The notes under the pieces were generated by a model, which saw only the letters and a list, made by a program, of their open reading frames with translations, searched no databases and had not been told where the DNA came from. The translations under genes and the position numbers were made by a program. From Anaerolineaceae bacterium (lineage in GTDB: Bacteria; Chloroflexota; Anaerolineae; Anaerolineales; Anaerolineaceae), in contig JAENZD010000001.1 in the NCBI GenBank assembly GCA_016841445.1, positions 620,001 to 684,000 of the forward strand: a stretch of DNA of 64,000 nucleotides. Direction: 5' to 3'. Each line of letters begins with the position of its first letter. Position 1 is the stretch's first letter. Below are positions 1 to 64,000 of this stretch, piece by piece.

Positions 1-97
1 AGATGACGCTCTTGGTCAGGCAGCTCAAACTGGTGATCAGGACGAACGCAATAAGGATGGATTGTTTTATTCTTTTGTGGTGTTTACAGGAATTCAT
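1..97 (-). CDS. Lipoprotein, N-terminal fragment (runs off the window)
   Basis: The first 32 codons of a minus-strand gene that continues beyond base 1. The ATG at 95-97 is preceded by a GAGGAG-like ribosome site (about 104-111). The peptide begins with a basic stretch (KHHKRIK), then a hydrophobic run and a lipobox ending LSC at about residue 25, so a signal-peptidase-II lipoprotein is predicted. Nothing of the mature domain is visible, so no function can be given. It resembles in style the other lipoproteins of the first 12 kb. Confidence 0.6.
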   Translation of the reverse strand, partial: MNSCKHHKRIKQSILIAFVLITSLSCLTKSVI

Positions 98-311
98 AAC
101 ACATCTCCTCTCAACTGAAACTTAACCCCAGGTTGATAATATTATAGATAAATATTTAAAATATTTCAACATTTTTGTAGTTTTAGGGCTGACATACACA
201 TCACATAGAAACAATCGTGTGATTTTCCAGCACAAAACAGCTTGCGGTTTTGTTATAATAAAATAACGTATCATGTGGAATTCTCATTATTTGTGCATAG
301 CACCTTTAGGG

Positions 312-483
312 TGTCGATAACTTGCCTGGCCCCCGTCCTAGCCTGAACGGCACCTGTCCTGGAGCAAAGCGAAACCCCCGGAGCAAAGCAGAGGGGGCAG
401 GAGCAAAGCGGAACACCTTTAGGTGCGGAGGGGAAGCTGTCCGCGTAGCGGACTGATGAGGTGGAATCTTTATTGGCGATCAA
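312..483. repeat. Modular GCGAAGCGG-type intergenic repeat, copy 1
   Basis: Contains the recurring modules CCCCCGGAGCAAAGC and GGAGCAAAGCGGAACACC, then an 80-base block (about 400-482) carrying two small palindromes (CACCTTTAGGTG and TCCGCGTAGCGGA) and the words GATGAGGTGGAATCTTTATTG. The same block recurs at 34148-34232, and the GCAAAGCGGA modules recur at 35.6-36.3 kb. Confidence 0.7.
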
Positions 484-504
484 CTTTCACTTTGTCTTGA
501 GCCT

Positions 505-600
505 TCTTCGACCTTCCGCATCATTCCTACGAGCTCAAGCTGAACGACCGCAAGCCGTATCAGCGAAGTGCCAAGCGCCATGAGGCGCTGGCCTAGCTAC
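505..600. repeat. Hairpin-rich intergenic repeat, copy 1
   Basis: Shares CTCAAGCTGA, CAAGCCG, the block TCAGCGAAGTGCCAAGCGCC and GGCGCTGGCCTAGC with 35098-35218. CCAAGCGCC pairs with GGCGCTGG as a stem. The second copy carries an extra 50-base insertion in the loop of that stem. Confidence 0.6.
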
Positions 601-754
601 CAGCTGCTTTCTTTCACCATTCACCATTCACCTTTGAGCTTTGAGCTATGCCCTCAACCTTCTTCGAGCGTGTGAATCATTACTATGGGCTACCAGCTAC
701 TGGCTACCATCTACCAGCTGCTTTCTTTCACATTTCACCTTTGAACTTATGACT

Positions 755-845
755 TATCGCCTCCACCACCGCCGCATACGAAGCCTCCAGCTCCAGCGGC
801 GGGTTGGCGAACCGGCGGTTAACCCCTTTAAGCCCCCCTGGTGTA
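755..845 (-). pseudogene. thrC 3'-end relic 1
   Basis: Read on the minus strand this stretch encodes VNRRFANPPLELEASY followed by AAVVEAI. This matches the last residues of the intact threonine synthase at 12183-13511 ([16 protein letters not shown]...). Similarity at DNA level covers roughly 90 bases and stops abruptly at the equivalent of codon AI near the C-terminus. The 5' side is already out of frame (stop codons appear after a GGGGGGC run), so it cannot be expressed. Confidence 0.75.
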
Positions 846-1204
846 GTGTGCATGCCTCACCTGTTCGCCATAGGGGAGGAACAATCTAAAACCGACTGAA
901 AGAATGCGAGATTTTGCTATCAATTGTGTTTTGAGGAGTTTCATCTGGAATCATTTGGGGATATGAAGATGCAGAATAACCAATTATTGCAAATGAGCTT
1001 TCGAATCGCAAATTGTGATTTTCTTGGTCTTGTTGATGCGTATATGAATAATTTTATGTTTTTATTGTAAATTACGAATTCTTATGATATTATAAATTAA
1101 GCTTGTGTTTGTCCTCTGCCGGGGTTCATGGACAGCCTTTTTCCTTAGATACTTGACAAAAACACAAAATTTATCTTTTATATCCACGAAAGGAGAGAAC
1201 TGGG

Positions 1205-1708
1205 ATGGGTGAAGGAATGATAAATGGTAGATTAGTGCATACGGATGCATTAAAACCAAGTGATATACCGGGTGATGCATCAGATCAAGATATGGCTGAT
1301 TGCAAATCTAAAGCTTGCAAAAGAGCTAAACAGCGATTAATTCCAGCTCGGAATGAAATACTTACTCTGTGTGCAAACTTAAAAGCCAAGGAAAACCAGA
1401 GAAATATTTACCTGGGAAGTGTTGCAGTATTTATGGCAATTGCAGCAGCTTTATCTTCTGCTGCAGGGGCTGCTGCTGCGACAATAATCGGAATTCCGGC
1501 TTCAATCGTACTCTTAATTGCTGCAGCAGCAATGATAACTGCAGCTATAGCATTTTTTATTGCAGCAATTGCCGTTCAAGCTGAAATGGCTAGAATAAAA
1601 TCGCAAATTGGTGTTCTGCAATCCGAATGGCAAATGTTGGTTGCTCAGATAATGGATGCTTGTGCAGAATATTGTTGGCCGGATCTTGAAGTTCCTACCT
1701 GTCGGTAA
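1205..1708 (+). CDS. Small two-hairpin membrane protein, unknown
   Basis: A 167-residue protein with a good Shine-Dalgarno site (AAAGGAGAG, about 10 bases upstream). Residues 1-70 are polar with several cysteines. Residues about 75-125 form a very Ala/Ile-rich hydrophobic stretch that would make two adjacent transmembrane helices (a loop around GIPAS). Residues 125-167 are amphipathic, with a closing cysteine cluster (CAEYCW...TC). I do not recognise the family. The layout of flanking helices around a membrane hairpin resembles the C-terminal half of the protein at 2571-4127. The gene lies between two relics of housekeeping-gene 3' ends, which suggests it is inserted cargo. Confidence 0.7.
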   Translation: MGEGMINGRLVHTDALKPSDIPGDASDQDMADCKSKACKRAKQRLIPARNEILTLCANLKAKENQRNIYLGSVAVFMAIAAALSSAAGAAAATIIGIPASIVLLIAAAAMITAAIAFFIAAIAVQAEMARIKSQIGVLQSEWQMLVAQIMDACAEYCWPDLEVPTCR

Positions 1709-2042
1709 TATTAATATCAAAAAATTATTAGCTCTATCATAAATAGGGCAATTACCAAGAGCAATCGCTAACTGAATAGATGCCTTTCCCGATAATTCTA
1801 ATTAAGTTAGCTCTATTTGGATTCGTCTTAAGAGATGAAAATGAATACAATCTGGGTTGGTGACATTTTGCAGCCATATTAAATACTTGTAAAGATGAGC
1901 AGATTCTCTTCTTTCACGCCCAATGTCAGGTGAGGGTGAAGGTGGTTCATTGGGATAACCTTGCCAGCTTTCGGGAGGGGCGAGAATAGCATATTAGAGA
2001 TCTGTTCTATCTTGAGGGCCTCTACTTGTGGAAACTGAAAAG

Positions 2043-2068
2043 TGCACCAGGATCCCGAGAAGATCTGA
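2043..2068 (+). pseudogene. proC 3'-end relic
   Basis: Twenty-six bases are identical at 25 positions to the last 26 bases of proC (18460-18485): HQDPEKI codons followed by TGA. Upstream the similarity disappears at once. It is on the plus strand, like the intact gene. Confidence 0.65.
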
Positions 2069-2308
2069 TAAATGATCATGGTTGTAACCCCGTTACGATT
2101 TGGATGCCTGCTTATGAGCTCTCGATTGATTATATAATTGAAGAGCAGAGAGAGATCGCCACATCATTATGAGGCACACTGTCTGTGTGTTCCGCTTCCG
2201 CTTAAGCCAGCGCCTCATGTCTCCTAGCGGTTTGAGACCGCTCAGCTTGTCGCGTTGATAAAATACTATTGCCCACTTATCCTGGGTGAAATCACCACCA
2301 AAGCGATT

Positions 2309-2437
2309 TTATGCATTAATTCCGCGTTCAATCGCTTCAAACACCGCATCAAAAGAAGCATCCAGTTCCAATGGTAGGTTAGCATACCGTCTATTAACTT
2401 CTCAAGCTCCCCAAGGTGATACCCCACCTAGAATTAT
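2309..2437 (-). pseudogene. thrC 3'-end relic 2
   Basis: Minus-strand reading gives VGYHLGELE, a one-base frameshift, then VNRRYANLPLELDASF and AVFEAIERGI with its own TAA. It is clearly the C-terminal 40 codons of threonine synthase ([25 protein letters not shown]... in the intact copy). It is more diverged than relic 1 but extends further at both ends. Confidence 0.75.
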
Positions 2438-2570
2438 GTTATACTTATCAGCGCATTCCGCAGCGCAGCACATTACTGGTAGAAAAGAAATTTCTAATAG
2501 TTTCAGGACAAACCGCCTCGGTATTCCTCATTGATCGTTTGTGAGGAAGGAAATCTAATTTATTACCGCC

Positions 2571-4127
2571 ATGGATGGTCAAGCCGGATTTGAATTGGAA
2601 AATAAGATGCATCTACAATCCAATCACAAGCTCAAGCAGTTAACTTTTCTCACCCTTTTCTTCATTCTCCTCAGTTTCCTTTTTCTTGGGGAGCCAACCC
2701 CAACCAGAGCAAATCAAGACCCGGCAGCCGCCAACCAGCTCGCCTTCCCACTCTACTATCAGGGTCAGGGTACTTCCACCGATGCAGAAATAAATCATTA
2801 TTTATATGGGGATAAAATTTGTCCAACCACGGCAGAATGGGAGTTCACCCTATCGGAGAACGGCAGGTTGTTCGGTTCGTATATCAATTTGAACCCCAAG
2901 GCCGCTTCAGGGGATGATTGTGTTCCTGTTTATGATCGGGATCATCCTTCCAGAGGCGAGAATCGAATTGATTTTTCCGGGGTCCATTCAGAGGGTCATT
3001 TCGAGATCACGGAAAGTAATCTTTACTATGATTATACAAATTGGAAATTCCGTGATCCCGATATTAATATCCAGGGGTATTATGACGCTGATCACATCTA
3101 TACCTCTCCAACCTACCATTATGAAAGTAGCACCTATTCCAACTGGACGGATGTGATTGAGCATGAATTTGATCTGCCTTTGGTGAGTAGCGGAGCCACT
3201 GCCGGTGGCGCAGAACAGGATCCCGTCCCTGCGGATGGGGCAGGGCAGGATGCAGTCCCTGGGGACGTCGCCGCCGCAATAGATCCCTGGATCCCTGTGA
3301 CGGTGATTGGTGCTGCAGGTGCAGCGGCTGCCGCAGTTGGGGTAGCGGGGGCAGGTGCGGCGGTAGCGGCAACTTCGAAAGGCAATAAGAGGGGCAAGAA
3401 AAAACAGGATGAAAACAAAAAAGACCCCTGTGCTACCGATCTGAACCGGCTCAAAAAAGCCTCTGCTGAAGCCCGAGCTTTACATGATGCCATTCAAACC
3501 TTGCGCGGCTACCTGGCACAATTGGAAACGCAGTACGAAAACGTGCGCCAGGCGGGGTATTGGAGCGCTGCGGTCGATCTTGGGTTGTTAGGCGCTTCCA
3601 TCTTTGGCGCACCCCTCTCCGTTGGGCTGACAGGCAAGGCAGTTGTTTCACAGTCAATTGGGCGAGCAATGGGCGAATCAGCCGCAGCGGCACTTGGGGG
3701 GGAGATGATGAAGAGTGTTTTTAATGGCATGTCAGGGCAGGGCGTCAGCTGGGAAAATTTCGTAAAAGCGCCTTATGGCGGTGCAGAAGGCGTTGTGGCT
3801 CAAAATGTGATCACCGAAGTCCTTGCCCAAAGGTACGCGACCCGTCTGGCTCAGCGTGGCTTTTCCACCTCGGTCAGGGGACCATTGCTGAAGGGATATA
3901 CTAAAAGGGTTGCCAGCCAGTTGGCCTCCAGGGTCATGCAGCTCATCAGCGTGGGTAAGATCGTCTATGGGGCTTATACGGAAGTTCAAAAGCTGGAAGC
4001 CATCCGGGAAATCATGGGCAAGCTTAGAAAATCGCTTTTTGAGTTGGAACTGCTTTACGAAGAAGCGCTCAGTGAGATGCGGATTTCCCGTTCCGTCTAC
4101 GAAAAATGCCGTAAGTTATGGCAGTAA
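2571..4127 (+). CDS. Secreted/anchored protein with Ala-Gly membrane segment, unknown
   Basis: 518 residues if the first ATG is used. A start at codon 13 (2607) would place the hydrophobic signal segment (residues about 22-40, LTFLTLFFILLSFLF) closer to the N-terminus. A GGAAGG site lies rather far upstream of the first ATG. After the signal, residues 50-195 form a Tyr/Asp-rich soluble domain, then an acidic/Gly-rich linker. Residues 240-270 are an Ala/Gly/Val membrane-spanning stretch followed by a Lys-rich stop-transfer signal (KGNKRGKKKQ). The 240-residue C-terminal part has coiled-coil-like ends around Ala/Gly-rich amphipathic segments. I do not recognise the family. It is followed after 18 bases by the gene at 4146, probably one transcription unit. 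Confidence 0.75.
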   Translation: MDGQAGFELENKMHLQSNHKLKQLTFLTLFFILLSFLFLGEPTPTRANQDPAAANQLAFPLYYQGQGTSTDAEINHYLYGDKICPTTAEWEFTLSENGRLFGSYINLNPKAASGDDCVPVYDRDHPSRGENRIDFSGVHSEGHFEITESNLYYDYTNWKFRDPDINIQGYYDADHIYTSPTYHYESSTYSNWTDVIEHEFDLPLVSSGATAGGAEQDPVPADGAGQDAVPGDVAAAIDPWIPVTVIGAAGAAAAAVGVAGAGAAVAATSKGNKRGKKKQDENKKDPCATDLNRLKKASAEARALHDAIQTLRGYLAQLETQYENVRQAGYWSAAVDLGLLGASIFGAPLSVGLTGKAVVSQSIGRAMGESAAAALGGEMMKSVFNGMSGQGVSWENFVKAPYGGAEGVVAQNVITEVLAQRYATRLAQRGFSTSVRGPLLKGYTKRVASQLASRVMQLISVGKIVYGAYTEVQKLEAIREIMGKLRKSLFELELLYEEALSEMRISRSVYEKCRKLWQ

Positions 4128-4145
4128 TAGGGGCTGGATAATAAC

Positions 4146-4976
4146 ATGACGATCTACACTAAGTTTACGCCCACCGAAATCGAGGCCATCGCAAAAGACC
4201 TCCGGCAGCAGTTGTCCAGTGGAACATTGACCCTAGGGTTGCTGGAAACATTTAAATTCCGGGGTCCGGAAGGGAAGTCCTGGACGGTTTCACCGCAGGC
4301 GGGTGCCTGGTACTGCTTCAAATCAGGGGGCTGGCAGCCGGCACAGAGACCGGATGCCCCCTTGGATGGCCCGGTAAACCTGTTTGAGATGATCACACTG
4401 CCCCTCTCCCCCGCCGGTACTGGCAAGCGTGAAGCGGTCGAGCCGGACCAACCGGATCCGGACATACGTCAAATGATCGAGAATGCGACCAGGAGGATCA
4501 GGGAGTCGTACAACCAGGGCAAGATCAATTCTGCTGAAGCGGAAAACTTGCTCAAGGACCTCTATTTACTGGATCCATCTGGGCTGATCTGGTCTTGTGG
4601 GGTGCACACCGGCGATTGGTATTTCTTCCGGCAGGGGGATTGGGAGGTCGCCGTCGATGATGGTCCCAACCCGCCGGACTTCCAACCCGGATCACCTTAT
4701 ACCGAGGCAGCAAAACAGGTCATCTCACGCTTTACGGAATCGGATGCCGCCGCCATCTCGGAGCAAGTTGTCCCAGACTGGACACCTGCCCCGGGCTTCC
4801 CCGGGATAAACACAGATGTTGCAGGAATGCCAATCCAGCACAATACCGCAAAGGTACCTGGTACCTCGTCTGCCCGGCGCACCAGGATGATCATCCTGGT
4901 GATATTCATCTTTCTTTTTATTATGTGCGCATGCCTCTTCGCCTTGGGTATCGGTGGAATTTTCTTTATTGATTAA
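4146..4976 (+). CDS. C-tail-anchored protein with two Trp-rich repeats, unknown
   Basis: 276 residues, no signal peptide, and one C-terminal transmembrane helix (about 243-273). Two copies of a short domain are visible. One is near residues 37-65 (GPEGKSWTVSPQAGAWYCF...GGW), the other near 140-167 (DPSGLIWSCGVHTGDWYFF...GDW). The shared pattern is D/G-P-x-G-x-x-W, then G-x-W-Y-x-F, then G-x-W. Each is preceded by a short helix rich in Glu/Arg that could bind a partner. A tail-anchored cytosolic protein is the simplest topology. It lies 18 bases downstream of 2571-4127. The function is unknown. Confidence 0.75.
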   Translation: MTIYTKFTPTEIEAIAKDLRQQLSSGTLTLGLLETFKFRGPEGKSWTVSPQAGAWYCFKSGGWQPAQRPDAPLDGPVNLFEMITLPLSPAGTGKREAVEPDQPDPDIRQMIENATRRIRESYNQGKINSAEAENLLKDLYLLDPSGLIWSCGVHTGDWYFFRQGDWEVAVDDGPNPPDFQPGSPYTEAAKQVISRFTESDAAAISEQVVPDWTPAPGFPGINTDVAGMPIQHNTAKVPGTSSARRTRMIILVIFIFLFIMCACLFALGIGGIFFID

Positions 4977-5239
4977 CGGAGCGAGAGACTTGTCTCTAAA
5001 ACTTCACCAACCAGGATAACCGCAGCCAAAAAATTGTGTTTACGCCTGCGTAAGGAAGAGAGTGGTTCCCCCTTCGCTTGAGCTTCGGGGATGCTGCATT
5101 GTCGCGACCCTATCGATGCTAAGAAAAGGCACAAGCGCAGCCAACTGAAAGTGTAAGTGCATCCTGGTGGGAATCCTTCGCTATAATTTGATGAAAACCT
5201 TATTGAATTAAGTCAGATAAATCCAATGCAATCAAATTG

Positions 5240-6703
5240 TTATTGATAAACCAGTCTGTTCACAAGTCTAGGTTTGATGTTTTGATGATTTCTTAAGTAT
5301 TCTTCGAGTACATCTTGAACAGATGTGGAAACGACTTTTGAACACTTTTCACTCAGTAACGCCTTCTCTGTAATATCCAGGTATTGTTTACAGTTAGCAA
5401 AATGAAAGCCCTGTAGACAAATCGAGTAAATTTTGTCTTGATCGATCTTTTCATTTCCAACTTTTAACGATTCGAGTTTTTTATCTTTATCATTATAAAT
5501 TGCCTGAACACCAGAGTTTATTTGATAACATTCTCCTTCACCATCCCTGTTTTCAATCCTCATGATATGTGAAAATATTTTTTGTAGTTTATCCCCGGTG
5601 ATATAGAATTTGGTTAGCGTATCGTCATAAGGGAAACAGCTCCTCAAGTCTCTTAAGGTGACTAACGGCCCTAATTTCTTTAACCTAATGGATCCACTTC
5701 CTAATAACATAACATCACATTCAGCATAACAAGCTAAAGCATCTGCAAGAATGTTTCCTAAACTTGTTTCAATCTCTCTTTCAGGATGGGTTGCTTCCGC
5801 AGAAAATTTTGTTATTAAAGTATTGTATTTTCTGTCCACATTTTCTTTGAAGGAAGCAATAAATGCCAGTAATTTTTCATCTGGTTCCGCAATTTGGTCA
5901 TTAATTGGGATTAATTGCCATTTATATTCAATAATTGAATTGGTATCATCATCAACTGTAATATCGAATCGTCCTATTTGGTTTGTACCTACGCCTGCTT
6001 GAGCTACCAAAACATTATTAATTTCTGTTGGTCTCTCTAAGAAAGTATGGGAGTGACCTCCTAAGATCATATCAACGCCCCATTCAGGTTTTAATAGTCT
6101 TGCCAATTCCAAATCTGATTCATATCCGATGTGTGTAAGCAGCACAGTTAGATCAATATCGTCGTTCTTATAAGCATTACAGATTTTCCCCACTTCATCT
6201 GCTGCTTCTTCTACAGAGAGAAAGCTACCTACTAATTCATCCTTCTTTAGAGAATCAATAATTTTATTTGTTATTATTCCTGTAAGTAAAATATTAAATC
6301 CAGCTTTTTCTATTATTAAGTGTGGTTGCATAAGGCGCTTGTTGTATTTTTTTATATAAAGATTAGCATTCACAATAGGAAAATTCGCTAATTTTTCTAA
6401 AAACAACAAATGAGATAATCCATAATCAATTTCGTGATTACCTATTGTTGCTACGTCAGGCGCAAGGTAATTCATTAATTCAATGGTTGATAAGCCTCTG
6501 TACTCTGTGTCAATGAGTGATCCCTGAAGCATATCTCCTGCTATTACAAAGAGAACATTTTCTTCTTCTTTTCTTACTTTGTTTATATATCCGGAGAGTA
6601 ATGCTAAACCACCAATTAAATTCCCTTCCTTTCCAGACGCTTCTGCGAGAAAATCACCATGCATGTCATTGGAATGTAAAATTGTGAATTTTTTTGTGTT
6701 CAT
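5240..6703 (-). CDS. Cytosolic 5'-nucleotidase / metallophosphoesterase (UshA/YfkN-like)
   Basis: 487 residues from the ATG at 6703, chosen because AAGGAG lies 7 bases upstream; an in-frame codon at 6733 has no such site. The N-terminal metallophosphoesterase domain shows the family motifs HSNDMHGD (about 9-16), AGDMLQGS, GNHEIDYG and GGHSHT, which supply the two-metal ligands. The C-terminal part carries the 5'-nucleotidase domain that binds the nucleoside (LGNILADA..., SGSIR). Known relatives hydrolyse nucleotides, 2',3'-cyclic nucleotides or UDP-sugars, usually outside the cell. This one lacks a signal peptide, so it should act in the cytoplasm. The gene is monocistronic and the surrounding DNA is AT-rich. 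Confidence 0.9.
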   Translation of the reverse strand: MNTKKFTILHSNDMHGDFLAEASGKEGNLIGGLALLSGYINKVRKEEENVLFVIAGDMLQGSLIDTEYRGLSTIELMNYLAPDVATIGNHEIDYGLSHLLFLEKLANFPIVNANLYIKKYNKRLMQPHLIIEKAGFNILLTGIITNKIIDSLKKDELVGSFLSVEEAADEVGKICNAYKNDDIDLTVLLTHIGYESDLELARLLKPEWGVDMILGGHSHTFLERPTEINNVLVAQAGVGTNQIGRFDITVDDDTNSIIEYKWQLIPINDQIAEPDEKLLAFIASFKENVDRKYNTLITKFSAEATHPEREIETSLGNILADALACYAECDVMLLGSGSIRLKKLGPLVTLRDLRSCFPYDDTLTKFYITGDKLQKIFSHIMRIENRDGEGECYQINSGVQAIYNDKDKKLESLKVGNEKIDQDKIYSICLQGFHFANCKQYLDITEKALLSEKCSKVVSTSVQDVLEEYLRNHQNIKPRLVNRLVYQ

Positions 6704-7349
6704 AACAATCTCCTTACACAGGTAAAAGGCCATGTTTTAAAGAGTGACTGTTTATTTACAGAAGATCTCCTTGTCCCCCAAAAACTTATATCTTCATCCA
6801 TAACAGGTGATAATTTATGTACCCGATTATAACATCCATTAAAAGAGAAAAGCACTACAAATCAGAAAGTAAGATCTATCCCTTTCTGATACGAAAAGGA
6901 AAAAGGATCCATAAATTTGTTTAAGGATTAATCCCAAAAGTTCCCACAATTATTAGATCAGATTCTTGGTTCCCGTCATCATATTACTTCTATCAGAGGT
7001 TCTACCTTTTTGGTTGTTGAGATTTGAGATAGTAGCCATTCTGGATTATAAGAAATTAATTCTAGGGGAGTATGCTATACTAATAGATAATGGAACATTG
7101 ATAGATATGAAAGAATTGTAATTGGACTTGATGAAATATTATCTAGCTGGCTCATAATTTAAATCTCAGCAATAGATTTAGCATTGTAATTGGACTTGAT
7201 GAAATATTATCTAGCTGGCTCATAATTTAAATCTCAGCAATAGATTTAGCTGTGTAAGTGATATATAATTTTTAAAGGATAAAGGTCTTTATTTTGTAAT
7301 GACTAGGCGTACGATGGGGAAAATGTAACAAGTCAGGAAAAAGGAAAGA
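6704..7349. other. AT-rich intergenic region with a tandem duplication
   Basis: About 640 bases with no supported gene. It contains the 68-base duplication at 7115-7250. The rest (start region of the nucleotidase gene and leader of 7350) shows no further structure that I can name. Confidence 0.5.
7115..7250. repeat. Perfect 68-bp direct tandem duplication
   Basis: Unit 7115-7182 and unit 7183-7250 read identically, from ATTGTAATTGG to CAATAGATTTAGC. Perfect identity in non-coding DNA points to a recent duplication or a repeat-length variable site. Confidence 0.9.
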
Positions 7350-8300
7350 ATGAGTAACAAAAATCAATTATTCCAAAAAAGCCTCCGCTGTTTACAACAC
7401 CCAGCTACTTGGCTGAGTATTACTATATTGATTATCAACGACCATATATTTAAGGTAATTTATCCTTCCTGGATAACTGGAAAATTAAGTGATTTCGCTG
7501 GTTTGTTTTTCTTCCCATTTATCGTTGTTGCAATTATGAGTTTTCTTCTAAAAAAGTCAAAAATTTCATCAATACAGGTTGGAGAGATTTCATTTGGTAT
7601 TGTGGGAATTTGCTTTGTTTTAGTAAAGACTTTTCCATTGGTGAATATTTTCACAACAAGGCTTACATCACTGCTGCTTGGAACACCTACGAAATTTATG
7701 TTAGATCCAACTGATTTAATTGCATTATTTAGCATGGTTCCAGCATGGATGATTTGGCGCAAAACAAGTATTATAAAACCCACATCTGCCGCTTATGCTG
7801 CTTTATTAATTGGCTCTTTGGCTGTAATTGCTACATCCCCAGTCAAATGGATTGTAAGTGAAGTGACAAATTTGGATTATCAGGATGGGATTGTTTATGC
7901 TGCTGATCTTGAGAAACGAGGAGATCACGAATTCCCTGTTGCAGAGAGCCTAGATGGTGGATTAACATGGCAAGAGACGACCGAATTTATTCATGTTGAG
8001 TTAAGAAGTTTACCGCTAGAGATTTGTGGTCGATTGAATTCAGAGATATGTTATCGGATCACCGTTTGGCGTGAATTGCAATTATTGGGGCCTGAAAATG
8101 AGTGGGAGAGTGTTGATGAAATTAATTATGTTCAAGACGAAAATATTAATTGCCACGATATGATAATTTTCGATTGGAATGGTATTGAGTATGTTATCGT
8201 GGCGGTTGGTGAACATGGTATTCTTCGCCGCGAATTGCCAGAGGGAGAATGGCAAGTCATTCCTGTTCTATGGGCTTCGACACCAATAGAGAATGAATGA
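7350..8300 (+). CDS. Membrane protein of the 'TGKLSDFAGL' family, unknown
   Basis: 316 residues. The N-terminal half has about four to five transmembrane helices (about 16-34, 45-65, 76-98, 118-130, 146-165). The second half (about 170-316) is soluble and probably extracytoplasmic. The segment HPATWLSI...NDHIFK followed by TGKLSDFAGLFFFP is a conserved signature that I recall from uncharacterised bacterial membrane proteins. The soluble part contains SLDGGLTWQETT, like the Asp-box motif of BNR/sialidase-type beta-propellers. AAAGGAAAGA supplies a ribosome site. It opens a same-strand run of membrane and lipoprotein genes. Confidence 0.8.
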   Translation: MSNKNQLFQKSLRCLQHPATWLSITILIINDHIFKVIYPSWITGKLSDFAGLFFFPFIVVAIMSFLLKKSKISSIQVGEISFGIVGICFVLVKTFPLVNIFTTRLTSLLLGTPTKFMLDPTDLIALFSMVPAWMIWRKTSIIKPTSAAYAALLIGSLAVIATSPVKWIVSEVTNLDYQDGIVYAADLEKRGDHEFPVAESLDGGLTWQETTEFIHVELRSLPLEICGRLNSEICYRITVWRELQLLGPENEWESVDEINYVQDENINCHDMIIFDWNGIEYVIVAVGEHGILRRELPEGEWQVIPVLWASTPIENE

Positions 8301-8426
8301 TGTCTAAACAAATAGCATCATATTTATTTTCATCCGGTTAGTAATGGTCATTTTGGATGATTTGTATGTTCTGACACAGCCTACTATTAAATCGATGATA
8401 TTTCCTTAAGGAGAAAAACGATATTT

Positions 8427-8828
8427 ATGCTTTTCGAAAACAACCTTATAAAAATGTCTATTGCCGTAAGTCTGATCCTCACAACATTGATGGCATGCAA
8501 CCATGATTTAACCCAAACGATAAAGTATGGTCAAAAGGTCCATTATACTAAGGGGAACCATCTCACCTTTCCAAATGTCACATTAGAATTCATTGGTTTA
8601 ACTGAGTCTCCCCCATCGGATTTATATCCTCGAAGAATGTACTCGTATGATTTCAATATTTGTAGTGGTGATCAATCATTGATGATTTCGTGGAGTTCTG
8701 GCACCGGTGATATTGGTCCCACCATATTTGAGCTGGATGGAAATCGATATGCATTGGAGTTAGCTTTGTCTGACAAGTTGGGGGTTTTGGAAAAGAATGA
8801 ATTGGTCTTATGGAAAATAGATGATTGA
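8427..8828 (+). CDS. Small lipoprotein, unknown
   Basis: 133 residues. An N-terminal signal with lipobox LMAC (Cys about residue 24) is followed by a 110-residue beta-rich mature domain without recognisable motifs (one central Cys). AAGGAG lies upstream of the ATG. It should be anchored to the outer face of the cytoplasmic membrane. Second gene of the 7.3-11.9 kb membrane/lipoprotein run. Confidence 0.75.
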   Translation: MLFENNLIKMSIAVSLILTTLMACNHDLTQTIKYGQKVHYTKGNHLTFPNVTLEFIGLTESPPSDLYPRRMYSYDFNICSGDQSLMISWSSGTGDIGPTIFELDGNRYALELALSDKLGVLEKNELVLWKIDD

Positions 8829-8928
8829 TCGTATTTGCGTTTCATGAATGGGGATCTATTGTTGTTTTTTCGATAGTAATCCCCCCCTACGAAGATAAGG
8901 TGTTAACCATGTCGAAAGAGTAAATAAT

Positions 8929-9402
8929 ATGAATTTATCAAGAAAAAGGATTGTAGCAATTAGCATATTGCTTTTGATTTCTCTTGGATCCTGCAACAAC
9001 CTTCCAGAGAAAAATCAGGACTGGGTCATTGTCACTAAGAAACAATCTGAAGAGACAGGGATGGCCTCATGGTTGGTAAACAGAGAAGGTTTTTGGACCC
9101 CATCGGCAGAGGATATCCTCAAGCTTGAAGAGGGTTTAGCCGCGTATTTAAGTCAGAATTCAAGTTATTTTTTTTTACAGCCACCTGTATGGGAGAGCCT
9201 TGAGGATTATCAGCGTCAGTACATTGGACTCGAGCGTGGAGGCATCCAAATAATTTATGGAAATTTCTTTTGTGATTCTTTGGGCTTGGATTGGCAAGAA
9301 ACTTTTGTGGTTGTAGAAGATGGTGGAGATTGCTACTTTCAGGTTGAATATAATGTGGAAAGTGGATTTTTCATTAAGCTGATAGTAAATGGTGTATCCT
9401 GA
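8929..9402 (+). CDS. Small lipoprotein, unknown
   Basis: 157 residues with a lipobox (LGSC, Cys about 22). The mature part contains two cysteines that could pair (FFCDSLG and GGDCYFQ). The C-terminal pattern Y-x-x-ESGxFxxLxVNG is typical of small beta-sandwich lipoproteins, but I cannot assign a family. The ribosome site is weak (GAAAGAGTAAAT). Same-strand neighbour of the preceding lipoprotein. Confidence 0.7.
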   Translation: MNLSRKRIVAISILLLISLGSCNNLPEKNQDWVIVTKKQSEETGMASWLVNREGFWTPSAEDILKLEEGLAAYLSQNSSYFFLQPPVWESLEDYQRQYIGLERGGIQIIYGNFFCDSLGLDWQETFVVVEDGGDCYFQVEYNVESGFFIKLIVNGVS

Positions 9403-9485
9403 TGTTAAGAAAATAGACCTCTTCGGATACATCTTAAAGAGCTTAAATAACTTAGTTATCAGTACATGGAGTATGAAGGAGTACT

Positions 9486-10478
9486 ATGAAACATTCACAT
9501 GAAGGTTTGGATTATAAGTTGTACAAAATTTACATTTGGGGTGGGTTGGCTTTACTTGTTATTTACACTATTGTTGCAGCATTTATCCTTGAATCTCGGA
9601 ATAAACTTGGTGTAGCAGGTGGCCCTTTTATCATAATTCCATTAATGGTTTGGTTTAGCGGCATTATGTTGTATTGGTGGTGGGTGTTTCTTTTTAGAAG
9701 TAAAAAAGAGCTTAAAGCATTAGCCAAGACACCTGAGGGGGATTTCCCAGGAATTAAATCCTTAAAAACGTGGAACACCCTTCATCAGGCGATGGCGATC
9801 TCTGGTGGTGACGTTGATGAACTTATTAAGAATGAGAAAAAAGCCAATCGTCCAATAATCATTTGGTTTGGTTTTATGAATTTGCTGCCTTGTTGGATTT
9901 TTGCACCCTTTATTTTGGGTTATTTGGGTTTCATGCCGGATATTGAACCCAGTATTTTGCTTGGAGTTTGGCTGGCGGGAGTCATCGTTTGGATTGTTTT
10001 GATGATAATTGTGACTTACTTGCTGTTAGGATGGGGGAGTAGAGCTTCAGAGGAAGTGTACTTGGCTCCTTTGGGGCTGGAAGTAACCCGAACACTTGGA
10101 CTTACAATAGATATAACCAGTCTGATTGGGGATGGACAAAAACTGATCCCGGATAACCCTACTATCATTGAAGGACAACGCTACGGCAAACTGGTTCACA
10201 TAGAAACTATCGGAAAGTATAGCCTGACATTCATAGAAACAAAACTGGCTGAATTCCGAGTACAGAGCAATCAAGGTAAATTGACCCCCAAGGAAAATGC
10301 ACCTAAGGAATTGGTTGCTGCACTTAAGAGCTTACGTAAGGCAAAGCGCTGGCAAGGGATAAAGGTTTCTGCAGGACCAAAAGGGATAGCCATTCATCGC
10401 GAATCTAAAGGAACAAATATGTGGTTGTATGATTTATGGTTAGCTGAATTCGTTATAGATAAATTAAAACAAGTCTAA
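9486..10478 (+). CDS. Four-helix membrane protein, unknown
   Basis: 330 residues. AAGGAG stands 6 bases before the ATG. Two transmembrane hairpins are visible (about 15-35 and 45-68; then about 125-148 and 157-182), separated by a cytosolic loop. A C-terminal soluble domain (about 190-330) carries the word IDITSLIGDGQ and a basic stretch. No enzymatic motif is evident. Confidence 0.75.
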   Translation: MKHSHEGLDYKLYKIYIWGGLALLVIYTIVAAFILESRNKLGVAGGPFIIIPLMVWFSGIMLYWWWVFLFRSKKELKALAKTPEGDFPGIKSLKTWNTLHQAMAISGGDVDELIKNEKKANRPIIIWFGFMNLLPCWIFAPFILGYLGFMPDIEPSILLGVWLAGVIVWIVLMIIVTYLLLGWGSRASEEVYLAPLGLEVTRTLGLTIDITSLIGDGQKLIPDNPTIIEGQRYGKLVHIETIGKYSLTFIETKLAEFRVQSNQGKLTPKENAPKELVAALKSLRKAKRWQGIKVSAGPKGIAIHRESKGTNMWLYDLWLAEFVIDKLKQV

Positions 10479-10676
10479 CTTAATCGTTAAATGATCAAGG
10501 ATTACTTATTTCTGGATATGATATATCGCTAATTAATTGCAGCGTCAAATGGAAGGCGAAAAAGTCAAACTTTCGCATGAAATGATTTAAGATTAATTGA
10601 AGAATATTGTGCCCAGCATACCAATGATTTGTTCATTGCTGTTGTTTGGATGTTTTTCTGACACAGGAGAATAGAC

Positions 10677-10904
10677 ATGACTTTCCTTCAACAATTATTA
10701 ACTGAAGTGCTTCCTAAAACATGGGCTGAAGATATGCAAGCAGAGTCACTCACTTGGATGGTACGTTGTCCTTGTAAGTTTGAACGCTCTATTTGGGAAA
10801 TTGGTGGTATCCGCTGGAAGGCAAAGGGTAGTCCACGGCGGCGATTAGTTTGTCCAAAGTGCGGGCAACGTACATGGCATACAGTGTATCGAAAACCGGG
10901 ATAG
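10677..10904 (+). CDS. 75-residue zinc-ribbon protein
   Basis: A short basic protein with CPC at about 31-33 and CPKC at about 60-63. This CxC...CxxC arrangement probably binds one zinc ion. CAGGAGAAT precedes the ATG at good spacing. Small zinc ribbons of this size usually bind nucleic acid or act as protein adaptors; nothing more specific can be read here. Confidence 0.65.
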   Translation: MTFLQQLLTEVLPKTWAEDMQAESLTWMVRCPCKFERSIWEIGGIRWKAKGSPRRRLVCPKCGQRTWHTVYRKPG

Positions 10905-11047
10905 TAATTGAGGAGTGGGTTCAAGTTTGTTCATGAGTAATGGCTGTTTTTAGGGTTTCAGAACCTGGTAAAAACTGAAACTTTTCCGGTGGTTAGGAAT
11001 TTTTCTAATTTTGCTTGGAATTATCAAGTCAATATAAGGAGGTTGAA

Positions 11048-11887
11048 ATGAGATGCTTTTGGATTGGTCTGATTCTGATGATCATGAGTGTTGCATGTAG
11101 CCCAATCTCTTCATTGCCTGGTTCGACAACGCTACAAACCCTGGAACCCATATCCGCGCAGGATGTGGTTGACAAAACGGCTGGACTTTGTTGTGAAAAT
11201 GATTGGTGGATCAAACTTTCTGAAGCAGAAGCCAAAGCTTATGAAGGCAGTACAAATGGTGAAGAACTCGATCCAGGTGTGGTTTTTTTAGAATTACTCG
11301 ATGCAGCTGGTGATAAATTCGATGTCAATGAGTATTTCCAAGCATTATCTCATCTGACCCTTGAGGATGGGTTTGTGCTGGATTATGTTTACTTTGCTCC
11401 CGGAGGGGGGGATGGTGCGCCATATGTATATGCGAGACAAAAAATAGAAACGAGGTTCGCAAATTATTCCGAGTATGAGAAAGCTAGTATTGACGATTAT
11501 TTGAGCCATATTTTGGTTGATGGAACAGCAGAAGGCTTTTATGAGTTAGCTGTATTGAGCGTCATGGGTGAACAATTTTATCTAGGATGGCACTTTGCGT
11601 ACAACGATTGGGAAGTTGTGAGCAGTCAGGAGAGGTTGGATGCGATCATTGAATTGATGAAAGTGAATAAGAGCTCAATGACAGATGATCAATTTGAAGC
11701 AATTTTGAATTTAGATGTTACACCAAGGGTAGAATTCGAAGGGGATAATGTCCAGGTGTGGATCTTATTGTTCACAAAACATGGTGGTTTTTATCAAAGG
11801 AAATTCACGATCAAACGAGATTTCCCTCACATAATGAATGAGGAAGATAACCTGCTTATTGAGTACAATAGTGGAGATGTTTATTGA
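11048..11887 (+). CDS. Lipoprotein, unknown
   Basis: 279 residues from the ATG at 11048, which is preceded by a strong AAGGAGG; an upstream in-frame codon at 11015 has no such site. Lipobox SVAC (Cys about 19) follows a hydrophobic signal. The mature domain starts with a Cys pair (LCCENDWW), contains a Gly-rich loop (PGGGDGAP) and has no motif I recognise. Last gene of the accessory run before the threonine operon, which converges on it. Confidence 0.75.
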   Translation: MRCFWIGLILMIMSVACSPISSLPGSTTLQTLEPISAQDVVDKTAGLCCENDWWIKLSEAEAKAYEGSTNGEELDPGVVFLELLDAAGDKFDVNEYFQALSHLTLEDGFVLDYVYFAPGGGDGAPYVYARQKIETRFANYSEYEKASIDDYLSHILVDGTAEGFYELAVLSVMGEQFYLGWHFAYNDWEVVSSQERLDAIIELMKVNKSSMTDDQFEAILNLDVTPRVEFEGDNVQVWILLFTKHGGFYQRKFTIKRDFPHIMNEEDNLLIEYNSGDVY

Positions 11888-12182
11888 CGTAACGTGACCT
11901 TTCTCAATGATTTAGTAAAAAGATGGGTATCTTTGCAGCATTTTTAAAATTATTTTAATTAATAGCTATCAGTTTTTTCGACAACTATCTTGGTTTAAGA
12001 TAAATAACAAGGGATACTCCTCGAAGCTCCATTGAAAGATGTAAATACGAATGCTCTATCCACCAACGGAGTCTCACAGCGGAGTAAAGCCTACCGCATG
12101 TGCCAAGCGAACACCCAAATCCATGAAAGTCTTTCAATATGAAATTTATTACCAAGTAACCCTGAACAAAACTACGATTGAA

Positions 12183-13511
12183 TCATATCCCAATTCTTCT
12201 CTCAATCGCCTCCACCACCGCCGCATACGAAGCATCCAGCTCCAAAGGCGGGTTGGCATACCGGCTGTTAACCCCCGCAAGCTCTCCCTGGTGATACCCC
12301 ACCTTGAAATCCGAGAACTTCAACCCGTGGGCTGTGGAAATCACGACGGCGCGCTCATGCCTTTTGATCACACCCTTCTCCAGCAGCTTGATCAGCGCAC
12401 CCAGCGCAACGCCGGTATGCGGGCAGCAGTACAGGCCGGTCCGGTCAGCCCGGGCAGCCGCGTCCGCCAGTTCATCCTCGCTGACCTGCTCCACCACGCC
12501 GTCAAAGGCCTTCAGAATCCGCACCGCCCGTTCGTAACTCACCGGGTTCCCGATCTGGATCGCGCTGGCCAGTGTCTTTTTCGCTTTCACAGGTTCAAAC
12601 GCCTGGTAATCCCGCTTGAAGCTCAAATACAATGGGTTGGCGTTGGCCGCCTGGGCACAGGCGATCCGGGGCAGGTGGTCGATCAATCCCAACGCCTTCA
12701 TCATCAGCAGTCCTTTCCCCAACGCGCTGACATTACCCAGGTTGCCGGCCGGCAGGATGATCCAATCCGGGATCTGCCAGTCCAACTGCTGGATGATCCC
12801 AATCCCAATCGTCTTCTGGCCCTCGATCCGCAGTGAGTTCATCGAGTTTGCCAGGTAGATCGTCGGGTCTTCCGTCAGCTGCTTCACGATCTCCATGCAG
12901 CCGTCAAAATCCGTATCCAGTGAGAGCACCGTCGCACCGTTGGCAATCGGCTGGATGAGCTGGGCAGTGGAAACTTTGGCACGCGGCAGTAGGATCACAG
13001 CCGGGATTTCTGCGGCGGCAGCATAGGCCGCCAGGGCAGCGGACGTATCCCCGGTGGAGGCGCAGGCAACGGCACGGATCGGCTTGCCCTCAGCGATCAT
13101 TTGCTTAACCACCGAAACCAGCACGGTCATGCCCAGGTCTTTAAAGGAACCGGTATGGCTGTTGCCGCACAGCTTCACCCACAGGTCGGGTAGGCCGATT
13201 TGCTGGCCCAAAAGATGCGCATTGAACAGATTGGTATGGCCTTCGTACATCGAAACGATGTTCTCATCCCTGACCAATGGGGCAACCCATTCCTTTTTCC
13301 CCCAAACGCCGCTGCCGTATGGGAAGTCCTTTGAATGGGTCCGCTGGTCAAAAAGCGCTTTCCATTCATCCGCCGAGCGATCCTTTAGCGCCTCAATATC
13401 ATGTTCCACCTCCAGCAGGCCGTCGCCGTCCTTACAGCGATAGATCACATCAAAGATGGAATAGCTTTCGGCGGGATCGTGCATGCATTCATACCAGCAG
13501 TTATAGGTCAT
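12183..13511 (-). CDS. thrC: Threonine synthase
   Basis: 442 residues. A pyridoxal-phosphate enzyme of the tryptophan-synthase-beta fold that turns O-phosphohomoserine into threonine in the cytoplasm. The PLP lysine is K124 in [11 protein letters not shown]. The phosphate-binding loop (LPAGNLGN) and the [15 protein letters not shown] segment match the family. Length is normal for the short threonine synthase class. The ATG overlaps the stop of the preceding HAD gene as ATGA, so it is the last gene of a translationally coupled operon lysC-asd-HAD-thrC. Its 3' end is duplicated in decayed form at 755-845 and 2309-2437. Confidence 0.95.
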
Positions 13512-14644
13512 AGATCTTCTCCTATCACGTGGGTCATGGTCTGGTGGACGGGTTGATAGCCCTCTTCCTTCATCGCTTCAGGGGGGAGCACCGCTTCATC
13601 CGGCTTGTCCGAAAGGCCAAAGATCAATGCGCCTTGCTCCTGCCAGCGGTTGGCTAAGTGCAGGATTTCAGCCGTGATCACGATCTCTTCATCCAGCACC
13701 TGTTCAATCGCTGTATTTTCAGGCAGGTGCCCCATATGCTGGACGGTGCGCTTGTATTCATTGGCACGGAACGCTTTGAAGGGTGTTGGATCGCCTGATT
13801 TGACGCGTTCAAGGATGTCCTGATGGATTTCGCGGACTTTCGCAGGCAGCAGATCGCTTCTTTCGTCAACCGTTTGCAGGAAATCCATAAAATTTTGAAG
13901 TTTACTGTTACGCACATCCCGAACAAGATCTGATCGTGAGATCAGGCCGCTGCTGATGATCAGGCAAATAGTGACCAGGTAATCCTGGTTATCCGCCGTG
14001 AAGGGATGAAATTCGACCTGGTTGAAGACCTTGTAAGCATCCTGAAAAACGGCGGGGTTGTAATCGGATCCCAATGCCTCAAAAAGCGTGTCATCCGCAG
14101 CTTGAAGCCGTTTCGCATCGATGGTTTGATCGTTGCGGCCGCGGGCACCCAGGATGGTCTTGTCCAAATCGATCAGAACCACCGCTTGATCATCAATGCT
14201 GAAATGCACTTCATCTAAATAGAACGTAAATTGATCCAATGCTTTCCAGCGATTGGCAATATAAAGCGTCTCTGAATTGACCTGCTCCAGTTCGACCTTC
14301 GCACGCCCGGGCTGATCAGCACCAATGAATGCGATCCCATCCCAACCTGACTCCTTGCAGATGTTCAAAAATGCCTGGCCGTCGTTCATCCGGGTGTCCC
14401 CGATATAGATCAGGCGATGGATCGCTGAACCCGGGGATGAGAGCTGTTGGGCCGCCCGGACGATTTCTGCCATCACCTCGCCGTATTCGGGCATGGATTT
14501 GCGCGGCAGAAAATCTACCGGATAGTTTAATTTCTCCCTCAAGTCAGCCAGGCTGGGCAGCCGTGGGTCGCAGGGGATCAGGTTGCGGAAGACGATCTGG
14601 TCACCTAAAAATGCGCTGACCGTTGATAGCCCGTAAGACTTCAT
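13508..14644 (-). CDS. HAD-like protein inside the threonine operon
   Basis: 378 residues, overlapping both asd and thrC by four bases (ATGA), so made in step with them. The C-terminal two thirds start with [11 protein letters not shown] (DLDKT at 159-163), the DxDxT nucleophile motif of HAD phosphotransferases. A late motif [11 protein letters not shown] (about 347-357) could be the acidic metal-binding motif. The first 150 residues carry [13 protein letters not shown], which also looks HAD-like (GDxxxND), so two related domains may be fused. No canonical homoserine kinase is seen in the operon. One reading is that this protein supplies the missing phosphorylation or a proofreading phosphatase. 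The family is known to me only as uncharacterised HAD proteins. Confidence 0.8.
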
Positions 14645-15693
14645 GAGAGGTAGCCCCCGGCGACCAGCAGCTCTGCATTCAAAATCGAGCCGCCGGCTGC
14701 ACCCCGGATGGCGTTATGAATAACCGATACCAGCCTCAGGTCGAAGATCGGGCAGGGGCGAACCCGGCCAACCGTGGCAACCATCCCATTTTGCGCGTCC
14801 CGGTCACGACGGGGTTGCGGCCTGTCCGGTTCATCACGAACAATGATCGATCTCTGCGGCGCACTGGGCAGGTCCCAGGCCATCTCTGGCCCGCGGTAAT
14901 TCCTCAGCACCTCAACAGCCGCTTCAGGGGAGGGCTTTTCTTCAAACTTGACGGAGAGGCAAACCGTATGCCCATGCTGAATGGGACCGCGGTTGGCTTG
15001 CGCACTGACCTTGAATTTGCCAGGGATGCGTTCCTTCCCCGATAAATGGCCCATCAGCAAGAGGCTTTCGCTTTCGAGTTTTTCCTCCTCCCCAGGGATA
15101 TAAGGCACCAGGTTATCGGCCATATCAAGAAAGCTCAATCCCGGATAGCCCGCACCGGAGACAGCCTGGATGCTGGTCGCGAAAACGCTTGAAACGCTGA
15201 ATGCCTGATCCAGCGGCTTGAGGGGCATCACGGCGCAGGTGGTCGTGCAGTTCGGGCTGGTCACCATCAGGCCTTTCCAGCCGCGTCTTTCTGCCTGCCA
15301 TTCGACCATTTTGATATGCTCGCCGTTCACCTCGGGAATGATCATCGGCACATCCGGGTCCTGCCGGTATGCAGACGCGTTGGAGCTCACCACATAGCCG
15401 GCTTCAGCCAGTTTGGGCTCTGCTTCCAGGGCAATCCGGGCAGGCAGTGCGGAAAAAACAAGGCGAGCCGGCAGGTCAGGTGTGATGGGCTGGATAATTT
15501 GATCCAGGATCGCGTCCGGCGGGTCACCTTCAAGCACCCAGTTGCAGGCTTCACGATAGGTCATGCCCACACTGCGGGGCGATCCGCACAGGACAGATAT
15601 CTCAAACCAGGGATGGGCCTGTAACAATTGGATGAAGCGCTGGCCGACTATGCCGGTCGCACCAAGGATGGCAGCAGGGATTTTGTTCATCAT
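14641..15693 (-). CDS. asd: Aspartate-semialdehyde dehydrogenase (archaeal/fungal-type)
   Basis: 350 residues. Reduces aspartyl phosphate to the semialdehyde with NADPH. The Rossmann motif GATGIVGQRF lies at the N-terminus. The catalytic cysteine is in TSPNCTTT (about residue 148), followed by SGAGYPG and a histidine-bearing HGHTVC motif. The SPNCTTT form is that of the archaeal/fungal branch, not the common bacterial one. The start overlaps the lysC stop as ATGA and its stop overlaps the HAD gene start in the same way. Confidence 0.93.
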   Translation of the reverse strand: MMNKIPAAILGATGIVGQRFIQLLQAHPWFEISVLCGSPRSVGMTYREACNWVLEGDPPDAILDQIIQPITPDLPARLVFSALPARIALEAEPKLAEAGYVVSSNASAYRQDPDVPMIIPEVNGEHIKMVEWQAERRGWKGLMVTSPNCTTTCAVMPLKPLDQAFSVSSVFATSIQAVSGAGYPGLSFLDMADNLVPYIPGEEEKLESESLLLMGHLSGKERIPGKFKVSAQANRGPIQHGHTVCLSVKFEEKPSPEAAVEVLRNYRGPEMAWDLPSAPQRSIIVRDEPDRPQPRRDRDAQNGMVATVGRVRPCPIFDLRLVSVIHNAIRGAAGGSILNAELLVAGGYLS

Positions 15694-17111
15694 TCACTTC
15701 CTTTTTCATTTTCAATCACGTCACGATGGATTTGCCTCACCGCCCGGTCGGCATCTTCTGCAGCGACGACCATCGAAATGCTGTATTCAGAAGAACCTTG
15801 CGCGATGGCGATCACATTGATCTCTGCCCGCCCAAGTGCACCGAAAACACGGGCTGAGACCCCGGGTGTATCGCTCATCCCCGCTCCGATCACAGACAGC
15901 ACGACCACATCATCCATCGCCCAAACCCGGTCGATATCTTTACGGATCAATTCAAGCGCCATTTCTTCTTCAAGCGCCCCAATCACAGACCTGGCGTTCT
16001 CCGTTGGGATCACAAAGCAGATTGACTGCTCGGATGAGGACTGTGAAATCATCAATACGCTGGTATCCTGCTGTGCGACCGCGCCAAAAGTACGGGCAGC
16101 GATACCCGGCACGCCCAGCATCCCCCTTCCGGCCACGGTGATGATGCTCAGGTCGCGGATGGTCGAGATCGCGGTGATCTTGCCGGGGATAGATTGCCTC
16201 TCCTGGCTGATGCGGGTGCCGGGGTGCATGGGATTGAATGTATTTTTGACCCATAATGGGATGTTGTGTTCGATGATCGGGCGGATGGTCTTGGGATGCA
16301 GGACTTTCGCACCGAAATAAGCCAGTTCGCCAACCTCATTAAAGGAAAGCTCAGGGATAACCTGTGCATTTGGGACGATCCGGGGGTCCGCCGACATGAC
16401 CCCATCGACATCCGTCCAGGTCCAGACCGCATCCGCATCCAAAGCATAGCCCAGGATAGCAGCCGTGTAATCGCTCCCGCCGCGTCCAAGCGTCATCGTG
16501 ACCCCTTGCTGATTTGCGGCGATGAACCCGGTCACAACCACGATCTTGCCCTGTTGGAGTAGCGGCACTAAATTTTCTTCAACTTTCCCCCGTGTGTCCT
16601 CCATGATCGGATGCGCATTTTGGAAATTGCTGTCTGTCACGATCAGCTTGGTTGCATCCATGGCTTGCCCTGGCAGCCCCTTTTGCCGCAGCAGCCCGGC
16701 GAAGAGTCGTGCATTGATCCGTTCACCAAAGGAGCTGATCGTGTCCACGCCGCGCGGTGTCATTTCGCCCAACACAAAGGCACTCCGGCAAATCAGGTCT
16801 AAGTCATGGAGTAACTGTTCAATGCTATCCGTCAGGGCGGATTTCTCATCCGGATCACTGATCAACTTATTCACCGTTTGAATGTGTTTCGTCCGCAGTG
16901 CTTCAATCAGGCGGGCGTACGTGTCCTGGTCGCATTCAGAGATCGCATCAGCGCATCCTAAAAGTGTGTCGGTCACACCACTCATCGCCGAAACCACAAC
17001 CACCAGGTTCTCCCATTGGCTGGATTGGGCTTTCACAATCTCAGCAGCCTGGTTGAGCGCCTCAACACTTCCAACAGATGTACCGCCAAATTTCATAACC
17101 AGTGTGCTCAT
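15690..17111 (-). CDS. lysC: Aspartokinase
   Basis: 473 residues from the ATG at 17111, preceded by CAGGAGATG. The first enzyme of the aspartate family phosphorylates aspartate with ATP. KFGGTSVG at residues about 7-14 is the aspartokinase signature; LGRGGSDYTA and the WTDVDGV loop are intact. Two ACT domains follow (about 315-390 and 395-465), the usual site of feedback inhibition by threonine or lysine. Monofunctional, no homoserine dehydrogenase fused. First gene of the ATGA-coupled block. Confidence 0.95.
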   Translation of the reverse strand: MSTLVMKFGGTSVGSVEALNQAAEIVKAQSSQWENLVVVVSAMSGVTDTLLGCADAISECDQDTYARLIEALRTKHIQTVNKLISDPDEKSALTDSIEQLLHDLDLICRSAFVLGEMTPRGVDTISSFGERINARLFAGLLRQKGLPGQAMDATKLIVTDSNFQNAHPIMEDTRGKVEENLVPLLQQGKIVVVTGFIAANQQGVTMTLGRGGSDYTAAILGYALDADAVWTWTDVDGVMSADPRIVPNAQVIPELSFNEVGELAYFGAKVLHPKTIRPIIEHNIPLWVKNTFNPMHPGTRISQERQSIPGKITAISTIRDLSIITVAGRGMLGVPGIAARTFGAVAQQDTSVLMISQSSSEQSICFVIPTENARSVIGALEEEMALELIRKDIDRVWAMDDVVVLSVIGAGMSDTPGVSARVFGALGRAEINVIAIAQGSSEYSISMVVAAEDADRAVRQIHRDVIENEKGSE

Positions 17112-17151
17112 AATTTCACATCTCCTGACCTTTTCAGTTTGATGATAAATG

Positions 17152-17180
17152 ATATCATAAGTGGCAGTATACTGTCTCAA
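17152..17180 (-). promoter_or_regulatory. Candidate promoter of the lysC-thrC operon
   Basis: Minus-strand TTGAGA (17175-17180), a 17-base spacer, then TGATAT (17152-17157), about 40 bases before the lysC start. It matches sigma-70-type spacing; the hexamers are only moderately close to consensus. Confidence 0.4.
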
Positions 17181-17642
17181 CGGCAGCAGTAACAATAGGT
17201 AAACCCAAAAATCAAATCAGGATCACCCAAAATTATCCTCCGCCATTCACACCTTACGAGAAAAACAAAAGTTCATCTCCCAGTGATCTTCAAGAGAACT
17301 TTACCTGGTGAGGAAAGGTGAACAGGGTAATCGCAAAGTTGCAACAATTGAGTGGACACAAGTCTCCAAAGAAGGTTAAATTTATAAAATCCCTCTCCCT
17401 TTCAAGCTGACCGACGTCACTCAAAGAGTGCTCTTCGAGCAAGTCGGATCAGCGAAGTGGAAAGGCTCAAGAGAGCCTTACAAGGGAGAGGGCAGGGTGA
17501 GGGTTACAATCTTTTCTCTGGTAAAGCGAGGGTGACTTACATAAATAAATGATAAAATGATAAGATAAATACTTTCGTCCTTAACGGTATGATAGTAACT
17601 TGGCTAGATATTTGGTCATCCATTCGAAATCTGGAGTAAATC
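17181..17642. other. Intergenic region between lysC and proC
   Basis: Divergent spacer of about 460 bases. The only clear structure is the cloverleaf-like repeat at 17391-17505; AT-rich leader sequence of proC follows. No open frame worth naming. Confidence 0.5.
17391..17505. repeat. Cloverleaf-like intergenic repeat, copy 1
   Basis: Near-identical to 38117-38233. Outer stem CCCTCTCCCTT/AAGGGAGAGGG; inner stem GCTGACCGAC/GTCGGATCAGC (one bulge) enclosing two small hairpins (CACTC-AAA-GAGTG and GCTC-TTC-GAGC); then a third hairpin AGGCTC-AAGA-GAGCCT. Ends with GGCAGGGTGAGGGTT. The whole could fold as a branched RNA or a single-strand DNA structure. Confidence 0.85.
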
Positions 17643-18485
17643 ATGGAACAACATCAAATTTTTTCAATCATCGGCCCCGGGGTGATGGGGGAAGCCCTCA
17701 TCAGCAGCCTGATTTCAAACCAGGTGATCGAGCCAGGACAAATCGTTGCGGCAGGTCCACGGGGGGATCGACTGGATGAATTAGCGGACCGATACCAGAT
17801 CAAGACAACCCTCAGCAATGCCGGAGCCGTTCAGGCCGCAGATGTCGTCCTTTTATGTGTCAAACCGCAGAAGCTGTCCCATGTCTTCAGTGACCTTCAA
17901 GGCCGGCTTCCCGAAAACGCGCTGGTTATATCCATCATCGCGGGTGCGACCATTAATTCCCTGGTGACCGGCCTCAAACACGCACTGGTTGTGCGCGCCA
18001 TGCCCAATACACCCGCCCAGGTCGGTCAGGGCATGACCGTCTGGACGCAGAGCCAGCAAACCTCATCAGCGCAGCATGCGCTTGCTGAGAAGATCTTAAG
18101 TGCGATTGGGGAAGCGATTTTTGTCGAAGAAGAGAGTTACATTGATATGGCCACGGCGGTATCCGGAACCGGGCCGGCTTATGTCTTCTTATTCCTCGAA
18201 TCGATGATCGATGCCGGCGTGCACCTCGGTCTGCCCCGCCGGATTGCTGAAAAAATGGTCATCCAAACCATCAAAGGATCCATGGATTATTACACCCAAA
18301 ACAGCTCCCATCCTGCCCGATTGCGAAACCAGGTCACATCGCCTGGCGGAACATCAGCAACAGCCCTCTATTACCTGGAAAAAATGGGCTTCCGGACGGC
18401 GATCTCCCGGGCGATCTGGGCGGCGTACACAAGATCCGAAGAACTAGGCAAGGGACAGATGCACCAGGACCCCGAGAAGATCTGA
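17643..18485 (+). CDS. proC: Pyrroline-5-carboxylate reductase
   Basis: 280 residues. Last step of proline synthesis: reduces pyrroline-5-carboxylate with NAD(P)H. The N-terminal dinucleotide motif is IIGPGVMGEA. AMPNTPAQVGQGMT and the C-terminal SGTGPAYVFLFLE...TSPGGTSATALYYLE blocks are hallmark motifs of the family. Length is typical. The gene is divergent from lysC. Its last 26 bases recur at 2043-2068. Confidence 0.95.
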   Translation: MEQHQIFSIIGPGVMGEALISSLISNQVIEPGQIVAAGPRGDRLDELADRYQIKTTLSNAGAVQAADVVLLCVKPQKLSHVFSDLQGRLPENALVISIIAGATINSLVTGLKHALVVRAMPNTPAQVGQGMTVWTQSQQTSSAQHALAEKILSAIGEAIFVEEESYIDMATAVSGTGPAYVFLFLESMIDAGVHLGLPRRIAEKMVIQTIKGSMDYYTQNSSHPARLRNQVTSPGGTSATALYYLEKMGFRTAISRAIWAAYTRSEELGKGQMHQDPEKI

Positions 18486-19146
18486 GAAGCGATCGAGGAT
18501 CAAGATGGGGGAGCGCAGCGAAGCGATGACAACATAAAGCGTTGTGCGAATCCCCCTTTGAGCGTGCGCGACTCGCCTGTCCCCCAAGGGGGGAATAAGC
18601 CTAACCTACTGACAAAGTAACCTGGTGGTAATCGAAGAAGTACCTGTTGATTTATATACGTTGTATATGGTGTCTATTTGCATTAATGCCCCTATATATG
18701 TGGGTTAGATTTATATATTATTCATAATATGTATAAGAATTATCACTGGGTTGCAGTAAGGTTGCAGTAAATCTATCGACTTCAAAAAATATTCACACAA
18801 GTTCTATAAATCATTGATCATGTTAATTACAGCTTATGATAATTATTCATTCTCTACTAGTATGGGAATTCGGGTATCGACTTATTTCTTTTACTTATGT
18901 AATTTGGTAAATTCGGCTAAGAATTTTTCTGGTGAAGATTTGAGAAATCCCTCTATGCCTATTTTAAGTGATGTAACATTGGATATTAAATTCTTTTAAT
19001 CTGTTAAATTATTTCAAAAATTTGATTAATGATCTCAGAATAACATAATAAGAAAAGTATTTTTTCTAGCCACCTAATTTAATTCATGTAAGATTAGTAA
19101 GCATATTCACACTTATAGAGCGAATTATCAATGAATAGTCTTCTAT
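18486..19146. other. Intergenic region at the switch to AT-rich DNA
   Basis: About 660 bases. Just after proC is a stem CCCCCTT...AAGGGGG (about 18552-18593), perhaps part of a terminator. The 17-base word ATAAAGCGTTGTGCGAA (18534-18550) recurs exactly at 35936-35952. From about 18640 the DNA is AT-rich. A 61-codon open frame at 18814-18999 has no ribosome site and I do not trust it. Confidence 0.5.
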
Positions 19147-20409
19147 TTATATTACCAATCTTCTCGATTCTTCTAATAGAATATTTATCATGTCATCTAT
19201 GTTGCGAATTTTTTCGTTTTCTAATATCCATCTAGTGCCAATAATAATTGTAATTTCTTCTATTGATGCACGTAATTTTGTATCCTTTATTGATGTATAA
19301 TCGTGAATTGACACAAATCCCATAGTTCTTCTTAACATCTTTATTCCAGCAAATCCGACCATGTCATTAAAAATACCATTAATATATTTATTCCTAAAAA
19401 TTTCGAACCCCTTATTACCATCTTGATAGTCCCAAAAATCATTGTTTGCTAAATTCCCAAAATTATTATTTATCCATAGGTTTTCAAATTTTAATTTAAA
19501 ATCTTTCCAAATACTTATAATGAGGTCAAAAAGATAAGATTGATAGCTCTCTCTGGTTGAAGGGTCAGCAGTGTGTGCATAATGAGAAAGGTAATTCATA
19601 CATAAATTCTGTATTAGGGCAGCTATATCAAAACCCATTGGTCCAAAAAAGAGAAATTCCGGATCTATGATTCGGGTTTCATTTTTATTAACCATAATAC
19701 TGCCAGTGTGTAAATCACTGTGTATCAGTGCTTGAGTTTTATTTTGAAATTTATCTTTGAGGTCTGCAATTTTGACTTTCAAGTTGTTGTTTGTTCTTGT
19801 TTTTATAACAAGTTCATTTAACAATCTATTCCAATTATTCTCAGGGCTTAATTTAAATGGGTTAGTAAAAATTAAGTCTTGTTGAACTTTTGTCATTTCC
19901 GTATTTGAAAATTCTGAATGGAGGCGCTCTTTCTCAACTCTCGGCAGAAAAAAGTCGGATGTAAAAAATAACGTATGCGAGAGAAATGTTGTTATGTCAT
20001 CAATAAGCTTTGGATATTTGTTTAATTCTAATAATCCATCTCTTAAGATTTGATGTTCACCTAAAAACTCCATAGCAAACAAGCACATTTCAGGGTCACT
20101 TACTATTAATTTTGGTGGGAAACCTGGTGTTAATTGTTCGTAAAATTGTAGTGCCTTATATTCAATTAGATTTCTCTCTTTTGTCAAAGGCCAACTTTCT
20201 CCGGCAACCCTCAAGTAGGGAAGAGCTTGTTTTATGATAATTGATTTACTTGGATATTTCTTATCCTTGATAAGAAAAACATAATTGATATTCCCATTTC
20301 CTATTTCATTCGCCACAATATCAGAGTTGTTTGAAAAGTGAGCTGATAATTTTCTGTTAAATTTAATATAATCAATGACACTCTTCGCATCAAGGGGAAT
20401 ATAGTTCAT
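19147..20409 (-). CDS. mtnK: S-methyl-5-thioribose kinase
   Basis: 420 residues. Phosphorylates methylthioribose at O1 with ATP, using a protein-kinase-like fold, in methionine salvage. Family marks: GNGNINYVF (nucleotide loop, about 37-45), IIKQALPYLRV then GESWPLT (substrate side), the catalytic loop IHSDLHTGSI with its Asp, and IDPEF followed by GPMGFDI (metal-binding). The usual Gly of the catalytic loop (IHGDLHTG) is Ser here. The gene is AT-rich and diverges from the RpiR-type regulator at 20920. A ribosome site GGTGAAT precedes the start. No mtnA or other salvage gene is seen in the window. Confidence 0.9.
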   Translation of the reverse strand: MNYIPLDAKSVIDYIKFNRKLSAHFSNNSDIVANEIGNGNINYVFLIKDKKYPSKSIIIKQALPYLRVAGESWPLTKERNLIEYKALQFYEQLTPGFPPKLIVSDPEMCLFAMEFLGEHQILRDGLLELNKYPKLIDDITTFLSHTLFFTSDFFLPRVEKERLHSEFSNTEMTKVQQDLIFTNPFKLSPENNWNRLLNELVIKTRTNNNLKVKIADLKDKFQNKTQALIHSDLHTGSIMVNKNETRIIDPEFLFFGPMGFDIAALIQNLCMNYLSHYAHTADPSTRESYQSYLFDLIISIWKDFKLKFENLWINNNFGNLANNDFWDYQDGNKGFEIFRNKYINGIFNDMVGFAGIKMLRRTMGFVSIHDYTSIKDTKLRASIEEITIIIGTRWILENEKIRNIDDMINILLEESRRLVI

Positions 20410-20843
20410 AATTGATTCACCATATACACTCTCATTGTTTTAATATGACGGCATAACAACATATTATAACAAATTAATTTCGATAACGATTTGTCTCGAA
20501 TTGCCTCACAAATAATCTTGCTATACAAGGCACGTTGCCCCAAAAAAGATATTTGATCTATACAAGATCAAAAATTCAGTAGAAAGAGTAAAGTGATTAT
20601 AGAACTAGCAAGGTTCAATAATAAAAAGATTTACGATAACTATCAAAGGAAACTCAAGGCAAAAAGTGAAGAATTGAACCGAAAACCCCGATTATCATTT
20701 TGCAAAGACAAGGATCTATTAAAAATGTTAATCAAACGAAAGCAGCATAATTTTTCGAATATTTTATTTTCTCTTCTGCCTTTCGCATTTTCCAACTTGA
20801 TTTTTCTGGATCTGTCATTCGAGAATCACATCTGTGCTGACTA

Positions 20844-20871
20844 TTGACAAAAAATATATTTAATATACAAT
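20844..20871 (+). promoter_or_regulatory. Promoter of the RpiR-regulator operon
   Basis: TTGACA (20844-20849), a 16-base spacer and TACAAT (20866-20871). The near-consensus hexamers lie about 50 bases before the regulator ATG. Confidence 0.65.
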
Positions 20872-20872
20872 A

Positions 20873-20916
20873 GTGGTAATACTACAACATTTATTGAATA
20901 AAGAAAGTATTACCAC
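20873..20916 (+). promoter_or_regulatory. 11-bp inverted repeat, likely operator of the RpiR regulator
   Basis: GTGGTAATACT (20873-20883) and its exact reverse complement AGTATTACCAC (20906-20916), separated by 22 bases, lie between the -10 box and the start codon. The position fits an autoregulatory operator. As RNA it would fold into a hairpin covering the translation start. Confidence 0.6.
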
Positions 20917-20919
20917 CAT

Positions 20920-21816
20920 ATGGATTTAAATTTTCCTGTTAATGATAAAGTGATCTATGAATCTAATGATGAAAATCGTTCGATTAATATATTGTCAATA
21001 ATTAGAAGCAAAGAGAAGTCTTTGGCAAATTCTGAAAAGAAAGTTTCGGAATGGGTGCAGATAAACGCGCAAAAAGTGGTAAGGATGTCAATGGCTCAAG
21101 TCGCTCACGAATGTGATGTTAGCGATACAACCGTTCTTAGATTTTGCCGATCTATTGGTTTATTAGGATTTACTGATTTAAAATTATCAATAGTTCGAGA
21201 TATCAGTAAACCACATGAGGAAATTCTTGGTGAAATTACGCCATCTGATGATCTAAGAACAATCACTCAAAAAGTCTTTCAATTAAACGCACAAGCTCTT
21301 AATGATACGGTGGAAGTTATCAATTTTGGTTCAATGGCTGAAGCGGTTGAATTAATACGTAATGCGAGAAGGATATTAATTATAGGTGTTGGTACATCTG
21401 GCCCTATTGTCAGAATTGCTGAAAATTATTTTTTACGTTTAGGACTTAATTGCAAATCAATAACTGATTCTTATCTCCAGTTAATGGAAGCTTCATTGCT
21501 TGATAAAGAAGATTTAGTGATTGGGGTTTCGCATTCTGGCTACTCACTTGATCCCGTTCATACCGTTAAAGTTGCCAAGGAGAGAGGATCAAAAACCATA
21601 TGTATAACTGGAAATGATCAAGCTCCAATCACTGAGTATGCTGATGTTGTTTTGTTGAGTGTTTCCAGAGAAGAGCGTGCAGAGACTATCGCATCAAGGT
21701 TGGCACAAATTTCCATAATTGATGCACTTTATGTAATTCTATCAATTGAGTTGTTGGAAACCGCTGCAAACAATGAAAAAATAATCTGGGATGCAATAAT
21801 GTCAAAAATGGTTTGA
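20920..21816 (+). CDS. MurR/RpiR-family transcriptional regulator
   Basis: 298 residues. An N-terminal HTH of the RpiR type (about 20-95; MSMAQVAHECDVSDTTVLRFCRSIG is the recognition region) is followed by a SIS sugar-phosphate isomerase-like domain (about 130-260; IGVGTSGPI, GVSHSGYS, ICITGN). Regulators of this family sense phosphosugars and control the adjacent sugar genes. It opens the same-strand cluster running to 30364, so it probably responds to the phosphorylated product of the imported substrate. The inverted repeat just upstream is a candidate binding site. Confidence 0.9.
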   Translation: MDLNFPVNDKVIYESNDENRSINILSIIRSKEKSLANSEKKVSEWVQINAQKVVRMSMAQVAHECDVSDTTVLRFCRSIGLLGFTDLKLSIVRDISKPHEEILGEITPSDDLRTITQKVFQLNAQALNDTVEVINFGSMAEAVELIRNARRILIIGVGTSGPIVRIAENYFLRLGLNCKSITDSYLQLMEASLLDKEDLVIGVSHSGYSLDPVHTVKVAKERGSKTICITGNDQAPITEYADVVLLSVSREERAETIASRLAQISIIDALYVILSIELLETAANNEKIIWDAIMSKMV

Positions 21817-21976
21817 AAACTGTCAAATTCATTAGCAGAATCCTGTATTTATTAATATTTTTACAGGAAAAAACCGGCTTAGTTCTTTAGGACTGGAGGT
21901 GACTTATTAATAGAATTAGATCAATTTCTAAAACAATTTGTGTTTGATAAAAAATAGTTAACAAAAGGAGAACCTA

Positions 21977-23047
21977 ATGATTTCAAAAAGCAATACGAAG
22001 AAAATTCTTATGATAATTGGAGCTTTGCTAATCTTAAGCTCTGTACTGCTAGCATGTACAGAATCCCCATCTGAGCCAGCAGAAACAACTGAAGAAGCTG
22101 CGGTTGATTCGGAACCAGTTACTGAAGAATCGAGTGAAAAATACCGAATTGCCTTCATTCCCCAACTAGTAGGAATTCCATATTTTACTGCGATGGACAA
22201 TGGGGGAAAAAGAGCAGCTGAAGCTTTTGGTGTTGAGTGGATTTATGAAGGAGCAACTACAACGGACGCGGCAGAACAAGTTAGAATTCTAGAAAGCCTT
22301 GTACAACAAGGAGTTGATGCGGTTTCTGTTGCAACGCTGGATGCTGAATCACTCAATCCCGCTCTCAAAAGAGCTTTAGAAGCGGGTGTTAAGGCATATA
22401 CTTCAGATAGTGATAGTCCTGGTGGCGAGCGACTTGTATTTGTTGCGCAAGCCTTAGGCAAGGATCTTGGATATGCTTTCATGGACACTATTGCAGAAGA
22501 TATCGGTGGAAAAGGTCAAGTCGCTATTGTTTCAAATGACCCAACCTCGACCAATCTGAATACTTGGATTGAATACATGAAGGAAAGGAAAGAGGAATAT
22601 CCAGACATAGAGATTGTTGATGTTCGCTATGCAATTGGTGGCAGTACTGAAAAAGCCATGAATGAATCTCTGGATTTAATGACACGATACCCTGATTTAG
22701 TTGGTCTTGTAAGTATGCCTTGTTCTGGTACACCTGGATTAGCCCAAGCAGTCATTCAAGCAGATAGAGTTGGCGAGGTTTGGGTTACAGGTTGTGGTAC
22801 ACCTGCAAGTGTGAAAACATACATTGAATCAGGTGTAATGAAACATTCAGTAATTTGGGACCCTGAAGAATTGGGCTATCTTACCGTTTGGGCAGGCATT
22901 CAGCTAATCGAAGGAAACCCATTTAAGGAATTTAATGAGGTGCCAGGTATTGATAGACTCATTCAATATTTCCCAGAGGATAAAACTTTGTTACTTGGAC
23001 CTCCCTTGATCATTGATATAAATAATGTTAATGATTATGACTTTTAG
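21977..23047 (+). CDS. ABC importer, LsrB/RhaS-like sugar-binding lipoprotein
   Basis: 356 residues; AAAAGGAGA precedes the ATG. Lipobox LLAC (Cys about 27) then an acidic linker, then a periplasmic-binding-protein type I fold starting YRIAFIPQLVGIPYF and ending with NDYDF, like AI-2-binding LsrB (FIPKLVG... and GKYDF). From memory of LsrB ligand residues, the Lys of FIPKLVG is Gln here, and the Asp-Gln pair is replaced by Asn-Leu in TSTNLNTW, while the Asp of SDSD is kept. A different pentose-like or deoxy-sugar ligand is therefore more likely than AI-2. Confidence 0.85.
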   Translation: MISKSNTKKILMIIGALLILSSVLLACTESPSEPAETTEEAAVDSEPVTEESSEKYRIAFIPQLVGIPYFTAMDNGGKRAAEAFGVEWIYEGATTTDAAEQVRILESLVQQGVDAVSVATLDAESLNPALKRALEAGVKAYTSDSDSPGGERLVFVAQALGKDLGYAFMDTIAEDIGGKGQVAIVSNDPTSTNLNTWIEYMKERKEEYPDIEIVDVRYAIGGSTEKAMNESLDLMTRYPDLVGLVSMPCSGTPGLAQAVIQADRVGEVWVTGCGTPASVKTYIESGVMKHSVIWDPEELGYLTVWAGIQLIEGNPFKEFNEVPGIDRLIQYFPEDKTLLLGPPLIIDINNVNDYDF

Positions 23048-23079
23048 AATTTAGAGAATTCCGGATGGAGTCACGTCTA

Positions 23080-24630
23080 ATGACAACAGAATTATTATCC
23101 TTACATCGCATAAGCAAATCATTTGATGGTGCATCAGCTCTAATGGATGTCAACCTCACCATAAATGAAGGCGAGATTCATTGCATTGTTGGTGAAAATG
23201 GAGCTGGGAAATCGACTCTGATGAAAATTGTTGCTGGTGTTCTCCATCCGGATAATGGAATAATAAAATTCAAAGGTGAATCAGTCAGATTTAAAAATCC
23301 GAAAGAGGCAAGCGATCTAGGTGTATCAATTGTATTTCAGGAACCAATGTTCTTCCCCTTTCTTTCTGTACTAGAAAATATTTATTTTGGTGACGAACTT
23401 CTGGGAAAATTTAATGAAATTCGCTGGAAGCAAATGGCGGATATTGCAAAAAATGCTTTATTGAATATGGGATTACATGAAGATATATTAAAAAAACCCA
23501 TGTCTTCACTTTCTATAGGAACCCAGCAACTTGTGCTGATTGCTCGAGCAATTCATAAAAAATCAAAATTACTAATTCTTGATGAACCTACTTCCATTCT
23601 TAGCAATGCTGAGTCAGATATTCTTTTTCGGCAGATAGAAACATTATCTAAAAATGGTCTTGCGGTTCTTTATATTAGTCATAGAATGGATGATATCTTA
23701 GGTATTGGGCAAAGAATTTCTGTTTTGCGAGATGGAAAACTTGTCAATGAATTTTCTCGTGAAGAGGCAAACCGGGATAATCTTGTTGTTGCAATGTCTG
23801 GCAGAATATTATCTTCAATTGAATACAATAAAAATTCATATGTAAAATCTGAGATTCCATTAATTGAAGTAAAAAATTTGACGAATTTTGGTTCGTTTGA
23901 GAATATTTCATTTTCTTTATCAGCAGGTGAAATTCTTGGTATTTATGGTTTAGTTGGTTCAGGTAGATCGGAAGTTGCAAGAGCAATCATTGGTGAAGAC
24001 GATATTTCATCCGGGGTTGTCTTGTTTGAGGGGATCGAAATAAAATTAAAAAATTGTGCTGAGGCAATGAAACTAGGGATAACTTATTCACCAGAAGATC
24101 GGAGACGGCAAGCTCTATTTCCAAATCGAAATCTTAGAGAAAACATTACGGCTGGGTTATTTCAAAAAATTAAAAACAAATTAGGGATAATAAATTCTAA
24201 TATCGAAGAAAAGATTGTCAACAAACAAATAGCTGATCTAAATATTAAAACTGAAAGTCAGGCAACATTAATTTTAAATTTAAGTGGTGGAAATCAACAG
24301 AAAGCCATGCTTTCAAGAGGAATTCTGCATCAACCAAAGGTTTTAATCTTAGATGAACCGACCCGAGGGATTGATGTTGGAACCAAAGTTGAAATCCATA
24401 ACCTGATTAATAATCTCGCAAAACAAAATATAGGTATTATTATGATCTCATCAGATCTACCAGAAATCTTAGCTTTATCTGATCGCATTTTAATAATGCG
24501 AGAAGGAAAACTTGTGGGCGAAATGAATGGAAAAACATCTTCAGAAATAGAAATTCTCCATTTAGCTTTGGGAAGTGAACAAGAAAATAATAAAGAATCG
24601 GATGTTAATATCAAAGGAGATAACAGATGA
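23080..24630 (+). CDS. Sugar ABC importer, double ATPase (RbsA/LsrA-type)
   Basis: 516 residues from the ATG at 23080, which has GGAG nine bases upstream; ATG 23065 would add five residues. Two nucleotide-binding halves. In the first half are Walker A GENGAGKST, LSIGTQQ in the signature position and Walker B LLILDEPTS. In the second half are a degenerate Walker A (GLVGSGRSE), signature LSGGNQQ and LILDEPTRGIDVG. This asymmetry is normal for the carbohydrate uptake-2 (RbsA/MglA) family. The stop overlaps the next ATG as ATGA. Confidence 0.93.
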   Translation: MTTELLSLHRISKSFDGASALMDVNLTINEGEIHCIVGENGAGKSTLMKIVAGVLHPDNGIIKFKGESVRFKNPKEASDLGVSIVFQEPMFFPFLSVLENIYFGDELLGKFNEIRWKQMADIAKNALLNMGLHEDILKKPMSSLSIGTQQLVLIARAIHKKSKLLILDEPTSILSNAESDILFRQIETLSKNGLAVLYISHRMDDILGIGQRISVLRDGKLVNEFSREEANRDNLVVAMSGRILSSIEYNKNSYVKSEIPLIEVKNLTNFGSFENISFSLSAGEILGIYGLVGSGRSEVARAIIGEDDISSGVVLFEGIEIKLKNCAEAMKLGITYSPEDRRRQALFPNRNLRENITAGLFQKIKNKLGIINSNIEEKIVNKQIADLNIKTESQATLILNLSGGNQQKAMLSRGILHQPKVLILDEPTRGIDVGTKVEIHNLINNLAKQNIGIIMISSDLPEILALSDRILIMREGKLVGEMNGKTSSEIEILHLALGSEQENNKESDVNIKGDNR

Positions 24631-25949
24631 TGTATGACAATTTGCGCGAAAAAGTAATTAATTGGATTGATCTAAACTCGGATCAAATTGTATCATTCTT
24701 ACAAGAAATCATTAGGGTGCCCAGCGTAAACCCTTGGTTTTTTGATGAACCTGGTGAATCTTCTGAAGGCGATGTCCAAGATATTATCCAAAAAAAAATG
24801 GAGGATCTTGGAGCACAGGTTAAAAGATGGGAACCTGATCCAGATAAATTAGTAAAGTACAAAGGTTTTCCAAATTACACACCTGAAAGAGGAAGTTATC
24901 AAGGTCGCCCTAATCTCTATGCAGAGATACCTGGTCAATCATCAGGAAAATCGATTCTATTGTTTGGTCATATAGATGTTGTTAAAGCGGGTTCTGGATG
25001 GCGTGAAGCTGAGCCGTTTAGTGGGTTAATTAAAAACGGTAAGGTTTATGGGCGCGGAGCTGTTGATATGAAGGGTGGTGTAGCATCAATGATTATGGCA
25101 ATAGAAGCGGTAAAGTCTTCAGGGATTCCTTTAGCAGGATCGGTGAAAGTTGGAACAGTCGTGGATGAGGAAACCGGTGGAATGGGTATTCTATCTTTCA
25201 TTGATGAGGGATATCGGGCAGATGCCTGTATTCTCACTGAACCAACAGATTTTTTGGTTGCTCCATTATGTCGTGGCATATTATGGGGAAAAATTACAAT
25301 TAAAGGGAGAAGCGGGCACATTGAAATTCCACATGGACATTGGTCTTCAGGCGGTGCTGTTGACGCAATTAAAAAAGCTAGATATTTTATGGATATGATT
25401 GATAATCTAAATTATGATTGGGCAAGACGAAAAGTACATCCTCTTCAAGATCTTCCTTGTCAAATTTATATTGCTCAAATAAATGGTGGGGAATATCCAA
25501 CTGCTTTTGCGAACGAAGTTGAATTAGTATTCAATGCTCAATATCTACCGTCTGAAAGGGATGATAAATTCAGAAGAGGTGGAAAAGTACAACAAGAGAT
25601 TTTAGATTTCATAAAGAATGTATCCAATGCTGACCCATGGCTTAGGGAAAATCAGCCAACCGTCGAATGGTACATGGATGCTGATTGTGCTGAAACGCCC
25701 TCAGATCATGAATTTGTCCAACTGCTTTCTAAGAACGTTAATTTTATTCGGGGACAATCTGTTGTGAAAGGTATTGGTTTTCACACAGATATGGGTTGGT
25801 TGGTAAATTCAGGAATACCAACCATTAATTTTGCTGCTGGAGATCCAAGAGTTGCTCATCAAAGTGATGAACATATTAAAATTGAAGATTTAATTGATGC
25901 TACAAAATCAATAGCTTTGACAATTCTTGATTGGTGTGGTGAAGATTAA
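24627..25949 (+). CDS. M20-family metallohydrolase (ArgE/DapE/ACY1-like)
   Basis: 440 residues. A two-zinc amidohydrolase/peptidase: GHIDVV (metal His), GRGAVDMKGG (bridging Asp), VDEETGG (catalytic and metal Glu) and AHQSDEHI near the end (metal His) are all present. The lid/dimerisation domain is inserted in the middle (about 200-330). Family members remove acyl or aminoacyl groups from amides. Being translationally coupled between the ATPase and permease genes of the importer suggests that the imported compound, or one form of it, is an amide or acylated sugar. The substrate cannot be read from sequence. Confidence 0.88.
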   Translation: MMYDNLREKVINWIDLNSDQIVSFLQEIIRVPSVNPWFFDEPGESSEGDVQDIIQKKMEDLGAQVKRWEPDPDKLVKYKGFPNYTPERGSYQGRPNLYAEIPGQSSGKSILLFGHIDVVKAGSGWREAEPFSGLIKNGKVYGRGAVDMKGGVASMIMAIEAVKSSGIPLAGSVKVGTVVDEETGGMGILSFIDEGYRADACILTEPTDFLVAPLCRGILWGKITIKGRSGHIEIPHGHWSSGGAVDAIKKARYFMDMIDNLNYDWARRKVHPLQDLPCQIYIAQINGGEYPTAFANEVELVFNAQYLPSERDDKFRRGGKVQQEILDFIKNVSNADPWLRENQPTVEWYMDADCAETPSDHEFVQLLSKNVNFIRGQSVVKGIGFHTDMGWLVNSGIPTINFAAGDPRVAHQSDEHIKIEDLIDATKSIALTILDWCGED

Positions 25950-25960
25950 GGAATAATCCT

Positions 25961-26986
25961 ATGGGAAGAAAATTTTCATCATATATTCCAGCACCCGGTA
26001 AACGAGTTTATTTAGCTATTGGTCTGTTGGCCTTTGAGATTTTTATTTTTACTATTTTTGCTGAAAACTTTCTAACGATAAAGAATCTCTCGACAGTTCT
26101 GATTAATGTAAGTGATTTGGCGATAGTTAGCTTAGGGATGACTATGCTACTAATTATGGGGGGAATAGATATTTCTGCTGGATCAGCATTGGGTGTGGTG
26201 GGCTTCATGATTGCGCAATTGTTATTTAAAGAGGTCCATCCAATTATTATTGCATTTGTTGCCATAGCCGCAGGGACACTAATTGGTCTAATAAATGGAC
26301 TATTAATTACAAAATTTAGGATTCCCGACATTATTGCTACTCTCAGCACTAATAGTGTTTTTAGGGCTTTGATATTCGGATTGTTAGGTGGTAAGTATTT
26401 AGTAGGAATACCTCTTAAGTTCAAGCGTTTAGCAACAGGCACACTTTTTGGTATACCAAACACGTTGATTATAATTATTGTTTTTTTTACTGTGTTTTGG
26501 CTTGTCCTAACTTTTACCCGTTATGGAAGAAAAGTATATGCTGTTGGTGACAATACAGAAGCTGCAAAAGCATTAGGAATTAACATTAATAATATTCGCT
26601 TGGCTACTTATTCAATTATGGGCGCTTTGATAGGTTTTGCTGCATTATTATATATGGGCAGGGTTGCAGTAGTTGAAATCGGTATTGGTTCTGACCTGGC
26701 AATTCGATCAATAGCCGTTGCTGTTATCGGAGGTACATCTGTAACCGGTGGTCGAGGCTCAATAATTGGCACTATCGCAGGAGCGTTATTTATGGCTTTC
26801 TTAAAAAATGGATTAGTTCTACTAGGAATGCCGTCATTAGCAGAACCTGCAGTTACCGGTGTTTTAATCCTATTGTTTGTTGGAATAGATGTATTAGCTG
26901 ATTTAAAATCAACGGGGAAAATAAAATCGCGATTGTTAGGTCGTAGATTAAATATTGTTGATAATAAAAGCAAGGATATTTTATGA
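25961..26986 (+). CDS. Sugar ABC importer permease (RbsC/LsrC-like)
   Basis: 341 residues, about eight to ten hydrophobic helices. The family signature G-x-DISAGS (GGIDISAGSALG, about 66-77) and the conserved VTGGRGSIIGT with ALFMA near the C-terminus mark a branched-chain/ribose-type permease. A cytosolic basic tail ends the protein. It overlaps the next permease gene by four bases, so the pair is expected to form a heterodimeric channel with the double ATPase. Confidence 0.92.
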   Translation: MGRKFSSYIPAPGKRVYLAIGLLAFEIFIFTIFAENFLTIKNLSTVLINVSDLAIVSLGMTMLLIMGGIDISAGSALGVVGFMIAQLLFKEVHPIIIAFVAIAAGTLIGLINGLLITKFRIPDIIATLSTNSVFRALIFGLLGGKYLVGIPLKFKRLATGTLFGIPNTLIIIIVFFTVFWLVLTFTRYGRKVYAVGDNTEAAKALGININNIRLATYSIMGALIGFAALLYMGRVAVVEIGIGSDLAIRSIAVAVIGGTSVTGGRGSIIGTIAGALFMAFLKNGLVLLGMPSLAEPAVTGVLILLFVGIDVLADLKSTGKIKSRLLGRRLNIVDNKSKDIL

Positions 26987-27960
26987 CTATAAAGAACCTA
27001 TCAATTAAGGTGGCAAATTTCTCCATTGGATTATTGAGAAATCGGATTGTTTTTTTGATTTTAACATTTTTTATTATTGGTTTTATTTTGTCTTTGATGA
27101 GCCCATATTTCTTAACATTGGATAATATCCTTGGTATGACCAGATTTGGCGCAGTCGTTGCTTTATTAGGTTTTGCCCAATCGCTTATTATGATCGGTGG
27201 TGAAGGCGGTATTGATCTTTCAGTGGGTTCAATTGTAACTTTATCAGGAATTGTCATAGGAATATTATTTTCCTGGGGATTGAATCCTTGGATTGCTGCT
27301 TTATTGGGAATATTGGCTGGTGGTTTAATGGGTGCAGTTAACGGAGTAAGTATTGCATATATTGGCATTCAACCGTTAATTGCTACACTGGGTACATTAT
27401 ACGCTTATGGGTCATTAGCATTAGTAATAACACAAGGCTTACCTTATTCTGGCTTTCCTGAGTCTTTTGGGTTCATTGGATCTGGATTGATTTGGAAAAT
27501 TCCTGCGCAAATATTGCTGATTGTTATTCCAATAGGGATAATCCTACAATATTTATTGAACCATAGTACTGCTGGTAGAACACTATTTTTAGTGGGTGGA
27601 AATTCAGAGGCTGCCCAATTATCTGGATTGTCAGTGAAAAAAGTAAGATTTCTTTTGTACACAATTTCTGGAATTTTAGGAGGATTGGGAGGTTTTATTC
27701 TAACTTCCTGGTTTCTGTCTGCGAGACCAGAAGCAGGTAAAGGATTAGAAATGCAAGCAATTACTGTTGCCGTATTAGGCGGTGTAAGCATTCAAGGTGG
27801 TAAGGGAAGTGTAATTGGTCCTTTATTAGCAACTCTTATAGTTACAATGGTTGTTTCAGGCCTCCAGTTAGCTGGGGTTAACACTATATGGCAGCTAGCA
27901 ATTTTAGGATTAATATTGTTGTTAACTGTAGGTATAAATCAACTAATCGAAAGAAAATAG
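26983..27960 (+). CDS. Sugar ABC importer permease (RbsC/LsrD-like)
   Basis: 325 residues. Second permease, starting in an ATGA overlap. GGIDLSVGSIV is the family signature and SIQGGKGSVIGPLLAT the C-terminal one. The motif GGNSEAAQLSG in the cytosolic loop is the coupling region for the ATPase. It ends 24 bases before the next gene, which keeps the operon together. Confidence 0.92.
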   Translation: MTIKNLSIKVANFSIGLLRNRIVFLILTFFIIGFILSLMSPYFLTLDNILGMTRFGAVVALLGFAQSLIMIGGEGGIDLSVGSIVTLSGIVIGILFSWGLNPWIAALLGILAGGLMGAVNGVSIAYIGIQPLIATLGTLYAYGSLALVITQGLPYSGFPESFGFIGSGLIWKIPAQILLIVIPIGIILQYLLNHSTAGRTLFLVGGNSEAAQLSGLSVKKVRFLLYTISGILGGLGGFILTSWFLSARPEAGKGLEMQAITVAVLGGVSIQGGKGSVIGPLLATLIVTMVVSGLQLAGVNTIWQLAILGLILLLTVGINQLIERK

Positions 27961-27983
27961 TCAATAGTTATAAGGAGTTTAAA

Positions 27984-28568
27984 ATGACGAAAGAAAGTAC
28001 GAGAACAAATATTTTGTGGACGGGTCAGAATCCATTGATTTTGCTCAAACCTTCAAAGGAAGAAAATGAAAGTACAGCAATAGGATTATGGAAAATTCAT
28101 ATATCCCCTGCTGGTACGGGGTGCGCTGCTTTCATAATTTCAGAACTTGCGGATAAAAATACTTATGTTGCATGTTTAACTGACAATGAAAACCTTGCTG
28201 TTTGGTTACAAAAGAATATTGTAAATACTCTTCCAGAATTCCAGAGTAAAGATTTTAGTAAACTGCCAATCATTCAGGCTAGATTTACGAGTTTAGGTGA
28301 TACTCGTAGGAATTGGACTGAGTTAATTAACTATGATCAAGGTGAAATACGTTTAACATGGTCAGAACTAATGAAACCATTCAACTTATTTTTGCCTAAA
28401 GGTTCGACAACAATACCATATGAACTAAATACGATTCTTTTGCCAGCGAAAAAAGCCATTGTAGAAATCAATGGGCAAATTGCTACTGGAGAAGTCTATC
28501 CTGATGAATATTTAGGTCAGCCACATAGTACCGCGTTTCTTGCTTTTAGCGAGGTTTGGTATACATAA
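27984..28568 (+). CDS. Unknown protein of the sugar cluster
   Basis: 194 residues from the ATG at 27984, with ATAAGGAG in place; an open frame extends further upstream but overlaps the permease. No signal peptide or membrane segment. Alternating beta/loop character, with PAGTGCAAFIISELADKNTY near residue 45 and PYELNTILLPAKKAIVEING in the second half. I do not recognise the family. Its conserved position between importer and kinase genes suggests a metabolic or substrate-handling role, for example an isomerase or mutarotase, but nothing in the sequence proves this. Confidence 0.8.
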   Translation: MTKESTRTNILWTGQNPLILLKPSKEENESTAIGLWKIHISPAGTGCAAFIISELADKNTYVACLTDNENLAVWLQKNIVNTLPEFQSKDFSKLPIIQARFTSLGDTRRNWTELINYDQGEIRLTWSELMKPFNLFLPKGSTTIPYELNTILLPAKKAIVEINGQIATGEVYPDEYLGQPHSTAFLAFSEVWYT

Positions 28569-28686
28569 AAGTATTTATATATCTAAAGTTTTCTACGTAT
28601 CAATATTTCATGAAAGTTATTTGAAATTTGATTTATTTAATCGAAAGCCTGTTAATCACTAAGAAAAGTATTGTGGAGGAACTCGA

Positions 28687-29685
28687 ATGAAAAAACTTAT
28701 TAACCAACCGGAAAATTTTGTAATCGAATGTTTAGGTGGATTGTTTAAGGCTCATTCAGATAAATTAGATTTCACAGAAGATATCCATTGTGTTGTAAGA
28801 AAAGATGCACCGATTGGAGGGAAAGTTGGATTAGCCACTGGTGGTGGCTCAGGGCACTTGCCTGTATTTTTAGGGTATGTTGGAAAGGGGATGCTTGATG
28901 GATGTGCGGTTGGCGATGTGTTTGCGTCGCCAAGCTCTGATCAAATGCTTGCGGTAACAAAAAGAGTAAATAGTGGAAAAGGAGTTGTTTATATTTATGG
29001 TAATTACGGGGGAGATGTTATGAATTTTGATATGGCCGCTGAATTAGCTGAGTTGGAAGATATTGATGTTAGAACTGTTTTGGTTACAGATGATATTGCT
29101 TCAGCTCCTCCTGAAGAAAAGACCAGAAGGCGGGGGGTTGCGGGCATGGTATTCGCATTCAAGATTGCTGGTGCAAAAGCTGAACTTGGGGGATCAATTG
29201 AAGAAGTAGTCGGTGTTACTGAAAGAGCATTATCAAATATTCGGACGATGGGTGTTGCACTATCACCATGTACAGTTCCAATGGTTGGGAAACCGACTTT
29301 TACTATCAATGATGATGATATGGAAATAGGTATGGGTATTCATGGAGAGCCAGGTATTACACGAGAAAAATTAGAATCATCTGATCGAATTACTTCCCGT
29401 ATGATGAATGCTCTACTGAAAGATTTGGGGCCAAGCAAAGGTGATAAATTAGCTGTAATGGTAAATGGCCTTGGCGCAACGCCCTTGGAAGAACTATATA
29501 TAATGTATGGGAAAATATTTGATCTACTTACTGAAAAAGATTTACGAGTTCATCGTGCATATATTGGTGAGTTTGCAACGTCAATGGAAATGGCCGGCGC
29601 GTCAATAACATTGTTCAGATTGGATGATGAATTAACTTCTTTGTTGGATTACCATGCAGAAACACCATTCTTTTCTCAGTACTAA
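28687..29685 (+). CDS. dhaK: Dihydroxyacetone-kinase-type subunit DhaK
   Basis: 332 residues; GTGGAGG ribosome site. DhaK binds the keto substrate covalently. ATGGGSGHLPVFLGYVGKGML corresponds to the substrate pocket loop (SGGGSGHEPAH... in E. coli). The histidine that forms the hemiaminal is kept in GMGIHGEPG (about 218), and GDVMNFDMA matches the substrate-contacting Asp region. The usual Glu-Pro after GGGSGH is Leu-Pro-Val here, so the ketose may differ from dihydroxyacetone. Many DhaK/L relatives in sugar operons act on erythrulose or other ketoses. Confidence 0.88.
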   Translation: MKKLINQPENFVIECLGGLFKAHSDKLDFTEDIHCVVRKDAPIGGKVGLATGGGSGHLPVFLGYVGKGMLDGCAVGDVFASPSSDQMLAVTKRVNSGKGVVYIYGNYGGDVMNFDMAAELAELEDIDVRTVLVTDDIASAPPEEKTRRRGVAGMVFAFKIAGAKAELGGSIEEVVGVTERALSNIRTMGVALSPCTVPMVGKPTFTINDDDMEIGMGIHGEPGITREKLESSDRITSRMMNALLKDLGPSKGDKLAVMVNGLGATPLEELYIMYGKIFDLLTEKDLRVHRAYIGEFATSMEMAGASITLFRLDDELTSLLDYHAETPFFSQY

Positions 29686-29734
29686 AGGAAAACTTATTGA
29701 TAATAATTCATTATATATTGAAATGAGATTGAAT

Positions 29735-30364
29735 ATGGATGTCGTCATATCAGGGAAAAATGTGAGAGAGTCACTTATACGGGTTAGCGACGCACTTTTT
29801 GAAAATGCAGATTACTTAACGTCGCTAGATCAAAAATTGGGTGATGGGGATATTGGGATTACTATGACTAAAATCGCTAGAACTTTAAAATCCTACGTTA
29901 CTGAGCAACCTTTTGAAGACATTGGGAAATCATTAGTTGAGCTTGGTTTGGTAATAAATCGTAATGCACCATCATCAATTGGAACCTTACTGAGTACAGC
30001 AATTTTAAGAGCTGGAAAAGTTGTAATCAACAAGAAAGAAATCTCAACTGGTGATCTCGCTGCGATGCTAGATGCTGCAAACAATGGAATTAAGGAGCGC
30101 GGTAAATCAAAACTGGGTGATAAAACAATAATTGATGCATTAGATCCTGCAAGTAAAACTTTTTCAGAATTAATTAATGAAGGTGTAAATTTAAATGATG
30201 CATCGATGAAAGCTCTACAATCTGCAGAGGATGGAAGAGATAGGGTGACAGGTTTAGAAAGTCGTGTTGGTAGAGCAAGCTGGTTAGGGGAACGAACTAA
30301 AGGATGTATTGATCCCGGTGCCGAGGTTTTTGTAATAATTCTAAAATCAATAATTGGTATTTGA
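29735..30364 (+). CDS. dhaL: Dihydroxyacetone-kinase-type subunit DhaL (nucleotide-binding)
   Basis: 209 residues from the ATG at 29735, preceded by GAGA; the frame is open upstream into dhaK (ATG at 29723 is an alternative). LDQKLGDGDIG supplies the three aspartates that hold the Mg-nucleotide, SSIGTLLS matches the phosphate loop, and the SRVGRASWLGER segment closes the active site. A PTS-type partner (DhaM) is not in the window, so ATP use with separate K and L subunits is the simplest reading. Last gene of the cluster before the IS remnant. Confidence 0.85.
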   Translation: MDVVISGKNVRESLIRVSDALFENADYLTSLDQKLGDGDIGITMTKIARTLKSYVTEQPFEDIGKSLVELGLVINRNAPSSIGTLLSTAILRAGKVVINKKEISTGDLAAMLDAANNGIKERGKSKLGDKTIIDALDPASKTFSELINEGVNLNDASMKALQSAEDGRDRVTGLESRVGRASWLGERTKGCIDPGAEVFVIILKSIIGI

Positions 30365-30455
30365 TTTTCAAATTTTTTCAACCAATTAAATCATCTAACC
30401 ACAAACAAAGGATTGATTTGACAAGAAAGTTTTTGTTACTGTTTAAACCTTTCAT

Positions 30456-31561
30456 ATGGGGTTAATAATCACACTTCCTCCCCATCTGAACAGTGTCATG
30501 CGGGCAGAACGATCGCAATATCTGCAAGCAAAGGCGTATGAGCGCACAGAAGAACGTCAAGGTCATACAAATGGAAACAAACCTAAAACGGTCAGGACCA
30601 AGCTTGACGATATCACTTTTGCCATCCCACAAGTGCAGGAAGGTGGTTTCTATCCTTCAGCGCTGGAGAAGGGTATGAGAAGTGAACAAGCCCTGATGAT
30701 TGCTGTAGCTGAAATGTATGTCCAGGGGGGGTGTCAACCAGAAGGATCAAGGCCATCACAGAAGCACTGTGTGGGGTTAAGATCTCAGCCATGCAAGTCA
30801 TTCGAGCGGCACAGCAATTGGGCGAGGTTTTTCAGGAATGGCGGGAACAGCCCCTGGTAGAAATCCAATACTTATTTGCTGATGCCCGTTACGAGAAGGT
30901 CAGAGAGGCTGGTCAGGTGCGAGATGCGGCTGTTTCAGTGGCTACAGGCATCTCTCCAGAGGGGGAAAGACAGGTTTTAGGGGTCTCTGTATCCCTCAGT
31001 GAGCATGAAACACACTGGAAATCCTTTCTAAAGAGCATGCGGGATTGAGGGATGCGTGGTGTGAAATTAGTGATCAGTGATGACCACGTTGGACTAGGCG
31101 CGCCGAGAGGAGCTGTATAGGGCAGTGTGCCAAGGCAGCGGTGTCAATTCCATCTTCAGCAAAATGCACAAAGCTATGTCTCAAGGCAATCTTTGCGAAA
31201 GGAGGTAGCAGCAGAGATCAGGGCAATATTATATGCACCAGATAAAAAATCGGCTGAGCAATATCTCCAAGTGACCATCCAAAAGTATGCTCGTTCTGCA
31301 CCTCGATTGTCTGCCAGGATGGATGAGAATATATCTGATGTTTTCACTGTCTTCGATTTCCCACTGGAACACCGAAGGTCGATCAGAACTACAAATGGCT
31401 TGGAAAGGATCAACAGGGAAATCCGCCGAAGAACCAGAGTGGTTGGCGTGTTTCCAAACGAAGCTTCTTATTTGCGACTGATCTCGGCAAGATTGATGGA
31501 GATCAGCGAGGAATGGCAAATCGGCAAACGTTATTACGCTGGCAAGTCATTCTATTGTTAA
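30456..31561 (+). pseudogene. IS256-family transposase, decayed
   Basis: A mutator-type DDE transposase in pieces. Residues recognisable as IS256: AKAYERTEERQGHTNGN, FYPSALEKGMRSEQAL, LFADARYEKVRE (first Asp), LVISDDHVGL (second Asp), TNGLERINREIRRR (Glu). Lesions: the N-terminal 40-70 residues are missing; a G7 run at about 30725-30731 shifts the frame (VQG to VSTRR in another frame); in-frame TGA at 31046-31048 and TAG at 31118-31120. All three catalytic residues survive, so decay is recent or ongoing. Confidence 0.88.
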
Positions 31562-31612
31562 AGATAAATGGGTATTTCTGACTTAAATTTACAGAAATAA
31601 GGTTGCATAATC
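30456..31612 (+). mobile_element. IS256-family element, truncated at the left
   Basis: Extends from the transposase remnant to the right terminus around GGTTGCATAATC (31601-31612). No matching left terminal repeat (GATTATGCAACC) is visible before 30456. The right end is mirrored by the inverted fragment at 33790-33992. Confidence 0.75.
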
Positions 31613-31637
31613 TAGAAAAGCGATATCAGCAAAGTCT

Positions 31638-33713
31638 TTATATTAATTTCTCTCTACGTTTCTCAAATAAAACAATATAATCCAAATAATAATTTACCAA
31701 TGTTTCTGCATTTTCCATTAGCGCTTCTCGTTCATCTAGGTCCGGTGGAGCTCCATGGGCGCGCGAATTTCGTTCTATTCGTAAAATATCTAGCGCTCTT
31801 CTATCTGTTATGATTCCATTTCTTTCCACCCATTTGATCATAGAAAAAAGGTTATTTAAATCGTTTGAAGTGATTGGATATTGCTTCGATCGTTGGATTT
31901 CCTTCATGTATTCTTTTACAGTCGCTTCAAATATTTTCCCTAACTGAAACAATCCTAAATCCACGCTATCTATCTTGATCAGATCTAATGCCCGATCAAT
32001 TTCAATGATTAATTTCTGATCAGATAAAGACTTGTAGGCTTCTTTAAAATTTTTTTTGTGTGTCAATAAGGTAAGTACAACTTGACCTTTCTCATTCTTC
32101 GATTTCTTTATCGCTTCCATCAAATCGACAGCACTATATACAGATGCCTTTGGACAGCTAATTTTCTGAACAACAAGATCGCGGGTTTTTTGCAACTCCA
32201 GCGATTGATCCTTTGAAGAAATTAATATTTCTTTGACAGTTTTCTGGATTAATTCACGTACTGGAATTTCTTTGGTTAGGATTTCTAATTTTGTGAGTTT
32301 TGACCGATATCCCGAAATAAATGTAGCCATTTTTCGTTTTTTATTACCTAAGTATTTATCAAAAACCTTGACTGCCGGTGATTCAAGGATTCTGTAGTAA
32401 ATTGCTTGTTCGCTCCTATCCGTTTGGTCTGTAATCTCACGGGATAAATCAGAAACAAACATAGTGTCTGTCTGGTGGTCAGAAAAAACCTCTTCTAGTA
32501 ATTCACAAAGCTTTGCTTTACTTATTGGTTCGGAATTTTTTTCTCTTAACGTGGTTTCTGATTTCATACCCCAGGTGCTTAAACCAAACAAATTGGTGCC
32601 TACCCTTGAAAAACTATTATCCTGGCTAAGATAAGCCGCGATTGCGTTAATTTCAACAGGTCTTTTTGATTTCACATAATTAAATATATCTTCAAGAGAT
32701 AAAGGAATTCCTGAGGAGTGAAGTGCTTCTTCCATTAAATCTAATACATAATCTGTAGAAATATGATCCCAGGAAGCCAACTTCCATTCACCACTCCGGC
32801 CAATGGGTTGAAAACGTTCATCACTTGATAGCCGACTTCCTATATGGTGTGGGGTGATACCAGATCTTTCACCATATTTTGTAGCATTTAGATTCAATAT
32901 GATTGCCAGTTGTTGAATATGCATTGACCTATTTTCATTAAACAAAATTCGAAATAATTTATCCTCATATGTTCTCAGGCATGAATAATTAACTTGAAAT
33001 GTTTTATCGGGCAATTGTTCAATATCTCGACAAACCTCAATAGCCTGTTGGATTTCATCTGTAGAGAATCTTGAACTTTTCTTTTTTCGTTTGTTGATTT
33101 GTAGAATAATGTCGTGTAGTGATTGTGGCGCAACGATTTTCTTTAGAAAACTTACAATTTCATTTATGATTCGAATAACTTTCTTAGTATTAATTTCTTC
33201 TTTAACCCAAAGGTAGTATGTCTCTGAGGAAGCGCTCTCAAGAACAATTGGATTGAAGCCAAATATTTCTAAGAGCAATCTCAAAAAATAAATATCTACA
33301 TTAATTAATGAGAAATAGTCTGTTACTTGCTTTTCGATTTCTTCCTCATTAATAATAGAATTTAGCTTAATCAAATTTGATTTAAAATCATCCAATTTTG
33401 AAAAATCTTCTTGTCGTAAAATAAGTTTCATTGATTCATTTTTACCGGTATTCAGAAGTTCTGATAAATTAGTAAAGGCTCGATTTTCAAGTTGTCTAAC
33501 TCTTTCCCCGCTAAGATTATCAAAAATTATCCCGATCTCTTCGAGTGTTAAGGTTTCGTGACCATAAAGACCTTTACGATAAGCTAAGATTTCCAGATCA
33601 CGTTTGCCCGATCTGAAATTTTCAGAATTGAAAAGTTCTTTGATCGTTTCATTCATCCATGAGAACAGATTTGCCTCAATAGAAATCGCCGGTATTTCTC
33701 TGTACTCTTCCAT
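31638..33713 (-). CDS. Sigma4-like HTH / winged-helix / HEPN-like protein between IS ends
   Basis: 691 residues; AAAGGAG precedes the ATG. Residues 35-88 read like sigma-70 region 4 (RDLEILAYRKGL...TLEEIG...SGERVRQLENRAF). Residues 248-315 look like a HARE-HTH/winged helix (MHIQQLA...RLSSDERFQPIGRSGEWKLASW), with further similar segments at about 320-382 and 395-460. The C-terminal helical part (about 585-690) contains RNSRAH (648-653), the Rx4H core of HEPN ribonucleases, in a helix-rich frame. Such DNA-sensor plus HEPN layouts are typical of antiphage or stress proteins, but this exact architecture is not one I know. It is AT-rich, monocistronic and bracketed by inverted IS256 ends. Confidence 0.8.
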   Translation of the reverse strand: MEEYREIPAISIEANLFSWMNETIKELFNSENFRSGKRDLEILAYRKGLYGHETLTLEEIGIIFDNLSGERVRQLENRAFTNLSELLNTGKNESMKLILRQEDFSKLDDFKSNLIKLNSIINEEEIEKQVTDYFSLINVDIYFLRLLLEIFGFNPIVLESASSETYYLWVKEEINTKKVIRIINEIVSFLKKIVAPQSLHDIILQINKRKKKSSRFSTDEIQQAIEVCRDIEQLPDKTFQVNYSCLRTYEDKLFRILFNENRSMHIQQLAIILNLNATKYGERSGITPHHIGSRLSSDERFQPIGRSGEWKLASWDHISTDYVLDLMEEALHSSGIPLSLEDIFNYVKSKRPVEINAIAAYLSQDNSFSRVGTNLFGLSTWGMKSETTLREKNSEPISKAKLCELLEEVFSDHQTDTMFVSDLSREITDQTDRSEQAIYYRILESPAVKVFDKYLGNKKRKMATFISGYRSKLTKLEILTKEIPVRELIQKTVKEILISSKDQSLELQKTRDLVVQKISCPKASVYSAVDLMEAIKKSKNEKGQVVLTLLTHKKNFKEAYKSLSDQKLIIEIDRALDLIKIDSVDLGLFQLGKIFEATVKEYMKEIQRSKQYPITSNDLNNLFSMIKWVERNGIITDRRALDILRIERNSRAHGAPPDLDEREALMENAETLVNYYLDYIVLFEKRREKLI

Positions 33714-33789
33714 TTTTTCTCCTTTGATGTCAGATCATTCACTAATTGTCTTTATCATTGAGTTTATAGTTGTTATTCTAATAATAATC

Positions 33790-33992
33790 GATTATGCAAC
33801 CTTTTATTCTGTAAATTTGAGCCAGAAATATCCAATGTACTTTAATAATCGAATGACTTGCCAGCACAAGAACGTTTGCCGATTTGCCATTCTTCACTGA
33901 TCTCCATCAATCTTGCCGAGATCAGCCTCAAATAAAAAGCTCCGTTTGGAAACACGCCAACCACTCTAGTTCTTCAACGGATTTCCCTGTTG
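33790..33992 (-). mobile_element. Inverted 3' fragment of the same IS256 element
   Basis: Reverse complement matches 31410-31612: the codons for RTRVVGVFPNEASYLRLI and EISEEWQIGKRYYAGKS plus the non-coding tail and terminal GGTTGCATAATC. It starts at the terminal base pairs (GATTATGCAACC, 33790-33801) and breaks off near 33992. Confidence 0.85.
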
Positions 33993-34319
33993 GGTGTGCT
34001 TAGAAAGGAGTAACTCGACCCTTACAGGTTGAGTTGATTTTGTCTTTCAATTCATCAGGTTTTACAGCGTTCTCTATTTGCGAATCCCCGTCTTCGGTCA
34101 AATTAGAAAGATCGCGTCGCGTTGCTCGCGATGTCAAAGGCTTCCCCTGGAGCATAGCGGAACACCTATAGGTGCTGATGGGGAAGCTGTCCGCGCAGCG
34201 GGTTTATGAGGTGGAATCTTTATTGATGATCAGTTTTATGTCCTCCACAACGGTGTGTACCGCTAGACCAGATTCAGGCCACCCAGGGCTAAGCTTTCTT
34301 CTGTATCTGCAGGTTTCAT
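33993..34319. other. Repeat-bearing intergenic region
   Basis: Holds a small stem (ACTCGACCC...GGTTGAGTT, 34011-34037) and the modular repeat copy at 34148-34232. No gene supported. Confidence 0.5.
34148..34232. repeat. Modular intergenic repeat, copy 2
   Basis: Same order as 400-482: GGAGCATAGCGGAACACC, palindrome CACCTATAGGTG, GGGGAAGCTGTCCGCGCAGCGG, then ATGAGGTGGAATCTTTATTG and GATCA. Differences within the palindromes are compensated (CACCTTTAGGTG versus CACCTATAGGTG stems intact). Confidence 0.75.
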
Positions 34320-34868
34320 CTAATGCTCCGATTTAATAAGTGGGTCTAGGATATGGCCTGTTTCAGTTATACGAATCCTTGCATCACATTTTTCGTATTT
34401 TTCCTTCAATTCTCTGGCTCTGTCGTGTGTTATTCCGACAGCTATAACAGCACCGTGTGATAATAACAACTTTGCTTTAAAGGCTTCCAAGCTAAAGTCT
34501 TTTCTCAGCAAATTTATGACTGGTATTCTCTTCATGTTGCTATCCAACCATGGTTCAATGATTACATCTTTTAGTGTTTCTGAAGTGAATTTATTATTTC
34601 CACAATTAGAACAAAAATTTCTATCAAGTAAGGTTTCAGCTCCACAACCTTCGCAATATTTTATTAATTTATTCCCACAATTCCCGCAAAATTTATCATC
34701 AATCTGGTTTGAGAATTCACAATCTGGACATGGAATTCCTGAAATAACCAAATAAGTATTATCATTTGAGAGGTGTGATTTTGTAAAACAATTTCTACAC
34801 TGGTATTTTTTTCCACCAATATTAATAATATCTGGGCTGCCACAAGAGGGGCATTTCATTTCTTCCAT
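34320..34868 (-). CDS. Zinc-ribbon protein with L7/L12-like C-terminal domain
   Basis: 182 residues from the ATG at 34868, where AGGAAGG is well spaced; an upstream in-frame codon at 34907 is less likely. Four CxxC-type knuckle sets are visible: CPSCGS/CRNC (near 6 and 24), CPDC/CGNCGN (46, 61), CEGCG/CSNCGN (73, 85), giving two to three zinc ribbons. The last 60 residues (IPVINLLRKDFSLEAFKAK..., VGITHDRARELKEKYEKCDARIRI) resemble the alpha/beta C-terminal domain of ribosomal protein L7/L12, which binds translation factors. The role is unknown. Confidence 0.75.
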   Translation of the reverse strand: MEEMKCPSCGSPDIINIGGKKYQCRNCFTKSHLSNDNTYLVISGIPCPDCEFSNQIDDKFCGNCGNKLIKYCEGCGAETLLDRNFCSNCGNNKFTSETLKDVIIEPWLDSNMKRIPVINLLRKDFSLEAFKAKLLLSHGAVIAVGITHDRARELKEKYEKCDARIRITETGHILDPLIKSEH

Positions 34869-35071
34869 GTGGAATCCTTCCTGTTTTTTGCAATGGTCTA
34901 GTAGCAATATTGTAACATTGTTCTTTTTAAGATAAGAATAAAAATGAATAGAGTGAATTGTTTGTTATTAGATATTTTCCATAACATTTTTTCACTCATC
35001 CTTGCAGCTTCTGTTTGCGCCGGTCTCCTGAGTGCGTGAGCCCTCCATCGGAGCCGGGCGCTTTTTCAGCT

Positions 35072-35240
35072 CCCTTCAAGCGTGCGAATCATGCTTACGA
35101 CCTCAAGCTGAGTGGCTACAAGCCGCGTCAGCGAAGTGCCAAGCGCCCCGAAGTCCCCTTGTGGGAAAGTCCCCTTGGGGGAAAGTCCCCTTGTGGGGTC
35201 AGGCGCTGGCCTAGCAACTGGCTACCAGCTACTGGCTTTC
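35072..35240. repeat. Hairpin-rich intergenic repeat, copy 2, with a triplicated insert
   Basis: Matches 505-600 around CTCAAGCTGA, CAAGCCG and the block TCAGCGAAGTGCCAAGCGCC, then GGCGCTGGCCTAGC. Between the two stem arms three copies of a roughly 17-base word (AAGTCCCCTTGTGGGA type) are inserted at 35153-35200. Confidence 0.6.
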
Positions 35241-35559
35241 AGCTATGAGCTATGAGCTATCAACTATCAACTATCAGCTAATTGCCGCTTGTGGCATAAA
35301 ATCACCCACTTTTCGCCGCTTTTGACGTATTGAAAATCCTCCCTCCGTATGCTATCCTCTCCTAGGGCAGAACAATAGTTCTATTCTCGCGCGCATCACC
35401 ACAGAAAGGTCTTCCTCCTATTCGTTTCGGTTCGTTTTTATTTTGGAACGAATACGCTTCTGTATCTTGTCGGGGTTGTAAATCATACCTACGAGCCACT
35501 GGCTACCAGCGACCATCTACTACCTTGCACCTTAACAATAGAACCTACCCTCGCTTTCA

Positions 35560-35775
35560 TCTCGAGGAGCGAAGCGACTGCGGAGCGTCCTGTAAGGAGT
35601 GCACAGCCTCCTGTAAGGACGAAGTCCTGTAGCAAAGCGGAACACTGTAGCGAAGCGAAACCCTGTAGTGGAGCGAAACCCCCGAAGCGAAGCGGAGAGG
35701 GGCAGAAGCGAAGCGGAGCGGGGCAGGAGCAAAGCGGAGGGTGCAGAAGCGAAGCGGAGTGGGATCACCTTCTTA
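35560..35775. repeat. GAAGCGAAGCGGA-type modular repeats
   Basis: Strings of 12-20-base modules: CCTGTAGC(G/A)AAGCGGAAC, CCCCCGAAGCGAAGCGGAGAG, GGGCAGAAGCGAAGCGGAG, GAGCGAAGCGAC. The same modules recur at 35950-36050 in nearly the same order, ending both times in AGTGGGATCA. Confidence 0.7.
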
Positions 35776-36059
35776 GTCCCCGAATGGAGTGAGTGGGATC
35801 AGCTAAGTATTCGTTTCGGTTCGTTTTATTTTTGAAACGAATACCGGTCCAGCCTGTGAGGGGTGTTCGGCGCTTCTTCGGGTTTGCTGTGGGTTACTGC
35901 CAGTGTACTTGGTATGGTGTTTGTTGTTTGAATAAATAAAGCGTTGTGCGAAGTCCTGTAGCGAAGCGGAACCCTGTAGCGAAGCGAAACCCTGTAGTGG
36001 AGCGAAACCCCCGAAGCGAAGCGGAGAGGGGCAGAAGCGAAGGGGCTGAAGCGCAGTGA

Positions 36060-36320
36060 GTGGGATCACCTCAAGGAGCGAAGCGACGAAGTCCTGGAGC
36101 AAAGCGAAACACCCGGAGCAAAGCGGAGGGTGCAGAAGCGCAGAGAGTGGGATCACCTCGAGGAGCGAAGCGACGAAGTCCTGGAGCAAAGCGGAACACC
36201 CGGAGCAAAGCGGAGGGTGCAGAAGCGCAGAGAGTGGGATCACCTCGAGGAGCGAAGCGACGAAGTCCTGGAGCAAAGCGGAACACCCGGAGCAAAGCGG
36301 AGGGTGCAGAAGCGCAGTGA
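36060..36320. repeat. 87-bp tandem array, three units
   Basis: Units 36060-36146, 36147-36233 and 36234-36320, nearly identical, each starting GTGGGATCACCTC and containing GAGCGAAGCGACGAAGTCC, GGAGCAAAGCG and GGGTGCAGAAGCGCAG. A partial fourth unit begins at 36321 (GTGGGATCA). Because 87 is divisible by three, all frames stay open, which creates spurious proteins on both strands. Confidence 0.9.
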
Positions 36321-36433
36321 GTGGGATCAGCTTTCAGCTTTCACCTTTGAGCTTTGAGCTGAGTCTCCCATCGCCTTGCAGGATTCAAAGGCAGAAAACG
36401 CATTATTAAAAATTTGTGCCATTAAATAATCAG

Positions 36434-36506
36434 CGCCCCCGGAGCGATTCGAACGCTCAACCTACTGATTCGAAGTCAGGTACTCTGTCCATTGAGCTAC
36501 GGGGGC
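36434..36506 (-). tRNA. tRNA-Arg (anticodon TCG)
   Basis: Minus-strand cloverleaf: acceptor GCCCCCG/CGGGGGC, D arm GCTC-GAGT, anticodon loop CTTCGAA giving TCG, T arm GAGCG-TTCGAAT-CGCTC. The first anticodon-stem pair is a C/T mismatch. CCA is not encoded. It reads CGA codons (and other CGN by wobble). Its 3' end faces the repeat field and the AT-rich region. Confidence 0.93.
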
Positions 36507-36651
36507 GAGCAGGGATTATTATACCGCGATTTCACGGTCTGGGGCAATTAAGATTGCTTCGCAGGCTCACAAAGACAAGATGTAATTTGACCCCCGTGCA
36601 GGTTGCATTTATACTCAAGGCTTAATGTCATGATGATGTCTTTAGAGGTGA

Positions 36652-37848
36652 ATGATGAGTAAGAAATTCCGTTATCTGATCTTTGGGCTGCTGTATTTCA
36701 TTCAGGGCGCGATCCTGAGCTATTTCACCGGTTTCAACGGCATCTACCTGCTTGATTTTGGGGTGAGCATGAAGCGGGTCGGCCTGATTGGGCTGATCGG
36801 GATGACGCCGTTCGTGCTCAAGATCTTCCTGGGTATCCTCTCAGACCGGGTCAGCCTGTTCAATAAGGGATTTCGCAAGCCCTATATCCTGCTGGGTGTG
36901 CTCCTTCAGATCGTGACCCTGGTCCTGGTACCGTTCATCAACCCCGGGACGCATTTCTCGTTGTATGCCCTCTTAGGGTTCATCATGATGACGGGCATGG
37001 CGCTCTACGACACCACCACGGACGGCCTGGCGCTGGATACGACCCCCAAGGATGAACAGGGCACGATCCAGGGTCTGATGGTCGGTGGACGCGCCCTGGG
37101 AGTCACCGTGATCAGCATCTTTTTCGGCTTTCTGGCTGAATTCATTAACTGGTATTATGCTTTCTGGTCGCTGGCATTGATCAGCCTGGTGGTCTTGGTC
37201 TTGGCATTCTTCATCAAGGAGGCACCGGAACGGGAGCGGTTGGCCTTTGACTGGTCGGCCTTCAAAGCGTTGGGCAGGAAGAAAATCCTGAGTCTGGCCC
37301 TGTTAGGTGCGCTCTATTCCTTCATCATAAATTCTGTGGCTGAGATCATGAACCCTTTTTTCAGCGAGAAGTTCACCATCACAGCTTTTATCGCCGGCCT
37401 GTATTCAGCCGTTTGGGGGCTGGGGATCATTATCGGCGGCCTTCTGGGCGGCAAGGGCTCGGATCGGTTGGGCCACCGCAAATCCGTTTTTTATGCGCTG
37501 ATCATCTCCACGGTTTCAATTTTACTTTTCCTGATCGTGCCGAATGAATGGATTGCTTTTGGGATTGCGTTGGTTTTTGGGTTCGCCTTTGGGTTTTATG
37601 AGACGGTCTATTTCGCGGCTTCGATGGCTCGCACGGATCCACGCATCGCTGCTTCGATGTTCTCAATTTTGATGGCGATAGCCAACATCGGCACGGGGAT
37701 CGGGCTTGCGGTGACAGGTTCACTGGTCGATGGGACGGGTTATATTAATACATTTTTGATCATTGCAGGATTGAACCTGCTGGCATTGCCGCTCATCCCG
37801 GTCGTGTTTGGCAGAGGGGCCAAAGCTGCGGACGGAGTCCATTTATAA
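36652..37848 (+). CDS. Major facilitator superfamily transporter
   Basis: 398 residues with about 12 transmembrane helices. The loop between helices 2 and 3 is GILSDRVSLFNKGFRKPY, the MFS motif A region (GxLSDR...GRRP-like), repeated in the second half as GGKGSDRLGHRKSV. ALYDTTTDGLALDT in helix 4 is reminiscent of the AmpG/folate-biopterin subgroups. The substrate cannot be read. GAGGTGA precedes the ATG. Stand-alone gene after the tRNA. Confidence 0.88.
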   Translation: MMSKKFRYLIFGLLYFIQGAILSYFTGFNGIYLLDFGVSMKRVGLIGLIGMTPFVLKIFLGILSDRVSLFNKGFRKPYILLGVLLQIVTLVLVPFINPGTHFSLYALLGFIMMTGMALYDTTTDGLALDTTPKDEQGTIQGLMVGGRALGVTVISIFFGFLAEFINWYYAFWSLALISLVVLVLAFFIKEAPERERLAFDWSAFKALGRKKILSLALLGALYSFIINSVAEIMNPFFSEKFTITAFIAGLYSAVWGLGIIIGGLLGGKGSDRLGHRKSVFYALIISTVSILLFLIVPNEWIAFGIALVFGFAFGFYETVYFAASMARTDPRIAASMFSILMAIANIGTGIGLAVTGSLVDGTGYINTFLIIAGLNLLALPLIPVVFGRGAKAADGVHL

Positions 37849-38116
37849 AGAAATTCTCGAAAACTTTTCTTGAACAATCCCAGTCGTGGATAAACGTCAA
37901 CTGATTGCGATCGCACCATATTTATGTGTGTCAATGCTGGATGGAGATGCTACGAGGATTGTTTTGAGTTTATGATTATCAAACGCAGGGTCGAGGCACG
38001 CCTCGCCCCTCCCTCACCTCAATCCTCTCCCCCCAATGGGAGGCGAGGAGGAAAATTAATTCTACTCGAATAGTTGTCGAGATTTGTGTAGTTCAAGTGT
38101 CAAGCTGTGTCTAGAA

Positions 38117-38233
38117 CCCTCTCCCTTTCAAGCTGACCGACGTCACTCAAAGAGTGCTCTTCGAGCAAGTCGGATCAGCGAAGTGTAAAGGCTCAAGAGA
38201 GCCTCACCAAAGGGAGAGGGCAGGGTGAGGGTT
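38117..38233. repeat. Cloverleaf-like intergenic repeat, copy 2
   Basis: About 115 bases nearly identical to 17391-17505, in the same orientation. The few differences are concentrated at one single-strand position (GTGTAAAGG versus GTGGAAAGG) and beside the outer stem (TCACCAAAGGG versus TTACAAGGG), so the paired arms are kept. Confidence 0.85.
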
Positions 38234-38271
38234 CCTCATTTGTTACAATTACAGGTTTTGCCCTCTTATAA

Positions 38272-38310
38272 AATATCAAAAAAAACAGGCTGATAAGTGC
38301 ATCAGCCTGT
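38272..38310 (-). terminator. Rho-independent terminator of the opp operon
   Basis: A perfect 10-bp stem (ACAGGCTGAT...ATCAGCCTGT, 38285-38310, loop of six) followed on the minus strand by a T-rich tract (the A-run 38278-38285). It lies 22 bases after the oppF stop. Confidence 0.85.
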
Positions 38311-38332
38311 GGCATTGATAGACATCTAGTTC

Positions 38333-39367
38333 CTATTTATCCAGAAACAGCTCCGCAAAGTGGCAGGCGGCGACATGCCCGGGGCGAAGTTCCCTTAACA
38401 ACGGTTCTTCTTTGGCACAAATCTTTTTGGCATAGGGGCAGCGTGGGTGGTAGCGGCAGCCTGACGGTGGGTGGATCGGGTTGGGGATCTCACCTCTCGG
38501 CATGGGTTCCTTGCGGCGCTCATGAGGATCAGGTACCGGAACAGCCGCTAACAGGGCGATGGTGTAGGGGTGCAGGGGATGGGCGTAAACCTCGCGCAGG
38601 TCTGCCATTTCGACGATCTTCCCAAGGTACAGGATTGCGATCCGGTCACAGATGTACTTTGCTGTAGCCAGGTCATGGGTGATGAAAAGATAGGTCAGAT
38701 TAAATTCCTGTTTTAACTGCACCATCAGGTCCAGTAGCAGTGCTCTGACGCTCACATCCGCCATAGCGATCGGTTCGTCCGCCAAAATGAGGTCAGGTTT
38801 GGTGACCAGCGCCCGGGCAATGACCACACGCTGGCGCTGACCGCCAGAGATCTGGTGGGGGTATTTATTGTAGAAGAACAGGGCAGGGGTCAGTCCGACC
38901 TTTTCCATAATATCAAGCACAATATCCCGGTGTTGATCACTGGTTTCAGGATAGTGGATCTTTAACCCCTGGATGATTGCATCGCCAAGGGACATACGTG
39001 GATTTAAAGAAGCCAACGGGTCCTGGAAGATGACCTGCATCCGGCGGCGTAGTTTTCTTAACGCTTCTCCACTGAGGGTTGATAAGTCAATGCCATCGAA
39101 GATGACTTCACCTTCTGTTTTTTCTTCCAGTCCAATCGCAACACGTCCGATGGTGGTTTTGCCGCTCCCAGATTCACCAGCCAAACCCAGCACCTCTCCG
39201 CGTTTGATTTTGAATGAAACCCCGTCCACAGCGCGGACATATTCTCGGTCTTTATTGAAGATTTGTCCCAAGAAAGTGGTGGGAACGGGAAAGTACTTCT
39301 TCAGATTGGTAATTTCAACAAGGTAGTCATTTTGTTGCTGTTTTTCATTCATAGGTTCACCTGTCAT
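38333..39367 (-). CDS. oppF: Oligopeptide ABC importer ATPase OppF
   Basis: 344 residues; the start overlaps the oppD stop as ATGA (a second ATG five codons later has AGGTGA before it). Powers peptide uptake together with OppD. Walker A GESGSGKTT, Q-loop VIFQDPLASLNPR, signature SGGQRQR, Walker B LILADEP. The C-terminal OppD/F extension contains CRYHPRCPYA...C, the cysteine pattern that binds an iron-sulfur cluster in this subfamily. Confidence 0.93.
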   Translation of the reverse strand: MTGEPMNEKQQQNDYLVEITNLKKYFPVPTTFLGQIFNKDREYVRAVDGVSFKIKRGEVLGLAGESGSGKTTIGRVAIGLEEKTEGEVIFDGIDLSTLSGEALRKLRRRMQVIFQDPLASLNPRMSLGDAIIQGLKIHYPETSDQHRDIVLDIMEKVGLTPALFFYNKYPHQISGGQRQRVVIARALVTKPDLILADEPIAMADVSVRALLLDLMVQLKQEFNLTYLFITHDLATAKYICDRIAILYLGKIVEMADLREVYAHPLHPYTIALLAAVPVPDPHERRKEPMPRGEIPNPIHPPSGCRYHPRCPYAKKICAKEEPLLRELRPGHVAACHFAELFLDK

Positions 39368-40377
39368 GATGCCACCTTAATGGTTGGTTCTTCTTTTTCC
39401 GGGTGATCAAAATAAAGCCAGCATTTCACCAGCCTTCCGGATGCAACTTCGTCCAGCGGCGGCTCAATCTTCTCACAGATGGGCATGGCGTATGGGCAGC
39501 GGGGATGATAACGGCATCCGCTGGGTGGGTGGGTCAGGTTTGGGGGCTCCCCAGCCATCTTATACAGCTCTTCTTCATCCTCCAGCTTAATATTAGGAAT
39601 GGACTGTAGCAACCCTTTCGTATAAGGGTGCAGCGGGGCATCAAAGAGCGGTTCGACATCCGCAATTTCTGCGATGGACCCCGCGTACATGACGGCTACC
39701 CGGTCCGACAGCTCTGCCACCAGGGCAATGTTGTGGGTGATAACCAGTAAAGATACACCGAACTCTTCCTGAATATCCCTGAGCTGGTCTGCCAGTTTGG
39801 CTTCCACGATCACATCCAGGGAGGTAGTCGCTTCATCTGCGACGATCAAGTCTGCGTTCAACACGAGCCCCAGCCCAACCATCACCCGCTGGCGCATCCC
39901 ACCTGAAAGTTGGTGGGGGTAGCTGTTCATCCGGCGTTTCTGGATACCGAGTTTACGGATCAAAGATCCAGCCCGTTCAAGGGCATCTTCTTTTTTAGTT
40001 TTTGGTTCGTGAACCTGGATGGCTTCTATAACATGCTCATCAACCCTTTGTACGGGATTTAACGAGGTCATTGGGTCCTGGAAGATCATGCTGACCTTGC
40101 GGCCGCGAAAATCTCGCATCTGCTTTTGGTCATAGGTCATGATATCTTCGCCATCAAAGATGATTTGTCCCCCAGTGATATGCCCGGGTGGTTCGATCAT
40201 CCGCATCAGGGCTTTTCCCATGGTGCTCTTGCCGCATCCGCTTTCACCGACCAATCCCAGGATTTCACCTTTGAAGATATCAAACGATACTTTATCCACA
40301 GCACTAACCGGCCCCAACCTTGAGTTGTAGGTGACGGATAGGTCTCTAATTTGCATTAAAACGTCTTTATCAGTCAT
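39364..40377 (-). CDS. oppD: Oligopeptide ABC importer ATPase OppD
   Basis: 337 residues from the ATG at 40377, two bases after the oppC stop; a longer open frame reaches into oppC but is unlikely. Walker A GESGCGKST, Q-loop MIFQDPMTSLNP, signature LSGGMRQR, then LIVADEATTSLDV, where the usual DEPTT is DEATT (a common OppD/DppD variant). The C-terminal CRYHPRCPYAMPIC motif matches the cluster-binding tail of OppF. Overlaps oppF. Confidence 0.93.
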   Translation of the reverse strand: MTDKDVLMQIRDLSVTYNSRLGPVSAVDKVSFDIFKGEILGLVGESGCGKSTMGKALMRMIEPPGHITGGQIIFDGEDIMTYDQKQMRDFRGRKVSMIFQDPMTSLNPVQRVDEHVIEAIQVHEPKTKKEDALERAGSLIRKLGIQKRRMNSYPHQLSGGMRQRVMVGLGLVLNADLIVADEATTSLDVIVEAKLADQLRDIQEEFGVSLLVITHNIALVAELSDRVAVMYAGSIAEIADVEPLFDAPLHPYTKGLLQSIPNIKLEDEEELYKMAGEPPNLTHPPSGCRYHPRCPYAMPICEKIEPPLDEVASGRLVKCWLYFDHPEKEEPTIKVAS

Positions 40378-40379
40378 GT

Positions 40380-41651
40380 CTATCTCTCCGTGAGGCGCGG
40401 ATTGAGGATTTCTGAGAGGCTTTCCCCCAGCATACTGAAGGAAAGGGTTACAAGGGTCACCATTAAACCGGGAAAGGTGATCAACCACCAGGCACGCCGG
40501 ATATAATCCTGGCCTCGGGCTAGATCAATGCCCCAGTCCGGGGTATCTGGTGGGAGGCCGAAGCCTAAAAAGCTCAACCCGGCTTCGGTCAGGATGGCAT
40601 CGCCAACATTGACAGAGAAGATGATCACCACTGAGGGTATCACATTGGGAAAGATGTATTTTGTGAGGATCTTCCACCATGAAGTGCCCAGGCTGCGAGC
40701 TGCCTCTACATATAATTCCTTTTTAACCGTCAGGGTTTGGCCCCGCACGATCCTGAAATAAGTTGGGATGTATAGGACTGCGATGGAAACAATGATATTC
40801 CCAATGCCAGCTCCCAGCACCGCAGCAATCGCAATCGCAAGGATCAAACCCGGGAAGGAATAGAGGCTGTCCATAATGAGGGTCAGTACCCGGTCAAAGG
40901 GACCGCCGGCAAAACCGCTGATCAAACCCAGTGGAACGCCGATCACAAAAGACGCCAGTGCAGAACTCAACCCGACGATCAGGGCAATGCGTGTGCCCCA
41001 AATGATACGGCTGAATATATCCTGTCCGATCTGGTTGGTGCCGAAGATAAAACCGCGATCTGATTCTTCCCGAAGCGTTCCTGCAATCTGAAGAGCAGGA
41101 TAGCTGTCAAGTATATCACCTAGTTCTTCGGGGGATGCAATAAAGCCATCAATCTCACCAGCGGCCAGGGTGTCCAGGCCTTCTTCGAGCGTTTCATAGC
41201 GTTTCTGGCGAGGCTGATACCGAACACCTTCGGGTGCAGTTTCATTTAGTTCATCGACAGCCTCCCGAAATGCCTGGCTGGCAGTACTCCCTACAATAAA
41301 ACCAATATTATTCGTCTTATCGGCGATATCCCGTAGGACGATATCGCCGCTTTCGACTGATGAAACCAGTAAAAAAGAAGCAGGTGGTTCACCGGGTGAA
41401 AGTAATGAAGGTCCGACTTCAGCCCGGGGGTCATATGGGGCGAACCACTGTGGAAAGATACCCACAATAATGATAAACACCAGCAAGACAGCGCTGATGG
41501 CTACGAACCACCAGTCTCCGCCATACCACTTCCGTGCAATGAATAAGCGGCGGACAAACCCAACCTTATCCAGATCCAAGAGCCATTGCGGCGCCGCTTC
41601 TGATTCTGTGAAGGTATGTTGATCCGGCTTTGATTTCAATGGTTTTTTCAT
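40380..41651 (-). CDS. oppC: Oligopeptide permease OppC with an inserted binding-protein-like lobe
   Basis: 423 residues, about 100 longer than usual. After the first transmembrane helix (about 48-68) the normal sequence FAPYDP leads within a few residues to FGTDxxGRDIFSR. Here FAPYDP (70-75) and FGTNQIGQDIFSR (203-215) are separated by an extracytoplasmic insert (about 84-200). It reads IGFIVGSTASQAFREAV...LEEGLDTLAAGEIDGFIASPE, the pattern of one lobe of a type-2 periplasmic binding protein (SBP_bac_3-like). The permease core with the coupling motif EAARSLGTSWW-x-IL-x-x-I-x-P is intact, so it should be active. Confidence 0.9.
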   Translation of the reverse strand: MKKPLKSKPDQHTFTESEAAPQWLLDLDKVGFVRRLFIARKWYGGDWWFVAISAVLLVFIIIVGIFPQWFAPYDPRAEVGPSLLSPGEPPASFLLVSSVESGDIVLRDIADKTNNIGFIVGSTASQAFREAVDELNETAPEGVRYQPRQKRYETLEEGLDTLAAGEIDGFIASPEELGDILDSYPALQIAGTLREESDRGFIFGTNQIGQDIFSRIIWGTRIALIVGLSSALASFVIGVPLGLISGFAGGPFDRVLTLIMDSLYSFPGLILAIAIAAVLGAGIGNIIVSIAVLYIPTYFRIVRGQTLTVKKELYVEAARSLGTSWWKILTKYIFPNVIPSVVIIFSVNVGDAILTEAGLSFLGFGLPPDTPDWGIDLARGQDYIRRAWWLITFPGLMVTLVTLSFSMLGESLSEILNPRLTER

Positions 41652-41680
41652 ATAACTTCTCTCAGTTCTTTTTCCTCAGG

Positions 41681-42703
41681 CTAATAACGAATTCGAGGAT
41701 CAATAAAGGCATACAGAACATCCATCAACAAGCTGATCAGGGCAACAAATAACGCAAAAACGGCAATGGTTGCTTGAACAGCCGTGTAATCACGCAGTTG
41801 AATCCGTTCCACCAGGTAGCGTCCAACACCAGGCCATGAGAATGTGGTTTCGGTCAAAACCGCACCCGCCAGGAGAATAGCAAACTGAAGACCTAACAAA
41901 GTCATGATTGGGATGAAAGTATTGCGCAGCGCATGTTTGTAAGTCAGTCGGTTTTCAGGAATTCCGCGGGCACGACCAGAGACGATAAAATCGGACTGCA
42001 GCATTTCTATCATGTTTACGCGAGTCAGGCGAACGAATACGCCGGATAAAGCAAGCCCAAGTGTGAGGGAAGGTAGAACAAGGTGGAGCAGTACTGATCC
42101 CAATGCTGGCCAGTTTTGGCTCAGGATTGCATCGATTGTATAGAAATTTGTACGGGAATTAAAATTAACCAGCATCAGGGTATCCATTCTGCCGGAAAGA
42201 GGCAAGATAGGAATCCTGACCGAAAAAATAATCTGAAATAATAGCCCCATAAAAAAGACCGGGATAGAATACATGATGATGCTTAATAAACGAATGGAGT
42301 AATCAATTGGTTTCTTTCGGTTTTTTGCAGCAAACGCGCCTGAAAATATACCGATTATGGCAGTGAAAGTGATGGCAGGAATGGTCAGCTCAATCGTCGC
42401 AGGTAATCTTTCACCCAATTCATCCCTAATTGGGCGTTCTCCCTGTGTAAGGGCATTGCCAAAATCCAATGTGATCATGTCCCATAAAAAATCAAAATAC
42501 TGAACATATAGTGGCCGGTTCAACCCCAGGCGTTCACGAATGTCGTTGGCTTGTTCTTCACTTACACGCGGGCCTAACTGTGACCGGATCGGATCTCCGG
42601 GAAGCACCCGCATGATAAAAAAGATAATGGTGACCAGGATCAACACCATGGGGATTGTCAGCAATAAGCGGGTTATAAGGAATCTACGCAATGATGTAGA
42701 CAT
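41681..42703 (-). CDS. oppB: Oligopeptide permease OppB
   Basis: 340 residues, six transmembrane helices: one at the N-terminus (about 8-30), a large extracytoplasmic loop, then five in the permease core. MRVLPGDPI, RERLGLNRPLYVQY and DFGNAL are conserved OppB/DppB marks. The coupling loop is ARGIPENRLTYKHALRN. Length is normal, in contrast to its partner OppC. It lies 29 bases upstream of oppC. Confidence 0.93.
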   Translation of the reverse strand: MSTSLRRFLITRLLLTIPMVLILVTIIFFIMRVLPGDPIRSQLGPRVSEEQANDIRERLGLNRPLYVQYFDFLWDMITLDFGNALTQGERPIRDELGERLPATIELTIPAITFTAIIGIFSGAFAAKNRKKPIDYSIRLLSIIMYSIPVFFMGLLFQIIFSVRIPILPLSGRMDTLMLVNFNSRTNFYTIDAILSQNWPALGSVLLHLVLPSLTLGLALSGVFVRLTRVNMIEMLQSDFIVSGRARGIPENRLTYKHALRNTFIPIMTLLGLQFAILLAGAVLTETTFSWPGVGRYLVERIQLRDYTAVQATIAVFALFVALISLLMDVLYAFIDPRIRY

Positions 42704-42851
42704 AGAAATGCTCCCTTAACTTCTGTTGTGCAACTGGGGGCAAGGTTTCCCTCGCCCCCAGGTAAATTTACTACTTCTCTGATTTTACTATAGGTTAGCT
42801 AATATTCTTGCATTGATCATAACTAACCTATAGTGGAAAACAATTTATTTA

Positions 42852-44564
42852 CTATTCCTCAACGAGGAATGTGTGGTTGAAAACCATGTAGCGTAAAGCA
42901 GGTGCTTCAATTTTGTCGGTTATAACGCCTTCAACATCCATTAATCGGATAGATTCAACGGGACCGAGCGTGCGCCAGGCAATATCAATCTCACCGGTTT
43001 CAACAGCGTTCGACATGGTAGTTGGGTCAGCGAAGTAACGAATGATCACATTCGGGATCAAAGGTGCTTCACCGAAATATTCGGGGTTAGCTTCCAGGAC
43101 CATCTGCTCACCAACTGTATGAGAAACCATGCGATATGGACCAATGCCGTCAAGCGCTTCAGGGAACTGAACGATCTCGTCAGCAATGAAGTTCGCAGGA
43201 TTCGTTACCACGAAGGGGGCGGTCGCTGCTAATGCTGGGAAGAAACCAAAGGAATCTTTTAGATGGTAAACCACAGTTAGGTCATCCAGGGCTTCTACAC
43301 TATCCACATAAATCTGGACCAAACCAGAAACCTGGCCTTCAAGTGTATTGAGGCGATCCCAGGAATCAACATAGTTTTGGGCAGTTACAGCTGTGCCGTC
43401 TGCGAATTTTAGATCGTCGCGTAAAGTAAATGTGTAGGTTAAACCATCATCACTGACTTCAGGCATTGCTGCAGCAGCTGCAGGCACAAGTTCAGCCGTA
43501 CCGGGAACATAGCCCAGCAATGCTGCACCGGTGTTTTTGATGATCTCCCAGTCATGGGTCGCATATGCATCGCTGGCATCAAGGCTGTTGACCTCGTCAG
43601 TCGTACCGATGATGATGGTGTCAGAGCTACCTGAAGCAGGGGAGGCGCCTTCAGCGAAGTTGAGACCACTATACATGAACTCAAATGGCGCACCAATTTT
43701 AATGCCTTCCACACCTACCCGATAAGAAATAAACTCAGGTTCCCAGAACAAAGGGATGGTGGGGACATCTTCCGCGAACAGTTCACCAATTTGCTGGTAG
43801 AGGTCTTCGCGTTCAGCAGGGTCGGATGATGATGCGGCAGCAGTAAGCAAAGTATCCATCTCTTCATTGCAATAGTTCACACCATTGTCAGGTGACTGGA
43901 TGCAGGAAGCGAAGGGTGATAACCAGGTATCAGGATCAACAAAGTCCGGGAACCAGCCCAAAATGAAGAAAGGCAGCTCGCCAGCGACGAAGCCGTCGAC
44001 GTATTCAGCCCAGTTCATGCTGTTCAGGTTGACGGTGATCAGGCCGGTATCTTCAAGTTGTTCTTTGATAACCTGCATGACGTCTGCTGTGGTGGTGCCG
44101 TAGTGCTCAGGGGGATACCAAAGGTCGAATACGAACTTATTATCTGCGGTGTATCCTTCATCTGTCAGCAGTTGAATGGCCATGTCGAGGTCACGGGTTC
44201 CGTATTTATCAAGGAAGGGTTCTGTGGCATAGGGATAGCTTTCAGGAACCATATGATAAGCGGGGATGTTGCGACCTTCGAAGACACGGTCAACGATCAC
44301 TTCCCGATCGATGGCTGCTGCGATTGCCTCTCGGAGAGGTTGGGTCCACAGGTATTCCGGTTCTGTTTCGTCGGTTGTTTCAACCATTTCTTCAGTTTCT
44401 TCAACCATTTCTTCGGTTTCTTCGACGACTGCTTCGGTCTCTTCGACCATTTCCTCGGTTTCTTCAACCATTTCTTCAGTTTCGGCTGCTGGCTGGCATG
44501 CACCTAAAAGAATGCTGGCCATAACCAAAACGGCGAGTAAGACTAAAAACTTCTTTGTTTTCAT
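42852..44564 (-). CDS. oppA: Peptide-binding lipoprotein OppA, apparently circularly permuted
   Basis: 570 residues from the ATG at 44564 (AAGGAG six bases upstream). Lipobox LLGAC (Cys23), then a tandem acidic heptad repeat (EEMVEET, residues about 30-64). The SBP_bac_5 domain then appears in swapped order. Residues 71-303 match the C-terminal half of ordinary OppA/DppA (LREAIAAAIDREVIVDRVF..., GWFPDFVDPDTWL, NYCNEEMDTLL, DVPTIPLFW). A short Ser/Gly/Ala linker (304-314) follows. Residues 315-570 match the N-terminal half (IIIGTTDEVNSLDASDAY, VSDDGLTYTFTLRDDLKFADG, GIGPYRMV, ALRYMVFNHTF), and the protein ends there. Nothing is missing; the parts are only reordered. Confidence 0.9.
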   Translation of the reverse strand: MKTKKFLVLLAVLVMASILLGACQPAAETEEMVEETEEMVEETEAVVEETEEMVEETEEMVETTDETEPEYLWTQPLREAIAAAIDREVIVDRVFEGRNIPAYHMVPESYPYATEPFLDKYGTRDLDMAIQLLTDEGYTADNKFVFDLWYPPEHYGTTTADVMQVIKEQLEDTGLITVNLNSMNWAEYVDGFVAGELPFFILGWFPDFVDPDTWLSPFASCIQSPDNGVNYCNEEMDTLLTAAASSSDPAEREDLYQQIGELFAEDVPTIPLFWEPEFISYRVGVEGIKIGAPFEFMYSGLNFAEGASPASGSSDTIIIGTTDEVNSLDASDAYATHDWEIIKNTGAALLGYVPGTAELVPAAAAAMPEVSDDGLTYTFTLRDDLKFADGTAVTAQNYVDSWDRLNTLEGQVSGLVQIYVDSVEALDDLTVVYHLKDSFGFFPALAATAPFVVTNPANFIADEIVQFPEALDGIGPYRMVSHTVGEQMVLEANPEYFGEAPLIPNVIIRYFADPTTMSNAVETGEIDIAWRTLGPVESIRLMDVEGVITDKIEAPALRYMVFNHTFLVEE

Positions 44565-45014
44565 GTAATTCTCCTTCAAAATCGTGTAGTGGACTAAACT
44601 CTAGGGTTTTTATGTTATTTATTTTGTTTCTGACAACCACCTCCTTTAAAATCAATATGATTTGTGAGTTCGGTGTTTATGCCATTTATGGGTAGGGAAA
44701 ATCATTTCACCATAAAGGATTTCAATAAAAGACAAATGACAAAGGACTATTAATTTCAGCGTAGTGATAAATGAATAAAATGAAGAATTTTGTTGATCTC
44801 GTAAAATTATAATATTCAGTATACCCAATTTAGTGAATAATAATTAATTTTATCATTTTTACCATGATCTTGTGTTTTTTACATTAACATTGGGTTAATA
44901 GCGGCTCGTAATCAAAAAAATAGATCAAAAGTATTGGTTTTCACGAGATTTGATGTGTTATGTAGAATAATTAATGATCTAATATCTAAAATGTTAGAAA
45001 TATTAATATTGACC
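44565..45014. other. AT-rich divergent region between oppA and 45098
   Basis: About 450 bases, strongly AT-rich. It should hold the opp promoter on the minus strand, but no pair of hexamers stands out enough to list. AAAGGAGGTGG (minus strand, about 44637-44647) is an orphan ribosome-site-like word without a reading frame. Confidence 0.45.
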
Positions 45015-45060
45015 TTGACAATAATTAAAAATATGATATCATAACTTTAATTATTGTCAA
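45015..45060 (+). promoter_or_regulatory. 46-bp near-perfect palindrome overlapping a promoter
   Basis: TTGACAATAATTAAA (45015-45029) and its exact reverse complement at 45046-45060 flank a smaller palindrome TATGATATCATA. The left arm starts with a consensus -35 (TTGACA), and TATCAT 16 bases later can serve as -10. An operator that hides the promoter, or a phase-switch-like hairpin, are both possible. It sits 38 bases before the start at 45098. Confidence 0.65.
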
Positions 45061-45097
45061 ATGGAATTTTGTATCCTTAATTGAAAGGTAGTGAACA

Positions 45098-46324
45098 ATG
45101 TCCCATATATTAAAATTAAACCGTGATGATCCCGTCATTCATCTGAAGGCTTATGGGGGAGTTCAGATCTTTGGTCAAGCTCAATCAGAGGTTCACTGTG
45201 AGATTGATGCACCTCAATTAGCGACATTGGTTGAAGAAAACGGTCATGTGTATGTCACGATCAATTCTTCTTGCAAGTTGATCGTCCCTGAAAATGCTTC
45301 GATACAAATTGAGAAGGGGATGGGGTCGGTCAAAATATCAAGTATCAAAGGTGATATCAGCATTGAGAAGGTTCTGGGCAACCTGGTTCTTTCTGATATT
45401 GGTGCTGCTTCTATTGAAAAGGTTGGTGGGAACTTTTCTGTGCGAAAGTCCTTTGGTTCTGTCCAGGTAGAGAAAGTTGCTGGATCCCTGGTCGTGGAAG
45501 ATGTTGCCTCTTTTGCAGTAGAAAAAACAGGCGGCAACTGCCGGGTGAAAGAACTTCACGGTGATTTTCACTTGTCGAAAGCCGGTGGGCGGTTTTTAGG
45601 TCAAGGTATCGAGGGGTTCTCCTCGGTTGAAAAAGTTGGTGGTTCTTTTATTGCCCGTAATGTCCGCTTGTCCGCAGATCTGCGTGTAGGCGGCAATATA
45701 GAACTCAACGAAGTGAGTTTCGAATCTGATATCAGCCTTAAGGCTGGCGGAGATATTGAAATTGGTTTGAGTGATGGAATGATCGATGCAGTCTTTGAGA
45801 TCAACGCAGGCGGCAGCGATATCCGGATTAAAGTTCAGGGAGAAGACCTGAGGATCGACGATTATTCTTACGAGTATAAACTTGGTGAAGGGACGAGATC
45901 GATAGAGCTTGCCGCAGGAGGGGATGTGTTGATCACGGACGAACCTCGGGCTGATGAAGATGTTGTAGGTGACTTATCAGGGCAATTCAATTTCGAGGAA
46001 TCTGCTTTTAGTGAGATGATCCAGGACCGAGTAGAAACTGCAACGCGCCGTGCAGAAGCAAAGATAAAATCTGCCCAGATCCGGCTGGAAAAAATGCAGG
46101 AAGAACTGGAACATAAGGGTGGGTTTAAATTGGATGTAGATTTTGGTGATGAGCTGAGCCATGTTCCTTCAGTTCCCCATGTTCGTCCGCCCTCACCGGT
46201 TACCCGGCCCGTTGGGAAAAAGGGTGCTTCAGATGAGGAACGATTGATGATCCTAAAAATGCTGCAAGATAAAAGGATCACTGTTGATGAAGCAGAAACA
46301 TTGTTCAAAGCCTTAGAAGATTGA
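45098..46324 (+). CDS. Beta-repeat (DUF4097-like) protein with SHOCT-like tail
   Basis: 408 residues, no signal peptide. Residues about 60-280 consist of short repeats of the type xIEKVGGNFxV / VEKVAGSLVV (about 20 residues each), as in the DUF4097 family of beta-solenoids. Residues 315-345 form a helix rich in Arg/Glu. The tail (about 375-408) reads DEERLMILKMLQDKRITVDEAETLFKAL, a SHOCT-like helical hairpin. The following gene starts with a similar hairpin, so the pair may assemble through these ends. AAGGTAG precedes the ATG. Confidence 0.8.
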   Translation: MSHILKLNRDDPVIHLKAYGGVQIFGQAQSEVHCEIDAPQLATLVEENGHVYVTINSSCKLIVPENASIQIEKGMGSVKISSIKGDISIEKVLGNLVLSDIGAASIEKVGGNFSVRKSFGSVQVEKVAGSLVVEDVASFAVEKTGGNCRVKELHGDFHLSKAGGRFLGQGIEGFSSVEKVGGSFIARNVRLSADLRVGGNIELNEVSFESDISLKAGGDIEIGLSDGMIDAVFEINAGGSDIRIKVQGEDLRIDDYSYEYKLGEGTRSIELAAGGDVLITDEPRADEDVVGDLSGQFNFEESAFSEMIQDRVETATRRAEAKIKSAQIRLEKMQEELEHKGGFKLDVDFGDELSHVPSVPHVRPPSPVTRPVGKKGASDEERLMILKMLQDKRITVDEAETLFKALED

Positions 46325-46332
46325 GGTGTGTA

Positions 46333-46983
46333 ATGTCTGGTGATGCAGAGCGTAAAATTTTAGATATGGTCGAACAGGGGCAAATTACTGCGGAAGAAGG
46401 GCTGCGGTTGATGACCGCAATGGGTGGGAGTGGTCAATCTTCCGAAAACCCAGAGATGTTCAATGAGTTCATTGCAGAAACGGTTCATGTTGGCCCTGAA
46501 GATGTCATGGAAAAATCTCATCCATCAATTCCTGAAGAAGAAATGCAGCGAATGAAACGTCTGAAGCGCTGGTGGGTACTTCCTTTTGGGATCGGACTGC
46601 TGATCACGACCCTGGGTGCCATCTGGATGTACATGGGTTACACCGCAAAAGGGTTTGGCTTTGGATTCTGGTTGTCCTGGATCCCATTTTTATTAGGGAT
46701 TGCGATTGCTGCTGTCAGTTTCCAAACCAATAATAGCGTATGGCTACATGTGCGAATCAAACAAAAGCCGGGTGAATCCCCTCAGAGGATCAACATCAGT
46801 TTACCTCTACCGCTTTCATTAACCCGCTGGTTTTTCTCAGCCTTTGGAAATAGGATTCCCGGGCTTCGGGATCAACCTGTTGAGGAATATTCTGAGATCC
46901 TGAATAACCTCTCACCAGAGGAACCATTTTATGTGCATGTTGATGAGGATGATGGGGAAGAGGTCGAAGTCTTCATCGGGTAA
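46333..46983 (+). CDS. Membrane protein with N-terminal SHOCT-like hairpin
   Basis: 216 residues from the ATG at 46333 (GAGGTG upstream). ILDMVEQGQITAEEGLRLMTAM at residues 7-28 matches the C-terminal hairpin of the preceding protein. Two transmembrane helices follow (about 80-103 and 110-132). The C-terminal 80 residues are soluble and acidic (HVDEDDGEEVEVFIG). Function unknown; co-transcribed with 45098-46324 and closed by a terminator. Confidence 0.8.
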   Translation: MSGDAERKILDMVEQGQITAEEGLRLMTAMGGSGQSSENPEMFNEFIAETVHVGPEDVMEKSHPSIPEEEMQRMKRLKRWWVLPFGIGLLITTLGAIWMYMGYTAKGFGFGFWLSWIPFLLGIAIAAVSFQTNNSVWLHVRIKQKPGESPQRINISLPLPLSLTRWFFSAFGNRIPGLRDQPVEEYSEILNNLSPEEPFYVHVDEDDGEEVEVFIG

Positions 46984-47004
46984 TCTTTGTTTTAAATAAG
47001 TATG

Positions 47005-47036
47005 ACACCGGCCTAAAAATCAGGCTGGTGTTTTTT
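47005..47036 (+). terminator. Rho-independent terminator after 46983
   Basis: Stem ACACCGGCCT/AGGCTGGTGT (one G-T pair), seven-base loop AAAAATC, then six T. The A/T content on the left arm side also allows some function for the convergent gene ending at 47044. Confidence 0.85.
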
Positions 47037-47043
47037 ATTGATT

Positions 47044-48525
47044 TTATTGGTTGTTAAAGAAATTATAGACTGCCCGGCTGATGTCTGAATAGAGAGTATT
47101 AACAGGGTCAAACACAGCCTGTACCGGGTCGTGCATAAAAATAGAAAGTATATAATCCCCGCCCGTTGTGTAAACAATGGCGACATCTCCAAATGTGTGG
47201 ATATAACCATCATTTTCAATTGCCCATCCGTGCTTATGGGCTACAGTTGTACCAGAAGGTACCCCAGCCTGGATCAGAACCGCAATTTGGTTACGAGCCA
47301 TATAGGTGATCATCAGCCTGCATTCATCCTGAGTGATCTCACCAGGAAATGCAGCAATCAAAGCCCCTCCATTTTCCTCGGCGCAGGTGTAAATATCTTC
47401 CATCAGCATCCCCATGTCGGCAGGGGTTGTTTGATTATAAATATCAGGATCAGTATCAATATCCTCACGTTGGTTTGCGGTTGTGCCATAGCGCTGCAAG
47501 AGGGGTGCTCCTACATAAAAGTGTCCTGCCCAGAATGTGTTTAAAAAACCAAGACGCTGTAAGTCCTCCGTCACAACCATGGGCGCAAGGTTCTCATCAA
47601 TCACTTGCATGGCTAAATCATCAGTGCTGGTATTCTCGGATTGCTCAATCATCTCTTCTATTAAATCCAGGTATTCTGGGGGCCATGGATCTTCAAGAAA
47701 ACGGAAGGCTGTCACCATCAGGGGGATCTTTACGGTACTCCATGAAGAGAATGCGATATTTGGTGTTAGATCGCCAACCTCTGGTTGGTAGGCGAAGTGA
47801 AGGTTTCGGTTAGCACCCATATCCTGCATGTAAATTTCCACAATACCATCAAAACTTGAGGAATCAACGATCTGTTTTAACAATATTTCAAGGTCTGAGA
47901 CGGATGGTCGTGTAATGGCAGATTGACCTAATGATAATGTTATCGAACGGTTTCTGGCTGAGGTCAAAGCGTCAATGACTTGCAAGGTTGCCCGATCAAT
48001 GTCTAAGGTAGTGCCTGGAATGCCGGCTTGAAATTCAGTTGTACCAGGGATTGGCAAGGGAGGTGTTGCGGGAGTATCATAGCGAGGTGCAATTTCAACC
48101 TGTAGATATTCCCGAATACGTGCTTCATCATAATCAGCATTGAGGGGGATATTGATCTCATCAATATTCCGACCCCAAAGGAAATTCCAAAATCCCTGCC
48201 AAAAAGGCTCAGAGACACGCTGGTTATCGGCAACTGCTAGCATGCTTTCGACTTGAGGATCGAACCCGAGAACAGCAGGTCGGACCTGGATCAGACTCCC
48301 ATCGTAATTGATCTCGATCGGGGAGCGGTACACCGAATAGATGCGTTCTGCTGCGGTTTCATAGTTCAAACCACCGATGGGGACACCTCCTACCTGCAGT
48401 CCAAGGGGAAAACTATTCCGAATCCGGCTGTAGCTCACCAACTGGATGGTTGTGAGCAGGATGGTTAATAATATAAATATGATGGCAATCCATCTGAAGA
48501 GGGGAAAACTACGTCGCCGCATCAA
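47044..48525 (-). CDS. Membrane-anchored class A beta-lactamase-like serine hydrolase
   Basis: 493 residues with one N-terminal signal anchor (about 10-31). Residues 42-200 resemble the VanW-associated peptidoglycan-binding domain (LGLQVGGVPIGGLNYETAAERI). Residues 225-493 look like a class A beta-lactamase/PBP domain: STVK (263-266) as SxxK, SEN (296-298) as SxN, and HKHGW near 424 in the KTG position (KHG). The family includes both true lactamases and cell-wall transpeptidase-like enzymes. With a peptidoglycan-binding module attached, a wall-remodelling role is at least as likely as antibiotic resistance. Confidence 0.8.
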   Translation of the reverse strand: MMRRRSFPLFRWIAIIFILLTILLTTIQLVSYSRIRNSFPLGLQVGGVPIGGLNYETAAERIYSVYRSPIEINYDGSLIQVRPAVLGFDPQVESMLAVADNQRVSEPFWQGFWNFLWGRNIDEINIPLNADYDEARIREYLQVEIAPRYDTPATPPLPIPGTTEFQAGIPGTTLDIDRATLQVIDALTSARNRSITLSLGQSAITRPSVSDLEILLKQIVDSSSFDGIVEIYMQDMGANRNLHFAYQPEVGDLTPNIAFSSWSTVKIPLMVTAFRFLEDPWPPEYLDLIEEMIEQSENTSTDDLAMQVIDENLAPMVVTEDLQRLGFLNTFWAGHFYVGAPLLQRYGTTANQREDIDTDPDIYNQTTPADMGMLMEDIYTCAEENGGALIAAFPGEITQDECRLMITYMARNQIAVLIQAGVPSGTTVAHKHGWAIENDGYIHTFGDVAIVYTTGGDYILSIFMHDPVQAVFDPVNTLYSDISRAVYNFFNNQ

Positions 48526-48733
48526 TCTTATCCATAATTGTCATTGCGCATTATCATGCCATTAAAAGAAGAACTTGTCAACGAAAGGCAACCTGGCAAT
48601 AAGAAAATATTTTGAAATTTACATTAGGTTGATCGTCCATCACGTTATTGGTTGACGTTCCTTGTTTGACAGCACTATCTCGAAGGGATATACTTTCAAG
48701 GCGTAATTATAGAAATACTTGGTGGAGGTTTTC

Positions 48734-49804
48734 GTGAAAACTGCTTTGATCACAGGCATTACCGGGCAGGACGGTTCCTACCTGGCTGAACTGCTTTTAC
48801 ATAAAGGTTATGAAGTACATGGGCTAATTCGTCGTGCCAGTACGTTTAATACCCGCCGGCTTGATCACATCTACCGTGACCCGCATGGCAATGGCGGAAA
48901 GGTTAAACTGTATTTGCACTATGGTGATGTCACTGCGGGTGATACCCTGCTAGACGTACTTTACAACGTCAAACCAGATGAGGTTTATCACCTGGCTGCA
49001 CAAAGCCATGTACGGGTCAGTTTCGATATGCCCGAATATACCGGGGACGTGACAGGTCTGGGGACGACGCGCATTCTGGAAGCAATACGCAAAGCAGGTA
49101 TGAAGTCCCGTTTCTACCAGGCATCATCCAGCGAACTATTTGGGGATTCGAAACCTCCTCAGAACGAAACCACAGCTTTTCATCCTCGAAGTCCCTATGC
49201 TGCTGCCAAGCTCTACGCCTACTGGATGGCACACAACTACCGTGAAGGTTATGGTTTGTTTGCTGTGAATGGTATTCTTTTCAACCATGAATCGCCCAGG
49301 CGCGGCGAAACCTTTGTGACCCGCAAGATCACCCAGGCTTTAGCAAACATCATGGCTGGCAAACAAAAACATCTATACCTGGGAAATCTTGAAGCACGCC
49401 GTGATTGGGGTTATGCGCCTGAATATGTGGAAATTATGCACCTCTTGCTACAGCAGGAAAAACCTGATGATTATGTGGTTGGCACAGGCGAAGCGCACAA
49501 GATCAGTGAGTTCCTGGATGAGGCATTTGGTTATGTCAATATGGATTGGCATGACTATGTGCGGATTGATCCACGTTATTATCGCCCAACCGAGGTTGAT
49601 TACCTGGAAGCAGATATCTCCAAAGCGAAGAAAAAGCTGGGTTGGGAACCCAAGGTAAAATTTCATGAATTGGTCAGAATCATGGTGGATGCTGATTTGG
49701 AATTAATGGGTTTGGATACCCCTGGCAATGGCAAGAAGATCATTGATGAGAAATTCTCCAATTGGCACTGCTGGAACGACCAGGTGTGCTCGATGGGGCG
49801 TTGA
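48734..49804 (+). CDS. gmd: GDP-mannose 4,6-dehydratase
   Basis: 356 residues from the GTG at 48734, where GGAGG is six bases upstream; the frame stays open to 48719. A short-chain dehydrogenase-type enzyme making GDP-4-keto-6-deoxymannose for fucose/rhamnose-type surface sugars. NAD-binding [14 protein letters not shown], catalytic SSSELFG and [10 protein letters not shown] (Tyr-x3-Lys), and the GDP-mannose loops [16 protein letters not shown] and [11 protein letters not shown] are all present. No fcl or rmd gene is next to it. The next gene is valS. Confidence 0.95.
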
Positions 49805-49838
49805 TTTTCTTAAAATCTGAGAAATAGCTTTGATAATT

Positions 49839-49870
49839 ACGGGTTCCATGATGGAGCCCGTATTTTATTT
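49839..49870 (+). terminator. Terminator of gmd
   Basis: Stem ACGGGTTCCA/TGGAGCCCGT (one G-T pair) with a short loop and a T-rich tail (TATTTTATTT), 35 bases after the gmd stop. Confidence 0.8.
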
Positions 49871-49906
49871 TAATAAGTTTACTATCTGGTTCGACTGATC
49901 AGATGG

Positions 49907-49935
49907 TTGTATATATCAGCGATCTTGGCTATAAT
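49907..49935 (+). promoter_or_regulatory. Promoter of valS
   Basis: TTGTAT (49907-49912), 17-base spacer, consensus TATAAT (49930-49935). It lies just before the T-box leader. Confidence 0.6.
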
Positions 49936-49959
49936 TTATTTATATTGAAAATCTGCGGA

Positions 49960-50202
49960 ATAGTAACGCATCACCATCTGAAAGAGAAGGAACGCCCCAG
50001 GCTGAGAGCGACCACAGAATTGGTGAGATGTGAAGTCGCCGCAGGGAATTGCTGAAGAAAACCCTCTGGGTGATTAGAACAGCACGGGTGCGCCCGTTAG
50101 CGCGTGACCGGATGATGGTCCGGCTGAGAGCGCTGCTAAATGCAGCGAAATGAGGTGGTACCGCGGAAGAATGCCCTTTCGTCCTCTGGATGGAAGGGTT
50201 TT
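49960..50202 (+). promoter_or_regulatory. T-box leader (tRNA-Val sensing) of valS
   Basis: The invariant T-box word GAGGTGGTACCGCGG sits at 50152-50166. It is followed by a terminator stem (CCCTT...TCC/GGA...AAGGG, about 50174-50198) with a T run. Stem I carries GGCTGAGAGCG and the segment GTGAAGTCGCC, where GTC (50035-50037), a valine codon, is the likely specifier. Uncharged tRNA-Val should stabilise the antiterminator and allow valS to be read. Confidence 0.9.
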
Positions 50203-50232
50203 TAATTTTAACGAAAGAGAAGGATGAAAAAA

Positions 50233-52923
50233 ATGGCAAAAGAGCTGGCTAAAACTTATGATTTCAACGAAACCGAAGGGCGTTTATACCAACAGTGGTG
50301 GGATGCAGGTTATTTTGAACCCTGGAACGATCCTAATAAATCTGATTTTGATCCCTCGGTTAAACCATTTGTGATCTCAATACCACCGGCGAACGTTACC
50401 GGCAGGCTGCACCTGGGGCATGCCATCTTTGTTTCACTGGAAGATTTAATGATCCGCTATCATCGCATGAAAGGTGAGCCGACGCTCTGGGTACCGGGTG
50501 TGGATCATGCTGGGATTGCTACCCAGCTCCAGGTTGAGAAAAAACTGATTGATGAAGGCACCAGTCGGATAGAAATAGGGCGGGAGGGGTTCCTTGAACG
50601 TGTTTGGGCATGGAAAGAAGAATACGGTGATATTATCACCCAGCAGATACGGCGCTTGGGGGCATCCTGCGATTGGACGCGCGAGCGCTTTACCCTGGAT
50701 GAAGGGCTTTCGAAAGCAGTGAGGGAAGCCTTTGTCTCGCTCTACGAGAAAGGCTGGATCTATCGAGGACCTCGCATGATCAACTGGTCACCCGGATTGC
50801 AAACCGCTGTTTCAGACCTGGAGGTCGAATACTCCCAGGAACAAGGAAAGTTGTATTACTTCAAATATTTGATCGTGGGCAGCGACGAATACATCCCGGT
50901 GGCCACCACACGTCCTGAGACCATCCTGGGTGATACTGCGGTAGCTGTGCACCCGGAAGACGAGCGATTTATTAACCTGATCGGAAAGAAAGCGGTGGTC
51001 CCAATGCTGGGACGGGAGATTCCTGTTATCGCTGATGATTATGTGGATCGGTCCTTTGGCACCGGTGCGTTAAAGATTACACCTGCTCATGACCCGAATG
51101 ATTATGATATTGGAATGCGCCATAACCTCAAGTTCATCAATGTGCTCAATAAGGATGCTACGATCAATGAGAAAGGAGGACCCTATGAAGGTATGGACCG
51201 ATTCGAATGCCGAAAGAAGTTGTGGGACGATATGAATGAATCGGGCTTGGTGATCTCAGAAGAGCCTTATATGATGAAGGTGCCGCGTTCTGAGCGAGGT
51301 GGCGAGATCATTGAACCGATGGTTTCTACCCAATGGTTTGTGGATATCCATAATATGGCAGAGGCTGCTTTAGAAGTTGTGCGTGATGGGCGGATTGAGA
51401 TTATTCCAGAGCGCTTCAAAAAGGTTTATTACAACTGGATGGAAAACATCCGGGATTGGTGCATCAGCCGTCAATTGTGGTGGGGGCACCGCATCCCAGT
51501 ATGGTACTGTGATGATTGCAGTGGTATGACGGTAGCTCGGGAGGATCCGGACCAATGCCAGCACTGCGGCAGCACCAACCTGCGTCAGGATCCGGATGTA
51601 TTGGATACATGGTTCTCTTCGGGACTTTGGCCATTTTCAACATTGGGATGGCCGGAACGAACACCTGACCTTGATTATTTCTATCCCACCTCAGTGATGG
51701 AAACAGGCTATGATATTTTGTTTTTCTGGGTCGCAAGAATGATCATGGATGGTTTGGAATTTACAGGACAAATGCCGTTCCATACGGTCTATTTGCATGG
51801 TCTGATCCGTGACGAAAATGGTCAGAAGATGAGCAAAACCAAGGGCAATGTCATTGATCCTTTAGAGGTGATGGATGATCTCGGGACAGATGCCCTGCGG
51901 TTCACCTTGCTGGTGGGGTCCACACCGGGGAATGATACTAATCTTTCGGTTAAGAAGGTGGAGGCAAATCGAAATTTTGCCAATAAACTATGGAATGCCG
52001 GGCGTTTCATTATCCATAACCTGGGCCAGGTTTCCGCTGAACCCCAATCAGACCCTGAATGGACACTGGCCGATTCCTGGATCTGGGCACGCATGAAAGA
52101 TCTGCTCGCCACAGTCAACCGTTTATTTGAGAGTTTCCAATTTGGTGAAGCTGGACGCCAAATCCATGAATTCTTTTGGGCGGAATTTGCCGACTGGTAT
52201 ATCGAGATTGCCAAAGACCAGATTGCGGAAGGGGGCGACCGCGCCTTTTATACTGTTCAGACTTTGGCGCGTGTGTTTGATTCCTGCTTACGGTTACTGC
52301 ATCCCTTTACACCTTACGTTACCGAGGAGCTGTGGGGACATCTGAAGGCTGCCAGCCAGGAAACTTCAGATAAACTCGCGCCGGTCGACGGTTGGGAGGA
52401 AATGCTGATTGTTGCTAAATGGCCGGAACCGATGCCAATGGAAGGTTGGGAAGCTCAAGCTGTTGAAGACTTCTCCCTGGTTCAAGAGATGGTTCGATCG
52501 ATCCGCAATATCCGGGCTGAATATAAAGTGGAGATTGGTCATAAAATTGCCTGTGTGATCGCAGCAGGTGAGAAGCTGAATATGATCCAATCACAGCGAG
52601 GGGTGTTAAGCACCCTTGCAGGGATTGATCCTGATGCTCTAGTCATCCAGGAAGAAACTGTTGAAAACTCGGATGATCAAATTAACCTGGTGATCACACC
52701 GGTGGAGATTTCACTGCCTTTAGCTGGTTTGGTAGATTTGGAAGCGGAACGGGAACGGTTGGCAAAAGAATTGGTTGAGGCGGAATCACAAATCAGTCGC
52801 TTGGAAAAACTGCTTTCGAGCCCATTTGCGGAGAAAGCCCCGCCTGAGGTCGTGGCAAAGGAGCGCGAGCGATTGGAAAATTACAGGGAGACGGCGGCGA
52901 GAATAAGGGAACAGATTAAGTAG
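50233..52923 (+). CDS. valS: Valyl-tRNA synthetase
   Basis: 896 residues from the ATG at 50233, which is better spaced from GAGAAGG than the in-frame ATG at 50224. Class I synthetase: HIGH motif as HLGHA in NVTGRLHLGHA, KMSKS as KMSKTKGN. The editing domain between them has TTRPETILGDTAVAVHP. A zinc-knuckle region CDDCSGM/CQHCGS is present. The anticodon-binding helical domain and the C-terminal coiled coil (about 835-896) are complete. Controlled by the T-box just upstream. Confidence 0.97.
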   Translation: MAKELAKTYDFNETEGRLYQQWWDAGYFEPWNDPNKSDFDPSVKPFVISIPPANVTGRLHLGHAIFVSLEDLMIRYHRMKGEPTLWVPGVDHAGIATQLQVEKKLIDEGTSRIEIGREGFLERVWAWKEEYGDIITQQIRRLGASCDWTRERFTLDEGLSKAVREAFVSLYEKGWIYRGPRMINWSPGLQTAVSDLEVEYSQEQGKLYYFKYLIVGSDEYIPVATTRPETILGDTAVAVHPEDERFINLIGKKAVVPMLGREIPVIADDYVDRSFGTGALKITPAHDPNDYDIGMRHNLKFINVLNKDATINEKGGPYEGMDRFECRKKLWDDMNESGLVISEEPYMMKVPRSERGGEIIEPMVSTQWFVDIHNMAEAALEVVRDGRIEIIPERFKKVYYNWMENIRDWCISRQLWWGHRIPVWYCDDCSGMTVAREDPDQCQHCGSTNLRQDPDVLDTWFSSGLWPFSTLGWPERTPDLDYFYPTSVMETGYDILFFWVARMIMDGLEFTGQMPFHTVYLHGLIRDENGQKMSKTKGNVIDPLEVMDDLGTDALRFTLLVGSTPGNDTNLSVKKVEANRNFANKLWNAGRFIIHNLGQVSAEPQSDPEWTLADSWIWARMKDLLATVNRLFESFQFGEAGRQIHEFFWAEFADWYIEIAKDQIAEGGDRAFYTVQTLARVFDSCLRLLHPFTPYVTEELWGHLKAASQETSDKLAPVDGWEEMLIVAKWPEPMPMEGWEAQAVEDFSLVQEMVRSIRNIRAEYKVEIGHKIACVIAAGEKLNMIQSQRGVLSTLAGIDPDALVIQEETVENSDDQINLVITPVEISLPLAGLVDLEAERERLAKELVEAESQISRLEKLLSSPFAEKAPPEVVAKERERLENYRETAARIREQIK

Positions 52924-52944
52924 ATTTATAATGAACAATAATTT

Positions 52945-52970
52945 AGCCAGAGCAATATATTGCTCTGGCT
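52945..52970 (+). terminator. Hairpin after valS, probable terminator
   Basis: AGCCAGAGCAA/TTGCTCTGGCT is a perfect 11-bp stem with a four-base loop, 22 bases after the stop. The tail (TGTTCGTTTAA) has only a short T run, so termination may be imperfect. Confidence 0.6.
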
Positions 52971-53004
52971 TGTTCGTTTAATATGAATGTACTATGATGG
53001 TTCT

Positions 53005-53129
53005 TTAAGGTTTATGTAATGGAATGAGGGCTTTAGCCCGATAAACCTTATGGAAGAACGTAATCAGTCGGCCTGAAGGCCTCACTCCAGAGAATTCAAG
53101 TAGGGGTGGAGCTCCGTCTCCACCCTAAT
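53005..53129. repeat. Hairpin-rich convergent spacer
   Basis: TAAGGTTTAT...ATAAACCTTA encloses GGGCTTTAGCCC. It is followed by GGCCTGAAGGCC and the stem GGGGTGGAGCTCCGTCTCCACCC (53103-53125). The last may terminate the minus-strand gene ending at 53135. The style is like the branched repeats at 17.4 and 38.1 kb, but the sequence is different. Confidence 0.55.
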
Positions 53130-53134
53130 CAAAT

Positions 53135-54868
53135 CTAATCCAGTTTTTTAACCCGGTCATATTCATTCTGCATGATACGGCGGAGGATCGCTAGCGATGT
53201 GGCATAGGTTGAATCGACCCCGAAATAGGATAGGGTTCCTGCACCGAGGTTTTCACCTTTGGTCAGAGGTGTATCGGATGCATAATGCAGGATTCCAAAA
53301 TCAAATGGAAGCCCATACAAATTGACGATCTCATCGGATGGGTGGCGAGTGGGACGGAATAACTCTGAAACTCCCGAGAGGTAAGGCCCCGCTTCCATTT
53401 CAATATCGGTATAGCCTTCACGGTAGATCACTTCCATCACTCGAGCGTTCTGTAAGTAGGTCCCCAAAACCGAAACAGATTTCTGATTGTCTAACACTGT
53501 GCCGTAAACCAGGTAGGGGCTTACATCCCCAGCTGTGAAGCAGTTATTATACAAGAAGGTGTTGTGGGAATGCTCGTCATAGGTTACGTTTGGAATCATC
53601 ACATCCCCACGGCGGCCGTTGAGGGTGGCGGCTTTGCCCATAACATAAATACCCAGCATTGGGCAGGTGTGTTCTGCTATTTTGACCAGCAGGTTGTAGG
53701 CTGCCAATCCAAGGGGATAATCTATGTTTAGAATAAGGGCATCGCTGTCCTCAAGGAATGACCAATCGGTATGCTGCCCGGCAAATACCTCCGGTGTTAG
53801 TCGGGGGTCAATCGTTTCTGGGTTTAACTCAGAGAGGGCTATCACTTGTGCTTCGATATCAAAGGCATGCTCGGAGAGAATACGTTTAATGCCGTAATTT
53901 TTTTCATAGGCAGCCTGCCCGTTGACCAGGTCTTCTCCTTCCTTTGTAGCCTGGTACTTCTTGAGGATGTAATAGAGGAAGTTTTCAGGCCTGGAGGGGA
54001 CTTCTTCTTGGCTGATATCTTGCCATTCCTCCAGCAAAGTATTATCACCGGCTTGTTTGATGAAATCTGTTAATCTTTCTTTCTGTGTTAATGCAAAACC
54101 GGTCAACAAATTTGGAATGCTGTGGGTGTTGCTGGAAATGAAATAGACAGGCCGGTTTCGGATATCCGGATATTTATCCTGGATATTTTCCCACCAGAAA
54201 CGTGTTGCACGGCGGTATTCATTGATTGAGCCGCTGAGAAGTTGTATTTCGAGGTCAAGTTTTTGTTGACGGATCCGTAAGAGCATTGTTTTGAAATGAT
54301 CACCCCAAATCGTCCGTAAACGGCCTAGCTCCTCAGGGGAGATCCGGAGAATATCGGCTAGCGATTGTGTCTGGTTATTTTCCTTGGAGAACCGCTTCTC
54401 AAATTCTGCATCAGAAAGACTTTCCAGGGATTGGTGAAGCTTATTCCATTCAATTTGGTAGGCTGTCAGCATCGGGATCACATCATCGATATCTGATCGG
54501 GAGGCGATATAGCAAGCCAGCAGGCTTTCGCCATCATAAAAGCAGCGCCGGCGGCGAGCCCGGGCGGTGACCTCTTCCCAGATTTCAACAGTTGGATAGC
54601 CGGACTGCCTAAAAACAGTTGCGCTCTGCCCAAGGAGTACGGCTTTAACATCGGGCATACAATCAGGCAAGCGTAAATTGGCATAGATGAAGGAGGAGAT
54701 ATCAGGGGTATCCTGGCGAGCGAAGGGATGCAGAGAGGAATTCATGCTTGCATGGACTTCTTCAAGCGAGCGAATTCGAACGCGTGTTGTTGACCGCAGC
54801 AGGGAATAAATGGTTCGGATATACAGATCGATCTCTTCTGATGCACGGGTTGGGACGGAACGTTCCAT
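53135..54868 (-). CDS. Nucleoside-phosphorylase-like protein of unknown function
   Basis: 577 residues. The N-terminal 300 residues are helical and carry no motif that I know. The C-terminal part (about 375-577) looks like the phosphorylase/nucleosidase fold: LGIYVMGKAATLNGRRGDVMIPN (cf. the G-DVVIP loop) and TDIEMEAGPYLSG (cf. the ribose-binding M-E pair of the DMEAA motif). The phosphate-binding N-terminal motif of that family is not evident, so the activity is uncertain. Monocistronic, facing valS. Confidence 0.7.
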   Translation of the reverse strand: MERSVPTRASEEIDLYIRTIYSLLRSTTRVRIRSLEEVHASMNSSLHPFARQDTPDISSFIYANLRLPDCMPDVKAVLLGQSATVFRQSGYPTVEIWEEVTARARRRRCFYDGESLLACYIASRSDIDDVIPMLTAYQIEWNKLHQSLESLSDAEFEKRFSKENNQTQSLADILRISPEELGRLRTIWGDHFKTMLLRIRQQKLDLEIQLLSGSINEYRRATRFWWENIQDKYPDIRNRPVYFISSNTHSIPNLLTGFALTQKERLTDFIKQAGDNTLLEEWQDISQEEVPSRPENFLYYILKKYQATKEGEDLVNGQAAYEKNYGIKRILSEHAFDIEAQVIALSELNPETIDPRLTPEVFAGQHTDWSFLEDSDALILNIDYPLGLAAYNLLVKIAEHTCPMLGIYVMGKAATLNGRRGDVMIPNVTYDEHSHNTFLYNNCFTAGDVSPYLVYGTVLDNQKSVSVLGTYLQNARVMEVIYREGYTDIEMEAGPYLSGVSELFRPTRHPSDEIVNLYGLPFDFGILHYASDTPLTKGENLGAGTLSYFGVDSTYATSLAILRRIMQNEYDRVKKLD

Positions 54869-55079
54869 ATTAGTCCTTTAATGTCAGTTTATCAAAACAA
54901 TTATTATCTAATCATTATTACAATCAATTTTACCTGTTTTTATGTGGATTTCGCAGATACATTAAATCTTGTCTCCAACACTTTGTGAACCTTTTCGAGG
55001 TATCCTGAATGAATGACCTGATATAATGAGTAAGTCTATTGGAAAACAAATGAATTAAATTAATAAATGGAAGAGTTGG

Positions 55080-55703
55080 ATGCAAATAAAAACAATTTTC
55101 TTTGATTTTGGCGGGGTTATCATCAAGCCGCCAAATGCAAACCGGATCAACCGTCTCAAGAAGTTCTTGAGTGTAGAAATTCCCCCGGAACTCCAGGAGA
55201 TGTTTCAAAATCCCAACCAATCAAAATTGATCCGGGATATGTGCCTGGGAATCCTTCCAGAGAAGAAAATTTGGGAAATCATGGCAGATGAATGGCATTT
55301 CAGGCCATCGATAATCCGACGAATTCGCCGAAAATTGCTATCCAAACGTCAACTGAACCAGCCTTTGATCAAGTTTATGCAGCAATGCCAGCAGCAATTT
55401 AAGACCGCTATCCTGAGCAATGCTGGTGACCAGACCCGCTCGCTGATGGAAGACGTTTACAACCTGGATCAGTATGTGGATGAAATCATTATTTCTGCAG
55501 AAGAAGGCGTGATAAAACCTGATCCTGAAATTTACCGGATTGCGCTGAAAAGGGTGGATGCTGACGCTGAAACCTCCATACTGCTGGATGATACTTTGGA
55601 AAACATTCTCTCCGCCCGTCAGATGGGCATGAAAGCAATCCAGTTCATCAATAATGAGCAATCGATCACGATGATGCGTGAATTATTGTTCCAGGAGAAA
55701 TGA
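55080..55703 (+). CDS. HAD-superfamily hydrolase (subfamily IA)
   Basis: 207 residues. FFDFGGVI holds the nucleophile Asp (position about 9; the usual second Asp of DxD is Gly, as in several phosphatase-like HAD-IA proteins). LSNAGD supplies motif II, KPDPEIY motif III and LLDDTLENILSA motif IV. The cap is small and helical (about 15-80). Length is typical. Substrate not predictable. Three bases separate it from rsmI, so the two are probably one unit. Confidence 0.85.
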   Translation: MQIKTIFFDFGGVIIKPPNANRINRLKKFLSVEIPPELQEMFQNPNQSKLIRDMCLGILPEKKIWEIMADEWHFRPSIIRRIRRKLLSKRQLNQPLIKFMQQCQQQFKTAILSNAGDQTRSLMEDVYNLDQYVDEIIISAEEGVIKPDPEIYRIALKRVDADAETSILLDDTLENILSARQMGMKAIQFINNEQSITMMRELLFQEK

Positions 55704-55706
55704 AAA

Positions 55707-56375
55707 ATGCTGTACCTGGTTGCAACCCCAATCGGTAACCTTGGTGATATCACCTTACGTGCCCTGGATGTCCTGCGATCTGTTGACCTGATCGCCAGCG
55801 AAGATACGCGAAAGACATCGATTTTGCTGCACCATTTTGATATTCATAAACCTCAAAAGAGCTACCATGCTTTCAATGAAAAGAAAGTTGTTCCTTATCT
55901 CATCCAGCAGTTGATTGAAGGCCAATCGATTGCTGTGGTGACCAGTGCCGGTACGCCAGCGATTTCAGATCCCGGATATTCTTTGGTAAGGGCAGCGATT
56001 GATCATGAGATTCCTGTTACCGCTTTACCTGGTCCAGCTGCGGTCATTATGGCTGTAACATTGTCAGGTTTGCCAGCTCACAGCTTTACATATAAAGGCT
56101 TCCCGCCGAGGAAAAGTGGTGCACGCCAGCGTTTTATCGGAGAAGATGTTGATTCCCCCCATACCCAGGTTTTTTATGAAAGCCCTCACCGTATCCAGGC
56201 ATTCCTGGAGGATGCGCTTGCCGTTTTGGGTGACCGGCAGGCAGCTGTGGCTAATGACCTCACAAAGAAGTTTGAAACAGTTCTTCGGGGTTCACTGAGT
56301 GAGTTGATCGAAGCAATTATAAAAGATCCCCCTCGTGGGGAGTATACGGTTGTGATTGAAGGAAACCGAAAATAA
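55707..56375 (+). CDS. rsmI: 16S rRNA 2'-O-ribose C1402 methyltransferase
   Basis: 222 residues. Uses SAM to methylate the 2'-OH of C1402 in the ribosomal decoding centre. [19 protein letters not shown] at the start, [18 protein letters not shown] and FYESPHR are the tetrapyrrole-methylase/RsmI hallmarks. It lacks the C-terminal extension of about 50 residues found in E. coli RsmI, common in short forms. It nearly touches yhhQ tail to tail (three bases between stops). A related gene, partial, is at 63753. Confidence 0.93.
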
Positions 56376-56378
56376 TTG

Positions 56379-57113
56379 TTAATTGAATTTAAAGGGTGAT
56401 AGGGAAGTTTCTTCATCAAAAACGTCAACACCTTCAGCTTTTTTTAATCGGTTCACGACCCAATAGGTTAGAGGTGTGACGGCAGCTTCAATCCCAACTT
56501 TAAAGATATAATTGGTAATGGTCAGGCTCCAGAACAGGCTCCAGGGAAAGACTCCCAATGCGGAAGCAACCAGGATGAAGGAAAAGGTGTCGACACCTTC
56601 ACCAACGATAGTGCTGCCGATAGTTCTGAGCCAAAGCAACTTACCTTTGGTCAGCAGTTTCATGGAGGCCATGATGATCGCGTTGGAAAAGGAACCGGCA
56701 AAGTAACCTGCCAGACTGGCAGCCACGATTCCACCGGTGCTCATGCTCCCAAGCACCTTGTTGTAGGAATCTTGGCCAACATTTGCTTGCCAGGTGGCTT
56801 CACCCGGCATGACTTGAACTAATTTAAAGGCTAAAGCACTGAAGATTAGGGCACCAAATCCAATCCAGATGATGCGCCGGGCACGTTTGAAACCGTACAC
56901 CTCAGTCATAACATCTCCGATGACGTAGCTGATCGGAAACAGCAGGGTACCGGCATCAAAACTCAAAGGGATTTTCCCCAGGCTAACCCCCCAGTCGATG
57001 AGTTTTGCGGATGATGCGATGTTGCTCAAAACTAACAGTAGAACATACAATACTAAAATAATGTCAAGAAACCTGAAAGATCTTGTTTTTATGTCTGATT
57101 TTTCTTTTTTCAT
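56379..57113 (-). CDS. yhhQ: Queuosine precursor transporter (YhhQ family)
   Basis: 244 residues, about six transmembrane helices. Conserved marks are LSNIASSAKL in helix 1, GTLLFPISYVIGDVMTEVYG (about 52-71) and GVDTFSFI in the later helices. The family imports preQ0/preQ1, or queuine in some organisms, for tRNA-queuosine formation by Tgt. A Tgt homolog lies 5.5 kb away at 62651. Divergent from rsmE with 40 bases between the starts; GGAGTGG precedes the ATG. Confidence 0.9.
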   Translation of the reverse strand: MKKEKSDIKTRSFRFLDIILVLYVLLLVLSNIASSAKLIDWGVSLGKIPLSFDAGTLLFPISYVIGDVMTEVYGFKRARRIIWIGFGALIFSALAFKLVQVMPGEATWQANVGQDSYNKVLGSMSTGGIVAASLAGYFAGSFSNAIIMASMKLLTKGKLLWLRTIGSTIVGEGVDTFSFILVASALGVFPWSLFWSLTITNYIFKVGIEAAVTPLTYWVVNRLKKAEGVDVFDEETSLSPFKFN

Positions 57114-57153
57114 AAACCACTCCGAGAAATAACAGAATTAAGTATACCTTGAT

Positions 57154-57900
57154 ATGTATCGATTTTTCATAACCCCAGAAAAAATTAAAGATGGAAAAGT
57201 TCATTTCCCATCCGACATCGCTCACCAAATTACCCATGTCCTCCGTCTTGGAGAAGGTGACCAGGTGATGGTGCTGGATAACCAGGGAGCAATGTATTAT
57301 GTTAAACTGGTTGAAGAATCAAATCGAACGATCCACGGAAAAATTACCCATTCAGATTTAAGCACGAATAAGAATTTGATCAGCATTACGCTTTTATTTG
57401 GGATGACCAGCCGCAACAAGGTTGAGTGGATCCTGCAAAAAGGGACAGAAGTAGGCGTCACGACTTTCCAACCCTTCATTTCATCAAGAACATTGGTTCA
57501 ATCGACATCCTTGGCGGAGAAAAAAGAAAAACGATGGGAAACCATTATTCGCGAGGCTGCTGAACAATCAGGACAGTTGTTCCTTCCCAAGCTCAATCAG
57601 CCGGTGGATTTTAAAACTGCTTTAAAAATCGCCCGAAACGATCATGATTTGTGCTTGTTAGCATGGGAGCATTCTCCTGATGACCGCCAATCTTTATCCA
57701 GGGCGCTATCAGGGTTTACAAGTGGACGAATTGCTTTACTTGTTGGCCCCGAGGGTGGTTTTTCTGATGATGAAGTTAAAAATGCAACAAAGAGGGGATG
57801 CACTATTGTTTCATTGGGTGAGAGTATATTACGGATGGAAACAGCAGCTATTGTGTTTCCTGCACTGGTTCATTATGAGCTCAGTGGAAAAAATTGTTGA
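57154..57900 (+). CDS. rsmE: 16S rRNA m3U1498 methyltransferase
   Basis: 248 residues. SPOUT-fold methyltransferase acting on U1498 of 16S rRNA. N-terminal PUA-like domain (1-70, HITHVLRLGEGDQV). Knot region with RIALLVGPEGGFSDDEV and LGESILRMETAAI at the C-terminus, the classic RsmE marks. Length is normal. Followed by dagK and plsC on the same strand. Confidence 0.95.
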   Translation: MYRFFITPEKIKDGKVHFPSDIAHQITHVLRLGEGDQVMVLDNQGAMYYVKLVEESNRTIHGKITHSDLSTNKNLISITLLFGMTSRNKVEWILQKGTEVGVTTFQPFISSRTLVQSTSLAEKKEKRWETIIREAAEQSGQLFLPKLNQPVDFKTALKIARNDHDLCLLAWEHSPDDRQSLSRALSGFTSGRIALLVGPEGGFSDDEVKNATKRGCTIVSLGESILRMETAAIVFPALVHYELSGKNC

Positions 57901-57977
57901 CCTTGAATTAATCCCGTAAGGGAAACTTTATAGAAATGTTTGGGTTTATCATATAAATAACAATCCAGGAGATTAAA

Positions 57978-58901
57978 TTGGAAAAACATTGTATTATTGT
58001 CAATCCTGCTGCCGGAAAAGGTGCAGCAAAAAAAGCAGTTCCCCAAATCCAGGAATTACTTGATTCGATGGGCATCGAATATGACCTCGTCATGACAGAG
58101 AAACCTGGTCATGCAATTGATTTGGCTGAACAAGCTGGTTCAAATGGTTATGAAACAGTTGTCGCTGTTGGCGGTGATGGGACAGCCAACGAGGTGATTA
58201 ATGGTTTAATGCAGTCATTGAAAAACGGGAAGCACACCTCGAATTTTGCAGTTCTGCCAGTTGGCCGCGGAAACGATTTTTCTTATGGAATGGGGGTCCC
58301 ACAAGACCTTGAATCTGTGTGTAAATTATTGGTGGGGGGAAAAACACGAAAAATTGATGTTGGATTGGTAAAAGGCGGGGATTATCCTGATGGACGGTAT
58401 TTTGGTAACGGAATTGGGATTGGCTTTGATACTGTTGTTGGATTTGAAGCGGAAAAACTCCCTTCTTTTATCAGCGGCATGCCCGCATATTTGATTGCAG
58501 CTTTGAAGACCATATTCTTATATTTCGATGCGCCAAATCTCAGAATTGATATTGATGGGGAAATCATTGAGCAACCTTGTTTGTTGGTTTCGATGATGAA
58601 TGGAAAACGGATGGGGGGATCCTTTATGTTCGCGCCTGATTCTGCTTCCGATGATGGATTGCTTAACTTATGCATAGCCCACCAGGTGACCCGTATGCAG
58701 GTATTGGGCTTGTTCCCGAAGGTCATGTCTGGTACCCAGGATGGGCATCATGCCATCAAAATGCCCTCAGGCAGACATATCAAAGTTGAAGCGCTTTCCG
58801 GGACATTGCCGGTGCATGCGGACGGTGAAACGATTTGTGAAGCTGGCAGCAGCCTGGAGGTTGAAATTTTAAAGCAGCAGCTTAACCTGGTTTGTGAGTG
58901 A
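57978..58901 (+). CDS. Lipid kinase, diacylglycerol-kinase family
   Basis: 307 residues from a TTG start at 57978 with CAGGAGATT properly spaced. NPAAGKGAAKKA (about 8-19) and GGDGTANEVING (about 62-73, nucleotide loop) are the DAGK-catalytic marks, with GRGNDFS next. The second domain is a beta-sandwich ending in PVHADGE (conserved near the C-terminus). Phosphorylates a diacylglycerol-like lipid; bacterial relatives include DgkB and YegS. Overlaps or nearly touches plsC, matching a joint role in lipid recycling. Confidence 0.9.
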   Translation: MEKHCIIVNPAAGKGAAKKAVPQIQELLDSMGIEYDLVMTEKPGHAIDLAEQAGSNGYETVVAVGGDGTANEVINGLMQSLKNGKHTSNFAVLPVGRGNDFSYGMGVPQDLESVCKLLVGGKTRKIDVGLVKGGDYPDGRYFGNGIGIGFDTVVGFEAEKLPSFISGMPAYLIAALKTIFLYFDAPNLRIDIDGEIIEQPCLLVSMMNGKRMGGSFMFAPDSASDDGLLNLCIAHQVTRMQVLGLFPKVMSGTQDGHHAIKMPSGRHIKVEALSGTLPVHADGETICEAGSSLEVEILKQQLNLVCE

Positions 58902-58905
58902 TCCA

Positions 58906-59640
58906 ATGAAACAAAGGCTTGTTAATGCGATCATCCGGTTCATCCTACATATTATTTTGAAATTGGATGTATCGGAGCTAAAGCGGATCCCCAATAAGGG
59001 GGGATTCCTGGTGGTGGTCAATCATGTGAATTTTCTGGATGTACCGGTAGTGATCACGCACCTGCAGCCGCATCGCACTACCGGATTGATCAAAAAAGAA
59101 AGCTGGGATAAGCCTTTGATGGCATTTTTATTCAATGTTTGGGAAGGCATACCAATTGATCGTGAAACGGCTGATTTTGCAGCGTTCCAGCAGGCAAAAC
59201 AAGCTCTTAAAGCAGGAAAGATCCTGGCAGTTTCCCCTGAAGGGACACGGACAGAGGATGGACGGTTGATCAGGGGTAAGCCCGGCATCGCGATGTTGGC
59301 TGTCAAGACCAATGTGCCTATCTTTCCCATTGCATATTATGGCCATGAGCATTTTAAAGCCAATATCAAACGGTTAAAGCGGAGTCCAATGAAAATCAGG
59401 GTGGGGAAACCGTTCAGGATCAATTTACAGGGTCAATCAAAAGATAAGGATATTCTTCAAACGGTGACGGATTCCATCATGCTGGAAATTGCAGCCCTGA
59501 TGCCGGATGAATATCATGGGTATTATCAATCTAAGATGGGTGCGCGGGGAATATACCTGGATTATCTAGATCGACTGCCGGGGGAGCAGATTACGGAGAC
59601 GTTTGGGAAGCAGTCGTCCCAACCCGAGGTTTCGGCCTGA
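58906..59640 (+). CDS. plsC: 1-acylglycerol-3-phosphate acyltransferase (PlsC family)
   Basis: 244 residues from the ATG at 58906; a GTG at 58894 overlapping the dagK stop is an alternative start. Transfers an acyl chain to lysophosphatidate at the membrane. NHVNFLDVPV holds the HX4D motif (block I), FNVWEGIPIDRE matches block II, and PEGTRTEDGRL block III. Its last 75 bases overlap, tail to tail, the coding end of the methyltransferase gene at 59566. Confidence 0.9.
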   Translation: MKQRLVNAIIRFILHIILKLDVSELKRIPNKGGFLVVVNHVNFLDVPVVITHLQPHRTTGLIKKESWDKPLMAFLFNVWEGIPIDRETADFAAFQQAKQALKAGKILAVSPEGTRTEDGRLIRGKPGIAMLAVKTNVPIFPIAYYGHEHFKANIKRLKRSPMKIRVGKPFRINLQGQSKDKDILQTVTDSIMLEIAALMPDEYHGYYQSKMGARGIYLDYLDRLPGEQITETFGKQSSQPEVSA

Positions 59641-61029
59641 AAGATCGTTGACCAGCAGGTATTGCCCTTTGGGGGAGAGAGCGGTTTCAGGATGGCGGAT
59701 ATCGCGGCCTGCTATCCATTGTTCAACGTATGAGTCAGAAATTATGATCTTACCCGTTTTAAAGTGCTGTCCAACACGGCTGATGAATGGATGGGAGGGT
59801 TCTAAATCCATATCGGTCCATTTTCCAAGGGGCATCCCAATATAAGCATAAGGTAAGGAAGAAAAATGATCCTTGTAAGCCCTGGGGATCAGAAATAGTT
59901 GATCATACCGGGAGAAAATTTCAAGATGATATTCCATCAAGATCTCAGTTATATCAAGTCCAAAATTTTTCAGAAATAGCTCAATGATCTTTTTCGAGAG
60001 ATCTTCATTGACAGGTTCCAGACCTGTTTTTGAGAAATCACGGTTTGGTGGTGTTTCAGCCATTAAGGGGATCGGTTCATTTTTTATCAGAAGAGCACAG
60101 AAAAAGCCGGACATCCCTGTCAGGTGAGGCCAGAGCCTTAAACAATTTTTTAGAGAAGGAGAATAACGCTGATCCCCAAAAGCTGTCAATCCGGGTGCGC
60201 TAAAGCTGAATTTATCGGATATGTCCTTGATACTGAACGTGCCTGGGTAAGCACGCATGGCGGCATCAAGGACTGCTTCATCTTCTTCCGGTGCCATTGA
60301 GCAGGTAGCATAAACCATCTCTCCGCCTGTTTTAAGGGCGCATAAACCGCTGACCAGGAGTTCAATCTGGCGTGCCTGAAGTCGGAGTCGTTCATCAGAA
60401 GTTGTGGAGCGAGCAGGGTGGTTGGGGGTAGGGCGCAGGCTTTCCATCGTGCAGGGGGCATCCAGCAAGATCCTGTCAAAGGTTTCCGGGAACCAGCGAC
60501 CAAAATTCTCACCTGGGTACTGCGTGATCACTTGATTAACGCCACCCCACGTTGTGAGAACTGAACGCAGCGCGGGGATCCGACCAGCACTGGCATCATT
60601 GGCCAGGATAAAACCTTTGTCTTCTGTTCGGTCGATCAGGTGGGTTGCTTTCCCACCCGGAGAGGATGCCATATCCAGCACCAGGGGGTTGGAACTTGAT
60701 GTTGAAAACAAGCTTACAGGTACCATTGAGGCAGCATCCTGAAGGTAATACAACCCCATGCGGTGTTCAATCGTTTTTCCTGGGCTGGTATCCGATTCAT
60801 GGATGATCCAGGCGTTCTCACAAAAATCGACTGGCTCTATCTGCCAGCCATAGCGTGTGGATAGATCCTTAATTGTAGGTTGTGGATCACATTTTAACTG
60901 GTTTAACCGAATTCCAGTTGGCAGAGGTTGATCCTGAAGGATTAAGATAGCTTCAATTTCCACTTCACTGAGAATATCTGAAAATCGATCCAGGCTGTGT
61001 TTCAATTCGGGGGATTCATTTTTGAGCAT
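59566..61029 (-). CDS. RNA m5C methyltransferase (NOP2/Sun, RsmF-like)
   Basis: 487 residues. SAM-binding DMASSPGGKATHL (about 118-130), LLDAPCT (motif IV with the releasing Cys) and YATCSMAPEEDE (motif VI with the attacking Cys) define the family. A C-terminal extension (about 310-487) resembles the RsmF/PUA-like domain. RsmF modifies C1407 in the decoding centre of 16S rRNA, next to G1405. Start overlaps the end of the preceding gene by 14 bases. The 3' end overlaps plsC by 75 bases. Confidence 0.9.
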   Translation of the reverse strand: MLKNESPELKHSLDRFSDILSEVEIEAILILQDQPLPTGIRLNQLKCDPQPTIKDLSTRYGWQIEPVDFCENAWIIHESDTSPGKTIEHRMGLYYLQDAASMVPVSLFSTSSSNPLVLDMASSPGGKATHLIDRTEDKGFILANDASAGRIPALRSVLTTWGGVNQVITQYPGENFGRWFPETFDRILLDAPCTMESLRPTPNHPARSTTSDERLRLQARQIELLVSGLCALKTGGEMVYATCSMAPEEDEAVLDAAMRAYPGTFSIKDISDKFSFSAPGLTAFGDQRYSPSLKNCLRLWPHLTGMSGFFCALLIKNEPIPLMAETPPNRDFSKTGLEPVNEDLSKKIIELFLKNFGLDITEILMEYHLEIFSRYDQLFLIPRAYKDHFSSLPYAYIGMPLGKWTDMDLEPSHPFISRVGQHFKTGKIIISDSYVEQWIAGRDIRHPETALSPKGQYLLVNDLSGRNLGLGRLLPKRLRNLLPRQSI

Positions 61030-61855
61030 GATGATCCTCTGATTTGATTTTGATCAAGAATACCAGTTCATTTGTAAATTCGACTTCAAGAATGTCCTGC
61101 CCATCTGGTAAATTTTCATGGACCAACCGACGGTGGTATTCGGTCAGGCTGTGAAACCCGGACAGATCGTTTGTCGGAAGGGAGACAGCCAGAGTGTCCA
61201 CGTGAATGTTCTGCCAGAAACGCCGATTGCAGCCCGATCCCCGTTTTTCAAAGCGGTGGGCTTCTTTCAAAAAGAAACCCAGATCAGCCTGGATTTGGGG
61301 TGGGGCAACCAGGATGTCTTTATTCTCTGCTAAAGGCGCCAAACCGATCTTGCTAAAAAAGTGGTTGATAAAATCGATACGTGGTTGAATGATATCGTAG
61401 GCGTGATACCTGGTTGTTAGCGGTAGTTCCATCCAGGGAAAAGCCAGGGGATGAAGCCCGCACGCGAGATCAAGGATTATGGCGGGGTGACCCGCTTGAC
61501 GGAACAGTTCTCTGTAAAATGCATCCATAAATGGAATGCGTTCAGCCGTCGATGCATGCTCCCTTAAAACATCCAGGCAAAATTCTCTCAGTTCAGGTGA
61601 TGTGAGGGAAACATCATTTATCCTATTAAGCCTTTCGGTGTAGGAGTCATAATCTGGTTGCCCGAGATAAGGTGCAACGATGTTATGGAGCTTCCGCCGG
61701 ACAGCTTTAAGAAGTTCTTTTTCTGAGGAAATGCGGGAAGCTTCCTGGCCTATCAGGTCAGCGATTGTGTTCCCATTAAGGCCAGACTCCCTGTATTTCT
61801 TTGAGGCGAGAATCTTTTTCCTCAACCGGTTTTTAAGGTCTGTTGATACATTCAT
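61016..61855 (-). CDS. Arm/Rmt-like 16S rRNA methyltransferase homolog, diverged
   Basis: 279 residues. It shares with the m7G1405 methyltransferases (ArmA, RmtB, Sgm) the linker HASTAERIPFMD (100-111) and the SAM loop ILDLACGLHPLAFP (127-140). Unlike its neighbour it has lost the family block SFPxRSLGGxxKGM, which reads SLPTNDLSGFHSLTEY here (225-240), and the FLLKxxPxLE block is FFLKEAHRFE. A changed target or a structural partner role is possible. The ATG overlaps the stop of the neighbour at 61852 (ATGA). Confidence 0.8.
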   Translation of the reverse strand: MNVSTDLKNRLRKKILASKKYRESGLNGNTIADLIGQEASRISSEKELLKAVRRKLHNIVAPYLGQPDYDSYTERLNRINDVSLTSPELREFCLDVLREHASTAERIPFMDAFYRELFRQAGHPAIILDLACGLHPLAFPWMELPLTTRYHAYDIIQPRIDFINHFFSKIGLAPLAENKDILVAPPQIQADLGFFLKEAHRFEKRGSGCNRRFWQNIHVDTLAVSLPTNDLSGFHSLTEYHRRLVHENLPDGQDILEVEFTNELVFLIKIKSEDHHAQK

Positions 61856-62658
61856 TTTGTCACCAGAAAAGCCAATTCGGTTGGAAATGTGAATTCCTGT
61901 ATTTTCCAGCCTTTACCCGTCACTAGGTCATAAAAATGATTTTTGTAAAAATCCAGCATCCCTTTTTTCTGGCCGCCAAGGCTTCGCACAGGAAAAGATA
62001 CCAGGATATGCTGCGCTTGAATTGCATCCAATAACCGATCCCCGATTGCCTTATCCACCTGTTCAAGGCATGGGATGGATTTGAGCAAAAAAGCAACCTG
62101 AACATCAACTTGGGGCAGGCGGATCACGAGGTCACAGGCTGTGATGTCCCCCTCAATTTCATTATGTTTGAAAAATTCACGAATGAAACCGACCATATCC
62201 AGGTAGATATCACAGGCATGGTACGAAAACCTGTTGGCTAGGGGCATCCAGGGGATAGCAAAGGGATTCATTCCGCAGGCTAAATCCACAATGCTGGTGA
62301 CTGGTGCAATCGATTCCAAGCATGTTTGGAAGAAGTGATCTAAAATTGGCAGCCGTTCCGCTGTGGAGGCATGGGACTGCATCATTCGGGTGCAGAAGTC
62401 CTTTACTTGATCTGACTTGAGATCTCTGGGTAAACCAGAAACAAGCTTTTGGGGCTTCTCATAATCGATTCTCTGTCTGAAATATGCACCTCCAACCTGG
62501 TGCAGCTTGTTGCGAATTGCTTTAACCGCTGATTTCCCCGAAAGCCCCTTTTTTAGGGCATCTTCGGTTAATCGACTGACAAGCTCTCGAGAAATAAATT
62601 GATATTTTGGGTTTGCCTGAACTTTTTCAATCAGGGTTTCTAAGCGCTCGTTAGCCAT
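61852..62658 (-). CDS. 16S rRNA m7G1405 methyltransferase homolog (Arm/Rmt family)
   Basis: 268 residues. All diagnostic blocks of the aminoglycoside-resistance family are present: HASTAERLPILD (96-107), SAM loop IVDLACGMNPFAIP (123-136), FLLKSIPCLEQ (190-200) and SFPVRSLGGQKKGM (221-234). Helical N-terminal domain (1-95) as in RmtB/Sgm. In producers and resistant pathogens such enzymes methylate N7 of G1405 and block 4,6-disubstituted deoxystreptamines. Here it sits in a housekeeping-type RNA-modification operon, overlapping tgt by eight bases and its paralog by four. Confidence 0.85.
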   Translation of the reverse strand: MANERLETLIEKVQANPKYQFISRELVSRLTEDALKKGLSGKSAVKAIRNKLHQVGGAYFRQRIDYEKPQKLVSGLPRDLKSDQVKDFCTRMMQSHASTAERLPILDHFFQTCLESIAPVTSIVDLACGMNPFAIPWMPLANRFSYHACDIYLDMVGFIREFFKHNEIEGDITACDLVIRLPQVDVQVAFLLKSIPCLEQVDKAIGDRLLDAIQAQHILVSFPVRSLGGQKKGMLDFYKNHFYDLVTGKGWKIQEFTFPTELAFLVTK

Positions 62659-63751
62659 CAGAATTTCTCAGGTTTTCCGTGAGTTGGGTCATGAACCGAA
62701 GATTATGGAGTGTAGCCAGCCGCCGGAATAGCCAGTCTCCGGTCTTAAAGAGATGATGCAGATATCCCAGGCTGAAGTGTTGGCAAACCGGGCAATCGCA
62801 ATATTCGGAGATCGGGCGGGAATCTTTAATGAAATTTTTGTCCTGGATGTAAACATATTCCATCCAATCATTAACAGGGGTAAGCGGTTCATTTGGGGAG
62901 CTCTTGAAGCGCATCAGGCGAGCATGCCTGGCGTCTCTCGTGGGCAGGGCAGAATCAAAGATATCGTAACCGATTTCATAAGAGCGTTTCAAGTTGTAGG
63001 GATGGCCAATGCCGAGAGCATGCATAGGGTATTCAAGAGGTACAAGTTCTCGCGTTAGAGAGACCATGTCTGTTAATAGATTACCTTTAGAATCAAGCGG
63101 CCATCCTCCGTACCCGAAACCATCAAAGCCGATCTCAAGAAGACCCTCAGCGCACTTTTTTCGCAAGTCCGGGTAACCACCGCCTTGAATAACGCCAAAG
63201 ATCAAAGGACGGTTTTCTACCTCAATTTGCCGTTGATCCACTTGATGTTGAAATTCTTCTTTACAGCGTTTTGCCCAGGCTAACGTGCGTTTCACGGAAA
63301 TTTCCTGTTCCCCGCGTGGGGCATCCACATGTGTGCAGTCATCCAGGCAGATGACGACATCAGTGTCATAACTGAATTGGAGCTGAACACTCTTCTCAGG
63401 TGTGAGGATAAATTTGCGGTTTTTTCCTTCAGGTCGAAAGATGATACCCTGGTCTGTCAGGGTGCCAAATTTATCCGATTCATGGATCAGTGAATAAGCC
63501 TGGAACCCGCCTGAATCAGTGATGATCACATCCTCCCAGCCCGTAAAACTGTGCAAGCCGTTAAACGCCTGGATCGTGCTTGAGCCGGGTCTCTGCATCA
63601 GGTGGAAGGTGTTCATCACCAAAGCCTGGATACCGACTTGCTTCAAATCCTGGGAATCGACCGCCCTGACGAAACCTGTTGTGGCGTCTGGGAGGAAAGC
63701 TGGAAAATAAAGGGTTTTACCCCGAATGGTTATTTGCGAACGGGATGCCAT
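62651..63751 (-). CDS. tgt: tRNA-guanine transglycosylase variant
   Basis: 366 residues. Exchanges G34 of tRNA for a 7-deazaguanine. DSGGFQ (79-84; base-binding Asp), GVIQGG (186-191), nucleophile Asp in FDSALPTRDARHARL (D266) and the zinc site C318, C320, C323 and H349 are intact. The loop after the paired glycines is GGWPLDSKGN (215-224), where bacterial Tgt has GGLAVGE. This loop recognises the aminomethyl side of preQ1, so the accepted base may differ, for example queuine. With yhhQ nearby and no queuosine synthesis genes in the window, salvage is plausible. Confidence 0.88.
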   Translation of the reverse strand: MASRSQITIRGKTLYFPAFLPDATTGFVRAVDSQDLKQVGIQALVMNTFHLMQRPGSSTIQAFNGLHSFTGWEDVIITDSGGFQAYSLIHESDKFGTLTDQGIIFRPEGKNRKFILTPEKSVQLQFSYDTDVVICLDDCTHVDAPRGEQEISVKRTLAWAKRCKEEFQHQVDQRQIEVENRPLIFGVIQGGGYPDLRKKCAEGLLEIGFDGFGYGGWPLDSKGNLLTDMVSLTRELVPLEYPMHALGIGHPYNLKRSYEIGYDIFDSALPTRDARHARLMRFKSSPNEPLTPVNDWMEYVYIQDKNFIKDSRPISEYCDCPVCQHFSLGYLHHLFKTGDWLFRRLATLHNLRFMTQLTENLRNSDG

Positions 63752-63752
63752 C

Positions 63753-64000
63753 TTATGAACGCCCTTGCTTTCGATTGAGGTTAAGGATCAGAATGAATTC
63801 TCTTTTTTGACCTGTAACGGAAGCCAGGATATCGACGACTTTTCCCCGATAGATGTGTTCGTTTTTCAGGGTCATATCACAGGCCAGGAGGATTTCCTGC
63901 TGCTTTCCAAAAACAGCAGCTACCTCATTTAGCAGTTTTGTTAAACGGTAGGGTGTATCCATTAATATCACAGGACCATTTTCTCCCTTATATTTTTCAA
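63753..64000 (-). CDS. RsmI-like SAM methyltransferase paralog, C-terminal fragment
   Basis: The last 81 codons of a gene that begins beyond the window. GPVILMDTPYRLTKLLNEV matches the FYESPHRL region of RsmI in a variant (DTPYR) seen in a second tetrapyrrole-methylase-type subfamily; LLACDMTLKNEHIYRG aligns with VARELTKxxEEVxRG. The stop is one base before the tgt start, so it leads the RNA-modification operon. Its methylation target is unknown. Confidence 0.75.
   Translation of the reverse strand, partial: EKYKGENGPVILMDTPYRLTKLLNEVAAVFGKQQEILLACDMTLKNEHIYRGKVVDILASVTGQKREFILILNLNRKQGRS

Follow-up and report, generated by a model that had tools for sequence, protein, structure and literature searches.

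Can an oligopeptide-binding protein be opened between its lobes, rejoined at its old ends, and still serve its importer? The question is raised by one gene in the window, the whole stretch of 64,000 nucleotides of Anaerolineaceae DNA that was analysed. An earlier note on this DNA had placed at 42852-44564 an OppA-type protein whose C-terminal half comes ahead of its N-terminal half in one frame, behind a signal peptide and an acidic linker. These coordinates are correct; the strand needs correcting to minus. The single frame of 570 aa begins with an ATG at 44564, its last sense codon ends at 42855, and the stop follows at 42854-42852. Its parts are as follows.

42852-44564, minus strand: permuted oppA gene, 570 aa, with the stop codon at 42852-42854 (frame, Pfam and PDB sequence matches)
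44496-44564, minus strand: signal peptide and lipobox, last residue Cys23 (LLGAC) (read in the sequence; lipobox spacing of relatives)
44352-44495, minus strand: acidic tether with EETEEMV repeats, residues 24-71 (sequence; tether lengths compared among relatives)
43656-44351, minus strand: OppA C-terminal half, residues 72-303, now first, comprising lobe 2 (domain III) and the return strands to lobe 1 (1b05 alignment, lobe-2 model)
43944-43946, minus strand: Asp207, the equivalent of OppA Asp419 (PDB sequence alignment; column counts)
43623-43655, minus strand: linker AEGASPASGSS, residues 304-314 (11 residues), bridging the two former termini (sequence, alignment)
42855-43622, minus strand: OppA N-terminal half, residues 315-570, now second, ending with the hinge strand ALRYMVFNH and a short tail (1b05 alignment; full model)

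SBP_bac_5 is the sole Pfam match of the window protein (E 3.7e-72; 243.9 bits against a gathering score of 32.4), and it falls in two stretches, the best of which aligns residues 358-565 with profile positions 1-209. The halves are swapped and there is no collinear N-then-C match, which places the protein in a permuted subfamily rather than among the ordinary members. Of the NCBIfam models, ten give matches under their cut-offs (OppA, DppA, NikA, GsiB and others), and in nine of these the match falls in two stretches. In the PDB sequence comparisons, residues 313-538 correspond to 11-250 of the 8upi chain and residues 76-280 to 287-492; for OppA 1b05 the pairs are 316-540 with 14-254 and 77-275 with 289-485. 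The search matched 94 distinct PDB sequences, and in each of the 60 listed the best stretch fits a chain of ordinary order: what matches is either the first half of that chain, with query residues 309 and up, or its second half, with query residues 67-302. No second copy of either half was found inside the 570-aa protein. These results support a natural circular permutation, in which each half is present once, complete and in swapped order, the old termini are joined, and the new termini lie elsewhere. The Pfam stretches and the PDB sequence alignments thus confirm the order of halves that the earlier note had read, and the signal peptide and acidic linker that it put at the front are seen as the lipobox Cys23 and a tether reaching residue 71. 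Its suggestion of aligning the halves separately to OppA structures gives the swapped order as well (1b05, 1ola).

A longer duplicated protein carrying both halves in the usual order is ruled out by the frame length of 570 aa, within which each half gives a single match. The duplication that had been excluded before is indeed absent, as the locus holds no such longer usual-order protein. Nor is there support for a fusion of halves that differ in ancestry, separate trees of the halves giving the same usual-order sister (L095).

A scan of relatives, with one genome per species, gave 24 loci, and 22 of these hold both halves permuted in a single frame. Three of the 22 (L028-L030) are partial or broken; of the two remaining loci, L034 (from the same MAG as L028) is cut off at a contig end and L035 has the usual order. 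Misassembly and chance are excluded because 22 of the 24 loci have the same swapped order in one frame. Four named isolates carry it, Ornatilinea apprima, Pelolinea submarina (a complete chromosome), Longilinea arvoryzae and Anaerolinea thermolimosa, which likewise rules out misassembly. The proposal that the same order should be sought in related genomes is thus borne out, and what had been taken for a single case is instead a conserved subfamily. Broken frames occur in the permuted oppA of L030, at an N run, and at G033:C93:4342-5779, at a frame change; both are possibly sequencing or assembly errors.

Permuted matches that span the junction were seen in 14 of the 61 sampled genomes of the window's family, at least 14 of 301 in its order, at least 12 of 396 in its class (one being the divergent L054, discussed below) and at least 4 of 400 in the phylum sample, as well as in 6 of 24 genomes of family f53 and 1 of 25 in the order of G290. 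These samples overlap, and the window's own genome is counted in those of the groups to which it belongs. Because the larger surveys scored the best 3 to 9 candidates of each genome, their counts are lower bounds. A best-match profile listing of 41 genomes does not register the subfamily, the split (permuted) match scoring too low to appear. Since permuted genes 71-85% identical occur in several families amid many absences, their distribution suggests horizontal transfer or repeated loss.

Among usual-order relatives, the nearest found is L095 (G802), with 57% identity over the N half and 63% over the C half. When tails and heads are aligned, both cut ends fall within one loop, which follows the FNH end of a strand and precedes the VRQAxxxAIDRE helix. 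In the models, the chain is opened between OppA residues 276 and 280, just past the long hinge strand, because one of two structure alignments ends and the other begins there. The earlier placement of the cut where RYxxFN gives way to the VRQAxxxAIDRE helix therefore stands; it is refined to a point past the hinge strand (276/280), which is kept as the new C-terminal tail of the permuted protein. In AliD, domain III alone is described as lobe 2, starting after domain I at residue 297 (PMC11192437), and DppA and OppA are described as having two hinge strands (PMC8566422). By the models, one of these two strands is predicted to end as the new C terminus.

AlphaFold2 modelling of residues 68-570 with 20 permuted sequences, a shallow alignment in which the 19 relatives share 73-85% identity with the window protein, gave a mean pLDDT of 77.5 and a pTM of 0.77; parts of lobe 2 in this full model have pLDDT below 50. 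Structure searches align in chain order only, and fold closure was therefore assessed half by half. Residues 233-494 of the full model match residues 1-276 of OppA 1ola (Z 20.5, rmsd 2.8 over 241 residues). Because whole-model searches mainly covered model residues 241-492, the first half was also modelled alone; residues 2-210 of that model match 280-487 of 1ola (Z 15.4, rmsd 3.2 over 195 residues). On these models, the two-lobed, three-domain fold is found half by half, and closure of the whole chain rests on the pTM of 0.77. The segment that runs back to lobe 1 in ordinary OppA, model residues 211-240, has block pLDDT values of 71-91 in the full model and 34-50 when the first half is modelled alone. 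Such a drop is as expected if this segment packs on lobe 1; a cut end by itself also lowers confidence. Thus, the models support a permuted chain that closes into the OppA fold, and the structure prediction proposed as a check agrees, with both halves matching 1ola in swapped order within a full chain predicted at that pTM.

Alternatively, the halves might behave as separate lobes that pair between molecules in a domain-swapped dimer, with no closure within one chain. Pneumococcal AliC provides a precedent, being a domain-swapped dimer hinged at the loop between the lobes, residues 290-294 (PMC11192437), and in the window protein the lobe crossing is no longer covalently continuous. This arrangement is unlikely, given the pTM of the monomer model and a linker of constant length in 20 aligned permuted proteins. 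The AliC swap is moreover one between two chains, no permutation being reported in the available part of that paper, whereas the window protein is permuted within one chain.

How often the permutation arose can be asked with a second permuted protein, L054 (G343), which is 44% identical to the window protein. A search of 154 genomes from its order found matches in G343 and in 16 others, all 16 of them in the usual order. Its closest relatives, in G906 and G909, also have the usual order and are 55-67% identical per half. In a 57-row OppA tree, the window-type permuted proteins, 26 in all, fall into a single clade (100/100) whose sister is the usual-order L095 (100/99), and L054 groups with the usual-order L084 and L085 (100/100). 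A single permuted clade is rejected by AU tests on the concatenated OppA (p 5.65e-6), on the N half (p 0.00132) and the C half (p 7.87e-8), the half trees holding 10 of the 27 permuted and all 30 usual-order rows, and on a 23-row tree of OppB+OppC+OppD+OppF (p 1.37e-5). A single change suffices in 0% of 200 bootstrap trees, whether of OppA, its halves or OppBCDF.

The 57-row tree omits fragments (L066, L086), near copies of other rows (L090-L094, of L061-L071; L113, of L027), partial or broken genes (L028, L029, L030, L034), loci repeating the same contigs, and L098, whose halves fall below the E cut-off. It replaces an earlier tree that included a distant outgroup from the window's own genome (L004), in which L054 lay on a long branch beside usual-order proteins and support was not firm; the outgroup was dropped and more relatives were added. 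Because a single origin is rejected with OppA, with either half and with OppBCDF, the same hinge loop has apparently been cut at least twice, independently, in Anaerolineae, the second event being seen on one MAG contig.

That contig is 5,405 bases long and starts within the tether, so that the signal peptide lies outside it. Its nature leaves some room for a single permutation, after which re-permutation would have given L054 and the window clade their usual-order relatives, or else for an L054 contig that was mis-joined. One event would explain at once why both lineages are cut at the same loop; L054 has a long branch, it is known from a single contig that begins inside the gene's tether, and contigs of MAGs can be chimeric. 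Re-permutation, however, would require several reversals, in addition to running against the AU tests and bootstrap trees given above. A mis-join would need three in-frame joints (from acidic linker to C half, from there to the N half, and from the N half to the stop and oppB), and with these joints and the operon it appears unlikely. A single permutation is, all told, quite improbable, and two or more independent cuts are the preferred reading.

The neighbourhood of the gene bears on its function. In the window, gene order gives a complete OppABCDF importer, with oppB, oppC, oppD and oppF present on the strand of oppA.

42734-42761, no strand assigned: candidate G+C-rich inverted repeat between oppA and oppB (read in the DNA)
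41681-42703, minus strand: oppB permease (Pfam BPD_transp_1 and BPD_transp_1_N)
40380-41651, minus strand: oppC permease, carrying an insert of about 110 aa that separates TM1 from the permease core (Pfam BPD_transp_1 only at residues 238-421; extent of the insert by eye)
39364-40377, minus strand: oppD ATPase (Pfam ABC_tran and oligo_HPY; start at an internal ATG inferred, the listed frame running from 40488)
38333-39367, minus strand: oppF ATPase (Pfam ABC_tran and oligo_HPY)
38285-38310, minus strand: terminator-like stem-loop and T run 3' of oppF (pattern match only)

Elsewhere on the minus strand, 35803-36276 is a frame of repeated peptide units (LLQDFVASLLEVIPLSALLHPPLCSGC), which is probably a tandem repeat of the DNA. 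The insert of OppC, at residues of about 85-195, has no Pfam match; as a partner of the permutation it is ruled out, since in usual-order loci whose OppC is full the OppC matches extend equally far.

Directly downstream of oppA lies oppB in 20 of 20 permuted loci (19 of the 22 from the relatives scan, and L080) and in 6 of 6 usual-order loci examined. In permuted and usual-order loci alike, oppC, oppD and oppF then follow for as far as the contig or fetched stretch extends. Because oppB adjoins both kinds of oppA in the same way, the permutation probably arose in place. The ligand site also appears to be kept. Asp207 is the equivalent of OppA Asp419, which we take to be the Asp that binds the peptide amino group and the counterpart of DppA Asp408. 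DppA D408 is described as binding the amino group of the peptide (PMC8566422). In the Asp207 column, all 27 permuted rows have Asp, as do 28 of the 30 usual-order rows; Trp204, three residues ahead of Asp207, is invariant in all 57 rows (27 permuted and 30 usual-order). Given the conserved OppBCDF operon and the retained peptide-anchoring Asp, peptide import via OppBCDF is the likely role of the window protein. That the permuted protein is expressed and yet serves as a sensor or scaffold, no longer part of an importer, is very improbable: binding proteins are sometimes reused as sensors, and the import role is read from sequence, but oppB adjoins in all 20 permuted loci, the peptide-anchoring Asp and the neighbouring Trp are invariant in the 27 permuted rows, and the window protein has 19 relatives at 73-85% identity.

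How might such a gene have come about? An oppA upstream of oppB would have been duplicated in tandem, in place, and copy 1 fused to copy 2 with loss of the outer halves, leaving the permuted gene; a second Anaerolineae lineage, at the least, would have reached the same outcome independently. The first step of this route exists in the subfamily, because one relative (L123, G1005; L123:5038-8924, minus strand) has two usual-order oppA genes in tandem before a single oppBCDF set. No half-duplicated oppA intermediate was found among the relatives examined. Duplication and fusion is probably the route to the permuted gene. On the sequence evidence for half order, conservation, operon and trees, on the models for closure, and with the import, the route and the mechanics that we infer from them, the window protein is very probably a working, circularly permuted and membrane-tethered OppA of a complete OppABCDF importer, formed by duplication in place.

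The mechanical consequences would concern the tether and the hinge. The chain would run from lobe 2 (domain III) into lobe 1, through the 11-residue linker, into the remainder of lobe 1 and out along the hinge strand. The lipid tether would thereby have moved from lobe 1 to lobe 2, at its hinge edge, and of the two hinge strands one would end free rather than continue covalently into lobe 2. A lipobox fits in 24 of the 27 permuted rows (23 by pattern, and the window protein by eye). The exceptions are L020, missed by the pattern though the Cys is present, L048, which has none, and L054, cut by its contig. The same gene as L048 is found at L125:3496-5352 (minus strand), with a permuted core, a signal peptide, no lipobox and a different N-terminal segment; that segment looks like LysM by eye, and a Pfam scan of it gave no LysM match. 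Tethers measure 25-61 residues in 24 permuted lipoproteins (median 35.5) and 6-43 in 13 usual-order ones (median 14), a difference (Mann-Whitney p 0.007) that is a hint only, the rows being related to one another. The comparison omits rows in which the pattern finds no lipobox, four usual-order proteins whose front carries a fused domain (265-296 residues), and L095, where the pattern matches before the start.

Among usual-order proteins, SBP_bac_5 is fused behind SBP_bac_3 in L055 and L063 and behind Bmp/PnrA in L072 (Pfam); L058, L060 and L067 resemble these three by eye. In the window's own genome, a signal peptide and an EETEEMV-like acidic tether recur before other frames (L002, L003, L005, L006, L009, L010, L011), with 49-69% identity over about the first 50-90 residues.

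There are hints that placement of the anchor matters for the permuted protein. A bolder proposal, that the OppA hinge loop is a recurrent and selected permutation site, where a tether on lobe 2 and a freed hinge strand change opening or docking and so drove the two or more Anaerolineae permutations, is tentative and somewhat doubtful.

The window protein resembles the cluster C proteins (OppA, DppA, NikA; SBP_bac_5) in family, predicted folds of the halves, export as a lipoprotein, the oppABCDF operon and the peptide-anchoring Asp. It differs from them in its swapped halves, in new termini at the crossing from lobe 1 to lobe 2, and in the 11-residue linker that joins the old ones. Natural permutation of a tethered binding protein is described for TpMglB-2 (Tp0684), of 'Type Ic / Cluster Bc', for which the authors of the study propose that the permuted topology may suit membrane anchoring and see no obvious mechanical advantage (PMC4990184). 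As described there, TpMglB-2 has a cluster B sugar-binding fold with a reordered N lobe and an added fourth hinge crossing, and in its permuted part conservation is poor, at 13% identity over the last 100 residues (PMC4990184). In the window protein, by comparison, one hinge strand loses covalent continuity and the halves are 57% and 63% identical to those of L095. It also lies outside the TpMglB-2-like cluster Bc, its only Pfam match being SBP_bac_5 and the listed PDB sequence matches being of the SBP_bac_5 type. The CPSARST study reports permutation relations among glycine betaine-binding and molybdate-binding proteins and CysB, and also between glycine betaine-binding proteins themselves; these were found by structure at less than 24% identity, and they are not OppA-like (PMC2395249). 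Permutation is thus known in other binding-protein clusters, and the cluster C case is apparently undescribed: none was found in the literature searched, which consisted mostly of papers outside subscription, in keeping with the earlier statement that no case was known in this family.

A natural circular permutation is often inferred from proteins that are far apart. In this case the permuted genes are known together with usual-order sisters, a tandemly duplicated relative and the operon that they share, which makes both the route and its consequences directly testable. A profile search names such genes correctly and does not flag the swapped order, and therefore more cases may exist. Two independent cuts at the same loop would mean that the lobe crossing is a tolerated, and perhaps a favoured, point at which to reopen the chain of an OppA protein.
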